Source: a virus. Taken from it: DNA of 40,644 bases. The stretch covers positions 1 to 40,644 of the IMG/VR virus record IMGVR_UViG_3300049846_002224; one strand, written 5' to 3'. The notes below the pieces were generated by a model. The model saw only the letters and a program-made list of their open reading frames with translations. It searched no databases and was not told where the DNA came from. The translations under genes and the position numbers were made by a program. Each line of letters opens with the position of its first letter. The first letter of the stretch is position 1. Of the stretch, positions 1-40,644 are shown piece after piece.

Positions 1-922
1 CTAGTAGAGTGTTCAATAGCTACAAACAAGTCATTGGGGACATTCTCGGAATTAGATCCATCTGGCCAAATCTTTTCACCAGTGTTGAGGTTCTTGGTTG
101 TCGAGGCCATTCTCAGAAATTGAGGTGTCCCCGCTAGTCTTTTCCCTCCATAGGATCAACTGCCATAAAAGCGTAAGTCAAAAGAAGTTTATTTATAACA
201 GCAGAACTGAGGATATCCAGTTCTTCTCTTGAATTGAAATAACGCTTAGAATGATCATCAACTTCTCGAGTAGCAAGGAAAATCTGTTGCATTCTAAACT
301 CATCAATCATCTTCTTGCTAGAATAATCTTCAATCAAACGATTCACAACACGTCTATCGATTTCCTGTTCGGAAAGATCTTGAATCTCATAAATAAGTTC
401 ATTCTTTTCAGCCTCTGTTTCAGCTTCCACCTGATCATTGTAGCGAACAAGTTCTTTGTAAACCCTGTCAGCTTCAGGATCAGTAGGATCTTCAAGCCAA
501 CGATCGCGGAGTTCTGCTCCCCAGGCTGTCTGTAACCCAATTAGATAATCATCCTTTGCCCACTCATCCTCGTCAGCAATACGATACTCTGCAGAAATCT
601 TAAACTCATCAACCTTTGGCTTCACCAAGAAAGTCATCTTGTCCATCTTGCTCAACATTTCCGCTTTATCAAGTTCGTCATAGAAAGGAGCTTTAGCAGG
701 ATCATCCTCTGGAAGTCTCTTAATAGAAGCCACGATAGACTTCGCAGGTCGAGCAGCATCCACAGCGGCCTGTGTCTCCGTAGGAGTCAGCTTCTGTAAC
801 CAAACAACAATAGGATCATCAGTCCCATCGTCAAATACAACTTCCTCGCCAACAACATAAAGATCACTTAGACGTCTTTTAGGTCTAGCGTCAACAGCAG
901 CAGCTTTAGCTTCATTACTCAT
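1..922 (-). CDS. Tail assembly chaperone, -1 frameshift product (partial, runs off the window)
   Basis: Extended form of the tail assembly chaperone at 134-922. At the slippery heptamer at 140-146 a -1 slip avoids the TAG at 134-136 and reading continues as R-L-A-G-T-P, through an in-frame ATG at 108-110, to the window edge with no stop. The pair of short and frameshift-extended proteins is the rule for long-tailed phages, like lambda gpG and gpGT, where both help the tape measure protein recruit tail tube subunits. The gene lies directly after the major tail protein, where this pair normally sits, so a tape measure gene is expected just outside the window. The downstream ATG could also be a separate start, but I see no good ribosome binding site for it. 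Confidence 0.72.
134..922 (-). CDS. Tail assembly chaperone, short form
   Basis: A 262-residue acidic, largely helical protein with no catalytic motif. The role comes from position (first gene after the tail tube gene) and from the frameshift signal six bases before its stop codon. The ATG at 922 is chosen because AGGAG lies at 928-932 just before it; a TTG eight codons upstream has no such site. The gene follows a terminator (981-1008) and a putative phage promoter (960-972), so it can be transcribed separately from the tail tube gene. The protein acts in tail assembly in the cytoplasm and is not expected in the virion. The function is inferred from context and the frameshift, not from a recognised sequence motif. 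Confidence 0.75.
   Translation of the reverse strand: MSNEAKAAAVDARPKRRLSDLYVVGEEVVFDDGTDDPIVVWLQKLTPTETQAAVDAARPAKSIVASIKRLPEDDPAKAPFYDELDKAEMLSKMDKMTFLVKPKVDEFKISAEYRIADEDEWAKDDYLIGLQTAWGAELRDRWLEDPTDPEADRVYKELVRYNDQVEAETEAEKNELIYEIQDLSEQEIDRRVVNRLIEDYSSKKMIDEFRMQQIFLATREVDDHSKRYFNSREELDILSSAVINKLLLTYAFMAVDPMEGKD
140..146 (-). promoter_or_regulatory. Programmed -1 ribosomal frameshift site (G GGA AAA)
   Basis: On the minus strand the zero-frame codons are GAG GGA AAA GAC TAG. The heptamer G-GGA-AAA has the X-XXY-YYZ form in the correct phase, one sense codon before the stop. After a -1 slip the frame stays open to the window edge. The lambda G/T gene slips at the closely similar GGGAAAG. 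Confidence 0.8.
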
Positions 923-959
923 TTTTTCTCCTAAATCCTTGAACAACCTATTTCCTAAA

Positions 960-972
960 CTATATAACGACA
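960..972 (-). promoter_or_regulatory. Putative phage sigma promoter -10 element (tail chaperone)
   Basis: Minus-strand TGTCGTTATATAG, 38 bases before the chaperone start and just after the terminator of the tail tube gene. It belongs to the recurrent [T/G][T/C]CG[A/T]TA family resembling the WhiG/FliA -10 element. No conserved -35 is seen. Confidence 0.5.
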
Positions 973-980
973 GGTAAACG

Positions 981-1008
981 AAAAAGGCCCCCCGAAGGGA
1001 GCCCTTTT
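981..1008 (-). terminator. Rho-independent terminator after the major tail protein gene
   Basis: On the minus strand an AAAAGGGCTCCC arm pairs with GGGGGGCCTTTTT around a TTCG tetraloop with one mismatch, ending in a run of five T. It lies 22 bases past the tail tube stop codon. Confidence 0.85.
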
Positions 1009-1029
1009 CTCAAGCAAGGAGGTTAGCTA

Positions 1030-2289
1030 TCAGACACGCTCACCGTTGTAGACGTAAAGTACGCCAGACTCAGATGAGAAGTTCATTGATGTCTCAAGCT
1101 TAGTGTTAGCCTGACCTGAGTAACCAGGAACTGTGAATCGTGCATCAGGAATATAGAATGTCTTTAGACGATCACCAGTATCTGGGTGAGATACACGGAT
1201 TTCTAGAGGAACTACGTTAGTGATGTTAGCGCCGATAACCTTAGCTGTATCAACACCAGTGATCTGACCAATCTTTGTGAAAAGATCAGCGGGATCGAAA
1301 GGCTTCACGCCGATAGAACCAGTAACTTCAGGAACGTCGTATTCTGAAGATACGTAACGCTCGTTACCTAGTTCCTCATCGTTGTCTAGAGATACTGACC
1401 AAGTTGTTTCAAATGACTGAACAGAGTTCATGCGAGTCCATACAGGAGTAGCGTCAGTTGAACCGATGTAAACGTCGATGTCCTTACCACGAACAGCAGC
1501 AGGCTTTAGAGTAGTTGTACGGTGAACTGGTTCGCCGTGAGGGTTGTTACCAGTCTGTGTGTACTCTTCTGTTGTGTTTGTGCTACCGTAAGTTACACGA
1601 ACAGTATCGTAATCGGCTGACTCGTCGGCTGGAAGAGTGAAGCTAGTAGAAGTGTTAGTGTAACCAGAATCACCAGTTGCATCATAGAATACACGCTTGT
1701 AAGCACCGCTTACAGAATCAACTAGACATACAGAAAGAACGTAAACGTTCTCTGTATCGGTTGGGTTGTAAACACGAGCTGTTTCAGCAAGGTTGTAAGG
1801 TCCAACACCTGTGTTTGTGAATTCTTCAGTGTAAGGAGAACCTAGTGTATAGAAGATTGAGTCGCCACGAAGAGTGAATGACTGTGTAGAGTTCTCACCA
1901 ACACCGAAACGGTATGTAGCTGATTCTAGAGTTAGATAAGGAATAACTACACCAGAAACGATATTGTACTGGTTACGACGTGACTTCCAAGGAGAAATGA
2001 TATCGATTGGAACAGCGTCACGGAAATCGATCTCGTTTGAACCTGGAGTTGAAGAGAATGTTGTTGGGTCTTCGTTTACCAGAATACATTCCATTTCAGT
2101 TGACATGTCATATGATTCAAGCTGGAATGAAATTTCAGGAATGTCACGAATTGTACCAACAGATTCGAAGTTACCAAGCTCGTAAATCTTCTCTTCAGGA
2201 ATGTTTAGATCACCGGGACCAGCTGTCTGGATACGGTCTAGAACATACTTACCTGCTTGGTGTAGAATTTGTCCACCTAGTGTTGCCAT
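1030..2289 (-). CDS. Major tail protein (tail tube subunit)
   Basis: A 419-residue protein rich in beta-strand-forming Thr, Ser, Val and Tyr, with one region (about 210-265) of Thr/Asp-rich sequence that looks like an inserted or appended immunoglobulin-like domain. It sits between the head-tail joining genes and the frameshifted tail chaperone, which is the invariant place of the tail tube gene. The ATG at 2289 is preceded by GGGAGG. The gene has its own putative promoter at 2399-2410 and ends in a strong terminator at 981-1008, as expected for one of the most abundantly made virion proteins. I recognise the role mainly from position and size; a structure-based search would be needed to confirm the tube fold. 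Confidence 0.72.
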   Translation of the reverse strand: MATLGGQILHQAGKYVLDRIQTAGPGDLNIPEEKIYELGNFESVGTIRDIPEISFQLESYDMSTEMECILVNEDPTTFSSTPGSNEIDFRDAVPIDIISPWKSRRNQYNIVSGVVIPYLTLESATYRFGVGENSTQSFTLRGDSIFYTLGSPYTEEFTNTGVGPYNLAETARVYNPTDTENVYVLSVCLVDSVSGAYKRVFYDATGDSGYTNTSTSFTLPADESADYDTVRVTYGSTNTTEEYTQTGNNPHGEPVHRTTTLKPAAVRGKDIDVYIGSTDATPVWTRMNSVQSFETTWSVSLDNDEELGNERYVSSEYDVPEVTGSIGVKPFDPADLFTKIGQITGVDTAKVIGANITNVVPLEIRVSHPDTGDRLKTFYIPDARFTVPGYSGQANTKLETSMNFSSESGVLYVYNGERV

Positions 2290-2398
2290 AAGAATACCTC
2301 CCTTTAAAGGACTAATTAATGTTTATCTTATTTCCAATTAGCCCACAAGAGGCCGCGAATAATATAAGAAACACTCCAATAACTCTGTGCTTCTCATA

Positions 2399-2410
2399 AT
2401 AGTTATCGGA
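2399..2410 (-). promoter_or_regulatory. Putative phage sigma promoter (major tail protein)
   Basis: The minus strand reads TAAA-N15-TCCGATAA (TAAA at 2426-2429, TCCGATAA at 2403-2410). This fits the WhiG/FliA consensus TAAA-N15-GCCGATAA except for one base, and it is the only site of the set with a recognisable -35. It leaves a leader of about 110 bases before the tail tube start. Confidence 0.55.
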
Positions 2411-2422
2411 CCATTGGCTTAT

Positions 2423-3229
2423 TTATTTAAGTTTTCCCTTAGACTGATTAACCCACTTTAGAGTTACCTCCTCCAAAGCGTCACCATAATGGTCATTTAA
2501 GTACACCGCGCCAGCATCCAAGAATCTCTTACCAGTAATATCAGCTTTATTCTGTTTGAAGAAAGGTCTTTTCTTAGAATTTCTAACAGTAATGTCACCA
2601 AAATTTTCTTTGTTTATAACATAAAAAGCATCTACACCCTGTCTAGATATACTAGGTTTCTGGGCGTCAAAAGTACCTTCGGTAGATCCTTTATGGTTAG
2701 TTGCAAAGAAACCATATGGAATTCTAAAAGAACCTGAATTAGACGGACCAAAGCCTTCGAAGGAAAATTTTACACCAGTGCTACGATTCTTGAACTTAAT
2801 AGATTCTGTCTTAGGGGCTTGTTCGCTTGCCATAGTACCGAAGTTAAGGCGATACCATTGTCTAGCTATACGATCCATCTCCCCCGTATCAAGAAGTCTT
2901 ATGCCCTCAGAAGTTCCAATAGCACCACCGGCAAGGATAGCATCTTCCATAGCGCCATTAGAATATCTCTTGAGACTCCCTCTATCATTCTGTCTATAGG
3001 ACTTTTTCTTACCAAAACCCTTAGCTCTATAAGATTCAAGCATAGCTTGACGAGCGCCTCGAGCCAGATCTTCGTGCATATCCTTGATATCGCTACCACG
3101 ACTCTGGTTTCTATTGTACTCACGAGCCCAAAGATCCAGCTTTTTACCCAATTGGGTATTCAAAGATTTAGACAAGTTCTTCATAATCTGTCTAGTATCT
3201 ATAGATATAACAGGTGTTGGTGCAGCCAT
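2423..3229 (-). CDS. Probable neck/tail-completion or minor virion protein
   Basis: A 268-residue basic protein with an N-terminal helical part (charged, residues 10-70) and a C-terminal part rich in Phe, Gly and Ser. It starts at an ATG behind AAGGAC, three bases after the preceding stop, and is the last gene before the tail tube. Proteins of this size and position in HK97-like phages are often gp10-type neck or tail-completion proteins, but I cannot point to a diagnostic motif. An alternative is a capsid- or fibre-attachment protein, since it directly follows the fibre cassette. Confidence 0.4.
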   Translation of the reverse strand: MAAPTPVISIDTRQIMKNLSKSLNTQLGKKLDLWAREYNRNQSRGSDIKDMHEDLARGARQAMLESYRAKGFGKKKSYRQNDRGSLKRYSNGAMEDAILAGGAIGTSEGIRLLDTGEMDRIARQWYRLNFGTMASEQAPKTESIKFKNRSTGVKFSFEGFGPSNSGSFRIPYGFFATNHKGSTEGTFDAQKPSISRQGVDAFYVINKENFGDITVRNSKKRPFFKQNKADITGKRFLDAGAVYLNDHYGDALEEVTLKWVNQSKGKLK

Positions 3230-3231
3230 AA

Positions 3232-3471
3232 TCAGTCCTTCATGATTTCGTAAAGCCTATCTAGAAACTCCTCGTTAAAATCTATATCGTCATCAAGTAA
3301 ATCCAAAGCGAAATCGCAAACATCATTGATCTGATCCAAGATAGTGGATCTCAGATTTGCAGCAACCCTATCTGGAAGATAGTGGTCACATTCTCTTTCC
3401 TTGTGTGACAAGATTATAGCTATAGCTCTGTCACGACGTTTCTTAAGAAACTCCTTATCCCTTGTATACAT
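3232..3471 (-). CDS. Small acidic protein of unknown function
   Basis: A 79-residue protein: a basic N-terminus (residues 1-25, many Lys and Arg) followed by an acidic C-terminal half (DLLDDDIDFNEEFLDRL). The ATG at 3471 follows a good AGGAG. It sits between the beta-helix fibre gene and the neck-like protein, separated by two bases from the latter, so the three are presumably co-translated. No family is recognised. The charge layout suggests a small adaptor or chaperone for its neighbours, but that is a guess. Confidence 0.6.
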   Translation of the reverse strand: MYTRDKEFLKKRRDRAIAIILSHKERECDHYLPDRVAANLRSTILDQINDVCDFALDLLDDDIDFNEEFLDRLYEIMKD

Positions 3472-3487
3472 AATTTCTCCTATATCC

Positions 3488-4621
3488 TTAAATTATTACT
3501 CCTGGTGATAATGCTCTACAGTTAGAAGGAAGGGTGGTCTTTGTTAACTCCAGAGAACCACCTTCCATGTTTACAGCAAAACCAGAAGTATTTGCTCCAG
3601 TAAAATTACATGAAATAAATCTACATACTGGATTACTTAGAGAAGTTGTTTTAAATCTTGATCCGTTCTTTGAAAGATCAAACTCACATTCAACTGCCTC
3701 TATGGTTCCAATAACGCCAGCAGAAGTAGCACTCCAAAAAGAATTATTACTCATTTTATTTCTAACAAATAATCTTTTGGCGTCAAAATCTCTAAGGTAA
3801 CCAATTCCCTGACTACCCTCCCAAACACAATCAATACAAACAACATCACCTTTAAAGTAAGATCCACCAGCAGTTGGTTCGCCAGACTCTTTGCATCTAA
3901 CAAGCGTTGTATCCGAACCTGAACCGGTCTGTATAAGCGAGCAACTAATTGCCTCTACTTCAATAAGGTCGTGATGGCCATATGACTGAGGGCTACCATT
4001 CAAATATATAACCCATCTATTCCAGTCATACCCCTTTACTCGCTCTGCTGTAAGGTGAAGATGTGGGTGAATATAAATACCAATTGAAGAATATTTAGAG
4101 TTCAAAGGTGCCCTAAGATTCGTATCTCTAAGTAATAGGTCACCCCATCCACCATGGCCTTCAAAGAAAGCAATACCACCAGTCCAACCACTAAGATCAG
4201 AATTGGTAATTCTAAACTTTCCACCACCAGAACGGCTAATACCATAGCTATAGCCGCCGGTTATTTTAATGTTGTCAAATATAGCGATGCTATCCCAAGT
4301 CTTATAGAGCTGATAAGAGATTCCACTATGTGTTGTCCCGTCATAAGTTGATAACCAACCTGTCGTATCTGGGCCGTTAATCGTGATATCTCTAATTTCT
4401 AGATAAGATCCGTTTGGCAATGTATCTGCGGTAATAAATGATCTTGTTGGATAACCCGTAATTGGTAAGTTAAAAATCGTATTGTTTCCCATAATCCGAA
4501 TGGATTTAGTTATTGTTAGTCCTGTGAAATCAGGACAATCGACTACCCCGCCAGGAAAAATACATAAACCATTTAAAGGTGTGTTATTGATTAAATTCTG
4601 TAATTCTTGTAAAGTTGCCAT
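3488..4621 (-). CDS. Fibre-associated right-handed beta-helix protein
   Basis: A 377-residue protein with the repeating short-strand pattern of the pectate-lyase fold (LTITKSIRIMG, LEIRDITINGPD, FDNIKITGG, FRITNSDLSGW, LLLRDTNLRA). Such proteins form trimeric spikes that bind or cut host surface polysaccharides. The start at 4621 (MATLQEL) is chosen because GGAAGG precedes it and it begins one base after the stop of the large fibre gene. The upstream in-frame start has no such support. No catalytic residues can be assigned by eye, so binding and depolymerisation are both possible. It probably works with the 1352-residue fibre encoded just before it. Confidence 0.65.
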   Translation of the reverse strand: MATLQELQNLINNTPLNGLCIFPGGVVDCPDFTGLTITKSIRIMGNNTIFNLPITGYPTRSFITADTLPNGSYLEIRDITINGPDTTGWLSTYDGTTHSGISYQLYKTWDSIAIFDNIKITGGYSYGISRSGGGKFRITNSDLSGWTGGIAFFEGHGGWGDLLLRDTNLRAPLNSKYSSIGIYIHPHLHLTAERVKGYDWNRWVIYLNGSPQSYGHHDLIEVEAISCSLIQTGSGSDTTLVRCKESGEPTAGGSYFKGDVVCIDCVWEGSQGIGYLRDFDAKRLFVRNKMSNNSFWSATSAGVIGTIEAVECEFDLSKNGSRFKTTSLSNPVCRFISCNFTGANTSGFAVNMEGGSLELTKTTLPSNCRALSPGVII

Positions 4622-4622
4622 A

Positions 4623-7600
4623 TTAAGCCTTCCATATCCAGAAACGAACAGCGTCATTAGCTAAGTTGACGCCCGCTGCCGTCAAACTTGAAGGAGCATT
4701 ACCGAGAGTAGTACCGGTACCAGAACTATCATAAAATGAAGATCTAAATCTAGCACTATTACTTACATCCGTTGGGAAACCCAAAGGCATTAATGGAAAA
4801 CCACTAACCCCATTTATGGAAGTAACGGTCGGTGTTGCGGTATAAGAATCGACTTGAATCTGCGCCCAATACCATCCAGCCGTAATAGACTGACTAATTG
4901 TAACGTCCCTTCGCCCTGCGGCACCAGACATGTCAAGTGTACCAAATTCATAAAGGACTGCAGCATTCGGCCAACCGTTAGCGTCAACAGAGTGCAATCC
5001 TATTCTCCATGTAGATGTGGCACCAGAAGTTACGTTCACCCCAGCTCTTGTATATGTATCTGTTGTCCCAATATAAATAGGAACAAAAGATCTTCTATTA
5101 GCTGCGGTCAACTGATGTGTTGTTGAAGCGGTACTAGTAGAACCTAAATTACTGAATCCAGAGTTAGAAGGAACAGTGCTTGTCATGATTAGCAACCCAG
5201 CACCAGTTGCTCCTGTAGAACCTTGTGCGCCAGTGTTTCCAGCGGGACCTGTGGCACCTTGTGTTCCCGCTGTACCAGTTGCTCCCTGTACGCCAGTTGC
5301 TCCCTGTGCTCCCGTAGCACCAGCCGGTCCTGTTGCACCAGGGATTACAGAATCTGCACCAGCGGGTCCTGTAGCACCAGTTGCGCCAGGAATAATCGAA
5401 TCAGCACCGGGCGCACCTGTTGCACCTTGCGCTCCAGTGGCACCGGTTGCTCCAACAGGGCCAGTTGCTCCACCTGCGCCGCCAGCAAGAAGATCAAGCC
5501 AACCGACGCCATAAACGTATTGACTAACGTGAGCAGATCCATCATTCCAATAAACCAAGATACCATCGTATCTTTGACCAGAAATAGCATTCCAATCACC
5601 AGCAGTAGATGGATCGTCAGCATCATTCACACCAATGTTATTTACAAGCAGACGAACTTGGGCGGCCTCTCCGAGCATAGCTGAACCAGCAACGTTATCA
5701 TTGTAAGAAATAATAGCACTGCTCTCGGAATCTTCAAGACTGATGCCGGTAACGTCAAGATTAGAGTCAGTTAGCGTTCCGTAGATACGAATAACACCCC
5801 AAGTATCCTGAATCATGTTAGCCGTATTGTGAGCAATCTGAAGATTAGACATACTACCAGCAAAAGAATAACCTGTCATCGTATCGATAATAGAGTTATA
5901 TCCAATAGAGACGAAATCAGATGAATCTACAGAAATACCAGTATCTTGTTTGACTGTTGCGGTTACTGCTCGGCCACCGCCCCGAATCGTATTACCAACA
6001 ATCTTTGCGCGATGACTGCCAGCAGAAATACCAATACCTGCGGAACTAGAATAATTTGGAGCAAGAGTAATTGTATTACCTGTAATTGTACAATCAACAG
6101 CATTTGTAGTTGTGCCGATACCCCCATTCCAGTTAATAATATTATTACCAACTGCCGTACCCTGCGCGGCCAAAAGAATAGCTTGTTGAGTAGTGTTACC
6201 ATCAGAACGTGAGCCACCAATAAATACGTTACCAACACATACCGTTCCAATATCTCCATAGATATCATTCAAAGGAGTTGAACCAGTTACAGCGCCGTCG
6301 TCGGAACCCTGACGTACATCAGACCCACCAATACCCATAGCACAGTTCTCAACACGGTTGCCGGTAAAGATTGTATTTTGAGCATGACGACACAAGAACA
6401 TTGCCATGTAAGTACAATCAGTAATTCTATTATTTATAATCTGAGCACCAGACGTACTAGACCCAACGTGAACACCGTGACGGCGTGAAGAATGGATATG
6501 TGAATTAGCAAATACATTCTCTGTAGGTGCGCCAATTTCGTTGTAGCCGGGAGAACGTGCCTGATCTGAATATGCATCACCAATAGCGTTTAGAATATGG
6601 ACGTCATTGACAAAGAAGTCCCAGCCATTCTCCCAATGGATTGTTGAGTTAGTAAAGTCAATGAGGGTAAGATCAGTTGGATCATTTGCTCCAGCATTAT
6701 GATCTAGAGTTAAATGCTCAACTCTAATCCCATTTGTGATGGGAGCTAGATCATTAGAGGGAGTAGCATTGTTCGTAACTAGAGGGAATTGAGTGCGAAT
6801 AACGCCACTGTAATATGGACTTACCAAATCTCTGTCAACAGTAATTGTAGCGGGATCTGCATCTACCGCTTCAGCCAGAGCAGTAATGATGGCGTGGGTT
6901 GAATTCCATTCATAATTTCCTACATCAGAAATACATACGGCATCTCCAACTTGAAAACCAGCAATCGTATCAACTGGAATAGTACGCTGTGTAATAGTTG
7001 CAACATCGCCAATGATGTCGGTGGCTACAGTGTCTGGTTTAGTAATGATTGAAGACTTACCTTGACCAATAAGTCTTGTATTGTTTGGTAATACAATAGG
7101 ACGACGGATAAAGTAAGCCTCTCCAGCAATAGCGGGAGCGGGAACCAAAATATCGCCGGGCAACAGCTCCGCAGCAGCACACGCTGCATCAAAAGCATCA
7201 GTACAATCCTCTCCAGCAACAGCGCCAAACTCGGGAGCGGTAATGTCATAAACACGGCCAGTTGGAATAAATGGTTCGTAATCAATTGGTTTATAAAGAT
7301 CACTAAGATCAACATCGCCATCTCGACCATCTACTGAGGTTACAGCATCACCGGGGATTGGCGTGCGATATAGATAGTTATTATCGGGATCAATACTACC
7401 ATCTACCTGAACCACAACAGCCTGATAGACGCTCTCAAATCCAGATTCGCCTAGCTTATTCAGAATAGTTACTGTATTTTGAGGCTTAGGTTGATTTGAA
7501 ATAACCGTAATTGTTTCGTTACTAGGATCAGCTCTCTTGATTTGGTTTGTACTATCCCAAATGTACTGAATACTAGTTACCCCGCCCCAGCCGAATAGAC

Positions 7601-8681
7601 CGATAATATCTTCCGCCGTAAAAGTTGGAAGATATGCATAAATTGTGTAATCAGTTGTTGCGGATGAATCAATCCAATCGTTTACATCCTTCTGTGACCA
7701 CTTATTGACTAAATTACCAGTACGATCCCAGTATGTTGAAACGCTGCTCTCCGTAACCCCACTAGGTTCAAAACGTGTCGCTGGATAGTTCTCATCAGAA
7801 ATACCGGGAGTTCCCTCTGTATCGCCCTGATCGTTACGGCCAAGCCAAACAGAACCCTGAAGGATACCCGCACCGCCACAAGAAATTGTGACAGGAGTGG
7901 AACCCATGAGTTCAACAGGAGTAAATCCATCCACCTCAACTAATGCATAAGTAGAAGGCCATTGTGTATCGGTACCAATAATCCAAAGAAGAACATGTTC
8001 CCCAACGCCCTCAGTATTTAGATCACTAAATGTCCAAGTATCTCCATATCCCCAGTTTTCAGGGATCGTAACTTGTTCCCAAATATTTGGAGATTCTGGA
8101 TCACCAACACGCTCTGGCATTCCAGGGTTATAGTAAATTGACTGAATGATGTCACCATTTGATGGACTCAAAGACGGAGTCATCAGAATTGCTGCAGCAG
8201 GATTAGAACCAACACCAGTTGAACCTGATCCACTAGAGTCAAAAATAACTCGCCACACACCAGCATAGTGTAATAGTTCAATTACAGAGGCTTGAGTAAC
8301 GGTAACTGAAGCAACAGAGTTGTTCGTAACATCAAACAACATGTCGGCCTCATTGGGAGTGATAGTAATAGATCCCGTATATGCACTAATAATAAAGCTT
8401 TGAGTAACATCACTATCAGCGTAAAGAGGAAGAGTTAAATCTCCACCGCCGCCTATAATACCATCTGTATAAGAAAGGGTATCAGTAGAGTCCATCGTGC
8501 GCTCTGCAGATAATGTTAAAGCCGAAACGGGACCAGTTGCACCCTGTGGACCCGTAGCCCCGGTAGCTCCGGCAGGGCCTGTAGCGCCATCTCGGCCTGG
8601 GTCACCTTTCTCTACGACAGTAATAACTTGAGGAGAATCAAGGTCACCTTCTTCTGTAATTGTTATAAACTCATCAGTCAT
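4623..8681 (-). CDS. Large fibre protein with collagen-like repeats and beta-helix domain
   Basis: A 1352-residue protein with a modular build. Residues about 24-52 are a collagen-like Gly-X-Thr/Pro segment. Residues about 480-990 begin with a typical pectate-lyase-type entry ([18 protein letters not shown]) and continue as beta-helix rungs. Residues about 1066-1158 are a second, longer collagen-like segment with GATGPAG-type triplets. The last 190 residues form a separate C-terminal, probably receptor-binding, domain. Collagen-like stretches in phage fibres make trimeric rod segments. The start overlaps the preceding gene by eight bases and follows AGAGGTGA. The gene lies between the tail terminator and the tail tube genes, an unusual place, so a head- or neck-attached fibre should be considered as well as a tail fibre. 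Confidence 0.85.
5208..5485 (-). repeat. Collagen-like triplet repeat, long segment
   Basis: About 93 codons of tandem Gly-X-Y triplets, mostly Gly-Ala-Thr and Gly-Pro-X, inside the large fibre gene. The 9-base periodicity is visible in the DNA and produces long artificial open frames on the opposite strand. It is a likely hot spot for length change by slippage or recombination. Confidence 0.9.
8526..8608 (-). repeat. Collagen-like triplet repeat, short N-terminal segment
   Basis: About nine Gly-X-Y triplets ([16 protein letters not shown] and following) near the N-terminus of the fibre. It resembles the long segment at 5208-5485 and could recombine with it. Confidence 0.85.
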
Positions 8682-9063
8682 TCAAAGTCACCTCTGGAGT
8701 TACAACAAAAGAACTTGGTTGCATAATAGTAGGAATATAAGGAGGATCATCAGCACTAAAAAGCTCAAGCTCCCAGAAGTAAGTATTAACAGGGAAAGTT
8801 GCCGTAACTTCTGAATCAATAGTGATAGAAACCCTATTATTATTGATGACGATTTCACCTGTCTCTGTAGACAGGGTAACGAGAACATCACTATCCCCTG
8901 GAGTTGAAGTCTCAGTAGGAATAGCTGTTCTAATTTCTATTCTGGCAGAATACTCTGAATAATCAATGGGATTCTCATACTTATCATTGAACTCAAAACC
9001 ATCACGATAAGTTTTACCCTGCTGGCAGAATCTTTTAAACTTTGGAGCTTTAGCTGTAGCCAT
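8674..9063 (-). CDS. Minor virion protein, baseplate/fibre-linked beta-sandwich
   Basis: A 129-residue protein with a pattern I recognise from small phage baseplate or fibre-base proteins of the BppU N-domain type: a start of the form [10 protein letters not shown], then [15 protein letters not shown], alternating strands, and a closing [12 protein letters not shown]. Such domains anchor receptor-binding proteins. The ATG at 9063 is preferred over a TTG four codons earlier; the ribosome binding site is weak (GGAT), and translation is probably coupled to the preceding gene whose stop is at 9066. Its end overlaps the large fibre start by eight bases, which supports a shared assembly. Confidence 0.5.
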
Positions 9064-9065
9064 AA

Positions 9066-9413
9066 TCAGATCCAATCTGGAGTATCAACAATGATATCAG
9101 CAACCCAAGAAGTAGGAGTAGCGGCATTAGGAACTGAGATGTAGTAAGTCACAGTGTTATTTGAAGCGTCTCTTTCTGTTACTTTGTATACAGAATCAGC
9201 AGGAGTTATCTCGTCGTTGGGAACAATCCCATCAACTTCCCATCTGCCATCTGCATCAGTCTCTGTCCCATATGTTCCACGAACCATAACTTCGTCTTCT
9301 TCAACTTTTGCCACAAGGCTAACTGAAGTATCCCAAAGAAGTTCAAGCGAAACGACAACACTAGCGTAAGGGTTGCCGGCGACCTTATCAATATTGTTAT
9401 AAACTGTAGCCAT
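9066..9413 (-). CDS. Small virion protein with carboxypeptidase-regulatory-like fold
   Basis: A 115-residue protein. The middle reads as a beta-sandwich with a pattern of the type TYGTETDADGRWEVDGIVPND, typical of carboxypeptidase-regulatory or Ig-like add-on domains in phage structural proteins. The ATG at 9413 follows GGAGAAGGGGG, one base after the stop of the tail terminator gene. It is tightly packed with the next two genes and presumably belongs to the fibre cassette. The domain assignment rests on pattern recognition only; the role as a spacer or adhesion domain is inferred. Confidence 0.45.
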   Translation of the reverse strand: MATVYNNIDKVAGNPYASVVVSLELLWDTSVSLVAKVEEDEVMVRGTYGTETDADGRWEVDGIVPNDEITPADSVYKVTERDASNNTVTYYISVPNAATPTSWVADIIVDTPDWI

Positions 9414-9414
9414 T

Positions 9415-9936
9415 TCAGCCCCCTTCTCCGAAGTAGGTATCGGACAGTTCAAATCCAATCACCCACCAATACTTATTAAACTGCTTATCCCATTCTCTTA
9501 CACGTTCCATTTGGATATTCTCAAGCTGACAAGTGAAGAGATAAGGTTCGCCGTCGGTCATGTAGTCATATACATCAAGTGTGGGACCAGTTCTACCTAT
9601 GCTCTCCATCTTACCAGAGATTACATCATATATATCGCCAGAAAGATGAATACCAGTACTCTCGTCCTCAGCGAAGATATCAATGTAGATAGACCACTTG
9701 TATTCCTCTAAATTAGAACCCATCTCGATGTTCCAAGATCTCAAATCCTCTGTAGAAATACCGATCTTATTAGGTTTGATCTCAGTCTGAGGATCGATCT
9801 GCTCTGCAACAAGAGTTACAGGAAACTTAGACAAAGTAAGACTACCATTGAACCAGCCTAAATCAGAAAGGCTGTCATATAGCATATTGTAGAAATTGTC
9901 CTTGATTATTCTTCTTCTTAAACCTCCAACAATCAT
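9415..9936 (-). CDS. Probable tail terminator / tail completion protein
   Basis: A 173-residue protein placed after two connector-like genes, as the tail terminator is in HK97-like modules. It contains the alternating pattern (EYKWSIYIDIFAEDESTGIHLSGDIYD) common in these proteins: a long strand, an acidic loop, then a helix carrying DIYDVISGK. The terminator protein caps the tail tube and joins it to the head. The ATG at 9936 follows AAGGAG. The next tail gene would normally be the tail tube, but here the fibre cassette intervenes. Confidence 0.5.
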   Translation of the reverse strand: MIVGGLRRRIIKDNFYNMLYDSLSDLGWFNGSLTLSKFPVTLVAEQIDPQTEIKPNKIGISTEDLRSWNIEMGSNLEEYKWSIYIDIFAEDESTGIHLSGDIYDVISGKMESIGRTGPTLDVYDYMTDGEPYLFTCQLENIQMERVREWDKQFNKYWWVIGFELSDTYFGEGG

Positions 9937-9944
9937 GGCGCTCC

Positions 9945-10400
9945 TTACGATTCATCTACAGCTTGAGCGAATACTTCATAAACCGTAACGCTAAAAAGAC
10001 CAAGAGGTCTAGAATACTGAATGTTGTAGGTATTGCCGCCGATCAAAACCTCTGTGGCAGTTTCAACAGAAGCAAAATCTTCATCGAGAATAGTGATAAG
10101 AACTCGAGGGTTATTGAACTCACCAATAGGAGAACCAACCGCAGTTCTATCAATATACTCAACAGCACAATCGATCAGAACATCCTCATTTGTTGTTTCA
10201 TCGACAACAGTAGCAGTTAAGCTATAAGGCTTTCCAGAAGGATCTGTTCTACCTGAATAGGTTTTCTGAACAGGCCAACGGAAAGTCACCTTCTCTGCTA
10301 CAGCATTAGGTGAACCCATCTGCATAGTAGATTTAATAGCCTGTCTAAACTCGGCCGCGTCGAAACCAGCGCCAAAATTAGGATTACTTGGAACAGCCAT
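9945..10400 (-). CDS. Probable head closure / head-tail joining protein
   Basis: A 151-residue, beta-rich protein in the second position after the capsid module. It has the arrangement of short strands with a central ITILDEDF segment and a C-terminal YSRPLGLFSVTVYEVFAQ. Head-closure proteins form the ring below the adaptor and seal the filled capsid. The ATG at 10400 shares one base with the stop of the adaptor gene (TGATG); a GTG one codon earlier is also possible. The ribosome binding site is weak, so translational coupling is likely. The role is inferred mainly from order and size. Confidence 0.45.
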   Translation of the reverse strand: MAVPSNPNFGAGFDAAEFRQAIKSTMQMGSPNAVAEKVTFRWPVQKTYSGRTDPSGKPYSLTATVVDETTNEDVLIDCAVEYIDRTAVGSPIGEFNNPRVLITILDEDFASVETATEVLIGGNTYNIQYSRPLGLFSVTVYEVFAQAVDES

Positions 10401-10903
10401 CACGCACCAACCCAGTCAATGTAACCACTGTTGATCGCGTTCTGTCTCGCAATGTATGAATCAATATAAACCATATCTCTAGCAACACCAGTATCTGCAA
10501 GTCTCTGTAGAATATAGTTACGACGTTCAGTAAGATCCTCTAAAAGACCTTTTAAAACCTGACTAGATTTCTGTGTCTCATACTCTACAGAACCGGCCTT
10601 GGCACGGAATAGTGTATTGAGATTCTTAAGTTCATTTCTTAGAATTTGGATACCAGCATACATGATAATAAGTTGCTGTTGATCCCTACCCATAGCTGCA
10701 GCTGACGGATTATTGAGCGCCATGATCAATCCGTCAGACTCAGTCCAGCCTTCCATAAGCCCATCCAAATGGGCAGTCCAAAAAGCGTTTCTTAAATACG
10801 AGACCCAAGCTGTTGTACTTACGGTATCGTAAATGTCAGCACCTGGAGTATTTAATTCGCTTTGTAGGTCTTCGATAAGATCTTCTAAATCAACAGATGC
10901 CAT
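10400..10903 (-). CDS. Probable head-tail adaptor (connector) protein
   Basis: A 167-residue, mostly alpha-helical protein (helices around residues 5-17, 30-50, 68-95 and 100-140), the usual build of adaptor proteins that dock under the portal. It is the first small gene after the capsid group. Its ATG at 10903 has a very strong site, AGGAGGAG, and a putative phage promoter lies 28-44 bases upstream. No catalytic or metal-binding motif is seen. Confidence 0.5.
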   Translation of the reverse strand: MASVDLEDLIEDLQSELNTPGADIYDTVSTTAWVSYLRNAFWTAHLDGLMEGWTESDGLIMALNNPSAAAMGRDQQQLIIMYAGIQILRNELKNLNTLFRAKAGSVEYETQKSSQVLKGLLEDLTERRNYILQRLADTGVARDMVYIDSYIARQNAINSGYIDWVGA

Positions 10904-10930
10904 AAAAACTCCTCCTAGATATACATACTC

Positions 10931-10947
10931 TTATAGTATATATCGCC
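10931..10947 (-). promoter_or_regulatory. Putative phage sigma promoter (connector genes)
   Basis: Minus-strand GGCGATATATACTATAA, about 40 bases before the adaptor start. It combines the CGATA core with an AT-rich tail, like the other members of the set. Confidence 0.45.
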
Positions 10948-10949
10948 TC

Positions 10950-11456
10950 TTAGAGTTCTATGGTTTTCTTCACGCCTTCTTTTTGCCAGTCGTCAAAAAC
11001 CTTACCAGTTTTCTTAGCGACAACCTCGTCATAGCGGGCTTTAATGGCGCTAACCTTGGCTACTGTTAGATCAGAATCTTCATCTTCTGTGAGTTCCTTT
11101 AGACGTTCCATCACGAAAGGACTAGTAATTGTTTCTAGTTCCTTCTTAAGCTTAGGTGCTGTTAGCTTCAATAGTTCAGCAATTTCAGCTTCGGACTTTG
11201 TATTAGAGTTTGTCTTGATCTCTTCGTAGTCTTCTGCGGTATCAAATACTTTCACAGCGGATAGAGCTCCATTCTTGAAAAGGTCACCATCTGGACCATA
11301 GGCACGTTCTTGGTTGATACGGCGTTCCACAGCGGTAAGGTGGATCTTCTGGCCGGGGCCTACTCGAGTAGGAACTAGATTCCCACGAACATCATATACT
11401 AGAGGCCACACTTCGCCCTTGTTGCGGTTTTCCCACAATTCTTTTTCATCATTCAT
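10950..11456 (-). CDS. Virion-region protein of unknown function
   Basis: A 168-residue, strongly charged protein. Residues 1-45 contain a compact motif-like region (WPLVYDVRGNLVPTRVGPGQKIHLTAVERR) and residues 80-165 are helical with many Glu and Lys, probably coiled. The ATG at 11456 follows AAAGGAG. It lies between the major capsid terminator and the connector genes, with its own putative promoter at 11489-11506. In many phages this slot holds a small capsid accessory or head-tail protein with a helix-extension-helix part. I do not recognise the family. Confidence 0.5.
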   Translation of the reverse strand: MNDEKELWENRNKGEVWPLVYDVRGNLVPTRVGPGQKIHLTAVERRINQERAYGPDGDLFKNGALSAVKVFDTAEDYEEIKTNSNTKSEAEIAELLKLTAPKLKKELETITSPFVMERLKELTEDEDSDLTVAKVSAIKARYDEVVAKKTGKVFDDWQKEGVKKTIEL

Positions 11457-11488
11457 ATCTTTTCTCCTTTAAATAGAACAAGTGATTC

Positions 11489-11506
11489 CTATATTATACA
11501 TCGACA
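11489..11506 (-). promoter_or_regulatory. Putative phage sigma promoter (after capsid terminator)
   Basis: Minus-strand TGTCGATGTATAATATAG, about 35-50 bases before the start at 11456 and directly behind the capsid terminator. It also contains TATAAT, so a host-type -10 cannot be excluded, but no matching -35 is present. Confidence 0.5.
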
Positions 11507-11525
11507 CTTGCTATAAAAATGACAA

Positions 11526-11547
11526 ACCCCCCGGCGAACCGGAGGGT
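11526..11547 (-). terminator. Rho-independent terminator after the major capsid gene
   Basis: The minus strand has ACCCTCCGG-TTCG-CCGGGGGGT, a nine-base-pair stem (one G-T pair) with a TTCG tetraloop, followed by T-rich sequence. It lies 29 bases beyond the capsid stop codon. Confidence 0.85.
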
Positions 11548-11575
11548 AAGTCTCACCACTAGGATGTAAAACCTA

Positions 11576-12514
11576 TCAAGGTTCCTGTGTACCGTCAACG
11601 ATGCGACGAACGCGGTCGGGACGAGTAACAGCAACACCATAGGACATACGGTAGATGTAGTGCCAGATCCAGTTGTCATCTTCGATGAAGGACTTTGTCT
11701 CTGGACCACCGAAGAACGCAGTCTTACCTGCATTACGACCGATAACCCATAGTTCGTTAGCTGGGAAGTATGAATTTCCATCAGCATCTAGGTAGTTCTT
11801 TAGAGTGATAATGTTAGCCTGACGGTAGGCACCTACAACGCCACGACGAAGAAGATCTTCGTTTGTCTGTGGAGTGTAAAGAGCGTAAGTGTTGTCTACA
11901 GTTAGGGCATCAACAATCTTGTCAGTCATTGTGTGACGTCCAACAATTGTTACTTCGTCATTCAGAGAAGCATCCTTTACAGCTGCTAGAGCTGAGTTAA
12001 GGGTAGCTAGTGAAAGACCTGAAGAAGCAACGTATGAAGGATGGCCTACGCCAACAGCTGCCTGGAAAGTTGAAAGAACACGGTTGTTGATCTCAGCGTC
12101 AAGACGTTGCTGACCTAGAGTTACTAGGGTGTCAGCTGTCTCTGCGAAGTTAAGAGCTAGACGGTTCTCTGATTCCACAACGTGGAAACCTAGGAAGTCT
12201 TGCTCAATCTCCATAACCTCACTGTGTAGTGTGCTCTCTTCAATGTAACCGTTAAGAGCTGTATGGTAAGCCTTTAGACCACGAGTTTCCTTGATTGTTG
12301 AACGACCGTTGATAGCAACACGCTCTACATCGGTGAACAGGTCAACGATGTTCTCATGTTCGAAACCTTCGTAGATTTCCTCAGAAATAGCCTGGGCCAT
12401 TTCCTTGCGCCATGCGGGATCATCAAACTTTTGCTGGGCCTCGGCGTTAAGACGTGCCTTGGCTGCCTCAAGTTCTTCTAGTACTGGATCTTTTGTTTTG
12501 AATAGTGTACTCAT
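11576..12514 (-). CDS. Major capsid protein, HK97-like
   Basis: A 312-residue protein that follows protease, scaffold and decoration genes. Features typical of HK97-fold capsid proteins in actinophage-type genomes are a charged helical N-terminal arm (residues 10-50), then the long E-loop region and a C-terminal A-domain with segments such as NELWVIGRNAGKTAFFG and WHYIYRMSYGVAVTRPDRV. About 500 copies form the head shell. The ATG at 12514 follows GAGGGGGTG. The gene ends in one of the two strongest terminators in the window. No obvious protease cleavage site can be assigned, and no Lys-Asn crosslink pair is claimed. Confidence 0.85.
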   Translation of the reverse strand: MSTLFKTKDPVLEELEAAKARLNAEAQQKFDDPAWRKEMAQAISEEIYEGFEHENIVDLFTDVERVAINGRSTIKETRGLKAYHTALNGYIEESTLHSEVMEIEQDFLGFHVVESENRLALNFAETADTLVTLGQQRLDAEINNRVLSTFQAAVGVGHPSYVASSGLSLATLNSALAAVKDASLNDEVTIVGRHTMTDKIVDALTVDNTYALYTPQTNEDLLRRGVVGAYRQANIITLKNYLDADGNSYFPANELWVIGRNAGKTAFFGGPETKSFIEDDNWIWHYIYRMSYGVAVTRPDRVRRIVDGTQEP

Positions 12515-12533
12515 TTTACTAAGACACCCCCTC

Positions 12534-13103
12534 TCAGAAGTTTAGGACACATTCAACTGTGTCAGTTGCTGCGTCAATTGCTGTAACAACGAGCCAAGCT
12601 TCTGCGGCGTCTGATGTCTCTGCCCAGTAACCATCGGTATCGTCGCCGGTACCTGGTGTTAGGAAGTTACCAACAGCAACAGTAGGAGTAGCAATGCTTA
12701 CGCCAGCTACCATTACTCGTGCTAGAGGATAATCAGTACGTGTTAGGAAAGTATCGTCGGAAGTGTTCTTGTAGCCCACCTTTACAGTGTTCTCACCAGA
12801 AACAACCTGTACAGCCTTACCAGCTGGGACTGTGTCCGCATCAGAGTAAGTATTAATTACTGTATCAAGGCCATCCATACGGAACTGCTCGTATACTAGG
12901 ATTCCACCCTGTCCACCGAAAGGCTTGTCTTGTGCGCCTGTAGCTAGTTCTACATAAGCACGACCTAGGCCGTCATCTTCGCCTGTTACTACAACAGGTA
13001 CACCCTGTGGCAATGGATCAGATGTTGGGTCTAGAACGTAGCGACCTGCACGCTCAGTGTGACGGGGAGAACGAATGAACCAGAAATTTCTTAGACCAAT
13101 CAT
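12534..13103 (-). CDS. Probable capsid decoration protein
   Basis: A 189-residue beta-rich, Gly/Thr/Asp-rich protein located between scaffold and major capsid genes, the usual place of head decoration (stabilisation) proteins. It lacks Cys and has an N-terminal strand followed by an acidic loop region (TSDPLPQGVPVVVTGEDDG). The ATG at 13103 follows AAAGGAG. Decoration proteins bind the expanded capsid and hold it together against internal pressure. No specific family is recognised, so the assignment depends on position and composition. Confidence 0.5.
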   Translation of the reverse strand: MIGLRNFWFIRSPRHTERAGRYVLDPTSDPLPQGVPVVVTGEDDGLGRAYVELATGAQDKPFGGQGGILVYEQFRMDGLDTVINTYSDADTVPAGKAVQVVSGENTVKVGYKNTSDDTFLTRTDYPLARVMVAGVSIATPTVAVGNFLTPGTGDDTDGYWAETSDAAEAWLVVTAIDAATDTVECVLNF

Positions 13104-13115
13104 TTAATTCTCCTT

Positions 13116-13859
13116 TCAGATTCTCTTGACATTGTAACCAGCGTTACGGGCCGCGAAGATATTCTTCATATCATCACGTACGCTTTCGCCAGCTTTGTCA
13201 GTGCGAGTATTGTTCATTGCGGTGTCAAGCTTGGCATTTTCTACCTTGCCTTCACCGTCATTGGAAGCAACGATCTTTGTTGACTTGAAGCCCTCTACGA
13301 CAGCCTCAAATGTTTCAGTATCCATCGCAATCCAGCGATCCATGTTTTCATCGATGTATGTCTCTTCTAGGTTTGAGTTCTCTACTAGAGCAGAACGACG
13401 CTCTGCTTTAACTGCCTCTAGGTAAGAAGCAATTTCCTGTAGTTCAACTTCGTTCTCTAGATATGAGATCACGTCGGCTAGTTGTGCTTCAGCAGCGCCT
13501 TTAGCATTTAGAGCCTCGTCTAGTTGTGCTTGTACTGCTGCAACACGGGCATCGCCTTCAGCCTTAGCTTCAGCGACACGGGTGTCAACTTCTCCCTCGG
13601 CTAGATCAGACTTAATTTTGTCTAGTTCTGCCTGAATTGGGGCAACAGCAGCGTTAACTGCAGCGTCTACATCTTCTTGAGTAAATTCTTTTTCCATGTC
13701 ACCCCCTTCTTGGGAATCTTGATCAGCTTCGTCAGCCGTATCATTACAAATAGGACAATTGACCTTGTGGTTTTCAACTATCTCCGCAAAGTCAGCATCA
13801 GACATACCGTCAGGCTTACTTGAGATAAGTTCATCATGTTGCTTACGAAGTTCATCCAT
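13116..13859 (-). CDS. Capsid scaffolding protein with a second internal start
   Basis: A 247-residue acidic protein. Residues 60-150 are a long coiled coil (DKIKSDLAEGEVDTRVAEA and onward), the hallmark of scaffolding proteins, which guide capsid assembly and are then removed by the prohead protease. The N-terminal 54 residues are different in character and hold a CPIC pair that could bind metal. An ATG at 13697 (Met55) is preceded by an excellent AAGGGGGTG, so a shorter scaffold of 193 residues starting MEKEFTQEDV is probably made as well. The upstream start at 13859 has a weaker site. Confidence 0.7.
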   Translation of the reverse strand: MDELRKQHDELISSKPDGMSDADFAEIVENHKVNCPICNDTADEADQDSQEGGDMEKEFTQEDVDAAVNAAVAPIQAELDKIKSDLAEGEVDTRVAEAKAEGDARVAAVQAQLDEALNAKGAAEAQLADVISYLENEVELQEIASYLEAVKAERRSALVENSNLEETYIDENMDRWIAMDTETFEAVVEGFKSTKIVASNDGEGKVENAKLDTAMNNTRTDKAGESVRDDMKNIFAARNAGYNVKRI

Positions 13860-13877
13860 AGTAATAACCCTTTCTGT

Positions 13878-13895
13878 CTAATAAAAGTATCGGCA
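13878..13895 (-). promoter_or_regulatory. Putative phage sigma promoter (scaffold/capsid genes)
   Basis: Minus-strand TGCCGATACTTTTATTAG, about 20-35 bases before the scaffold start. The GCCGATA core is identical to the first seven bases of the WhiG/FliA -10 consensus. Confidence 0.5.
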
Positions 13896-13919
13896 TATAA
13901 AATAAAAAAGCTATTATTT

Positions 13920-14684
13920 TTATTTTACTTCCGTAAACTTCTTTAACTGTAGTTCAAGCATCATAGCTTCCCACGAAGATGGATTTGCCTCGGGGAAAGC
14001 ATTAGCAATAGATTTAATCTGCTCATGAGCTTCATCTTCATTGATAAGATTAGAGATTTCATTAACTCTAGCTTGCTTCCAACCTGGGCGGTTAGGAGGT
14101 AGAATCAAAGCCCCACCAAGGAAGTGAGGATTATTGATCTGACGGCTAGATGAATGTTCTCTCATGTGGGCACAGTAACTATCGTGATCTGGACCCATGT
14201 ATTGAAAAGTCTCGCCACATGCTGATTCCGAACCAACACAAGTAACTGACTCACCAACGCATTCCATTGAGATAGAAAGCATGCCAGACTCAAAAGCAGC
14301 CTGAACTTTCTTCATTGTCTCAGGAAAGTAATATCTCCAATAAGCCCCAAGTACCTCGATGAAAGGATTGAGTACAGGGCCATCTGTTGGATAAACCATT
14401 TCGGAAGCGACGAAAGTTCCAACGATCTCATTAGAATGGTGATCGATGTTCATAGGTGTATGACTGATAGTGGGCTGGGCCATTAGAAGATCATTGAACT
14501 GCCAAAGCTGACCGTTGCTATTAGCGTTATCGGCTTCAACATACTTACCAACAATCCACTTGATAGCTTCATTCTTGATAATGTGATCAGAAGCCCACTC
14601 TGAAGCAATATCTTTAGAGTCGTCAATAAGAACAGCTGGAGTAGTTATAAAGAATGATCTTTTGCCCTCAGTTAAAATAGTCAT
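13920..14684 (-). CDS. Prohead protease
   Basis: A 254-residue serine protease of the prohead type. The catalytic layout is visible: a His in MNIDHHSNEIVGTF (residues 78-91) and a Ser in GMLSISMEC (residues 134-142), the HxxxxxVG and S-x-S-M pattern of capsid maturation proteases. Four Cys and two His around residues 142-172 could form a zinc or structural site, an unusual addition. The enzyme degrades the scaffold and trims capsid proteins inside the immature head. The ATG at 14684 follows AAGGTGGAG. It lies between portal and scaffold genes, the canonical order. Confidence 0.82.
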   Translation of the reverse strand: MTILTEGKRSFFITTPAVLIDDSKDIASEWASDHIIKNEAIKWIVGKYVEADNANSNGQLWQFNDLLMAQPTISHTPMNIDHHSNEIVGTFVASEMVYPTDGPVLNPFIEVLGAYWRYYFPETMKKVQAAFESGMLSISMECVGESVTCVGSESACGETFQYMGPDHDSYCAHMREHSSSRQINNPHFLGGALILPPNRPGWKQARVNEISNLINEDEAHEQIKSIANAFPEANPSSWEAMMLELQLKKFTEVK

Positions 14685-14698
14685 ACTCCACCTTTCAT

Positions 14699-16390
14699 TT
14701 ATTCCGTCTTCTTATTTTTCGTCTGATTTCCAGGGATTCCAGCTTTTTTGTCGGTTGGGTTGAATGAGTCTTGGTTTGCGCCGCCACCATTCTTGTTACC
14801 GCCACCTAGACGACCATCAACCTTTGGATCACCAGTAGTGTTGCCTCCAGGCGCAGCTGCTCCAGGAGCAACAGGGGGATCAAAAACATCCGAGTATTCA
14901 TCGTCTTCCTTTCTTTTCTTCTCAGCTTCATCCTCAAGAGAGATGTCAACTTCAGCAAGAACAGTCTCGTGAGATAGCTGGTTCATAGCGAACAGGTCGA
15001 AGATGTACTGTGCGTAGTGAGGATCGAAATCTAGAGCGATACGACGTGGATAGAAGCACATATCAGGTTCTTCAATAAGCTTATCGTTCTTCTCCCAGAT
15101 CTTGTCGAACACATTGTCCATAACTAGATCACGGATATTGTCACGACGGGCTTCCATCGTAGAAGCAATAATCTTGAAAAGACCAGGAGAGTTATCTGTC
15201 GCAGTACCTGAAGAATAGTTACCAGTAGATAGGATCTGGAAAAGACGTGAAGTGATTCTAGAATCCAAATTGTTGTAACGTTCAGGTCGAAGAGTATTAT
15301 CAGTCTTTCTAGTGATAATCTCGATATCGATACGGTGATCGGAAACAATGATTGGAATACGAGCAGAGTTCTGAACCTGAGCACCGGCCGCTTGAATTTC
15401 TGCCTGAGTAGCAGGGCGCTTCTCGTCACCCTTCTTCACTAGAAGAATAGCATTCAGATTACCAAGAATGTCAGCACGGTCCATTTCTCTAAGGTTGTGC
15501 TTCATGTCAAGAAGTTCAAAAACTGAACGTAGACGCACATCAGCGAAAGCCTGGTACTGAGGACGAGAAGCTGTAATACGGAAAACATTCTCCGGATTCA
15601 GAACAAAAAGTCTGCGCTTCAAATCAGAACGGATACCTGTAATATCAGCAATTCTACGCTCCTCTTCAAGAGAGCAATCGTATTTCTTCAAGATAAGCTG
15701 AGATACGATAAGGTCGGAACTATTGTTACCAGCCAAAGTTTCTTCTAGAGCAGGAGCTTCTGACTTATCGGCAATGTAAACAAGTTCCTCTTGGTTGAAC
15801 ATGAAGTTTCCAACAGGAACAACCTTACAAGGATCTAGAATAGTAATACCTTTAGGTACAGTAAGCTGCTTGTAAACCTTCTTCTTCTTGACGCCATTGT
15901 CAGACTTGCCCTTAACCTTGTAGTCTTTACGTTCCCAAACAACGGCAACATAGCACTGAGATAGAATAAAGACCTCGCGCCAAATCTCACGCAATCTCTG
16001 CGGAAGGTTCATATCATCTGCGATCTGATTCCAAATACTAGCTTCGTCTGTATCTTCTACCTCTATCGCAATACGTTTAAAAGCAAGCTGTTCCGTAGTC
16101 TCTACAGCGTTAGAAACGATATCATCATCTCTAGCAGCAGCAGCAGCTGTACGGAACTCATCAAAGATATTAGTAGGAGAAACATATTTGTTTTGATTAA
16201 CCAAACCACCCGGACGGTTCGTGCCCTTGAATTCAGCCACCCAATTCTTAAGCTTTGCAAACTCTGGATACTGGTTCTTAATAGCATTTCTAACTTCTTC
16301 ATCTGGAATATCTGTTTCGTTGAGCATAAGGATATCGCCCTTATCAAGCTCAAGTTCCTCTACTATATTTGCTCCAGTATCTCTATCCAT
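14699..16390 (-). CDS. Portal protein
   Basis: A 563-residue protein that directly follows the terminase genes (one small gene between) and precedes the prohead protease. It has the usual portal build: an N-terminal alpha/beta part, a central wing, a long stem helix (about residues 290-320), a crown region, and a disordered C-terminal tail rich in Gly, Asn, Pro and Lys (residues about 495-563). Twelve copies form the ring through which DNA enters and leaves the head. The ATG at 16390 follows GAGAGGT. The Gly/Asn-rich tail is long and may be exposed inside the head. Confidence 0.85.
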   Translation of the reverse strand: MDRDTGANIVEELELDKGDILMLNETDIPDEEVRNAIKNQYPEFAKLKNWVAEFKGTNRPGGLVNQNKYVSPTNIFDEFRTAAAAARDDDIVSNAVETTEQLAFKRIAIEVEDTDEASIWNQIADDMNLPQRLREIWREVFILSQCYVAVVWERKDYKVKGKSDNGVKKKKVYKQLTVPKGITILDPCKVVPVGNFMFNQEELVYIADKSEAPALEETLAGNNSSDLIVSQLILKKYDCSLEEERRIADITGIRSDLKRRLFVLNPENVFRITASRPQYQAFADVRLRSVFELLDMKHNLREMDRADILGNLNAILLVKKGDEKRPATQAEIQAAGAQVQNSARIPIIVSDHRIDIEIITRKTDNTLRPERYNNLDSRITSRLFQILSTGNYSSGTATDNSPGLFKIIASTMEARRDNIRDLVMDNVFDKIWEKNDKLIEEPDMCFYPRRIALDFDPHYAQYIFDLFAMNQLSHETVLAEVDISLEDEAEKKRKEDDEYSDVFDPPVAPGAAAPGGNTTGDPKVDGRLGGGNKNGGGANQDSFNPTDKKAGIPGNQTKNKKTE

Positions 16391-16400
16391 TACAAACCTC

Positions 16401-16691
16401 TCATCTAGTTAGATCAAACTCAAACTGGTTAGCGGCAATAAGTCTACTATAAATCTTGAACTGTCTCTCAACCTCAGTTAAGAATGGATCAATCTCATCG
16501 ATTCTAAATCTAACGATTTCATTGATAGATGATCTAATTGCAAGATTTCTCATCAGCGATGCTCGAGCTGAATAGGCTGAAAGAAGCTTGAGAACATCTC
16601 TTGCATCTTCCGCTTCGTGAAATGAAAACATTTCCTTCAAGTAACCTATAAGTTCTGGTCGCCATTCTTTTAGAACTTCATCTGAATTCAA
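16401..16691 (-). CDS. Small helical protein between terminase and portal
   Basis: A 96-residue protein, almost entirely alpha-helical and charged, no Cys. It starts at TTG (16691) behind AAAGG at a good distance; no ATG is available in frame near the ribosome binding site. It lies between the terminase large subunit and portal genes, with a putative phage promoter at 16708-16722 overlapping its leader. The position suggests a packaging or portal-assembly accessory protein, but no family is recognised. Confidence 0.55.
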   Translation of the reverse strand: MNSDEVLKEWRPELIGYLKEMFSFHEAEDARDVLKLLSAYSARASLMRNLAIRSSINEIVRFRIDEIDPFLTEVERQFKIYSRLIAANQFEFDLTR

Positions 16692-16707
16692 ATTAAATAC
16701 CTTTCTT

Positions 16708-16722
16708 CCTTATCTAACGACA
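16708..16722 (-). promoter_or_regulatory. Putative phage sigma promoter (portal operon)
   Basis: Minus-strand TGTCGTTAGATAAGG in the 33-base gap between the terminase stop codon and the small gene at 16691. The gap is short, so the transcript leader would be very brief; this is one of the weaker members of the set. Confidence 0.35.
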
Positions 16723-16724
16723 TT

Positions 16725-18368
16725 TTAAGTATAATCAAGGATCATCATGGTTGGGGCAGTCCAAGTATCCTGATGTTTCTGGATCATACCTTCGATAGCG
16801 TGCTGTGAATATCCAAGAGCGGCGAACCGCAAGGCGTCCAGCGTGTGCTGTCCAACCTTCTTTTTGGGCTTGCCGTACTCGTCAAGCATCGGCTTCTCCT
16901 TCTTAGGAACCGCTTGAAGTTCACCAATCAAAGCCTTATCGTAAGGTAGAATGAATCTCTTCGTATCAACAAGAAGTCTCAAAGCATCAATAGAAGCTTC
17001 AGCACCAAGACGCTCAATAGCAGCTTCTCTCCAACCCTCTGGATCATTGTCATCGATCTTGACATTCTCGTCAAAGTCAACAATCATCTTCTTAGAGAAT
17101 GAATAGCCCTTAACTCTTTCAAGCATCCATTTTAGATCATTGTCTGTTCTAACCTCTTGCTGAATCCAGTCATAGGCCGGCTGTCCAACACCGTGAGCAT
17201 CGAAAGCGAAAGCCATAGGTCTATACATGCCCATCAAATGCTTGATAACCTTAACCTGATCGTAGACAACAACACGTTTCATAATGATCTTACTCAGAAG
17301 TTTCAGTCTACTTGTCTGCTCTTTTGGTTCCTTGACCTCACCGAAAATAACGATACAAGAAGCTGAAGTTGTCATACCGAAGTCCATGCCCATCCAAACT
17401 CTCTTATAGTTCAAATGAGAAATAGGTGGATCGACAAGATCAATGATATCATCTACTTCTCGCACCTCGGCCTCGTCAATCATGATATTGTAGTATTCAT
17501 CCATGTTGTAGGTTGAACCTTCATCAGTATCAACATTCTGGAAGATTCTATGCAACACAAATAGAGGTGAGTTACCGTCACCGGGTAGCCCAAGAATGTT
17601 TCTACGATAGTCGGGAGAATCCTCGCCGTGATACTGCTCGATACGTTGGGCTTTACGTTTAGGATTCCAGTTAGGTGTGTACATAGCGGGAAGTCTGTGG
17701 ATCTTCCAACCATCGATCTTTCCACTAATACGATCATCGAAGTCGTCACCAACACCACGGGTTACACCATGAACACGCCAGCGGGCGTTAGGGTTTTCGT
17801 CCTTCACCGTAGAACCAAGTTCTGTCCAACCAGCTGTTGGATAGTCCTGGCCCTCATCAAGTTCAAGCCAAATAGGGTGAATACCCTTTACACCTCGACC
17901 ATCTCTCTGAGGGATACGACCCGTGATACGAGCTCCGTTATAGAGGTTTACAAGGAATGGCCTGTGTTTAATACCTGTTCGACCTGGCGCTAGCAGATAG
18001 TTAGCGAACTTACAGTTCAAGAACAGAGTCTCAATGTTATCTGTAACCAAATCTAAGTGGTTTCCTTCTGGCGCAGTGATAACCATTTCCTGACCTGCAT
18101 GGATAAGAGCGAAAGCAAAAGCTCTTAGTTTAATAGACATTGACTTTCCGATAGAACGACCGGCCGCATCAATCTGAAGTGGGCTATCGTCTCTGTACCA
18201 AGCATACTGAAAAGGATAAGCACGCCAGCAACCATCGCCACGTTCTCCAGTTTCTTCGTCATATGTAGTATCATCAATTAAACAAAACTCTGCAATGTCG
18301 ATGCCGGAATCGTCCATAATCATCGCAAAGAGAGCACACTCTTCGTCACTTAAATTCTCGTGAATCAT
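16725..18368 (-). CDS. Terminase large subunit
   Basis: A 547-residue packaging motor. The N-terminal ATPase has a Walker A variant AAGRSIGKS (residues 68-76) and Walker B IWLELDEG (163-170). The C-terminal nuclease has the RNase H-like acid residues in MGMDFG (about 326), FAFDAHG (about 389) and TLDALRF (about 512). It drives DNA into the prohead through the portal and cuts the concatemer. The start codon overlaps the stop of the previous gene (ATGA), indicating coupled translation. All key residues are present, so it should be active. Confidence 0.93.
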   Translation of the reverse strand: MIHENLSDEECALFAMIMDDSGIDIAEFCLIDDTTYDEETGERGDGCWRAYPFQYAWYRDDSPLQIDAAGRSIGKSMSIKLRAFAFALIHAGQEMVITAPEGNHLDLVTDNIETLFLNCKFANYLLAPGRTGIKHRPFLVNLYNGARITGRIPQRDGRGVKGIHPIWLELDEGQDYPTAGWTELGSTVKDENPNARWRVHGVTRGVGDDFDDRISGKIDGWKIHRLPAMYTPNWNPKRKAQRIEQYHGEDSPDYRRNILGLPGDGNSPLFVLHRIFQNVDTDEGSTYNMDEYYNIMIDEAEVREVDDIIDLVDPPISHLNYKRVWMGMDFGMTTSASCIVIFGEVKEPKEQTSRLKLLSKIIMKRVVVYDQVKVIKHLMGMYRPMAFAFDAHGVGQPAYDWIQQEVRTDNDLKWMLERVKGYSFSKKMIVDFDENVKIDDNDPEGWREAAIERLGAEASIDALRLLVDTKRFILPYDKALIGELQAVPKKEKPMLDEYGKPKKKVGQHTLDALRFAALGYSQHAIEGMIQKHQDTWTAPTMMILDYT

Positions 18369-18883
18369 TTTATACTTATACCTTCACTTTGTTTGATCTT
18401 GTTAAACCAAACGGTAGCGGTTTCTGGGTTCTTAGAAAGGAATTTATCTACGGAAGCAAGAACGTTAATGATTCTATATTCTACAAAATACTCGGGTTTT
18501 CTACCGTAGGCTTTTGCAATTACTTCCATCAACTCTAAGGTTGGTTGAGCTTTACCTTCTTTTAAATTATATACATGTGCCGGTGAAATGTTAACTTTCT
18601 CAGCTGTTTTCCTAATGGTATCTTTCTCACAAATAATCTTGAATGCTTCTTTAAATTCTTTCTCAGAGAAATCATCTTGAATAAAATTGTGTAAACGTCT
18701 TGTACCTGTCTGGTGATCAAGTTTAGATTTTCTATTTCTATCTACTCGAGAAACACCATTTGCTAGTCCATTGAAAACTTCAGGTTCTTCTCTTAGTATC
18801 TGTCCCCAGTCTATATTTGCTAGAGCGGGTCGTCTACTCTTGAGGTCGGATATCTTATCATCCAGATTATTCTTTTTAGCCAT
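18365..18883 (-). CDS. Helix-turn-helix protein, possible terminase small subunit
   Basis: A 172-residue basic protein with a clear helix-turn-helix at residues 95-135 (TIRKTAEKVNISPAHVYNLK then TLELMEVIAKAYGRKPEYF), similar to the Cro/C1-type fold. It is coupled to the large terminase by an ATGA overlap and to the upstream gene by TAATG. The position immediately before the large subunit is where the DNA-recognising small subunit is usually found. A transcription regulator is the alternative. The ATG at 18883 is the only sensible start. Confidence 0.55.
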   Translation of the reverse strand: MAKKNNLDDKISDLKSRRPALANIDWGQILREEPEVFNGLANGVSRVDRNRKSKLDHQTGTRRLHNFIQDDFSEKEFKEAFKIICEKDTIRKTAEKVNISPAHVYNLKEGKAQPTLELMEVIAKAYGRKPEYFVEYRIINVLASVDKFLSKNPETATVWFNKIKQSEGISIK

Positions 18884-19548
18884 TAGTCGTTAAGGTCCGT
18901 TCGCAACCATATACGTTGTTCTTGTCTAAATACTTCATCGATTTCATCAAACTCCTTAAATTTGTGATCTAGCCATTCTAAAATATCTTCAATGTGACAG
19001 TTGAATTCGGTTCGTTCAGTATTTGTAGAGTTCTTATATAGAGTGATCTTTCCTTCAAGTTCTTTCCATAAAGTATGGGCCTTAATGACCTGATTATTTC
19101 TATGGACTCCGAACTGGCCGGCTCGATAGATAAGCTTTTCGACATACTCAGCAGGGCTCTCACCCTTACCTGCTTCTCGAGTCTTCTTATCCATACCAAG
19201 ACCAGCCTTGGTATCTCGGATCTCTTTCGACCACTCTTTCACATTTCGCTGCAACTCAGGAGGAATGGGATTCCCGTAATAGTCTTCTTCCTGAAGAATC
19301 CAGGTGGACCATCGGAAGCACATAACTTCCATGTTTAGAATGCGGTCCAGTTCAAGAAGGTCTGAGATGTTAGAGAACTTGTTGTGCTCTTTATACTGTG
19401 CGTGAATGTTGTTATAGAAGTTAGCTTCATCTTCATTTAGAAGAGACATGCTAGCACCGGATGGTGTTGTTACATCAACGGTTTTGATCTTTTTTTCTAT
19501 CTCAACATCATCATCAAAATTCTTTGGTTGAGGTAATTTGATTGACAA
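18883..19548 (-). CDS. Putative packaging-associated protein, alternative terminase small subunit
   Basis: A 221-residue, mainly helical, charged protein. It starts at TTG (19548) behind AAAGGA; the next ATG is far inside. It is the first gene of the terminase-portal operon and has its own putative promoter at 19571-19587. The pattern NEDEANFYNNIHAQYKEHNKF followed by helices resembles terminase small subunits of actinophages in general style, but no motif is decisive. Either this or the next gene may be the functional small subunit; both may take part. Confidence 0.45.
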   Translation of the reverse strand: MSIKLPQPKNFDDDVEIEKKIKTVDVTTPSGASMSLLNEDEANFYNNIHAQYKEHNKFSNISDLLELDRILNMEVMCFRWSTWILQEEDYYGNPIPPELQRNVKEWSKEIRDTKAGLGMDKKTREAGKGESPAEYVEKLIYRAGQFGVHRNNQVIKAHTLWKELEGKITLYKNSTNTERTEFNCHIEDILEWLDHKFKEFDEIDEVFRQEQRIWLRTDLND

Positions 19549-19570
19549 TTTATTTTCCTTTACTGTCGGA

Positions 19571-19587
19571 CATAATGTTTATCGACA
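19571..19587 (-). promoter_or_regulatory. Putative phage sigma promoter (terminase operon)
   Basis: Minus-strand TGTCGATAAACATTATG, 23-39 bases before the TTG start at 19548. It is flanked by an inverted repeat, CTGTCG at 19563-19568 and CGACAG at 19583-19588. Confidence 0.5.
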
Positions 19588-19595
19588 GAAAACAT

Positions 19596-20150
19596 TCATT
19601 TTTGTAGAAAATAATAAGTCTCTTCATCATAAGCTAGAGGAGAGTCGACTTTAGTTGACTTCCACTCGACATTATTTTCCAACAAAATCTTATGCCAAAT
19701 TGAAGTTGGAATAGAGATTTCTGGAATGTTGTCGTATCCTGGACTTAGTTGTATTAGGATGCCTTCATCGGAGTCAAAGTTCATTGGGGTGTAAAACTGC
19801 ACAAAAGCTTTCTTCGTAAAAGACTTAACTAGATTAGTAAGAATCTTCTCCCATTCGAAATTATGTTCTGCAACAGAGCGCATGAAAATACCCTCCACTC
19901 TTGAAGTATAACCTTCAAGATCCACAACCTTATCTGCAAACGGAGTTTTAGAACCATCGATACCAATTACTTCTAAATTAAATTCAGTAGCAACCTGGCC
20001 AAACCAGCCCTTACCACAACCCCAATCTTCTACAGTCTTACAGTCCGAAAGATAGGAAGCTCCTACTCTGTAAGAGTCACTATCGATATAGTGGTCACGA
20101 TCTTCTAGATCCTTGTAAAATACGTCCCATTTCCCTGCATTATTACCCAT
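19596..20150 (-). CDS. SAM-dependent methyltransferase (class I)
   Basis: A 184-residue protein with motif I EDWGCGKGWFGQVA (residues 41-54) and the acidic end of strand 2, VIGIDGS (about 60-66), which together bind S-adenosylmethionine. The ATG at 20150 follows AAAGGAG. The substrate is not visible from sequence. The gene is the last of an island of methyltransferase and glycosyltransferase genes, so methylation of a sugar on a virion protein or polysaccharide is the likeliest role; a small-molecule substrate cannot be excluded. It overlaps the preceding methyltransferase by eight bases. Confidence 0.75.
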   Translation of the reverse strand: MGNNAGKWDVFYKDLEDRDHYIDSDSYRVGASYLSDCKTVEDWGCGKGWFGQVATEFNLEVIGIDGSKTPFADKVVDLEGYTSRVEGIFMRSVAEHNFEWEKILTNLVKSFTKKAFVQFYTPMNFDSDEGILIQLSPGYDNIPEISIPTSIWHKILLENNVEWKSTKVDSPLAYDEETYYFLQK

Positions 20151-20703
20151 TGAAATCTCTCCTTTTGAAAATATAAATCTCTGATAGTTCTTGTGGTTGG
20201 GCTAGATATTGATATAGTTCCCAATCTTCGTCTTCTACGTAACCAGGAAGTTCTAGTGGCGCAAAGTCATGTAAATGATATTCATTTAAATGCACGGTCG
20301 GTACAACAGGTACAGAACAAAAGATCCACTTCTTTGCCTTTTTTAATTGCTTAAGAAGATGTTGATAATTCTCAACGTGTTCTATTGTTTCATAACTAAC
20401 AGCTGCATCAAATTCAAAATCTGGTTCCCAACTATTTAAATCAGCTACATGGTCTTCTATATTATAATTTTTAAATTCATAAAAGAGACGTTCTTCAACT
20501 GGAAGCTGATCGACTCTGTGAACTATAACTCCTGGACCCATACACCCAGATCTTTTAAGAATATAAGATCCATAGCCTATTCCACAAGCAGCGTCTAGAA
20601 CTACATCACGATCACCTAAATAAGAAGAAGCTAAATGATAGCGAACTTTATGTCCCCATCCAGCTTTAGCATTAACTTCTTGTTCTGTTAATCTCTCACC
20701 CAT
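20143..20703 (-). CDS. SAM-dependent methyltransferase (Methyltransferase-11/23 type)
   Basis: A 186-residue protein with motif I VVLDAACGIGYGS (residues 34-46) and the segment SYETIEHVENYQHLL typical of class I methyltransferases of the UbiE/sugar-methyl family. The ATG at 20703 is chosen because GAGGT precedes it and it overlaps the upstream stop (TAATG); an upstream in-frame start would lie inside the previous gene. It is co-translated with the DUF616-like gene, which hints at methylation of the same glycan. Confidence 0.78.
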   Translation of the reverse strand: MGERLTEQEVNAKAGWGHKVRYHLASSYLGDRDVVLDAACGIGYGSYILKRSGCMGPGVIVHRVDQLPVEERLFYEFKNYNIEDHVADLNSWEPDFEFDAAVSYETIEHVENYQHLLKQLKKAKKWIFCSVPVVPTVHLNEYHLHDFAPLELPGYVEDEDWELYQYLAQPQELSEIYIFKRRDFNG

Positions 20704-21368
20704 TATGGTACCTCGCGAGTATGTGCATTTAAATGAATCCAATCATAATATCTCCAAGACTTATCCAAAACATCAGGAACAAGTCCAGTCTTCCATAAAC
20801 AATAACCGCAACTAACTTGATCCTGGATAGACCAGTATAGAATTTCCTGAAGCCAGAAGTTTCCAAACTCAGATACAAGAGGTACTGTCATGTCTCTTGC
20901 CTGAACTCCACACTCCCATAAACCATAGTGTTCAGGGAAACCTTCGTTTCTATAATGTGCTACCTGTGCGTCTAGTGGTTCGTTAACATATTTCTCTGGT
21001 CTAATCGTAGCTTCGCCATATCCACAATCTCGACCATCGAAATGAGGAGAAAGAACCAAACCGTTATCAAGATAACTAAGTATTTCTTTAACGAATTTTC
21101 TTGACTTAATCTGCATAGAACCATCAATCCAAATAACATATTTATATCCAGATAAACGATCTAAAGAATGTGGATGTATCTTAGGTATTTTTGCAAGTTT
21201 TCGTAAATCAGATGTAAGATCTGGAAGAATTGAAACTTCCCATTGCTTATCGGTTGGCTCTACAGTCCCGTCAGTGAAGAAAATATAATCTGCATCTGGA
21301 TCATATACGTGACTTCCAATGTAATCATAATTATTCGTGATTGCGGTTACTACAGCAATTTCTTTCAT
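20703..21368 (-). CDS. Glycosyltransferase-like protein, DUF616 (TOD1/MUCI70) family
   Basis: A 221-residue protein with the signature order of the DUF616 family: an N-terminal VVTAITNNYDYI, then ADYIFFTDG, then a central YVIWIDGSMQI in which the Asp probably ligates metal and sugar nucleotide, and a C-terminal region with many Trp, Tyr and Cys. Members are known or predicted glycosyltransferases. The ATG at 21368 follows AGAGGTGA. It sits inside a string of overlapping glycosyltransferase genes, which supports a role in building one glycan. Confidence 0.65.
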   Translation of the reverse strand: MKEIAVVTAITNNYDYIGSHVYDPDADYIFFTDGTVEPTDKQWEVSILPDLTSDLRKLAKIPKIHPHSLDRLSGYKYVIWIDGSMQIKSRKFVKEILSYLDNGLVLSPHFDGRDCGYGEATIRPEKYVNEPLDAQVAHYRNEGFPEHYGLWECGVQARDMTVPLVSEFGNFWLQEILYWSIQDQVSCGYCLWKTGLVPDVLDKSWRYYDWIHLNAHTREVP

Positions 21369-22111
21369 ATAGTCACCTCTGGCTTAGATCCTTCCCATTT
21401 CTTTAATGTTGGAATTTTAATAATTGACTCAATGTGTTTATCATTATGACCATGCTGAGCAAGAGAAGAGTAGCGATTATATTTAGCTTGTTTATCTTCA
21501 TCTCTTGCATAACCTAAATGTAAAACCGTTAGACCATAATTCTGGGTGCTATTCTTAGCCTTAGAAACATACGTTGGTTCAGAACCACAACCCATAGGTT
21601 TTAAAGCCCATTCAGCATTAGTCTGATATCTGAAAAGGCGTGGGCCGCGAATATTAGCCCATTGACCATCAACCCTATAGTAGAATTCACCATCTTCTAT
21701 TTTGAAGATCTCTGGAAATGGAAGAATAATACCAACAAAATTATTCTTCTCAGCTCTATCTGTTGCAACATCTAGAGTTTTACTAATCGACGCATTACCG
21801 TCATTAACCATAAACTCATCAGCATCAAAAGAGAAAATCCAATCCCCAACAGCTGGTTTCATAACCTGTTCAAAAGCCCGCCAAGCTGAGTAACGGAACT
21901 TGCCTTCATGGTTGATGAATGATGGTCGACTATCAGGGCGACGCACAACCCTACACCCTAGATCTATTGCAACTTCTGCAGTTTCATCAGAAGACCGATC
22001 ATCGTACACAAAAATTTCATCAAGGAAAGTCTGAGCATGTTTGATGCAAGAGACTAGATATCTATCTAGTTCATTCTTTACAACCATACTTCCAATTATT
22101 CTTTTAGTCAT
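21365..22111 (-). CDS. Family 2 glycosyltransferase
   Basis: A 248-residue enzyme of GT-A fold. The nucleotide-sugar site is seen as an early VVKNELDRYL and EIFVYDDRSSDETAEVA, and the metal-binding DxD as FSFDADEFMV (about residues 93-102). It transfers a sugar from a nucleotide donor in the cytoplasm. No membrane segment is present. The ATG at 22111 overlaps the preceding gene by eight bases. It is part of the glycan island at 19596-23601. Confidence 0.82.
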   Translation of the reverse strand: MTKRIIGSMVVKNELDRYLVSCIKHAQTFLDEIFVYDDRSSDETAEVAIDLGCRVVRRPDSRPSFINHEGKFRYSAWRAFEQVMKPAVGDWIFSFDADEFMVNDGNASISKTLDVATDRAEKNNFVGIILPFPEIFKIEDGEFYYRVDGQWANIRGPRLFRYQTNAEWALKPMGCGSEPTYVSKAKNSTQNYGLTVLHLGYARDEDKQAKYNRYSSLAQHGHNDKHIESIIKIPTLKKWEGSKPEVTI

Positions 22112-22907
22112 GTTCTATATTCCATTCGTCCATTAATTTTCTAAAGATCTCTCTAGAAGTATGAAAGTGCTTATCAGCTGAAGGATTGTCCTTGATAGTT
22201 TGATGCCAAGTGTGAATAAGTTCACAGCCAGGTTCTCCAAGATAAAAAACCTTGTAGCCAAAATATGGCGCAGCATAACACAGAGTAGTGTCTTCATAGT
22301 AGAGGGGCGTGTGAGGCATAGCCCCAACTGCATTAGGAAAGAAGCGAGTAAACACTTCGTCTTTACGCATCTTATTCCAGAACTGTCTGCGAATAATCAT
22401 AGCAGAGCCCATAATCATCAGAACTTCTTCATTGAAGCGATATTGATCTTTATCAACCTCCATCCATCCGCGATGCTTAGGGGTGGAACCAGGCCCTAGA
22501 ATACCAGCGTTAGTTACTTTTCTAACACCTTTATCTATCGTATATTGAAATGGTCCGACGATTCCAACCTCCGGATTCTCGTCCATAAATTCAACACACC
22601 GGTCAATAGTAGCATTATTGACAAACCTGATATCATTATTAAAAAGTCCAATATAATCTCCATCTCCTATATTTGCACCTATGTTGCAAGCTCGAGCATA
22701 ACCAAGGTTCTTATCTGAACGAAGCAGACGAACCTCTTGTGGAAGTTCATCTAGAAAAATTTCACTCTCTTCACGGATCGACTCATTATCAAACATCGTT
22801 AGAGTATAGTCAACAGAGGGCTGGAAGGCGTAGAAACTATCGAAGAACGTACGAGTTAAATCATATTTCTTGTAGTTCACGACAACCATATCGATACTAC
22901 CAGCCAA
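22104..22907 (-). CDS. Family 2 glycosyltransferase (rhamnosyltransferase-like)
   Basis: An enzyme of about 267 residues with GT2 features: MVVVNYKKYDLTRTFFDSF at the N-terminus, FDNESIREES, LGYARACNIG and the DxD-like LFNNDIRF. Rhamnosyltransferases of the same family share LGYAxAxNxG. The start is uncertain: a TTG at 22907 has GAGAGG at a good distance, an ATG at 22889 lies closest to the conserved core, and a TTG at 22928 is also open. The gene overlaps the end of the neighbour at 22897, so coupling is likely. Confidence 0.8.
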   Translation of the reverse strand: MAGSIDMVVVNYKKYDLTRTFFDSFYAFQPSVDYTLTMFDNESIREESEIFLDELPQEVRLLRSDKNLGYARACNIGANIGDGDYIGLFNNDIRFVNNATIDRCVEFMDENPEVGIVGPFQYTIDKGVRKVTNAGILGPGSTPKHRGWMEVDKDQYRFNEEVLMIMGSAMIIRRQFWNKMRKDEVFTRFFPNAVGAMPHTPLYYEDTTLCYAAPYFGYKVFYLGEPGCELIHTWHQTIKDNPSADKHFHTSREIFRKLMDEWNIEHD

Positions 22908-23601
22908 TTCTCTTATCCTCTCTCTCAAGCCATTCAGGCGACATAACGTGCTTATTTCCTACAGTCCCATTAAAAGCTAACTGAAGGCCGTTGGCCCGGA
23001 TATCTCTGGACCATCCAAGATCTTCTCCAAGAGAATGAAAAGAATAATCAACATTATATGCAGAAGGTCTCATAAACTTTAACGCCATAAGTATGTCAAC
23101 ATTATAAGACCCACCTGGCTTAACTCTACGGAAACCCTTACAACGCATTGGATCGATCCACATACCAGCATTAGTGATAGTTTTATCCACCTTATCAAGA
23201 TAAGCTAAAGAGCCAACAGCTGAAGCGTCGGTCTGTTCAAAAGTTTCAAATACGCTTTCAAATGTATCTTTGTTCAAAAGAATATCTGAATCAATGCTGA
23301 CATAGATATCTGGAGCAATTTCTCTAACTTTGTTTAGAAGAAGATTTCTAATATAGGCCATGTGTTCATATCTTGTTTTATCTGCCCAAGATCTAAGATC
23401 ACCGATCTCTTTCTCTACAGTTTTAACAAGAGTAACATTGTCCCATTTAGACAGAAGATCAATAGTTTTAGAATCATCTTCACCGACAACGAACACAAAT
23501 TCATAATCGATATCAGAAGGAATTCCTTGATCTATGTACTCTTTCCATTTTGGAAGAATCCATGTTCTATTTCTAGTCGGACAACCCACGACTAATTTCA
23601 T
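22897..23601 (-). CDS. Glycosyltransferase, GT-A type
   Basis: A 234-residue protein beginning LVVGCPTRNRTWILPKW, with YEFVFVVGEDDS, YIRNLLLNKVR and the metal site VSIDSDILL (about residue 100). This is the pattern of small family 2-like glycosyltransferases found in phage glycan islands. The ATG at 23601 overlaps the stop of the preceding nuclease gene (ATGA). It lacks membrane segments and a second domain. Its acceptor is unknown; neighbours suggest modification of virion proteins or of a surface sugar. Confidence 0.7.
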   Translation of the reverse strand: MKLVVGCPTRNRTWILPKWKEYIDQGIPSDIDYEFVFVVGEDDSKTIDLLSKWDNVTLVKTVEKEIGDLRSWADKTRYEHMAYIRNLLLNKVREIAPDIYVSIDSDILLNKDTFESVFETFEQTDASAVGSLAYLDKVDKTITNAGMWIDPMRCKGFRRVKPGGSYNVDILMALKFMRPSAYNVDYSFHSLGEDLGWSRDIRANGLQLAFNGTVGNKHVMSPEWLEREDKRIGW

Positions 23602-23966
23602 GTTGGTAAATACCCCGCTTCTTCAAGTAATTTAATTAGGATAGGAAGTGGAACAACTGTGAACCAATCCTCGACTTTAGGTTTTCCTTTAGGTCTGATA
23701 GCAATGAATCCAGTATCTGAATTAGAGTTCTGTATCTCTGCCTCTAACTCGCTGATCCATTCAGGTATTTTTAACGCTGCTCCGGACTTTACCTCGACAC
23801 ATACAGGCTTTGTTCCATCGCCATGAACCCAGCCGGCCACATCACCTTTGTCATACTGGCCGCTTAAATGTCTGCGCTCGGCATTAGGAGCTCCGTGAAG
23901 CTTGATCCAGTCTACGAACATCTGCTCTGTCGCAGCGCCTTTAGCTTTCGCTGTACTCGGTTTCAT
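23598..23966 (-). CDS. Holliday-junction-resolvase-like / VRR-NUC-like nuclease
   Basis: A 122-residue protein of the PD-(D/E)XK fold. The active-site pattern is visible as KGDVAGW (Asp42) and VCVEVKSG (Glu58, Lys60), preceded by an N-terminal helix with KGAATEQMFVDW (Glu15). Small nucleases of this kind in phages resolve branched DNA before packaging. The ATG at 23966 follows GGAG and overlaps the previous gene by 26 bases. It is the first gene ahead of the glycan island and shares its transcript. Confidence 0.75.
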   Translation of the reverse strand: MKPSTAKAKGAATEQMFVDWIKLHGAPNAERRHLSGQYDKGDVAGWVHGDGTKPVCVEVKSGAALKIPEWISELEAEIQNSNSDTGFIAIRPKGKPKVEDWFTVVPLPILIKLLEEAGYLPT

Positions 23967-24270
23967 TCTCTTTATTCTCCATTAGGTCCATAAGGAAGGC
24001 GAAGAAATCGAGATCTTTCATTAAAAGCATCTCTATCTTAGGAGAAACAAAGCTGTTCTCTGCAAGGTCCCAAGCTTTCTCTCCAATAAAACATTCGATA
24101 TCAACAGCAAGTACGGCTTCGCCACGGATCATAGATTCCAAAAGAGGAACACCGTTGCTTGGCTTCTTACGTAACGAGACATACGGAGACGACTTTACAA
24201 CGTACATACCAATCTCATCCAGAAGATGAGAAAGATCGTTTACTAAATTCTCAACCTTATCATCAGTCAT
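23941..24270 (-). CDS. Protein of unknown function
   Basis: A 109-residue acidic protein. Residues 55-100 are a run of helix with a hydrophobic stretch (LLMKDLDFFAFLMDLM). No family is recognised. The ATG at 24270 has no Shine-Dalgarno sequence: the ten bases before it are the T-rich tail of the terminator hairpin at 24281-24303. Translation may therefore start weakly or need an unknown mechanism. The gene overlaps the resolvase by 26 bases, which argues it is genuinely coding. Confidence 0.5.
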   Translation of the reverse strand: MTDDKVENLVNDLSHLLDEIGMYVVKSSPYVSLRKKPSNGVPLLESMIRGEAVLAVDIECFIGEKAWDLAENSFVSPKIEMLLMKDLDFFAFLMDLMENKENETEYSES

Positions 24271-24280
24271 AAAACAGTAA

Positions 24281-24303
24281 GGGAGGGGCTGTTGACCCCT
24301 CCC
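24281..24303 (-). terminator. Rho-independent terminator after the holin gene
   Basis: A perfect eight-base-pair GC stem, GGGAGGGG and CCCCTCCC with a seven-base loop, followed on the minus strand by TTACTGTTTT. It lies six bases beyond the holin stop codon and ends ten bases before the next start. Confidence 0.75.
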
Positions 24304-24309
24304 AAATCA

Positions 24310-24615
24310 TCAATCCGAAGGACCGATACCTGCTTGTGGTGCAACGTTACCAGCCCCAAGAGGCTTCCATACACCATAGTATGTTGCGATTGTTACAATT
24401 GTAGTTCCTAGCCAAGTGTAGAGAGCTTCTACGGTTAGGATACCAGCATTTGCATCAACCTGATTTGCTAGAGCTGCAATCGCTGTGATTACGAGCATCA
24501 CTGCAGCCTTACCTGCCTGTGATAGTGAAGACTTGTAAAGGAATCCAATCACTAGAGGTAGAGCAGCGGCAACGAAAGGCAGCCATGTTTGAATATCATT
24601 TACTGCTTGTTCCAT
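24310..24615 (-). CDS. Holin (three membrane segments)
   Basis: A 101-residue membrane protein with three hydrophobic segments, about residues 11-27, 33-52 and 61-83, and a short polar C-terminal tail. That size and topology are typical of class I phage holins, which form holes in the cytoplasmic membrane to release the endolysin. The ATG at 24615 overlaps the previous stop (TAATG) and follows GAAGGT. It is distant from the endolysin (30656-31447), which is encoded in a separate minus-strand unit. A membrane protein of another function is possible but less likely. Confidence 0.65.
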   Translation of the reverse strand: MEQAVNDIQTWLPFVAAALPLVIGFLYKSSLSQAGKAAVMLVITAIAALANQVDANAGILTVEALYTWLGTTIVTIATYYGVWKPLGAGNVAPQAGIGPSD

Positions 24616-24986
24616 TATTTACCTTCTTTCTCTTTTTCTTTTTGTTTATAGTAGTATTGAAACTTTTTTCGAATCCTCTTTGACTCTGCTAAAAACTCTT
24701 CACCCCAGTCATACTCGTCCGGATCAACTAAGCATCTATACTTTTTGCCAACCTTATCCATAAGACCCATCTCCACAAATTCCTTGAAAATGAAGCCTAA
24801 ACGATGCCTGTCAACCTGAGCCGCTCGGGCCAAGTCAATAATACTATATACAATTATACCATATCTATCTGTATTGTCAAATAAGTATCTATATATCTGA
24901 TCTCTACGGTATCCTGTTACGCCACCATTTGGATCTGGATCTTCCTCATCAAAAAATGGTGACTTCTTTCCTGTTCCCTGAGTCAT
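24615..24986 (-). CDS. Winged-helix DNA-binding protein
   Basis: A 123-residue protein with a winged helix-turn-helix at residues about 27-95: helices around QIYRYLFDN and IIDLARAAQ, recognition helix RHRLGFIFKEFVEMGL, then the wing DKVGKKYRCL. The C-terminus is a basic helix with many Lys. The ATG at 24986 follows a strong AGGAGG. It lies between ribonucleotide reductase and holin genes, so a role as regulator of replication or lysis timing is conceivable; the target is unknown. Confidence 0.6.
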   Translation of the reverse strand: MTQGTGKKSPFFDEEDPDPNGGVTGYRRDQIYRYLFDNTDRYGIIVYSIIDLARAAQVDRHRLGFIFKEFVEMGLMDKVGKKYRCLVDPDEYDWGEEFLAESKRIRKKFQYYYKQKEKEKEGK

Positions 24987-24993
24987 TATCCTC

Positions 24994-27012
24994 CTAAATT
25001 AAACAAGTATCTCCATCACAGAATCGATCACCGTCGTTATCAATCTGAACTTTGTACATTGCTTTCTTGTTGAATTTCTTTACGCCCTCTTGAAGTTCTT
25101 TAATCTTCTCATCTGGAAGAGGTTCGTAAGGTGCCTGCTGATAAACAGTACCATCGTCATCAATAGGCAGGAAACTTACACCCTTGAACTGACCATCCTT
25201 AGCAGTCAAAAGAGCTTTAAGGGATTCTGCTTCCTCGGGCATGAAAGATAGAGTTGCTGATACTTGATTGTCAGCCCACCAACGCTGGCACATAGAAGCT
25301 AGTTCAGCTTTTTCCCATACAGAAACTTCACGTTCATTTCTGATAGTAGGACCTGTTGTTGGGAATTCTGCAATCATAGTGTTATCTGGATCATCAACAG
25401 ATTTCTCAATCTTGTACCCAGCCTTTTCGATGATAGGTAAAAGTGGATTGTCTGTATTGAAACGAATTCTTCTGATATAAGAATTGTAGGTAGGCCAGTG
25501 AACGCCTGGTGTTACACCAGCGATAAGTGAAACAGTTCCTGATGGTTTGATTGATGTCATCTTGATAGACTCACGGACAGCTAGCCATTCAGAGTATTTC
25601 TTGTCACGATGCTCGAGGAACTGGTATCCTTCATCCATCCAAGTTCTCAACTCGGCCCAGCCTCTTGTTTCTACAAACTCTGCTAGACCTGTCATTGAGG
25701 TACCAATTCTACGGTTACGATTCATTACAGCGTTAGTCTCAGGCCATACAGTAGGCATTAGAGTTACGGCCTTGCCGTAAAGATAGGCGTGCTTTAGTGT
25801 TTCTCTATAGTCTTCAAAAGATTCGTGGTTTGTTGGGAAAGTTTCTACTAGTGTACAAACCTCCCAGGGTTCTAGAGTTTGTTCTAGACATGGGTTCCCA
25901 CCAAGAGCACGGTAATCTTTACCGTTCTTACCATCTACCATTCGACCATACTGCTGTGCTTCATCTAACCACATCAGGCCGGGTTCGCCATTCACGATAA
26001 TGCTATCAACGATTTCTGAATAGTCCATTCCAACAGTTGCGAAGACAGAGTTATTCGATGTCCAGCCCCAGCCGTCATATCCCATTCTGTCCTTGTTTTC
26101 TGGAAGATTGAAGTTCTTGATGTTGATGTAGTCTGAATCGGTTACTTCACCGAAGCAGATTTCTGCTGTTCTCCTAATACCACCGGCCACAACAGCTTTA
26201 CCAATCAAGTTCATGATATCAACGATGTCACGACTTGTTAGAGTTTGACCTCCACGATTATCAAGAAGCTTTCTAATTGTTTCATGACACTTTTCCAGTG
26301 GTTCGTAACCAGAGGCTGTACCACCGAAACTAGAAAGTGGTGCGCCTTTTGGTCTGATCAGATCGTAGTTAAATTCTAGAGGTGCACGATTCTTGAAGAA
26401 ATATGTTTCTAGAAGTGCTCCTACAGATTCAGCCCATGACTCTCTAGTATCCTGAACAACGTATTTTTCAGGTTCACCTTCCGGCTGAATAAGAGTGATC
26501 TTATCTGCTCCACGAAGGTCGAAACCAATGCCGATGCCGTTCATTGACATTTCCATCATACGAATGAAAGGTCCTGTAGCTTCCCAAGCTGAGTGACTTG
26601 AAAGCTTCTCAGTAGAAATGAACCCACAGTTCTGTAGAGGACCAGCATTCTTGTTAACGTGAACAAATGCTGTACCCATGTGCTCTAGGCCACGGCCGGG
26701 TGGAGTCCACTTAAAATGGAACATGCGATCGTATGCGTCTCGAGCAGACTTCTGTGCCTTTAGATCATTCCAAGGGGTTCTTTGATCTGTGCAATGGTCT
26801 TTGAGGATTGAATACATTCCCTCAATACATCGTTGACAGACTTCCCACCATTGTTCTTTTGTTCCATCTTCTTTTTTTCTTGAATACTTCAGAAGAAACG
26901 TTAGTTCTGAAAGAGTATTCCCGCCGCCGATGTCGAATTTCCAGTCAACCTTCTTGGTTTTGTACTCTTCGATAAAGGACTCTGACAATTTAAACGATAA
27001 AAATTCACTCAT
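24994..27012 (-). CDS. Adenosylcobalamin-dependent (class II) ribonucleoside triphosphate reductase
   Basis: A 672-residue enzyme making deoxynucleotides for phage replication. Visible hallmarks of the RtpR family are NCGFISTEK (first redox Cys), SMNGIGIGFDLRG, NPCLEQ with the thiyl-radical Cys and its Glu, CTLVETFPTN, IKPSGTVSLIAGVTPGVHW and a C-terminal CDGDTCLI redox pair. It is a little shorter than the 739-residue Lactobacillus enzyme. It needs vitamin B12 coenzyme and works without oxygen dependence. The ATG at 27012 has only a weak AGAAAG; a putative phage promoter lies at 27051-27064. Confidence 0.92.
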   Translation of the reverse strand: MSEFLSFKLSESFIEEYKTKKVDWKFDIGGGNTLSELTFLLKYSRKKEDGTKEQWWEVCQRCIEGMYSILKDHCTDQRTPWNDLKAQKSARDAYDRMFHFKWTPPGRGLEHMGTAFVHVNKNAGPLQNCGFISTEKLSSHSAWEATGPFIRMMEMSMNGIGIGFDLRGADKITLIQPEGEPEKYVVQDTRESWAESVGALLETYFFKNRAPLEFNYDLIRPKGAPLSSFGGTASGYEPLEKCHETIRKLLDNRGGQTLTSRDIVDIMNLIGKAVVAGGIRRTAEICFGEVTDSDYINIKNFNLPENKDRMGYDGWGWTSNNSVFATVGMDYSEIVDSIIVNGEPGLMWLDEAQQYGRMVDGKNGKDYRALGGNPCLEQTLEPWEVCTLVETFPTNHESFEDYRETLKHAYLYGKAVTLMPTVWPETNAVMNRNRRIGTSMTGLAEFVETRGWAELRTWMDEGYQFLEHRDKKYSEWLAVRESIKMTSIKPSGTVSLIAGVTPGVHWPTYNSYIRRIRFNTDNPLLPIIEKAGYKIEKSVDDPDNTMIAEFPTTGPTIRNEREVSVWEKAELASMCQRWWADNQVSATLSFMPEEAESLKALLTAKDGQFKGVSFLPIDDDGTVYQQAPYEPLPDEKIKELQEGVKKFNKKAMYKVQIDNDGDRFCDGDTCLI

Positions 27013-27050
27013 AAAATAACAGCTTTCTGTTTGTTAGACCTGTCTTGTAA

Positions 27051-27064
27051 AAAATATAACGGCT
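27051..27064 (-). promoter_or_regulatory. Putative phage sigma promoter (ribonucleotide reductase)
   Basis: Minus-strand AGCCGTTATATTTT, about 40 bases before the start at 27012 and immediately after the sigma factor gene. The core GCCGTTAT differs by one base from GCCGATAT. Confidence 0.5.
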
Positions 27065-27070
27065 ACTAGT

Positions 27071-27844
27071 TTAGTATACACCAAGTGCTCGCTGCAAGTC
27101 TTCCAAACCTGAGTCGTAGACCTTCTTAATCTTCTGATCGCTTACCCCTAACATCTCAGCAATCTCCTTGAATTTCAGTTCTTCATAGAGATGTAGATAC
27201 ACGACAATGGACTGATGTTCACTCAAAGAAAACAGAGCTTTCTCAACTACAGAGCTGATTTCTTTATACTCTTGTTCGTACTCTACGCTTGAATCAGATT
27301 CATCTGGAAGAAGTTCTGAAAGAGAGAAGGACTCGTGAGTAGAATCGCTCATGTATTCATCAATATTCACAGGGAAAGACGCAAAGTAATTTGATCTAAT
27401 CTTATTAAGTTCATCCATATCAATACCGATACGATCAGCAATCTCAGTATCAGAAGGCTCTCGCTGAAGTTCCTCGAGAAGAAGACTCTCAGTCTGAGAG
27501 ATAAGCTTGAACTTCAGACGAGCATAACGAGAAACCCAATCGTAATCTCTTAGACGATCATTGATTTCGCCACGAATTCTAGTAGAAGCATAAGTCTCAA
27601 AAGTATAACCCTTAGACTCGTCAAACTTCTCCAAGGCGTCAACAAGACCAAAGAAACCATCGTTGATCAAATCTCCAACCTCAATCTGGGCGGGCAGTTT
27701 TGACTTGCTCTTCACAGCAATAATTTCAACAAGAGGAAGATAAGCTTCAAGCAAATCATTGTAAGCTTTCAAATCATCTCGGTTGTCACGATAGTTAGCC
27801 CAAAGCTCCTGTTTCTGTTCCTTGGATAGTTTCTTGAACTTCAT
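27071..27844 (-). CDS. Phage sigma factor, WhiG/FliA (sigma-28) family
   Basis: A 257-residue RNA polymerase sigma factor. Region 2 is seen as VGDLINDGFFGLVDALEKFD and YTFETYASTRIRGEINDRLRDYDWVSR, where the RIRG...LRxxDW string is the WhiG/FliA signature. Region 3 is the part around LQREPSDTEIADRIGI. Region 4 is the helix-turn-helix LKFKEIAEMLGVSDQKIKKVY. Region 1.1 is absent, as in this family. The protein directs polymerase to promoters with a GCCGATAA-like -10. The ATG at 27844 follows AAGGA, and the gene has a consensus host-type promoter at 27880-27908, so it should be expressed early. Confidence 0.93.
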   Translation of the reverse strand: MKFKKLSKEQKQELWANYRDNRDDLKAYNDLLEAYLPLVEIIAVKSKSKLPAQIEVGDLINDGFFGLVDALEKFDESKGYTFETYASTRIRGEINDRLRDYDWVSRYARLKFKLISQTESLLLEELQREPSDTEIADRIGIDMDELNKIRSNYFASFPVNIDEYMSDSTHESFSLSELLPDESDSSVEYEQEYKEISSVVEKALFSLSEHQSIVVYLHLYEELKFKEIAEMLGVSDQKIKKVYDSGLEDLQRALGVY

Positions 27845-27879
27845 TAAAATCCTTCTACTCAGCGAATTATGTATAAACC

Positions 27880-27908
27880 ATTATACAACAAATGTAAAGT
27901 CTTGTCAA
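27880..27908 (-). promoter_or_regulatory. Consensus sigma-70 promoter for the phage sigma factor gene
   Basis: The minus strand has TTGACA (27903-27908), a 17-base spacer, and TATAAT (27880-27885), a perfect match to the housekeeping consensus, 36 bases ahead of the sigma gene start. Confidence 0.85.
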
Positions 27909-27930
27909 ATTAGAAGATGTGTGATATACT
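27902..27930 (+). promoter_or_regulatory. Divergent sigma-70 promoter for the structured RNA / 28416 operon
   Basis: The plus strand has TTGTCA (27902-27907), a 17-base spacer and TATACT (27925-27930). Its -35 overlaps the -35 of the sigma gene promoter on the other strand by five bases, so the two promoters should compete for polymerase. Confidence 0.75.
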
Positions 27931-27948
27931 TTAAACCAAAGGTTTAAA
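27930..27948. promoter_or_regulatory. Operator-like palindrome TTTAAACC-AAA-GGTTTAAA
   Basis: A perfect eight-base-arm inverted repeat with a three-base centre, overlapping the last base of the rightward -10 element and covering the expected start of transcription. That is a classic repressor position. It could instead form a 5' hairpin of the transcript. Confidence 0.5.
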
Positions 27949-28400
27949 CGAAAGGACACACAAGGAAGCAAGATTTCCAGGCAATGCCTGATGACATCAA
28001 CAAGCAAGTAATTATTTCGGTGGGTCAACCCGATATCGATCCCTAGAAATAAAACATGCTCCCAACCGGAACTTCGTGCTGGCAAAACCCTCTTCAGGTT
28101 TTGTACTCAGAGAAGTCGACTGCGGTGTTGGGAGTTTTCTGAATAAGCTGAAGAGAGCGAATAAAGAAACAACTCTGCCGCAGAGGAGGCCGGTTACACT
28201 TCCGAAAAAAGTGGAGGGTTGTATCAAAAGAGATTTTGGTATGGGTCTTAATTACTTGTGCTACCGGAGGGCTCTCGACTAGAACAAACCGTAGACTGTT
28301 CTAGGTATATCTAATAAATAATATGTTAGATATATTAAGCTCCGGGCCTGCGGCCTCGCCTATCTAGGCGATTGGGAAAAACCATTAGCGTGCAAAAAAA
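27945..28400 (+). ncRNA. Candidate large structured non-coding RNA (or long structured leader)
   Basis: About 455 bases with no convincing gene on either strand. Perfect or near-perfect stems are dense: 27978-27990 (five pairs), 28012-28018 with 28046-28052 (seven), 28059-28066 with 28127-28134 (eight, enclosing the hairpin 28083-28103 with seven), 28173-28185 (five), 28197-28213 (five), 28279-28304 (eight), 28306-28334 (nine), 28345-28355 (four) and 28356-28371 (six). The strong promoter at 27902-27930 reads into it. No tmRNA, RNase P, tRNA or intron core is recognised. It may be an independent RNA or the 5' leader of the membrane protein at 28416. The 3' end is not determined. Confidence 0.55.
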
Positions 28401-28415
28401 TATGTCAGGAGACAA

Positions 28416-28721
28416 ATGTTACAACTCATCGGATGGATAGGTTCACTAACCGTAATAGGAAGTTATCTAATCTCAACAAAAAAGAACAATCCAAGTATCC
28501 TTCATTGGGGAAATGTTATTGGGGCTTGCATGCTCGTTCCGGTTCAGATATACTTGAATGTTACATTTGCCGCTTTTATATCTTTGAGTTTCGGATTGAT
28601 AGCAGCGTATGGTTTATACAAAACTAGGTCGTTAGATAATGTAACGACGGTCGTTTCGACAAAGGAGAGTAAATGTCAGAATACAAAGGCGTTGCAGAGT
28701 ACCCGAACAAACAGCTATTGA
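28416..28721 (+). CDS. Small membrane protein, three predicted membrane segments (CBU_0592-like)
   Basis: A 101-residue protein with hydrophobic segments at about residues 3-20, 30-48 and 50-68, then a polar tail. The opening LQLIGWIGSLTVIGSYLIST and the later GACMLVPVQIYLN resemble the CBU_0592 family of small bacterial membrane proteins of unknown function. The ATG at 28416 follows GTCAGGAGAC. It is the first gene after the structured RNA and overlaps the metallophosphoesterase by 49 bases. A second holin, or a superinfection-related membrane protein, is possible but unproven. Confidence 0.6.
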   Translation: MLQLIGWIGSLTVIGSYLISTKKNNPSILHWGNVIGACMLVPVQIYLNVTFAAFISLSFGLIAAYGLYKTRSLDNVTTVVSTKESKCQNTKALQSTRTNSY

Positions 28722-29842
28722 AGGAACTCTGGCAAAGCGGTTTACGACAGAAGGGAATCCTTGAATACTTGGAAGCAAACGATCTTCCTATGATTTCAGG
28801 AAAAGCCCTGGCTAAATATGGTCAAAGAAACTGGAATGAAAGAGAAGAAGTCGAGCAACATATCGACATGACAGAAAGCGACTCGATGAATGTCGTAAAA
28901 GAGACAATCGATGACATTGTCAGAAATAGAATTGGTGACGTTGAAAGAGTCTCTATCAGCAAAACAGGATTCAATATCAGCATCAAGCCTAGATCAAATG
29001 TAGAAGAAATCGATCTTCCAAAGGTTGGACCTAGAAAAGCTCCTAACTATTCTTTGGCTAAGAAATCTGATGTAAACTACCATGTGTTCATTCCAGATAC
29101 TCAGATCGAAGTTGGTAGACCTAACGATCATCTTCTATGGATCTCGCAATACTTGAAAGATAGATTCTCAGGTCAGCGTATAACTCTCGTTCATGCTGGT
29201 GACCATTGGAACATGGGTTCACTTTCCTCGTATGATCGTGGAACAGGAAAGATGGAAGGTCGCAGATACATTGCTGATATCCAAGCAGGAAACGAAGCAT
29301 TTGAAATCCTTGATTCTCAAATAGCTGACGAGCCTTGGGATAAGCACTTCCTTTTCGGCAACCATGAGGAACGAATCGCCAAAGCTGCTAACAGTAACAT
29401 TCAACTTGATGGCGTTTTGAGTTTGGATCATTGCATTACTCCGCCAACTTGGGATCGACACAAGTTCCTTGTTCCGGTAACTATAGATGGTGTGACTTAC
29501 GCTCATTACTTCTACAACCCAAATACGAGCAAGCCTTACGGTGGAATCGCGGATACACGTCTAAAGATCATTGGACATTCATTCGTAATGGGCCATCAGC
29601 AGGGTCTACAAATCGCTATGAGACACGTTAAAGGTCAACAGCAAGTAGGTATCGTGGCCGGTTCTTGCTACCAGCACAGCGAAGAATACGCAGGTCCACA
29701 AGGAAATGATCACTGGCAGGGGATTGTAGTTCTCGAGAATGTAGAGAATGGATCATTTGATCCTCATCCAGTATCTCTAGATCAGCTATGTAAAACATAC
29801 GAAGGACACAGCCTGAAAGATCATAAGCCAAAGATCCTTTGA
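28673..29842 (+). CDS. Metallophosphoesterase, calcineurin-like, with N-terminal DNA-binding-type region
   Basis: A 389-residue protein. The C-terminal two thirds carry the metallophosphoesterase motifs in order: IPDTQIE (Asp142, Gln144), HAGDHW (Gly-Asp 176-177), FGNHEE (Asn230, His231), and the late GHSFVMGHQQ. The family includes Mre11-type nucleases and phosphatases. Residues 10-60 (KQLLKELWQSGLRQKGILEYL and on) look like a helix-turn-helix, suggesting nucleic-acid binding. The ATG at 28673 follows AAAGGAG. A nuclease acting on phage or host DNA is the best guess. Confidence 0.8.
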   Translation: MSEYKGVAEYPNKQLLKELWQSGLRQKGILEYLEANDLPMISGKALAKYGQRNWNEREEVEQHIDMTESDSMNVVKETIDDIVRNRIGDVERVSISKTGFNISIKPRSNVEEIDLPKVGPRKAPNYSLAKKSDVNYHVFIPDTQIEVGRPNDHLLWISQYLKDRFSGQRITLVHAGDHWNMGSLSSYDRGTGKMEGRRYIADIQAGNEAFEILDSQIADEPWDKHFLFGNHEERIAKAANSNIQLDGVLSLDHCITPPTWDRHKFLVPVTIDGVTYAHYFYNPNTSKPYGGIADTRLKIIGHSFVMGHQQGLQIAMRHVKGQQQVGIVAGSCYQHSEEYAGPQGNDHWQGIVVLENVENGSFDPHPVSLDQLCKTYEGHSLKDHKPKIL

Positions 29843-29857
29843 CGTTATATAAAATAG
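29840..29857 (+). promoter_or_regulatory. Putative phage sigma promoter (29877 gene)
   Basis: Plus-strand TGACGTTATATAAAATAG, beginning on the stop codon of the phosphoesterase and 20-37 bases before the next start. The core GACGTTAT is the least consensus-like of the set. Confidence 0.35.
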
Positions 29858-29876
29858 AACTAGAGAAGGAGCTTGC

Positions 29877-30137
29877 ATGGAAGATATTGAGAAACTCAAA
29901 GATCTAGGAACAGGGCTCACGATTATAACAATAGTTATAGATGAAGCCAAAGAGGCACCTGAAATTGATCTATCAGACTGCCCTCCTGTGGTTGCAATCA
30001 ATATCTTTCAACAGGCCATCGAAGCACTTCAATCAAGAATGCCAATACCCACTATAAAATATAATGGGTATGTGGTAGCAAGCGAAGTAACTTACGGATG
30101 GGATGATGACGACGAGGACGACGAAGATTACGTCTGA
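29877..30137 (+). CDS. Small protein with acidic tail, unknown function
   Basis: An 86-residue protein with an ordered N-terminal part containing a buried hydrophobic strand (GLTIITIVIDEA) and a C-terminus that is almost wholly acidic (DDDDEDDEDY). The ATG at 29877 follows AGAAGGAG. It ends ten bases into the convergent zinc-ribbon gene at 30128. Acidic tails of this type occur in DNA-mimic inhibitors of nucleases, but nothing more supports that here. No family is recognised. Confidence 0.6.
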   Translation: MEDIEKLKDLGTGLTIITIVIDEAKEAPEIDLSDCPPVVAINIFQQAIEALQSRMPIPTIKYNGYVVASEVTYGWDDDDEDDEDYV

Positions 30138-30268
30138 TCCTCTTCGTGTCTACAAGTCTCTTCTAGACATTCTTTACATAAACCTGGGACTTTAGAAGGC
30201 GTGTAATCTATTTCGCCGCAGTTGGCGCATCCGTCTTCTTCATACAACCAGTCCTTTTCCTCAGCCAT
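30128..30268 (-). CDS. 46-residue zinc-ribbon-like protein
   Basis: A short gene on the minus strand. The protein has two CxxC pairs, DGCANCGE (residues 14-17) and GLCKECLEE (31-34), spaced like a small zinc ribbon, and a C-terminal Cys-Arg-His. The start at 30268 overlaps the end of the DUF192 gene by eight bases, which supports coupling and real translation. The ribosome binding site is weak (GAG). Its stop lies ten bases inside the convergent gene 29877-30137. It might bind DNA or act as a transcription-linked adaptor. Confidence 0.65.
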   Translation of the reverse strand: MAEEKDWLYEEDGCANCGEIDYTPSKVPGLCKECLEETCRHEEDQT

Positions 30269-30659
30269 CGAAACTCAAATCTGATGTAGGAAGCATCCCA
30301 ACAGGAGTTTCTAAAACATATGAGAAAGGCTTAGGACAAGTTATAGGCGTTGGATCACCAGCTTTGTACTCTCCACTTTGAATAAGCTTTCCGCTTTCAT
30401 CATACCAAGCGATGTTGAGATCGAACAACATGTCGTTCATGCTGAACGGAACATATGTTGCTACTTCAAAGAAAAATAACATTCCGTCTGTATCTAGAGA
30501 AGTTAGGCCAGCGAGACCCCTTCCTCTAGTCTTACGGTCCATCGCAACGTAAACGTCCATTGTATGACCAGATTTAAACTTGATATCTAAAACATCAAGC
30601 CCGGCCAGAAATCTATAGGATTCTGCAACTTCTCTTAACTTGTTCTCTAGAGATATCAT
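30261..30659 (-). CDS. DUF192 family protein
   Basis: A 132-residue protein matching the DUF192 pattern: a leading VYVAMDRKTRGRGLAGLTSL, then DGMLFFFEVATYVPFSMNDMLFDLNIAWYD, then CPKPFSYVLETPVG. The family is widespread in bacteria and phages and its function is not established. The ATG overlaps the stop of the endolysin gene (ATGA), so the two are translated together. It has no signal peptide or membrane segment. A role in lysis is suggested only by its position. Confidence 0.7.
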   Translation of the reverse strand: MISLENKLREVAESYRFLAGLDVLDIKFKSGHTMDVYVAMDRKTRGRGLAGLTSLDTDGMLFFFEVATYVPFSMNDMLFDLNIAWYDESGKLIQSGEYKAGDPTPITCPKPFSYVLETPVGMLPTSDLSFDG

Positions 30660-31447
30660 TTTCCATCTCTTATATTAGCAAGTGCTTGAGCAAGATAGGC
30701 TTTTGTAGCATCACCAAACGTTCCAAGATTCTCTGGAATTACGTTAGCATTGTAAAGTCTTTCAACGTTCTTCTGGAATCTTTGAACCTGCCAATCCATA
30801 TCAGCATCATACACACCGTCAGCAGGAAGATTCTCGTTCAGAACAAGATTCAAAGCTTTTCTCAAAGACACAACATGAGCAGGATTCTGGATATTGTTTA
30901 ACCACATAACAGGAAGTGGAAGAATCTCTGTATAGAGAACACCAGCAGTCCATTTTCTCAGAGCAGCGTAATCAATAGGCTTAGGAGCATAACCAGGAAC
31001 CGTAGACCAATTAATACCGCTAGCTAGATCTCTAGGAGAGCACACGATTTCGAAGTGCATCCAGTCACGCGTCCCGGACCAGAACCCGCCCCAATTCCAA
31101 ACCTGTGCACCGTTATTTGTTCTGATACGGCAAATAGCTGTAGCAAGAGCTGTCGGAATATGATGATAAGAACCACCATAAGGGTTTAGTAGCCAGTTAA
31201 TGTCAATAGCGATACCATAGGCATGTAGAGAAATTGTTCCAGAAGCTGTAGTACGACACACATACGCACCAGTATCAGCGTATCTTGTCTGATAGTTCCA
31301 AGCAACTAAACAATTGTTTAAAGCTTTAGTAGCTTCAACCGCCGAAGCTCTAACTGTTACCTTACCTCTACCATGTAGAGATACGGTTCCCCACGGCCCG
31401 GTGCATCTAGGTGACCAGACACTTCTCAATTGACTTTGTGTTAACAT
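30656..31447 (-). CDS. Endolysin: M15 D,D/L,D-peptidase with C-terminal peptidoglycan-binding domain
   Basis: A 263-residue lysis enzyme. The N-terminal domain is a VanY-type M15 peptidase with the zinc-binding set His75 and Asp82 (SLHAYGIAIDIN) and His131 (WMHFEIV). It cuts peptide bridges in the cell wall. Residues about 180-255 form a putative peptidoglycan-binding domain of the type LRKALNLVLNENLPADGVYDADMDWQVQRFQKN. There is no signal peptide, so export depends on the holin at 24310-24615. The ATG at 31447 overlaps the previous stop (TAATG). Confidence 0.88.
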   Translation of the reverse strand: MLTQSQLRSVWSPRCTGPWGTVSLHGRGKVTVRASAVEATKALNNCLVAWNYQTRYADTGAYVCRTTASGTISLHAYGIAIDINWLLNPYGGSYHHIPTALATAICRIRTNNGAQVWNWGGFWSGTRDWMHFEIVCSPRDLASGINWSTVPGYAPKPIDYAALRKWTAGVLYTEILPLPVMWLNNIQNPAHVVSLRKALNLVLNENLPADGVYDADMDWQVQRFQKNVERLYNANVIPENLGTFGDATKAYLAQALANIRDGK

Positions 31448-31665
31448 TATCCGAATCTCACAGTCTGAAGCATTTCATCTTCGTTATTAATACCATGCCC
31501 GCCAGGTCCAGCATCCAAAGTGAAGTCAACGTCTGTAAACTCCACGTCGTCGTCGTCAAAGAATCTTAGAACAGCTAATTCATCAAGAGCTTCAACATCA
31601 AGATCTATAATATCTTGGTTAAAAAGAGCCATCGCTATAACATCAGCTGTTTCTTTGTCTATCAT
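31447..31665 (-). CDS. Small acidic protein upstream of the endolysin
   Basis: A 72-residue protein that is very acidic (segments EALDELAVLRFFDDDDVEFTDVDF and following). It has no Cys and no membrane segment. The ATG at 31665 follows AAGGAG, and the gene is the first of the endolysin operon, joined to it by TAATG. A putative phage promoter lies at 31698-31715. It could be an antirepressor, an inhibitor or a DNA mimic, but no family is recognised. Confidence 0.55.
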   Translation of the reverse strand: MIDKETADVIAMALFNQDIIDLDVEALDELAVLRFFDDDDVEFTDVDFTLDAGPGGHGINNEDEMLQTVRFG

Positions 31666-31674
31666 CTATTCTCC

Positions 31675-31704
31675 TTGATCTCAGTATAACATTACTGCTA
31701 TAAT
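31675..31704 (+). promoter_or_regulatory. Sigma-70 type promoter for the ThyX operon
   Basis: Plus-strand TTGATC (31675-31680), an 18-base spacer and TATAAT (31699-31704) with an extended TGC before it. It lies 36 bases before the start at 31740. Its -10 overlaps the leftward promoter at 31698-31715. Confidence 0.6.
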
Positions 31705-31715
31705 ATTTAACGGAC
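31698..31715 (-). promoter_or_regulatory. Putative phage sigma promoter (endolysin operon)
   Basis: Minus-strand GTCCGTTAAATATTATAG, 33-50 bases before the start at 31665. It overlaps the -10 of the rightward host-type promoter, so late leftward firing may block early rightward firing. Confidence 0.5.
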
Positions 31716-31739
31716 TTATTTGTATAAGAAAGGAATCAC

Positions 31740-31988
31740 ATGGGCAAGCCTGGTAACAAAAAAGGTAAAAAAGGCGAATATGAGTGGAGCGGAGAAATCT
31801 CTCGTATCATTCCTCTTCGAAATAACTACTGCTATGTGCAAGATGAGAAAGGCAAACTGCACCACATCAAGCGTGACTCAACAGAATTCTATGCTCTAGC
31901 AAAGCATCTGAATGAAATAATGGAAGGCAAAATTACTCGAGAACTCGAGCAGCTAGGCTGGACAGAACAGATTGAGGTTCTAACTTGA
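31740..31988 (+). CDS. Small basic protein of unknown function, first gene of ThyX operon
   Basis: An 82-residue protein with a Lys/Gly-rich N-terminal tail (residues 1-14) followed by a strand-rich part (EWSGEISRIIPLRNNYCYVQDEKGKLHHIKRD) that looks like a small OB- or SH3-type beta-barrel, then a helix. Such folds often bind nucleic acid. The ATG at 31740 follows AAAGGAA. It overlaps the next start (TTGA), so it is translated together with the ThyX homologue. No specific family is recognised. Confidence 0.55.
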   Translation: MGKPGNKKGKKGEYEWSGEISRIIPLRNNYCYVQDEKGKLHHIKRDSTEFYALAKHLNEIMEGKITRELEQLGWTEQIEVLT

Positions 31989-32773
31989 TTAAAGCAGTAG
32001 TAATTGAAGATAGTATATCCCCAAAAGGGGATAGGCTGACTACGGTAGAATGTACGTTTCATAGATTCATTTTGCCAGAGGTAAATACCTATCGAATGTT
32101 CTCTCGGTCTGCTATGTCATCAAGGGCTATCAAACTAAAGGATCGAATTGCAGAAGTTAAAAATAATCCTGCAATCCCAATTTATTGGGGTAGAGATCAA
32201 CAAGGAATGGTAGCTTACGAAGAACTTTCCGAACAAGAGAAAGTTGAAGCAGAAATTCGATGGCTTGAAGCAGCACAAGATGCGGTGGCTCATGCTGAAA
32301 GGCTAAGTGAAATTCAAGTCCACAAACAAACTTCAGCTAGAATCTTAGAACCTTTCCTATGGCAGACAAATGTTATCACTTCAACGGAATGGGATAACAT
32401 GTTCAAGCAGCGAATTCATCCCGACGCTCAGCCAGAGTTCAGAGAACTAGCCATAAAGATAAAAGAAGCCATGAAAAATTCTACTCCTAAATTCGTTAAC
32501 CTAGGAGAATGGCATCTACCGTACATCAGCAGAACAGACAGAGAAGCATATGATATCGAATCATTGAAAAAGATTTCTGTTGCTCGAGTAGCAAGAACAT
32601 CTTACGGTAAAGGTAAAGGCTGGGATGCAGAAAAGGATCTCAAACTAGAAAATAGACTTTTCACTGCAGATCCTAAACACTATGCTCCGTATGAAATGAT
32701 TGCTACGCCAACATTCATGCCGTTAGTAGAAGGGAACTTTACAGGATGGAGACAACTCCGACATCTAATATGA
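31985..32773 (+). CDS. FAD-dependent thymidylate synthase homologue, phage ThyX-like
   Basis: A 262-residue protein with the features of the phage ThyX-like family: TFHRFILPEVNTYRMFSRSAMSSRAI at residues 24-49, WGRDQQGMVAYEEL, HKQTSARILEPFLW, GEWHLPYI and VARVARTSYGKGKGW. The classical ThyX signature is RHR-X7-S-X-R. Here the first two residues are Thr35 and Tyr36, with Arg37, Ser45 and Arg47 kept. ThyX makes dTMP from dUMP using FAD and methylenetetrahydrofolate. The start is TTG (31985) behind GAGG. It overlaps a glycosyltransferase gene by four bases, which leaves room for a modified-pyrimidine role. Confidence 0.85.
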   Translation: MIKAVVIEDSISPKGDRLTTVECTFHRFILPEVNTYRMFSRSAMSSRAIKLKDRIAEVKNNPAIPIYWGRDQQGMVAYEELSEQEKVEAEIRWLEAAQDAVAHAERLSEIQVHKQTSARILEPFLWQTNVITSTEWDNMFKQRIHPDAQPEFRELAIKIKEAMKNSTPKFVNLGEWHLPYISRTDREAYDIESLKKISVARVARTSYGKGKGWDAEKDLKLENRLFTADPKHYAPYEMIATPTFMPLVEGNFTGWRQLRHLI

Positions 32774-33921
32774 AGCCCGCTTTACATGTCGTTGCACTTC
32801 CGCACACCCAAACAACCAAAGAATACACAGCGTGTGCATATACAATGAAACATCTACGATTCTGTACGATGATGAAAAGTCTAGGCTACGAAGTATATTC
32901 ATACGCTTCAGAAGAAAATGAAGCCGACGTTACAGAGCTGATCACAATTTATCCTAAGAGCGATCAGCTCAAATGGTTCGGAGATAATGATTTCCATACA
33001 AAGTTTTTCAACATAACATGGAATCCTAGCGATGAGCATTGGGTTGCTGGTAATGCTAGAGCATCTCAAGCTATTCGCAAAAGAATCAAACCAGGAGATA
33101 TTATTTGTCTTATCGCCGGTAGTTGCCAGCAAGCAATAGCTTTAGAATTTCCAAACAATCCCGTAGTTGAATACGGAATTGGATACAAAGGGACGTTCGC
33201 TGATTTCAGAGTATTTGAATCATATGCTCACATGCATTGGGTTTATGGAAACCAAGATTCTGATAATGGAATATTCTATGACGCTGTAATTCCAAACTAC
33301 TTTGATCCAGCAGATTTTAAGGTAGGGTATGAAAAAGATGATTACTATCTTTTCATTGGTAGACTGATTCAACGGAAAGGCGCAGAAATCGCGGTTGAAG
33401 CAACTAGAAGACTTGGCACTAAGCTCATTATGGCCGGTCAGGGAGTTGTTTCAAAAAGTGGCAATAAGATCATTGCAGAAGATGGTATGATATATGAAGG
33501 TGACCACATCGAACACATTGGACACGTTGGTGTCGAAGAACGAGCAGAATTAATGTCAAAAGCTAAAGCTGTATTTGTTCCAACAACCTATTTGGAACCA
33601 TTCGGCGGTGTATCAATTGAAGCAATGTTCTGTGGTACTCCGGTAATCGCAACGGACTTCGGAGCATTTCCCGAAAACGTTATTCATGGTCTATCAGGAT
33701 TTAGATTTAGAACAATTGGAGAAGCAACAAAGTTTGCAGAACTCTCCAACACTCTAGTTCCCTCTAGAATAGCCCTATATGCCCGTAAGAACTTCTCAAC
33801 AAGCGTAATCAAGTACAAGTACGACTCATATTTCCAGCAGCTTACAGACCTCTACAACGGTGGAGGGTTCTACTCTGACTGGTACCCAACAAGACTAGGA
33901 AGATATGGCAAGAGTTACTGA
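32770..33921 (+). CDS. Family 4-type (GT-B) glycosyltransferase
   Basis: A 383-residue enzyme of the GT4 pattern. The C-terminal half has DDYYLFIGRLIQRKGAEIAVEA, KLIMAGQGVV, and VFVPTTYLEPFGGVSIEAMFCGTPVIATDFGAFPENV, which is the nucleotide-sugar site with its E-x7-E. The ATG at 32770 is chosen because it overlaps the ThyX stop (ATGA); another ATG at 32746 is open but lies inside that gene. It may add sugar to DNA bases, to teichoic-type polymers or to virion proteins. Its tie to ThyX favours nucleic acid, but this is inference. Confidence 0.8.
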   Translation: MKPALHVVALPHTQTTKEYTACAYTMKHLRFCTMMKSLGYEVYSYASEENEADVTELITIYPKSDQLKWFGDNDFHTKFFNITWNPSDEHWVAGNARASQAIRKRIKPGDIICLIAGSCQQAIALEFPNNPVVEYGIGYKGTFADFRVFESYAHMHWVYGNQDSDNGIFYDAVIPNYFDPADFKVGYEKDDYYLFIGRLIQRKGAEIAVEATRRLGTKLIMAGQGVVSKSGNKIIAEDGMIYEGDHIEHIGHVGVEERAELMSKAKAVFVPTTYLEPFGGVSIEAMFCGTPVIATDFGAFPENVIHGLSGFRFRTIGEATKFAELSNTLVPSRIALYARKNFSTSVIKYKYDSYFQQLTDLYNGGGFYSDWYPTRLGRYGKSY

Positions 33922-34066
33922 CACCGAGAGCAGAGAACCAAATAAACCAAGAGTATATGAAATCGTTGTAGAATGCCTCCAGCCGCTCAAAAAAGGCGGC
34001 TGGAAGAAAACGTATTCACATACAATCAAGAAAGAAGGTTGGGAAGAATTCTTCGAAGAAGATTAA
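33905..34066 (+). CDS. 53-residue basic protein
   Basis: A short gene overlapping the end of the glycosyltransferase by 17 bases and the stop of the convergent PIN-PhoH gene by four. The ATG at 33905 follows AGGA. The protein has a hydrophilic start, a strand (VYEIVVECL) and a Lys/Gly/Trp-rich middle (LKKGGWKKTYSHTIKKEGW). It contains a GC-rich inverted repeat in its coding sequence (around 33980-34004), which could act as a weak transcription barrier between convergent genes. No family is recognised. Confidence 0.6.
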   Translation: MARVTDTESREPNKPRVYEIVVECLQPLKKGGWKKTYSHTIKKEGWEEFFEED

Positions 34067-35322
34067 CCTTCCAAAACGCTAGAAACAAGTTCAGCGATAG
34101 GTGATCTTTCACTCTTTCTCAAAGTGACGTGAGCAAAAAGCTCATGGCCGGAAAGCTTACCAACAACAGCAGAAACACCATCGTACTTTCCAACTCTGAG
34201 ATTGTCACGCTGACCAACATCGTGAGTCATAACAACCTTGGAATTATTACCAAGTCTAGAGAGAGCGGTTAGAAGAACCATCTCTGAAAGGTTCTGAGCC
34301 TCATCGATGATCACAAAGTTATTTGTAAGGGTACGTCCTCTAATATATGTTAGAGGCAGAACTTCCAAAAGCTCCTCTTCGATAACTTCTTCGATTACTT
34401 CAGGCCCACAGAACGCTTCAAGCGCATCAAATACAGCTGCTGTCCATGGTTCCATTTTCTCTTCAGCCGTACCTGGCAAGAATCCGATATCCTGTCCACC
34501 AACAGCGTACAGCGGTCTGAAAACTGTAACCTTGTTTTTGCTTCTCTTCTCAAGAACTTCTTCAAGACCGGCAGCGATAGCAAGAAGCGACTTACCTGTG
34601 CCCGCTTTCCCCGCCAGAGAGACAATTCCCACTCTGCTGTCAGAAAGAACATCCAAAGCAATTCTTTGTTCTGCACTTCTCCCCCTTACATCGAATAGAG
34701 TGCGCTCTTTCAGAAGACGGATTTCACCGAAAGAATTAAGTCTACCCAGAGCTGATTGACTAGGGCCTTTCAAAACAAAACCTGTATTGATAGGATAAGT
34801 TACACCATTAGGAACGAAGCAGAAACCTTTCTCGTAAAGTTCTGAAATCATGAAATCAGAAACATCTAAAGTAACTACCCCAGTCCAGTCAACATCAATC
34901 ATTGAAGATTCATAATCGCTAGCTTCTACGCCAGCAATAGAAGCCTTCAATCTCAGTGGAAGATCTTTAGTTAACAGAGTAACATCATAATCAACTGAAA
35001 GATTAGAAGCTACAGCAAGAATTCTGTTGTCATTAAGAGGACTTCTTAAAGCATCTGGCAATCTAGAATCATCAATGTTATTAATCTCAATTCTAATCGA
35101 TCCACCGTTATCGGTCTGCACCCCTTCAGTAAGATTGTAATTCTTCCTATAATCTTCCAGATTTCTCAGGGCACATCGGGCCGGGAAACCAAGTTCTGGA
35201 TGATTTCGCTTGTCTTCAAGTTCTATGACGACTGCGAGAGGAATTACAACGTTTTTACTACTTAACCTTTCTAAGCATTTAGGGTCGGACAAGATCACTG
35301 ATGTATCAAGGACGTATATCAA
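34063..35322 (-). CDS. PIN-PhoH (PhoH2-type) protein
   Basis: A 419-residue two-domain protein. Residues 1-150 form a PIN ribonuclease domain, starting MIYVLDTSVI with an acidic catalytic set (Asp6, Glu51, then DNRILAVA and LLTKD). Residues about 220-419 form a PhoH ATPase with Walker A LAGKAGTGKS (about 236-243) and Walker B FVIIDEAQN (about 334-342). PhoH2 proteins are RNA helicase-nucleases. The start is TTG (35322) behind AGGAG. A putative phage promoter lies at 35354-35368. The gene is convergent with the ThyX operon and divergent from the ParB-like operon. Confidence 0.88.
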   Translation of the reverse strand: MIYVLDTSVILSDPKCLERLSSKNVVIPLAVVIELEDKRNHPELGFPARCALRNLEDYRKNYNLTEGVQTDNGGSIRIEINNIDDSRLPDALRSPLNDNRILAVASNLSVDYDVTLLTKDLPLRLKASIAGVEASDYESSMIDVDWTGVVTLDVSDFMISELYEKGFCFVPNGVTYPINTGFVLKGPSQSALGRLNSFGEIRLLKERTLFDVRGRSAEQRIALDVLSDSRVGIVSLAGKAGTGKSLLAIAAGLEEVLEKRSKNKVTVFRPLYAVGGQDIGFLPGTAEEKMEPWTAAVFDALEAFCGPEVIEEVIEEELLEVLPLTYIRGRTLTNNFVIIDEAQNLSEMVLLTALSRLGNNSKVVMTHDVGQRDNLRVGKYDGVSAVVGKLSGHELFAHVTLRKSERSPIAELVSSVLEG

Positions 35323-35353
35323 AATAACTCCTTTTAGTAGAATTGGCTTGTCA

Positions 35354-35368
35354 CCTAATTTATCGACA
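35354..35368 (-). promoter_or_regulatory. Putative phage sigma promoter (PIN-PhoH)
   Basis: Minus-strand TGTCGATAAATTAGG, 32-46 bases before the TTG start at 35322. The GTCGATAA core is one base from the WhiG/FliA consensus. Confidence 0.5.
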
Positions 35369-35372
35369 TTGT

Positions 35373-35401
35373 TTGACTGGTAAGTATCGCTATGCTATAA
35401 T
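35373..35401 (+). promoter_or_regulatory. Near-consensus sigma-70 promoter for the ParB-like/deaminase/methyltransferase operon
   Basis: Plus-strand TTGACT, a 17-base spacer and TATAAT with an extended TGC just before it, 26 bases ahead of the start at 35427. It is one of the two strongest host-type promoters seen. Confidence 0.82.
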
Positions 35402-35426
35402 ATATTGGTAAAGAAAAAGGAGGGAA

Positions 35427-35846
35427 ATGGACTTCTGGGGCTGCGAATTCTTAGACTTAGAGTCTCATTCTGAGTTCACAAACAACAAACAAGAAAAAGA
35501 ACAACTATATTTTCCAACAGATTTTCTTGCAGAGATAGCAGACAAGAAATACATTTCCAATATAATCAGGAAAGACGCAGAATATATAGAAAGACTTAAA
35601 GTAGACATCGCCAATAACGGCCTGTTGAAAGATCTGAAAGTTACAGTTGGAACGAATGGAATGATGTTAGGAGATGGTCACCACAGACTTTGTGCAATGA
35701 CCGAATTAGGATATGAGTATATTCCTGTTCACTTAAAGATATCTAGTCACAATCTAAAAGTGGGTTCCTCATATTTTAAGATAATCGAAAGGATACTTAA
35801 AGAATATGGCAAGAAACAAGAAGACATTAACAGAGGCATCAGATGA
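35427..35846 (+). CDS. ParB/sulfiredoxin-like protein
   Basis: A 139-residue protein. The signature is GMMLGDGHHRLCAMTELGYEYIPVHL (about residues 77-102), the DGHHR-type box of ParB N-domain and Srx-like proteins, which bind or hydrolyse CTP/ATP or cut DNA. The N-terminal 40 residues are phage-specific. There is no DNA-binding C-terminal domain, so it is not a full ParB. The ATG at 35427 follows a very strong AAAGGAGG. It is the first gene of the rightward operon and thus probably early. Confidence 0.72.
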   Translation: MDFWGCEFLDLESHSEFTNNKQEKEQLYFPTDFLAEIADKKYISNIIRKDAEYIERLKVDIANNGLLKDLKVTVGTNGMMLGDGHHRLCAMTELGYEYIPVHLKISSHNLKVGSSYFKIIERILKEYGKKQEDINRGIR

Positions 35847-36006
35847 GCTTGCAGAAGCTGTCGAAGCCCTAGTTGAAGAAGTTATCACACAAGTAGAATA
35901 CTGGTTCGATACAGGAAAAGATTTCATGCCAGACCATCTTAGATCCTTTATGACTAAACTTAAAGAAAAAGGACTGAAAGTTGTCAAAGACATTGAAGAC
36001 AAATGA
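35806..36006 (+). CDS. Small helical protein of unknown function
   Basis: A 66-residue protein, predicted as two long helices with many Glu and Lys (ASDELAEAVEALVEEVITQVEYWF). It overlaps the end of the ParB-like gene by 41 bases and the next start by 26. The ribosome binding site is weak, so coupling is likely. No Cys or membrane segment. The function is unknown. Confidence 0.5.
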   Translation: MARNKKTLTEASDELAEAVEALVEEVITQVEYWFDTGKDFMPDHLRSFMTKLKEKGLKVVKDIEDK

Positions 36007-36421
36007 TATCTACAAAATCCTCCTAGAAGAAATCTTTGACTGGACAGATATTCGATTCAACATATTTCCTCTCAACGTTTCAGATGTTTCTATAATTCCT
36101 CGAGCTATGGCTTACTGGGATTTTACAGAAAATTCTGTTGTATCCTCTGATAATATGGATCACATACCAATGTTTGACTTTGGCACTATTGTTACGGTAC
36201 CTGAAATGCTAGAAGACAAATATGAGGATTCTTTTCTTAGAATAAGCCTAAGATCTAACCTATATGCTTCAACAATTCTACCTCCAGTAAATACGTTGAA
36301 ATCTTTATACTATCCAGACACTAAAGGATTCATCTCAGCTAAGATAGAACAAACTGAAATTATGGATAAGTTTGAAACTGAAATAAAGATAAGAGGAAAG
36401 TTAGCAGTATATGGTGAGTGA
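35981..36421 (+). CDS. Protein of unknown function
   Basis: A 146-residue protein with mixed alpha/beta content, no obvious motif. It starts at TTG (35981) behind AAGGA with a seven-base gap; the start lies inside the previous gene. Its hydrophobic and aromatic clusters (NIFPLNVSDVSIIPRAMAYWDF and following) suggest a compact fold. It ends overlapping the deaminase start by 11 bases. I do not recognise the family. Confidence 0.5.
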   Translation: MSKTLKTNDIYKILLEEIFDWTDIRFNIFPLNVSDVSIIPRAMAYWDFTENSVVSSDNMDHIPMFDFGTIVTVPEMLEDKYEDSFLRISLRSNLYASTILPPVNTLKSLYYPDTKGFISAKIEQTEIMDKFETEIKIRGKLAVYGE

Positions 36422-36884
36422 TAAAGACAAAAAGTTTATGCAATGGTGTATAGACGGAGCTCGTATCTTCTCCACTTGCGAGAAGCGGCAATACATGTCT
36501 ATCATTGTTGATGTGAACGGTAAGGTCGAATCAACAGGCTACAATGGCGCCCCAGCAGGCTTTGAGCACTGTATCTCAGGCTGTCCTCGCTTCGTCAACA
36601 ACGTACCACCCGATACCGATTATGACTCCGGTCCCGGTCTATGCTATGCTATACATAGCGAAATTAACTGTCTATTACACTCAGATGTCAGCAAGCGTCG
36701 ACATGGAACAATGTATGTAAATGGTGTACCATGCTTCGGTTGTGCTAAAACAATAGCAAACTCTGGACTTGATAGGTTAGTATTTCTTAATGAACAAAGT
36801 TATCGAGTAGGAAATCCAGAAGTATGGAAACTATTTGAGAAGACATCTATAGAATTAGTGGAAATTAAACCGGAGGAATTGTGA
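36411..36884 (+). CDS. dCMP deaminase (ComEB-like)
   Basis: A 157-residue zinc enzyme of the cytidine/deoxycytidylate deaminase fold. The active site is visible as AIHSEINCL (His82, Glu84) and PCFGCAK (Cys108, Cys111), with TGYNGAPAGF as the substrate-loop signature. It converts dCMP to dUMP, feeding ThyX. The start at 36411 lies inside the previous gene; GTG at 36414 is an alternative. It fits with ThyX and ribonucleotide reductase in a phage dNTP pathway. Confidence 0.9.
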   Translation: MVSDKDKKFMQWCIDGARIFSTCEKRQYMSIIVDVNGKVESTGYNGAPAGFEHCISGCPRFVNNVPPDTDYDSGPGLCYAIHSEINCLLHSDVSKRRHGTMYVNGVPCFGCAKTIANSGLDRLVFLNEQSYRVGNPEVWKLFEKTSIELVEIKPEEL

Positions 36885-37075
36885 AAGTAAAAGTAGATTG
36901 TAAAGATAATCGTAGCTATATCAAGATAGCTAAAGAAATCACACAAAAGAACAGCGCAACTGGAGTCCAGTTTGTAAACGAAGATGGTGAAACTCTTCTC
37001 GTCGTAAACCACGACTCTTTCAAGGCAGCCGAATACTGGAAGTATGATTATAGTACACCTCACTCAAAACAATGA
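36881..37075 (+). CDS. Small protein of unknown function
   Basis: A 64-residue basic protein starting at GTG (36881) behind GGAGG, overlapping the deaminase stop by four bases. It has a beta-strand opening (KVKVDCKDN) and a second strand region (GVQFVNEDGETLLVVNHD), which fits a small beta fold. It overlaps the next start by 32 bases. No family is recognised. Confidence 0.55.
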   Translation: MKVKVDCKDNRSYIKIAKEITQKNSATGVQFVNEDGETLLVVNHDSFKAAEYWKYDYSTPHSKQ

Positions 37076-37286
37076 AGGATATCTTTCAAATATTCTAGCT
37101 ACAGATCTAGAAAATCAAATAAATGAACTATGTAAAGAGATTCTTTTAAAGAAAAGTATCTATAATGTAAAAAAAGTTCGTTTTGGTGGTATCAATACAA
37201 AAGGTTACCTTGAAAACGATAATTGGAGATGGCATATAATTGCTAGAATTGAAGTCGCACTATTTGGAATTGAGGAATCATGGTGA
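37044..37286 (+). CDS. Small protein of unknown function
   Basis: An 80-residue protein with a strand-helix-strand-strand pattern (IIVHLTQNNE, NQINELCKEILLKK, NVKKVRFGG, WRWHIIARIEVALFG). The ATG at 37044 has a close GGAAG. It lies between two small genes with overlaps on both sides, typical of this early-type operon. The function is unknown. Confidence 0.5.
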   Translation: MIIVHLTQNNEGYLSNILATDLENQINELCKEILLKKSIYNVKKVRFGGINTKGYLENDNWRWHIIARIEVALFGIEESW

Positions 37287-37405
37287 AAAAGTTAAATAGA
37301 ACACGATGCTACAAATGTTGGACAAAGCTAGAATTCTCTGATAAAGAACTAGCTGACGATGTAATTGCAAAACACATCAATTCAACCAAATGTCCTAAAT
37401 CATGA
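37280..37405 (+). CDS. 41-residue zinc-finger-like protein
   Basis: A short gene. The protein has Cys-x2-Cys (RCYKCWTKL, residues 10-13) and a later His-x6-Cys (HINSTKCPKS), a CCHC-like arrangement. The ATG at 37280 follows GAGG and overlaps the previous stop. Its own stop overlaps the start of the DNA methyltransferase by four bases (ATGA). The methyltransferase has no ribosome binding site of its own, so this small gene is needed for its translation. Confidence 0.65.
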   Translation: MVKKLNRTRCYKCWTKLEFSDKELADDVIAKHINSTKCPKS

Positions 37406-38538
37406 CAACATACGGCTCACTATTCAGCGGGGCCGGTGGATTTGAGTTAGGACTCAACCAGTTGAACTGGGAATGTAAATGGATGTGCGAGAAAGACAAA
37501 TACGCTTCATCTGTTCTTCAGTATCACTGGCCTAAAGTTCCTCTATATGAGGACGTCAAGAAACTGGATGGTAAAAAGTTAGATCCGGTAGACGTAATTG
37601 TAGGAGGATTCCCCTGTCAAGACCTTTCCAATGCCGGCCTAAAATCAGGATTTTCTGGAACCAATTCATCTCTATTCTATGACTTCGTTAGAATAGTAAA
37701 AGAAATGAGAGAAGAAACAAACAATGAATACCCCAAAGCAGTCATCTGGGAAAATGTCCCAGGAATCCTCAACAAGAAAAAAGACTGGATCAACAGTGTC
37801 TATACCGCCTGGAGCGAAATCGGTGCGGTGGTGCAAGAGCACAGGCTTGTCGACGCCAAGTATTTCGGAGTCGCCCAGCGACGTAAGAGGGTCATTGGTG
37901 TTGTTGTCTTCGATCCTCGAGCAGAACGTAGACCAGAAATACTTCTTGAGCCAGAAGCAGGCTTTGGGAATTTTAGAAAGATCGGAGAGAAGGGGGAGGG
38001 GTTTGCCGGAGCGTTTAAAGGGAGCTCTAAGTCGAGCATCGGGCCTGTCTTACCCATAGACACAACGCAGATTAGTTATCCCGACAACCGTGCAAATCCA
38101 GATTACGATGATCCTTGCTTCACTCTTTCGGCTACAGCACATCATCCAAAGATTGCCTATAGTATTACGCCTTTGTCCGGCCAAGGAGCGGATCTAGCAG
38201 CTAAGGAAACCGAGACTGCAAATACTATTACTGCTGTTGATGCTCCTGATCGTGGAACGAAGGTAATAGATTTCATCCCCGAGAGTGCCGGTACAATACT
38301 AGCTAAGGATGCAAAGGGAGTTAGGGAACCGGAAAAGTTAATTTTTCCAGAACGTGGTGTCGTAAGAAAGTTTACAGAGGTAGAGTTAGAAAGATTGATG
38401 GGCTGGCCTGATAACCACACAGCCAATGGAGGTGACGGTAAAAAGATCTCTATGACTCAACGTCGTAAGATGTGTGGTAATGGTCTTGTCGCTCCGGTCG
38501 CTTATTGGGCTGGACGCAGGCTCTCAAAAGTGCTATAA
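37402..38538 (+). CDS. DNA (cytosine-5) methyltransferase
   Basis: A 378-residue enzyme with the conserved motifs in order: I SLFSGAGGFE (6-15), IV GGFPCQDLSNAG with catalytic Cys72, VI WENVPGI, VIII AQRRKRVIGV, a target-recognition region at about 185-310, IX RKFTEVELERLMGWPD and X CGNGLVAPVAYW. It methylates cytosine in a sequence the protein alone does not reveal. No restriction enzyme is next to it, so protection from host restriction is likely. Translation is coupled to the small zinc protein before it. Confidence 0.93.
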   Translation: MTTYGSLFSGAGGFELGLNQLNWECKWMCEKDKYASSVLQYHWPKVPLYEDVKKLDGKKLDPVDVIVGGFPCQDLSNAGLKSGFSGTNSSLFYDFVRIVKEMREETNNEYPKAVIWENVPGILNKKKDWINSVYTAWSEIGAVVQEHRLVDAKYFGVAQRRKRVIGVVVFDPRAERRPEILLEPEAGFGNFRKIGEKGEGFAGAFKGSSKSSIGPVLPIDTTQISYPDNRANPDYDDPCFTLSATAHHPKIAYSITPLSGQGADLAAKETETANTITAVDAPDRGTKVIDFIPESAGTILAKDAKGVREPEKLIFPERGVVRKFTEVELERLMGWPDNHTANGGDGKKISMTQRRKMCGNGLVAPVAYWAGRRLSKVL

Positions 38539-38539
38539 T
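38511..38539 (+). promoter_or_regulatory. Possible sigma-70 type promoter before the tRNA cluster
   Basis: Plus-strand TGGACG, a 17-base spacer and TATAAT at 38534-38539 with an extended TGC. The -35 is weak and lies inside the methyltransferase gene. A second -10 (38576) follows. Confidence 0.4.
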
Positions 38540-38551
38540 ATATGTAACGTT

Positions 38552-38568
38552 TTTGTTTTGAAAACAAA
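38552..38568. promoter_or_regulatory. 17-base palindrome TTTGTTTT-G-AAAACAAA
   Basis: A perfect inverted repeat with eight-base arms between two -10 elements in the tRNA leader. It is AT-only apart from two Gs and two Cs, so not a terminator stem of note. Its position suits a repressor or activator site. Confidence 0.4.
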
Positions 38569-38569
38569 C

Positions 38570-38585
38570 AGCCGTTATAATATAG
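38570..38585 (+). promoter_or_regulatory. Putative phage sigma promoter of the tRNA cluster
   Basis: Plus-strand AGCCGTTATAATATAG, ending six bases before the first tRNA. It contains both the GCCGTTAT core and TATAAT, so either the phage or the host sigma factor could use it. Confidence 0.5.
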
Positions 38586-38590
38586 TACAA

Positions 38591-38664
38591 CGGAAATTGT
38601 TCTAGTGGCAGGATCGGTGACTTGGACTCACCGGGCGTTGGTTCGATTCCAGCATTTCCGACCA
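38591..38664 (+). tRNA. tRNA-Pro (TGG)
   Basis: The acceptor stem CGGAAAT/ATTTCCG, T-arm with TTCGATT loop, and anticodon stem GGTGA/TCACC around the loop CTTGGAC give anticodon TGG. The CCA end is encoded. Confidence 0.9.
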
Positions 38665-38717
38665 TATGGCCCTCGTAAGCCTCTCTTCCTAGAAGATGCG
38701 TCTTGGGTCAGACTCTT

Positions 38718-38791
38718 TGGGAGGTAGTGTAGTGGCAACACGACTGACTCTGAATCAGTTATCGGAGGTTCGACCCCTCCCCACCCAGCCA
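38718..38791 (+). tRNA. tRNA-Gln (CTG)
   Basis: Acceptor TGGGAGG/CCACCCA (one A-A mismatch at the fifth pair), anticodon stem ACTGA/TCAGT around CTCTGAA, T-stem GGAGG/CCTCC, encoded CCA. The first pair U-A is typical for tRNA-Gln. Confidence 0.88.
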
Positions 38792-38816
38792 GATCTTTGA
38801 AAACAGAGAAATTCAA

Positions 38817-38892
38817 GCTTCCTTAGTATAATGGCTTATTATATCGGTTTTGTACTCCGAGGATGCGTGTTCGACTCACGCAGGAAGCTCCA
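38817..38892 (+). tRNA. tRNA-Thr (TGT)
   Basis: Acceptor GCTTCCT/AGGAAGC, anticodon loop TTTGTAC with TGT (last pair of the stem is T-T), T-arm GCGTG-TTCGACT-CACGC, encoded CCA. Confidence 0.85.
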
Positions 38893-38894
38893 AT

Positions 38895-38971
38895 GACGGT
38901 GACAAGCCTTGGTAGGCTATTCTGTCTCATAAGCAGAAGTATTGTTAGTTCGATTCTAACCACCGCCACCA
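38895..38971 (+). tRNA. tRNA-Met (CAT)
   Basis: Acceptor GACGGTG/CACCGCC with an A-C mismatch at the second pair, anticodon loop CTCATAA, T-arm GTTAG-TTCGATT-CTAAC, encoded CCA. It lacks the initiator features. An Ile-type CAT tRNA with modified C cannot be excluded. Confidence 0.82.
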
Positions 38972-38972
38972 T

Positions 38973-39051
38973 GTGAGTATGGTGTTTAATGGTATTAGCA
39001 TGACTGGCTTCCACCCAGTTGGTGAGGGTTCGAATCCCTCTACTCGCACCA
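38973..39051 (+). tRNA. tRNA-Gly (TCC)
   Basis: Acceptor GTGAGTA/TACTCGC, anticodon stem ACTGG/CCAGT around CTTCCAC, T-loop TTCGAAT, encoded CCA. Confidence 0.9.
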
Positions 39052-39052
39052 T

Positions 39053-39127
39053 TCCGATCTAGCACTCTAGGCGAGCGCGCTCGGCTGTTAACCGAGAATG
39101 AGCTTGGTTCGAATCCAAGGGTCGGAG
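39053..39127 (+). tRNA. tRNA-Asn (GTT)
   Basis: Acceptor TCCGATC/GGTCGGA, anticodon stem CTCGG/CCGAG around CTGTTAA, discriminator G. The CCA end is not encoded (GCAA follows). Confidence 0.9.
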
Positions 39128-39171
39128 CAAAAAAACTTTAACGGGAAGGTTGCTGGTATCCTGCCGAGACT

Positions 39172-39681
39172 TTAGAGCAATTCTGCTCTACGTCTTTTAA
39201 CAAAGTTTCTAACAGAATTATCAGATACACCAAGTTTTTTGGCAACCTGAACATAATTAGAATCTTTAAGCATAGCTTCAAGTTCTTCTAGGCTAGGCCA
39301 GTCAATTTTTCTCTGACTAACTCTAGAAGTAGGCTTAAAACAACAATCTGAACAATATTGATATCTTCTTTCAGAAAGAACTTTGTCACAAGTAAGACAA
39401 GTTGCTTTAGGTTTGCGAAGTTTTCTGCCGGCAAAAGTCTCGGTCTGACTATGACAGTTAGGACAAAGTAGTTCTAAATTCTCTAAACGATTGTCATCAG
39501 GAATTCCATTCTTATGTTCTAATTGTAATACTAATCTCTTATTGTTCCAATAAGGCTCAATATTACAAGAAGCACATATTTCAGGTAGAATACCTTCAGC
39601 TATAAGTCTTATTCTAAGCTTAGAGCGATTATAAGTAGAGTTTTCTACAAGAATTTCACTTAAAGGAATTGCAGTTTTCAT
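39172..39681 (-). CDS. HNH homing endonuclease
   Basis: A 169-residue protein on the strand opposite to the tRNA genes. It has two Cys pairs flanking an HNH core (CASCN, then LEHKNGIPDDNRLENLELLCPNCHSQT), a second zinc ribbon (CLTCDKVLSERRYQYCSDC) and a C-terminal helix-turn-helix (QVAKKLGVSDNSVRNFVKRR). That is the usual build of phage HNH homing enzymes. The ATG at 39681 follows GGAGG at five bases; another ATG four codons earlier lacks a site. It has its own putative promoter at 39705-39721. Confidence 0.85.
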   Translation of the reverse strand: MKTAIPLSEILVENSTYNRSKLRIRLIAEGILPEICASCNIEPYWNNKRLVLQLEHKNGIPDDNRLENLELLCPNCHSQTETFAGRKLRKPKATCLTCDKVLSERRYQYCSDCCFKPTSRVSQRKIDWPSLEELEAMLKDSNYVQVAKKLGVSDNSVRNFVKRRRAELL

Positions 39682-39704
39682 TCGAACCTCCATAATATGT
39701 GTTA

Positions 39705-39721
39705 CCTATTATATATCGGCA
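39705..39721 (-). promoter_or_regulatory. Putative phage sigma promoter (HNH endonuclease)
   Basis: Minus-strand TGCCGATATATAATAGG, 24-40 bases before the HNH start at 39681. GCCGATAT is exactly the SigD-type version of the sigma-28 -10. Confidence 0.55.
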
Positions 39722-39734
39722 AGGTTCGACTTAT

Positions 39735-39808
39735 TCGGAGGAACGGTGCTGGTTCCGTAGCTAGACTTTGAATCTAGTGTGTCGAGGGTTCGATTCCTTC
39801 TCTCCGAG
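39735..39808 (+). tRNA. tRNA-Gln (TTG)
   Basis: Acceptor TCGGAGG/TCTCCGA, anticodon stem CTAGA/TCTAG around CTTTGAA, T-loop TTCGATT, discriminator G, no encoded CCA. Confidence 0.9.
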
Positions 39809-39811
39809 CAA

Positions 39812-39860
39812 TAACGAGTGAGGAATCTCGACCACCTAGGTTCGATTCCTAGCCCGTTAG
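39812..39860 (+). pseudogene. Truncated tRNA: acceptor and T-arm only (minihelix)
   Basis: The acceptor stem TAACGAG/CCCGTTA (one A-C mismatch) and T-arm CTAGG-TTCGATT-CCTAG are intact, but only 17 bases lie between them, too few for D and anticodon arms. Those bases can form a small GAG/CTC hairpin. It looks like a tRNA that lost its middle by deletion. Confidence 0.75.
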
Positions 39861-39865
39861 CTCAA

Positions 39866-39941
39866 GGTCTTGTCATATAATGGCTATTATGCAGGCTTGT
39901 CACGCCTGTCATGGAGGGTTCAATTCCCCCCAAGACCGCCA
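39866..39941 (+). tRNA. tRNA-Asp (GTC)
   Basis: Acceptor GGTCTTG/CAAGACC, anticodon stem CAGGC/GCCTG around TTGTCAC, T-loop TTCAATT, encoded CCA. Confidence 0.9.
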
Positions 39942-39942
39942 T

Positions 39943-40016
39943 ACCTCTGTGGCCAAGTGGATTAAAGGCAACGGGCTACGAACCCGTGATCGCATGTTCG
40001 AATCATGCCAGGGGTA
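39943..40016 (+). tRNA. tRNA-Arg (ACG)
   Basis: Acceptor ACCTCTG/CAGGGGT, anticodon stem ACGGG/CCCGT around CTACGAA, T-arm GCATG-TTCGAAT-CATGC. It needs A-to-I editing by the host enzyme to read all its codons. CCA is not encoded. Confidence 0.88.
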
Positions 40017-40144
40017 CGATTAAGTTAAGATCAACCGCAGCTGTGACGGTGTAAGCCGGTAAATTCTAGAAGAGATTAATTTAATTAGGCGACACCTGCC
40101 TCGCGAAAGTGGTGTGACTTTAACCCTAGGAGAGTAAAGGGCCT
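40017..40144. other. 128-base gap in the tRNA cluster without a recognised gene
   Basis: No tRNA or open frame is seen here. Short stems are possible, for example ACCG (40034-40037) with CGGT (40047-40050), and ACACC with GGTGT around 40092-40115. It may be a degenerate RNA gene or a processing spacer. Confidence 0.35.
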
Positions 40145-40219
40145 GGAGGATTCGCCAAGATGGTCTAAGGCACCTGCTTTACACGCAGGCATTCGGGAGT
40201 TCGAATCTCTCATCCTCTA
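40145..40219 (+). tRNA. tRNA-Val (TAC)
   Basis: Acceptor GGAGGAT/ATCCTCT with a G-T first pair, anticodon stem CCTGC/GCAGG around TTTACAC, T-loop TTCGAAT. No encoded CCA. Confidence 0.88.
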
Positions 40220-40221
40220 CT

Positions 40222-40416
40222 ATGAACAGTAACAGCGGTAAAATGAGAAACAGAATAAAAACAAGAGTCCCATGCACTTGTTGTAATGATGACTCAAACA
40301 AAGGTAGAGTAACAGAAAACCGTCTGGTTCAGAAAGAAATACAAGAAGAATTAAATGAATATATGGGGTGCCATGTTCCAAGGCTGGCGAGTCTCCCTTG
40401 CACGGAGACTGTGTAG
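40222..40416 (+). CDS. Doubtful small open frame between tRNA genes
   Basis: A possible 64-residue basic protein with a CTCC cysteine cluster near residue 18. It begins three bases after tRNA-Val, has no clear ribosome binding site, and its last 52 bases overlap tRNA-Ala. The part before the tRNA has codon content like a real gene, so a small protein is conceivable, but chance is equally likely. Confidence 0.25.
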   Translation: MNSNSGKMRNRIKTRVPCTCCNDDSNKGRVTENRLVQKEIQEELNEYMGCHVPRLASLPCTETV

Positions 40417-40438
40417 AGTTCGATTCTCTAGTGCTCCA
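40365..40438 (+). tRNA. tRNA-Ala (TGC)
   Basis: Acceptor GGGGTGC/GTGCTCC with several G-T pairs, anticodon stem TCTCC/GGAGA around CTTGCAC, T-arm TAGAG-TTCGATT-CTCTA. The end reads ACA, not CCA. Confidence 0.85.
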
Positions 40439-40497
40439 CAATGAGGAAAGCCACTCAGAAAAATATTAGGCTTGACAGCGGGAGAGGTTCCGCCCCT

Positions 40498-40570
40498 GGT
40501 TTTGAAGCTGAAATGGTACAAGCACCCGATTGAAGCTCGGGGGACGTAGGTTCGATTCCTACCGAAACCA
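40498..40570 (+). tRNA. tRNA-Phe (GAA)
   Basis: Acceptor GGTTTTG/CGAAACC, anticodon stem CCCGA/TCGGG around TTGAAGC, T-arm GTAGG-TTCGATT-CCTAC. The cluster probably goes on beyond the window. Confidence 0.9.
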
Positions 40571-40644
40571 CAACTAAAAATGAGAGCGGGAAGTACAACC
40601 GTAACTCGTTAGCGTACCTTTATCGGGGAATCGGTAATGACGGT

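Follow-up and report, generated by a model that had tools for sequence, protein, structure and literature searches.

Does the gap between a phage sigma factor gene and a nearby metallophosphoesterase gene hold a structured RNA and, if so, does this RNA act on its own, serve the genes that follow it or belong to a family that has already been described? We address this question for a virus fragment of 40,644 bases from IMG/VR, here called the window, to which all coordinates refer, and in which an initial annotation had proposed a candidate novel structured RNA behind a strong promoter. To our knowledge, few large non-coding RNAs of phages are known, and for none of the large ones is the function settled. 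The ribonucleotide reductase of the window is closest to those of the actinobacterial phages Gaia (Mycobacterium phage, 49%) and DSL-LC01 (Actinomycetia phage, 49%) and, for this reason, the host of the window phage is likely to be actinobacterial.

The gap, 27845-28415, has the divergent sigma gene on one side and the co-directional genes for a membrane protein and the metallophosphoesterase on the other, which agrees with the initial annotation in placing the region beside the sigma gene and reading toward a small membrane protein. The features of the locus are as follows.

27071-27844, minus strand: sigma-70 family sigma factor, regions 2, 3 and 4, from Sigma70 domain matches
27880-27908, minus strand: divergent promoter of the sigma gene, TTGACA-17-TATAAT, 12 of 12 matches
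27902-27930, plus strand: sigma-70-type promoter of the window RNA, TTGTCA-17-TATACT with TG before the -10, 10 of 12 matches
27930-27948, no strand: perfect 8-3-8 dyad, TTTAAACC AAA GGTTTAAA, spanning the -10 and start site, candidate operator
27937-28403, plus strand: candidate structured non-coding RNA (the window RNA) with putative ends, from its non-coding character, promoter, fold and stems
28416-28721, plus strand: small membrane-type protein of 101 amino acids with an AGGAG Shine-Dalgarno sequence
28673-29842, plus strand: metallophosphoesterase, from a protein family match

For the membrane protein, neither a family match nor, by pattern search, a relative was found; on inspection by eye, one further contig, L004, encodes a look-alike (IGYAASIWVLLTYG...HWANAVGG).

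The gap does not code for protein. Only two stretches of the window longer than 350 nt lack an open reading frame of at least 80 amino acids, namely 27845-28415 and the tRNA cluster. The small reading frames of the gap (68, 71 and 72 amino acids) have codon log-odds of -0.11 to -0.31; real genes have a median of 0.40 and spurious reading frames one of -0.24, and by this score the three are non-coding. None of the starts scanned in the gap is preceded by a Shine-Dalgarno sequence, that at 28416 excepted. A protein-coding gap, examined through PHROGs and Pfam searches of its reading frames together with the codon scores and the Shine-Dalgarno scan, was rejected, and the absence of a plausible gene noted earlier is borne out. 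The tRNA cluster (38591-40571) comprises 12 genes found by ARAGORN (Pro, Gln (two), Thr, Met, Gly, Asn, Asp, Arg, Val, Ala and Phe) and contains what looks by eye to be an HNH-type reading frame (39172-39693, minus strand).

Within the gap, a search for stems and a predicted fold reveal the following elements, all on the plus strand.

28012-28052: stem TTATTTC/GAAATAA, 7 bp (stem search)
28059-28134: stem CTCCCAAC/GTTGGGAG, 8 bp, enclosing the hairpin at 28083-28103 (stem search)
28083-28103: hairpin CAAAACC-CUCUUCA-GGUUUUG, 7 bp (stem search)
28090-28155: pseudoknot of CTCTTCAG (28090-28097) with CTGAAGAG (28148-28155), 8 bp, crossing the 28059/28134 stem
28169-28225: stem ACAAC/GUUGU enclosing the hairpins CUCUGC/GCAGAG and CACUU/AAGUG (predicted fold)
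28264-28345: stem CCGGAG/CTCCGG enclosing two long hairpins, 28279-28304 (8 bp) and 28306-28334 (9 bp) (stem search)
28356-28371: hairpin TCGCCT/AGGCGA close to the 3' end, with no T run after it (stem search)

The 8-bp stem 28059-28066/28127-28134 surrounds the 7-bp hairpin exactly as first listed, and the pseudoknot, a perfect pairing by the loop of that same hairpin, is an addition to the earlier list. Perfect Watson-Crick stems of at least 8 bp number five in the gap against a mean of 0.6 in shuffled sequence, a count reached by none of 200 shuffles, and those of at least 7 bp number seven against 2.1 (reached in 1 of 200). Stems of 5 and 6 bp, however, show no excess, their counts being reached by 45 and 20 of the 200 shuffles. 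The fold energy of the plus strand lies at a z-score of -3.39 (0 of 100 shuffles) and the gap thus folds beyond what its composition provides. Among 84 equal tiles of the window it ranks third, and some coding stretches fold equally well. Tile 32801-33000, which had appeared as a strong fold with a z-score of -6 from 20 shuffles, was set aside after 200 shuffles gave -3.4; it is intragenic.

The minus strand (z-score -3.27) folds as well as the plus strand, and the assignment to the plus strand is made from the promoter and from G-U pairs. The promoter, described earlier as strong, is indeed a good one and stands back-to-back with that of the sigma gene. The perfect dyad at 27930-27948 had been counted among the RNA stems; this we correct, because the dyad straddles the expected start site and is more likely a DNA operator, a role suggested by its position. 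Taken thus far, the initial observation is confirmed and it is likely that the gap gives rise to an RNA that is transcribed and folded; what we say beyond this we infer.

Is this RNA a known one? The covariance-model search proposed by the initial annotation was run against Rfam 15 and found nothing in the gap at the gathering score, with tRNAs the only matches in the window, and ARAGORN found no tmRNA in the window. That the initial annotation recognised none of tmRNA, RNase P, group I intron, GOLLD or ROOL by conserved core agrees with this result. In a permissive scan the nearest score in the gap was that of the Type-P1 twister (RF03160) at 28166-28222, with 21.6 bits and an E-value of 0.051. 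The window RNA is like the twister in this sub-threshold match and unlike it in falling short of the gathering score of 67.2 bits, and the candidate was rejected, with three modelled pairs mismatched and the CCC missing from the pseudoknot (T2) loop. GOLLD and ROOL are phage-associated RNAs larger than the window RNA, which differs from them in its smaller size and in being without an Rfam match. They have been described as large, ornate structured RNAs whose role is unknown (PMC12286853), and the window RNA resembles them as a large structured non-coding RNA without an assigned role (PMC12286853).

The best support for the window RNA, though indirect, comes from sister phages. The sigma protein of the window has two full-length relatives in IMG/VR, on contigs L002 (62% identity) and L003 (56%); the sigma factors found in the genome contigs searched were only distant ones. 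In both sisters, the sigma and metallophosphoesterase genes again border a stretch free of genes, 635 and 514 nt long respectively, and the two gaps are 63% identical over 306 nt (E-value 1e-15). On the sigma-coding strand, all 40 of 40 cells of the RNA in these gaps are paired and both partners have changed in 10 of its 20 pairs, a result matched by 0 of 500 shuffles and set against 0-3 in slid controls. The slot in L002 and L003 therefore holds a covarying structured RNA gene. It is preceded by a TTGACA-17-TATACT promoter of its own and the sigma gene downstream of it is served by a separate, second promoter, and for these reasons the sisters' RNA is not simply a leader. The TATACT -10 element and the 17-nt spacer are common to the RNA promoters of the window, L002 and L003. 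The orientations are opposed, with the window RNA pointing away from the sigma gene and that of the sisters pointing at it. By eye, apparent intein-like inserts are present in two reading frames of L002, those of the metallophosphoesterase (3464-5347, 627 amino acids) and of the ribonucleotide reductase (6812-9643, 943 amino acids).

These observations bear on two other accounts of the gap. The window RNA might be a 480-nt 5' leader of the membrane-protein and metallophosphoesterase operon, which by sensing or by protein binding would control in cis the translation or transcription of the genes at 28416 and 28673. Such a leader would fit an RNA that is co-directional with both genes and has an AGGAG site directly behind it, with no terminator seen between it and the 28416 reading frame. 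It would not fit the sisters, in which the RNA is inverted, is not upstream of the metallophosphoesterase and is followed by a separate promoter for the sigma gene; nor is an alternative terminator/anti-terminator pair evident in the window RNA, and we consider a leader unlikely, though a possibility to be kept in mind. We think it rather improbable, too, that the gap holds no functional RNA and is only an untranslated spacer in which an operator region and the remains of inverted repeats are found. A fold z-score only third among the tiles, short stems that are not in excess and the absence of sequence conservation in the sisters are all as such relics would have it, yet the five long stems, the promoter and the covarying RNA that both sisters carry in the same gap argue against them.

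The sisters' RNA leads in turn to a known family. L002 and L003 share a conserved block, GTAANGGCAGACCTGG, with which we scanned IMG/VR before a covariance search using R1, one of two models (R1 and R2) of the sisters' RNA. A third member, L134, scores 35.9 bits and comes from a GC-rich phage with no detectable relative of the sigma gene. The RNAs of L002, L003 and L134 each form 12 nested pairs (9 + 3) and a CCAG/CUGG pseudoknot. Both partners have changed in 10 pairs, with 14 changed cells; the pairs of the pseudoknot never vary and leave it unproven. Because the exact core motif was used to fetch the members, a conserved core carries no independent weight, whereas the conserved flanking stems and the A and C blocks do.

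L002:5492-5850, L003:5518-5870 and L134:2950-3056 (minus): RNAs with apparently permuted EGFOA blocks, below the Rfam cut-off

These three RNAs share with EGFOA (RF02955) the CCAGA and CCGUCCU blocks as well as the nested stems with a GUAANG..AGACCUGG loop. In each, nested outer and inner stems surround the EGFOA core loop. They differ from EGFOA in the position of the CCGUCCU block, which lies downstream of the nested stems and in EGFOA lies upstream. Their order is CCAGA - stems - CCGYCCU (C-B-A), with CCAGA directly before the stems, and the EGFOA order CCAGA - CCGUCCU - stems (C-A-B) is found in none of the three. The downstream position of this block explains why the Rfam model aligns to them over positions 71-95 only and below the cut-off, the sole reported match in each contig. 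The same scan recovered EGFOA proper, in L136 (56.9 bits), L097 (53.6) and L105 (42.9; cut-off 37.7). EGFOA-type RNAs are thus present in various viral contigs, and include L137 and L108 just under the cut-off and L117, L103 and L125 recognised by motif; wherever an EGFOA match has a recognisable CCGUCCU block, this lies upstream of the stems. L169:6999-7067, cut by the end of its contig, may be a fourth permuted RNA. A literature search on the EGFOA family found no paper.

The change from C-A-B to C-B-A is apparently a non-circular permutation of EGFOA rather than a circular shift. Non-circular permutation in a natural RNA was described in a 2023 paper only for hammerhead ribozymes (PMC10085705), with which L002, L003 and L134 have in common a block order that is no circular shift of the known one (PMC10085705). 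Hammerhead ribozymes self-cleave (PMC10085705), whereas no cleavage is known for the three RNAs; the comparison concerns these three rather than the window RNA.

Relatives of the window RNA itself were sought widely. None was found by blastn in 50,697 phage records (at E-values up to 1e-5 and up to 10), in plasmids, in the full sister contigs or by nhmmer in all the loci fetched. Among the 2.9 million viral contigs of IMG/VR, a scan with one 15-mer of the window RNA gave 29 matches with no similarity beyond it. The sole match recurring in DSL-LC01 and Gaia, AACGAAAGGACACAC, sits immediately upstream of an annotated DSL-LC01 gene start and was discarded as an apparent ribosome-binding site. Local alignment with the sister RNA gave p = 0.10 for L002 and p = 0.98 for L003.

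That the window RNA might be a highly diverged EGFOA-like RNA, its core loop lost or altered, was weighed with the models of the sisters' RNA and of EGFOA. Neither R1 nor R2 has a convincing match in the window: the best for R1 reaches 3.5 bits (E-value 0.19), and R2 scores highest, over all of the window, at 28301-28350 on the plus strand, inside the gap and thus in the same slot, with 12.8 bits (E-value 0.33 for the window as search space and 0.0047 for the gap). This alignment leaves out 31 model positions, the invariant GUAANGGCAGACCUGG loop among them, and is built on an AU-rich hairpin with short flanks, and the C block that it uses (CUAG) sits in an 8-bp stem of the predicted fold. We treat the match as a lead and not as evidence of EGFOA membership. 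The EGFOA model finds nothing in the window RNA at E-values up to 10, the core loop GUAANGNNAGACCUGG is absent from the gap even at three mismatches and the three EGFOA blocks are not recognisable, such that a diverged EGFOA seems very unlikely.

The reading that we favour, with moderate confidence, is of a stand-alone structured phage RNA of ~450 nt, transcribed by the host-type sigma-70 machinery, in a slot kept for such an RNA. The gene-free gap, the long stems, the fold energy, the promoter and the covarying RNA in the same slot of L002 and L003 are our reasons for it. Against it stand the absence of a sequence relative among viral contigs, phages, plasmids and sister contigs, and with it of direct support from covariation, the opposite orientation of the sisters' RNA, the unconvincing results of R1 and R2, the lack of a terminator ahead of the downstream reading frame and the coding tiles that fold as strongly. 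In this stand-alone scheme, the host-type sigma-70 RNA polymerase would transcribe the plus strand from 27902-27930 into an RNA of ~450 nt, and these phages would keep the slot between the sigma and metallophosphoesterase genes for structured RNA. Made in quantity, the window RNA would act by itself as a scaffold or by binding a protein of the host or of the phage, and read-through may reach the genes downstream. We infer that it has the same function as the RNA of the sisters, that it is transcribed and that it acts in trans. Of the original description as a candidate novel structured RNA, the candidate structured RNA and its place outside Rfam are supported, through the non-coding gap, the unusual fold, the promoter and the absence of an Rfam match at the gathering score; 'novel' is partly qualified, as the RNA of the sister phages is related to the known EGFOA family.

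More tentatively still, and with low confidence, the slot may host interchangeable large RNAs, a permuted EGFOA in the sisters and, in the window, a different or extremely rebuilt architecture that does the same job. The sisters' RNA, if the permutation is true, would be the first non-circular permutation outside the hammerhead ribozymes, judged against the 2023 paper (PMC10085705), and its rearranged blocks would narrow down the parts of EGFOA that matter to its three blocks together with a single nested stem and a likely CCAG/CUGG pseudoknot. In these phages, the slot is a defined one, beside the phage sigma factor and with a strong promoter of its own, and probably houses a folded RNA each time although the sequence of that RNA is entirely replaced.
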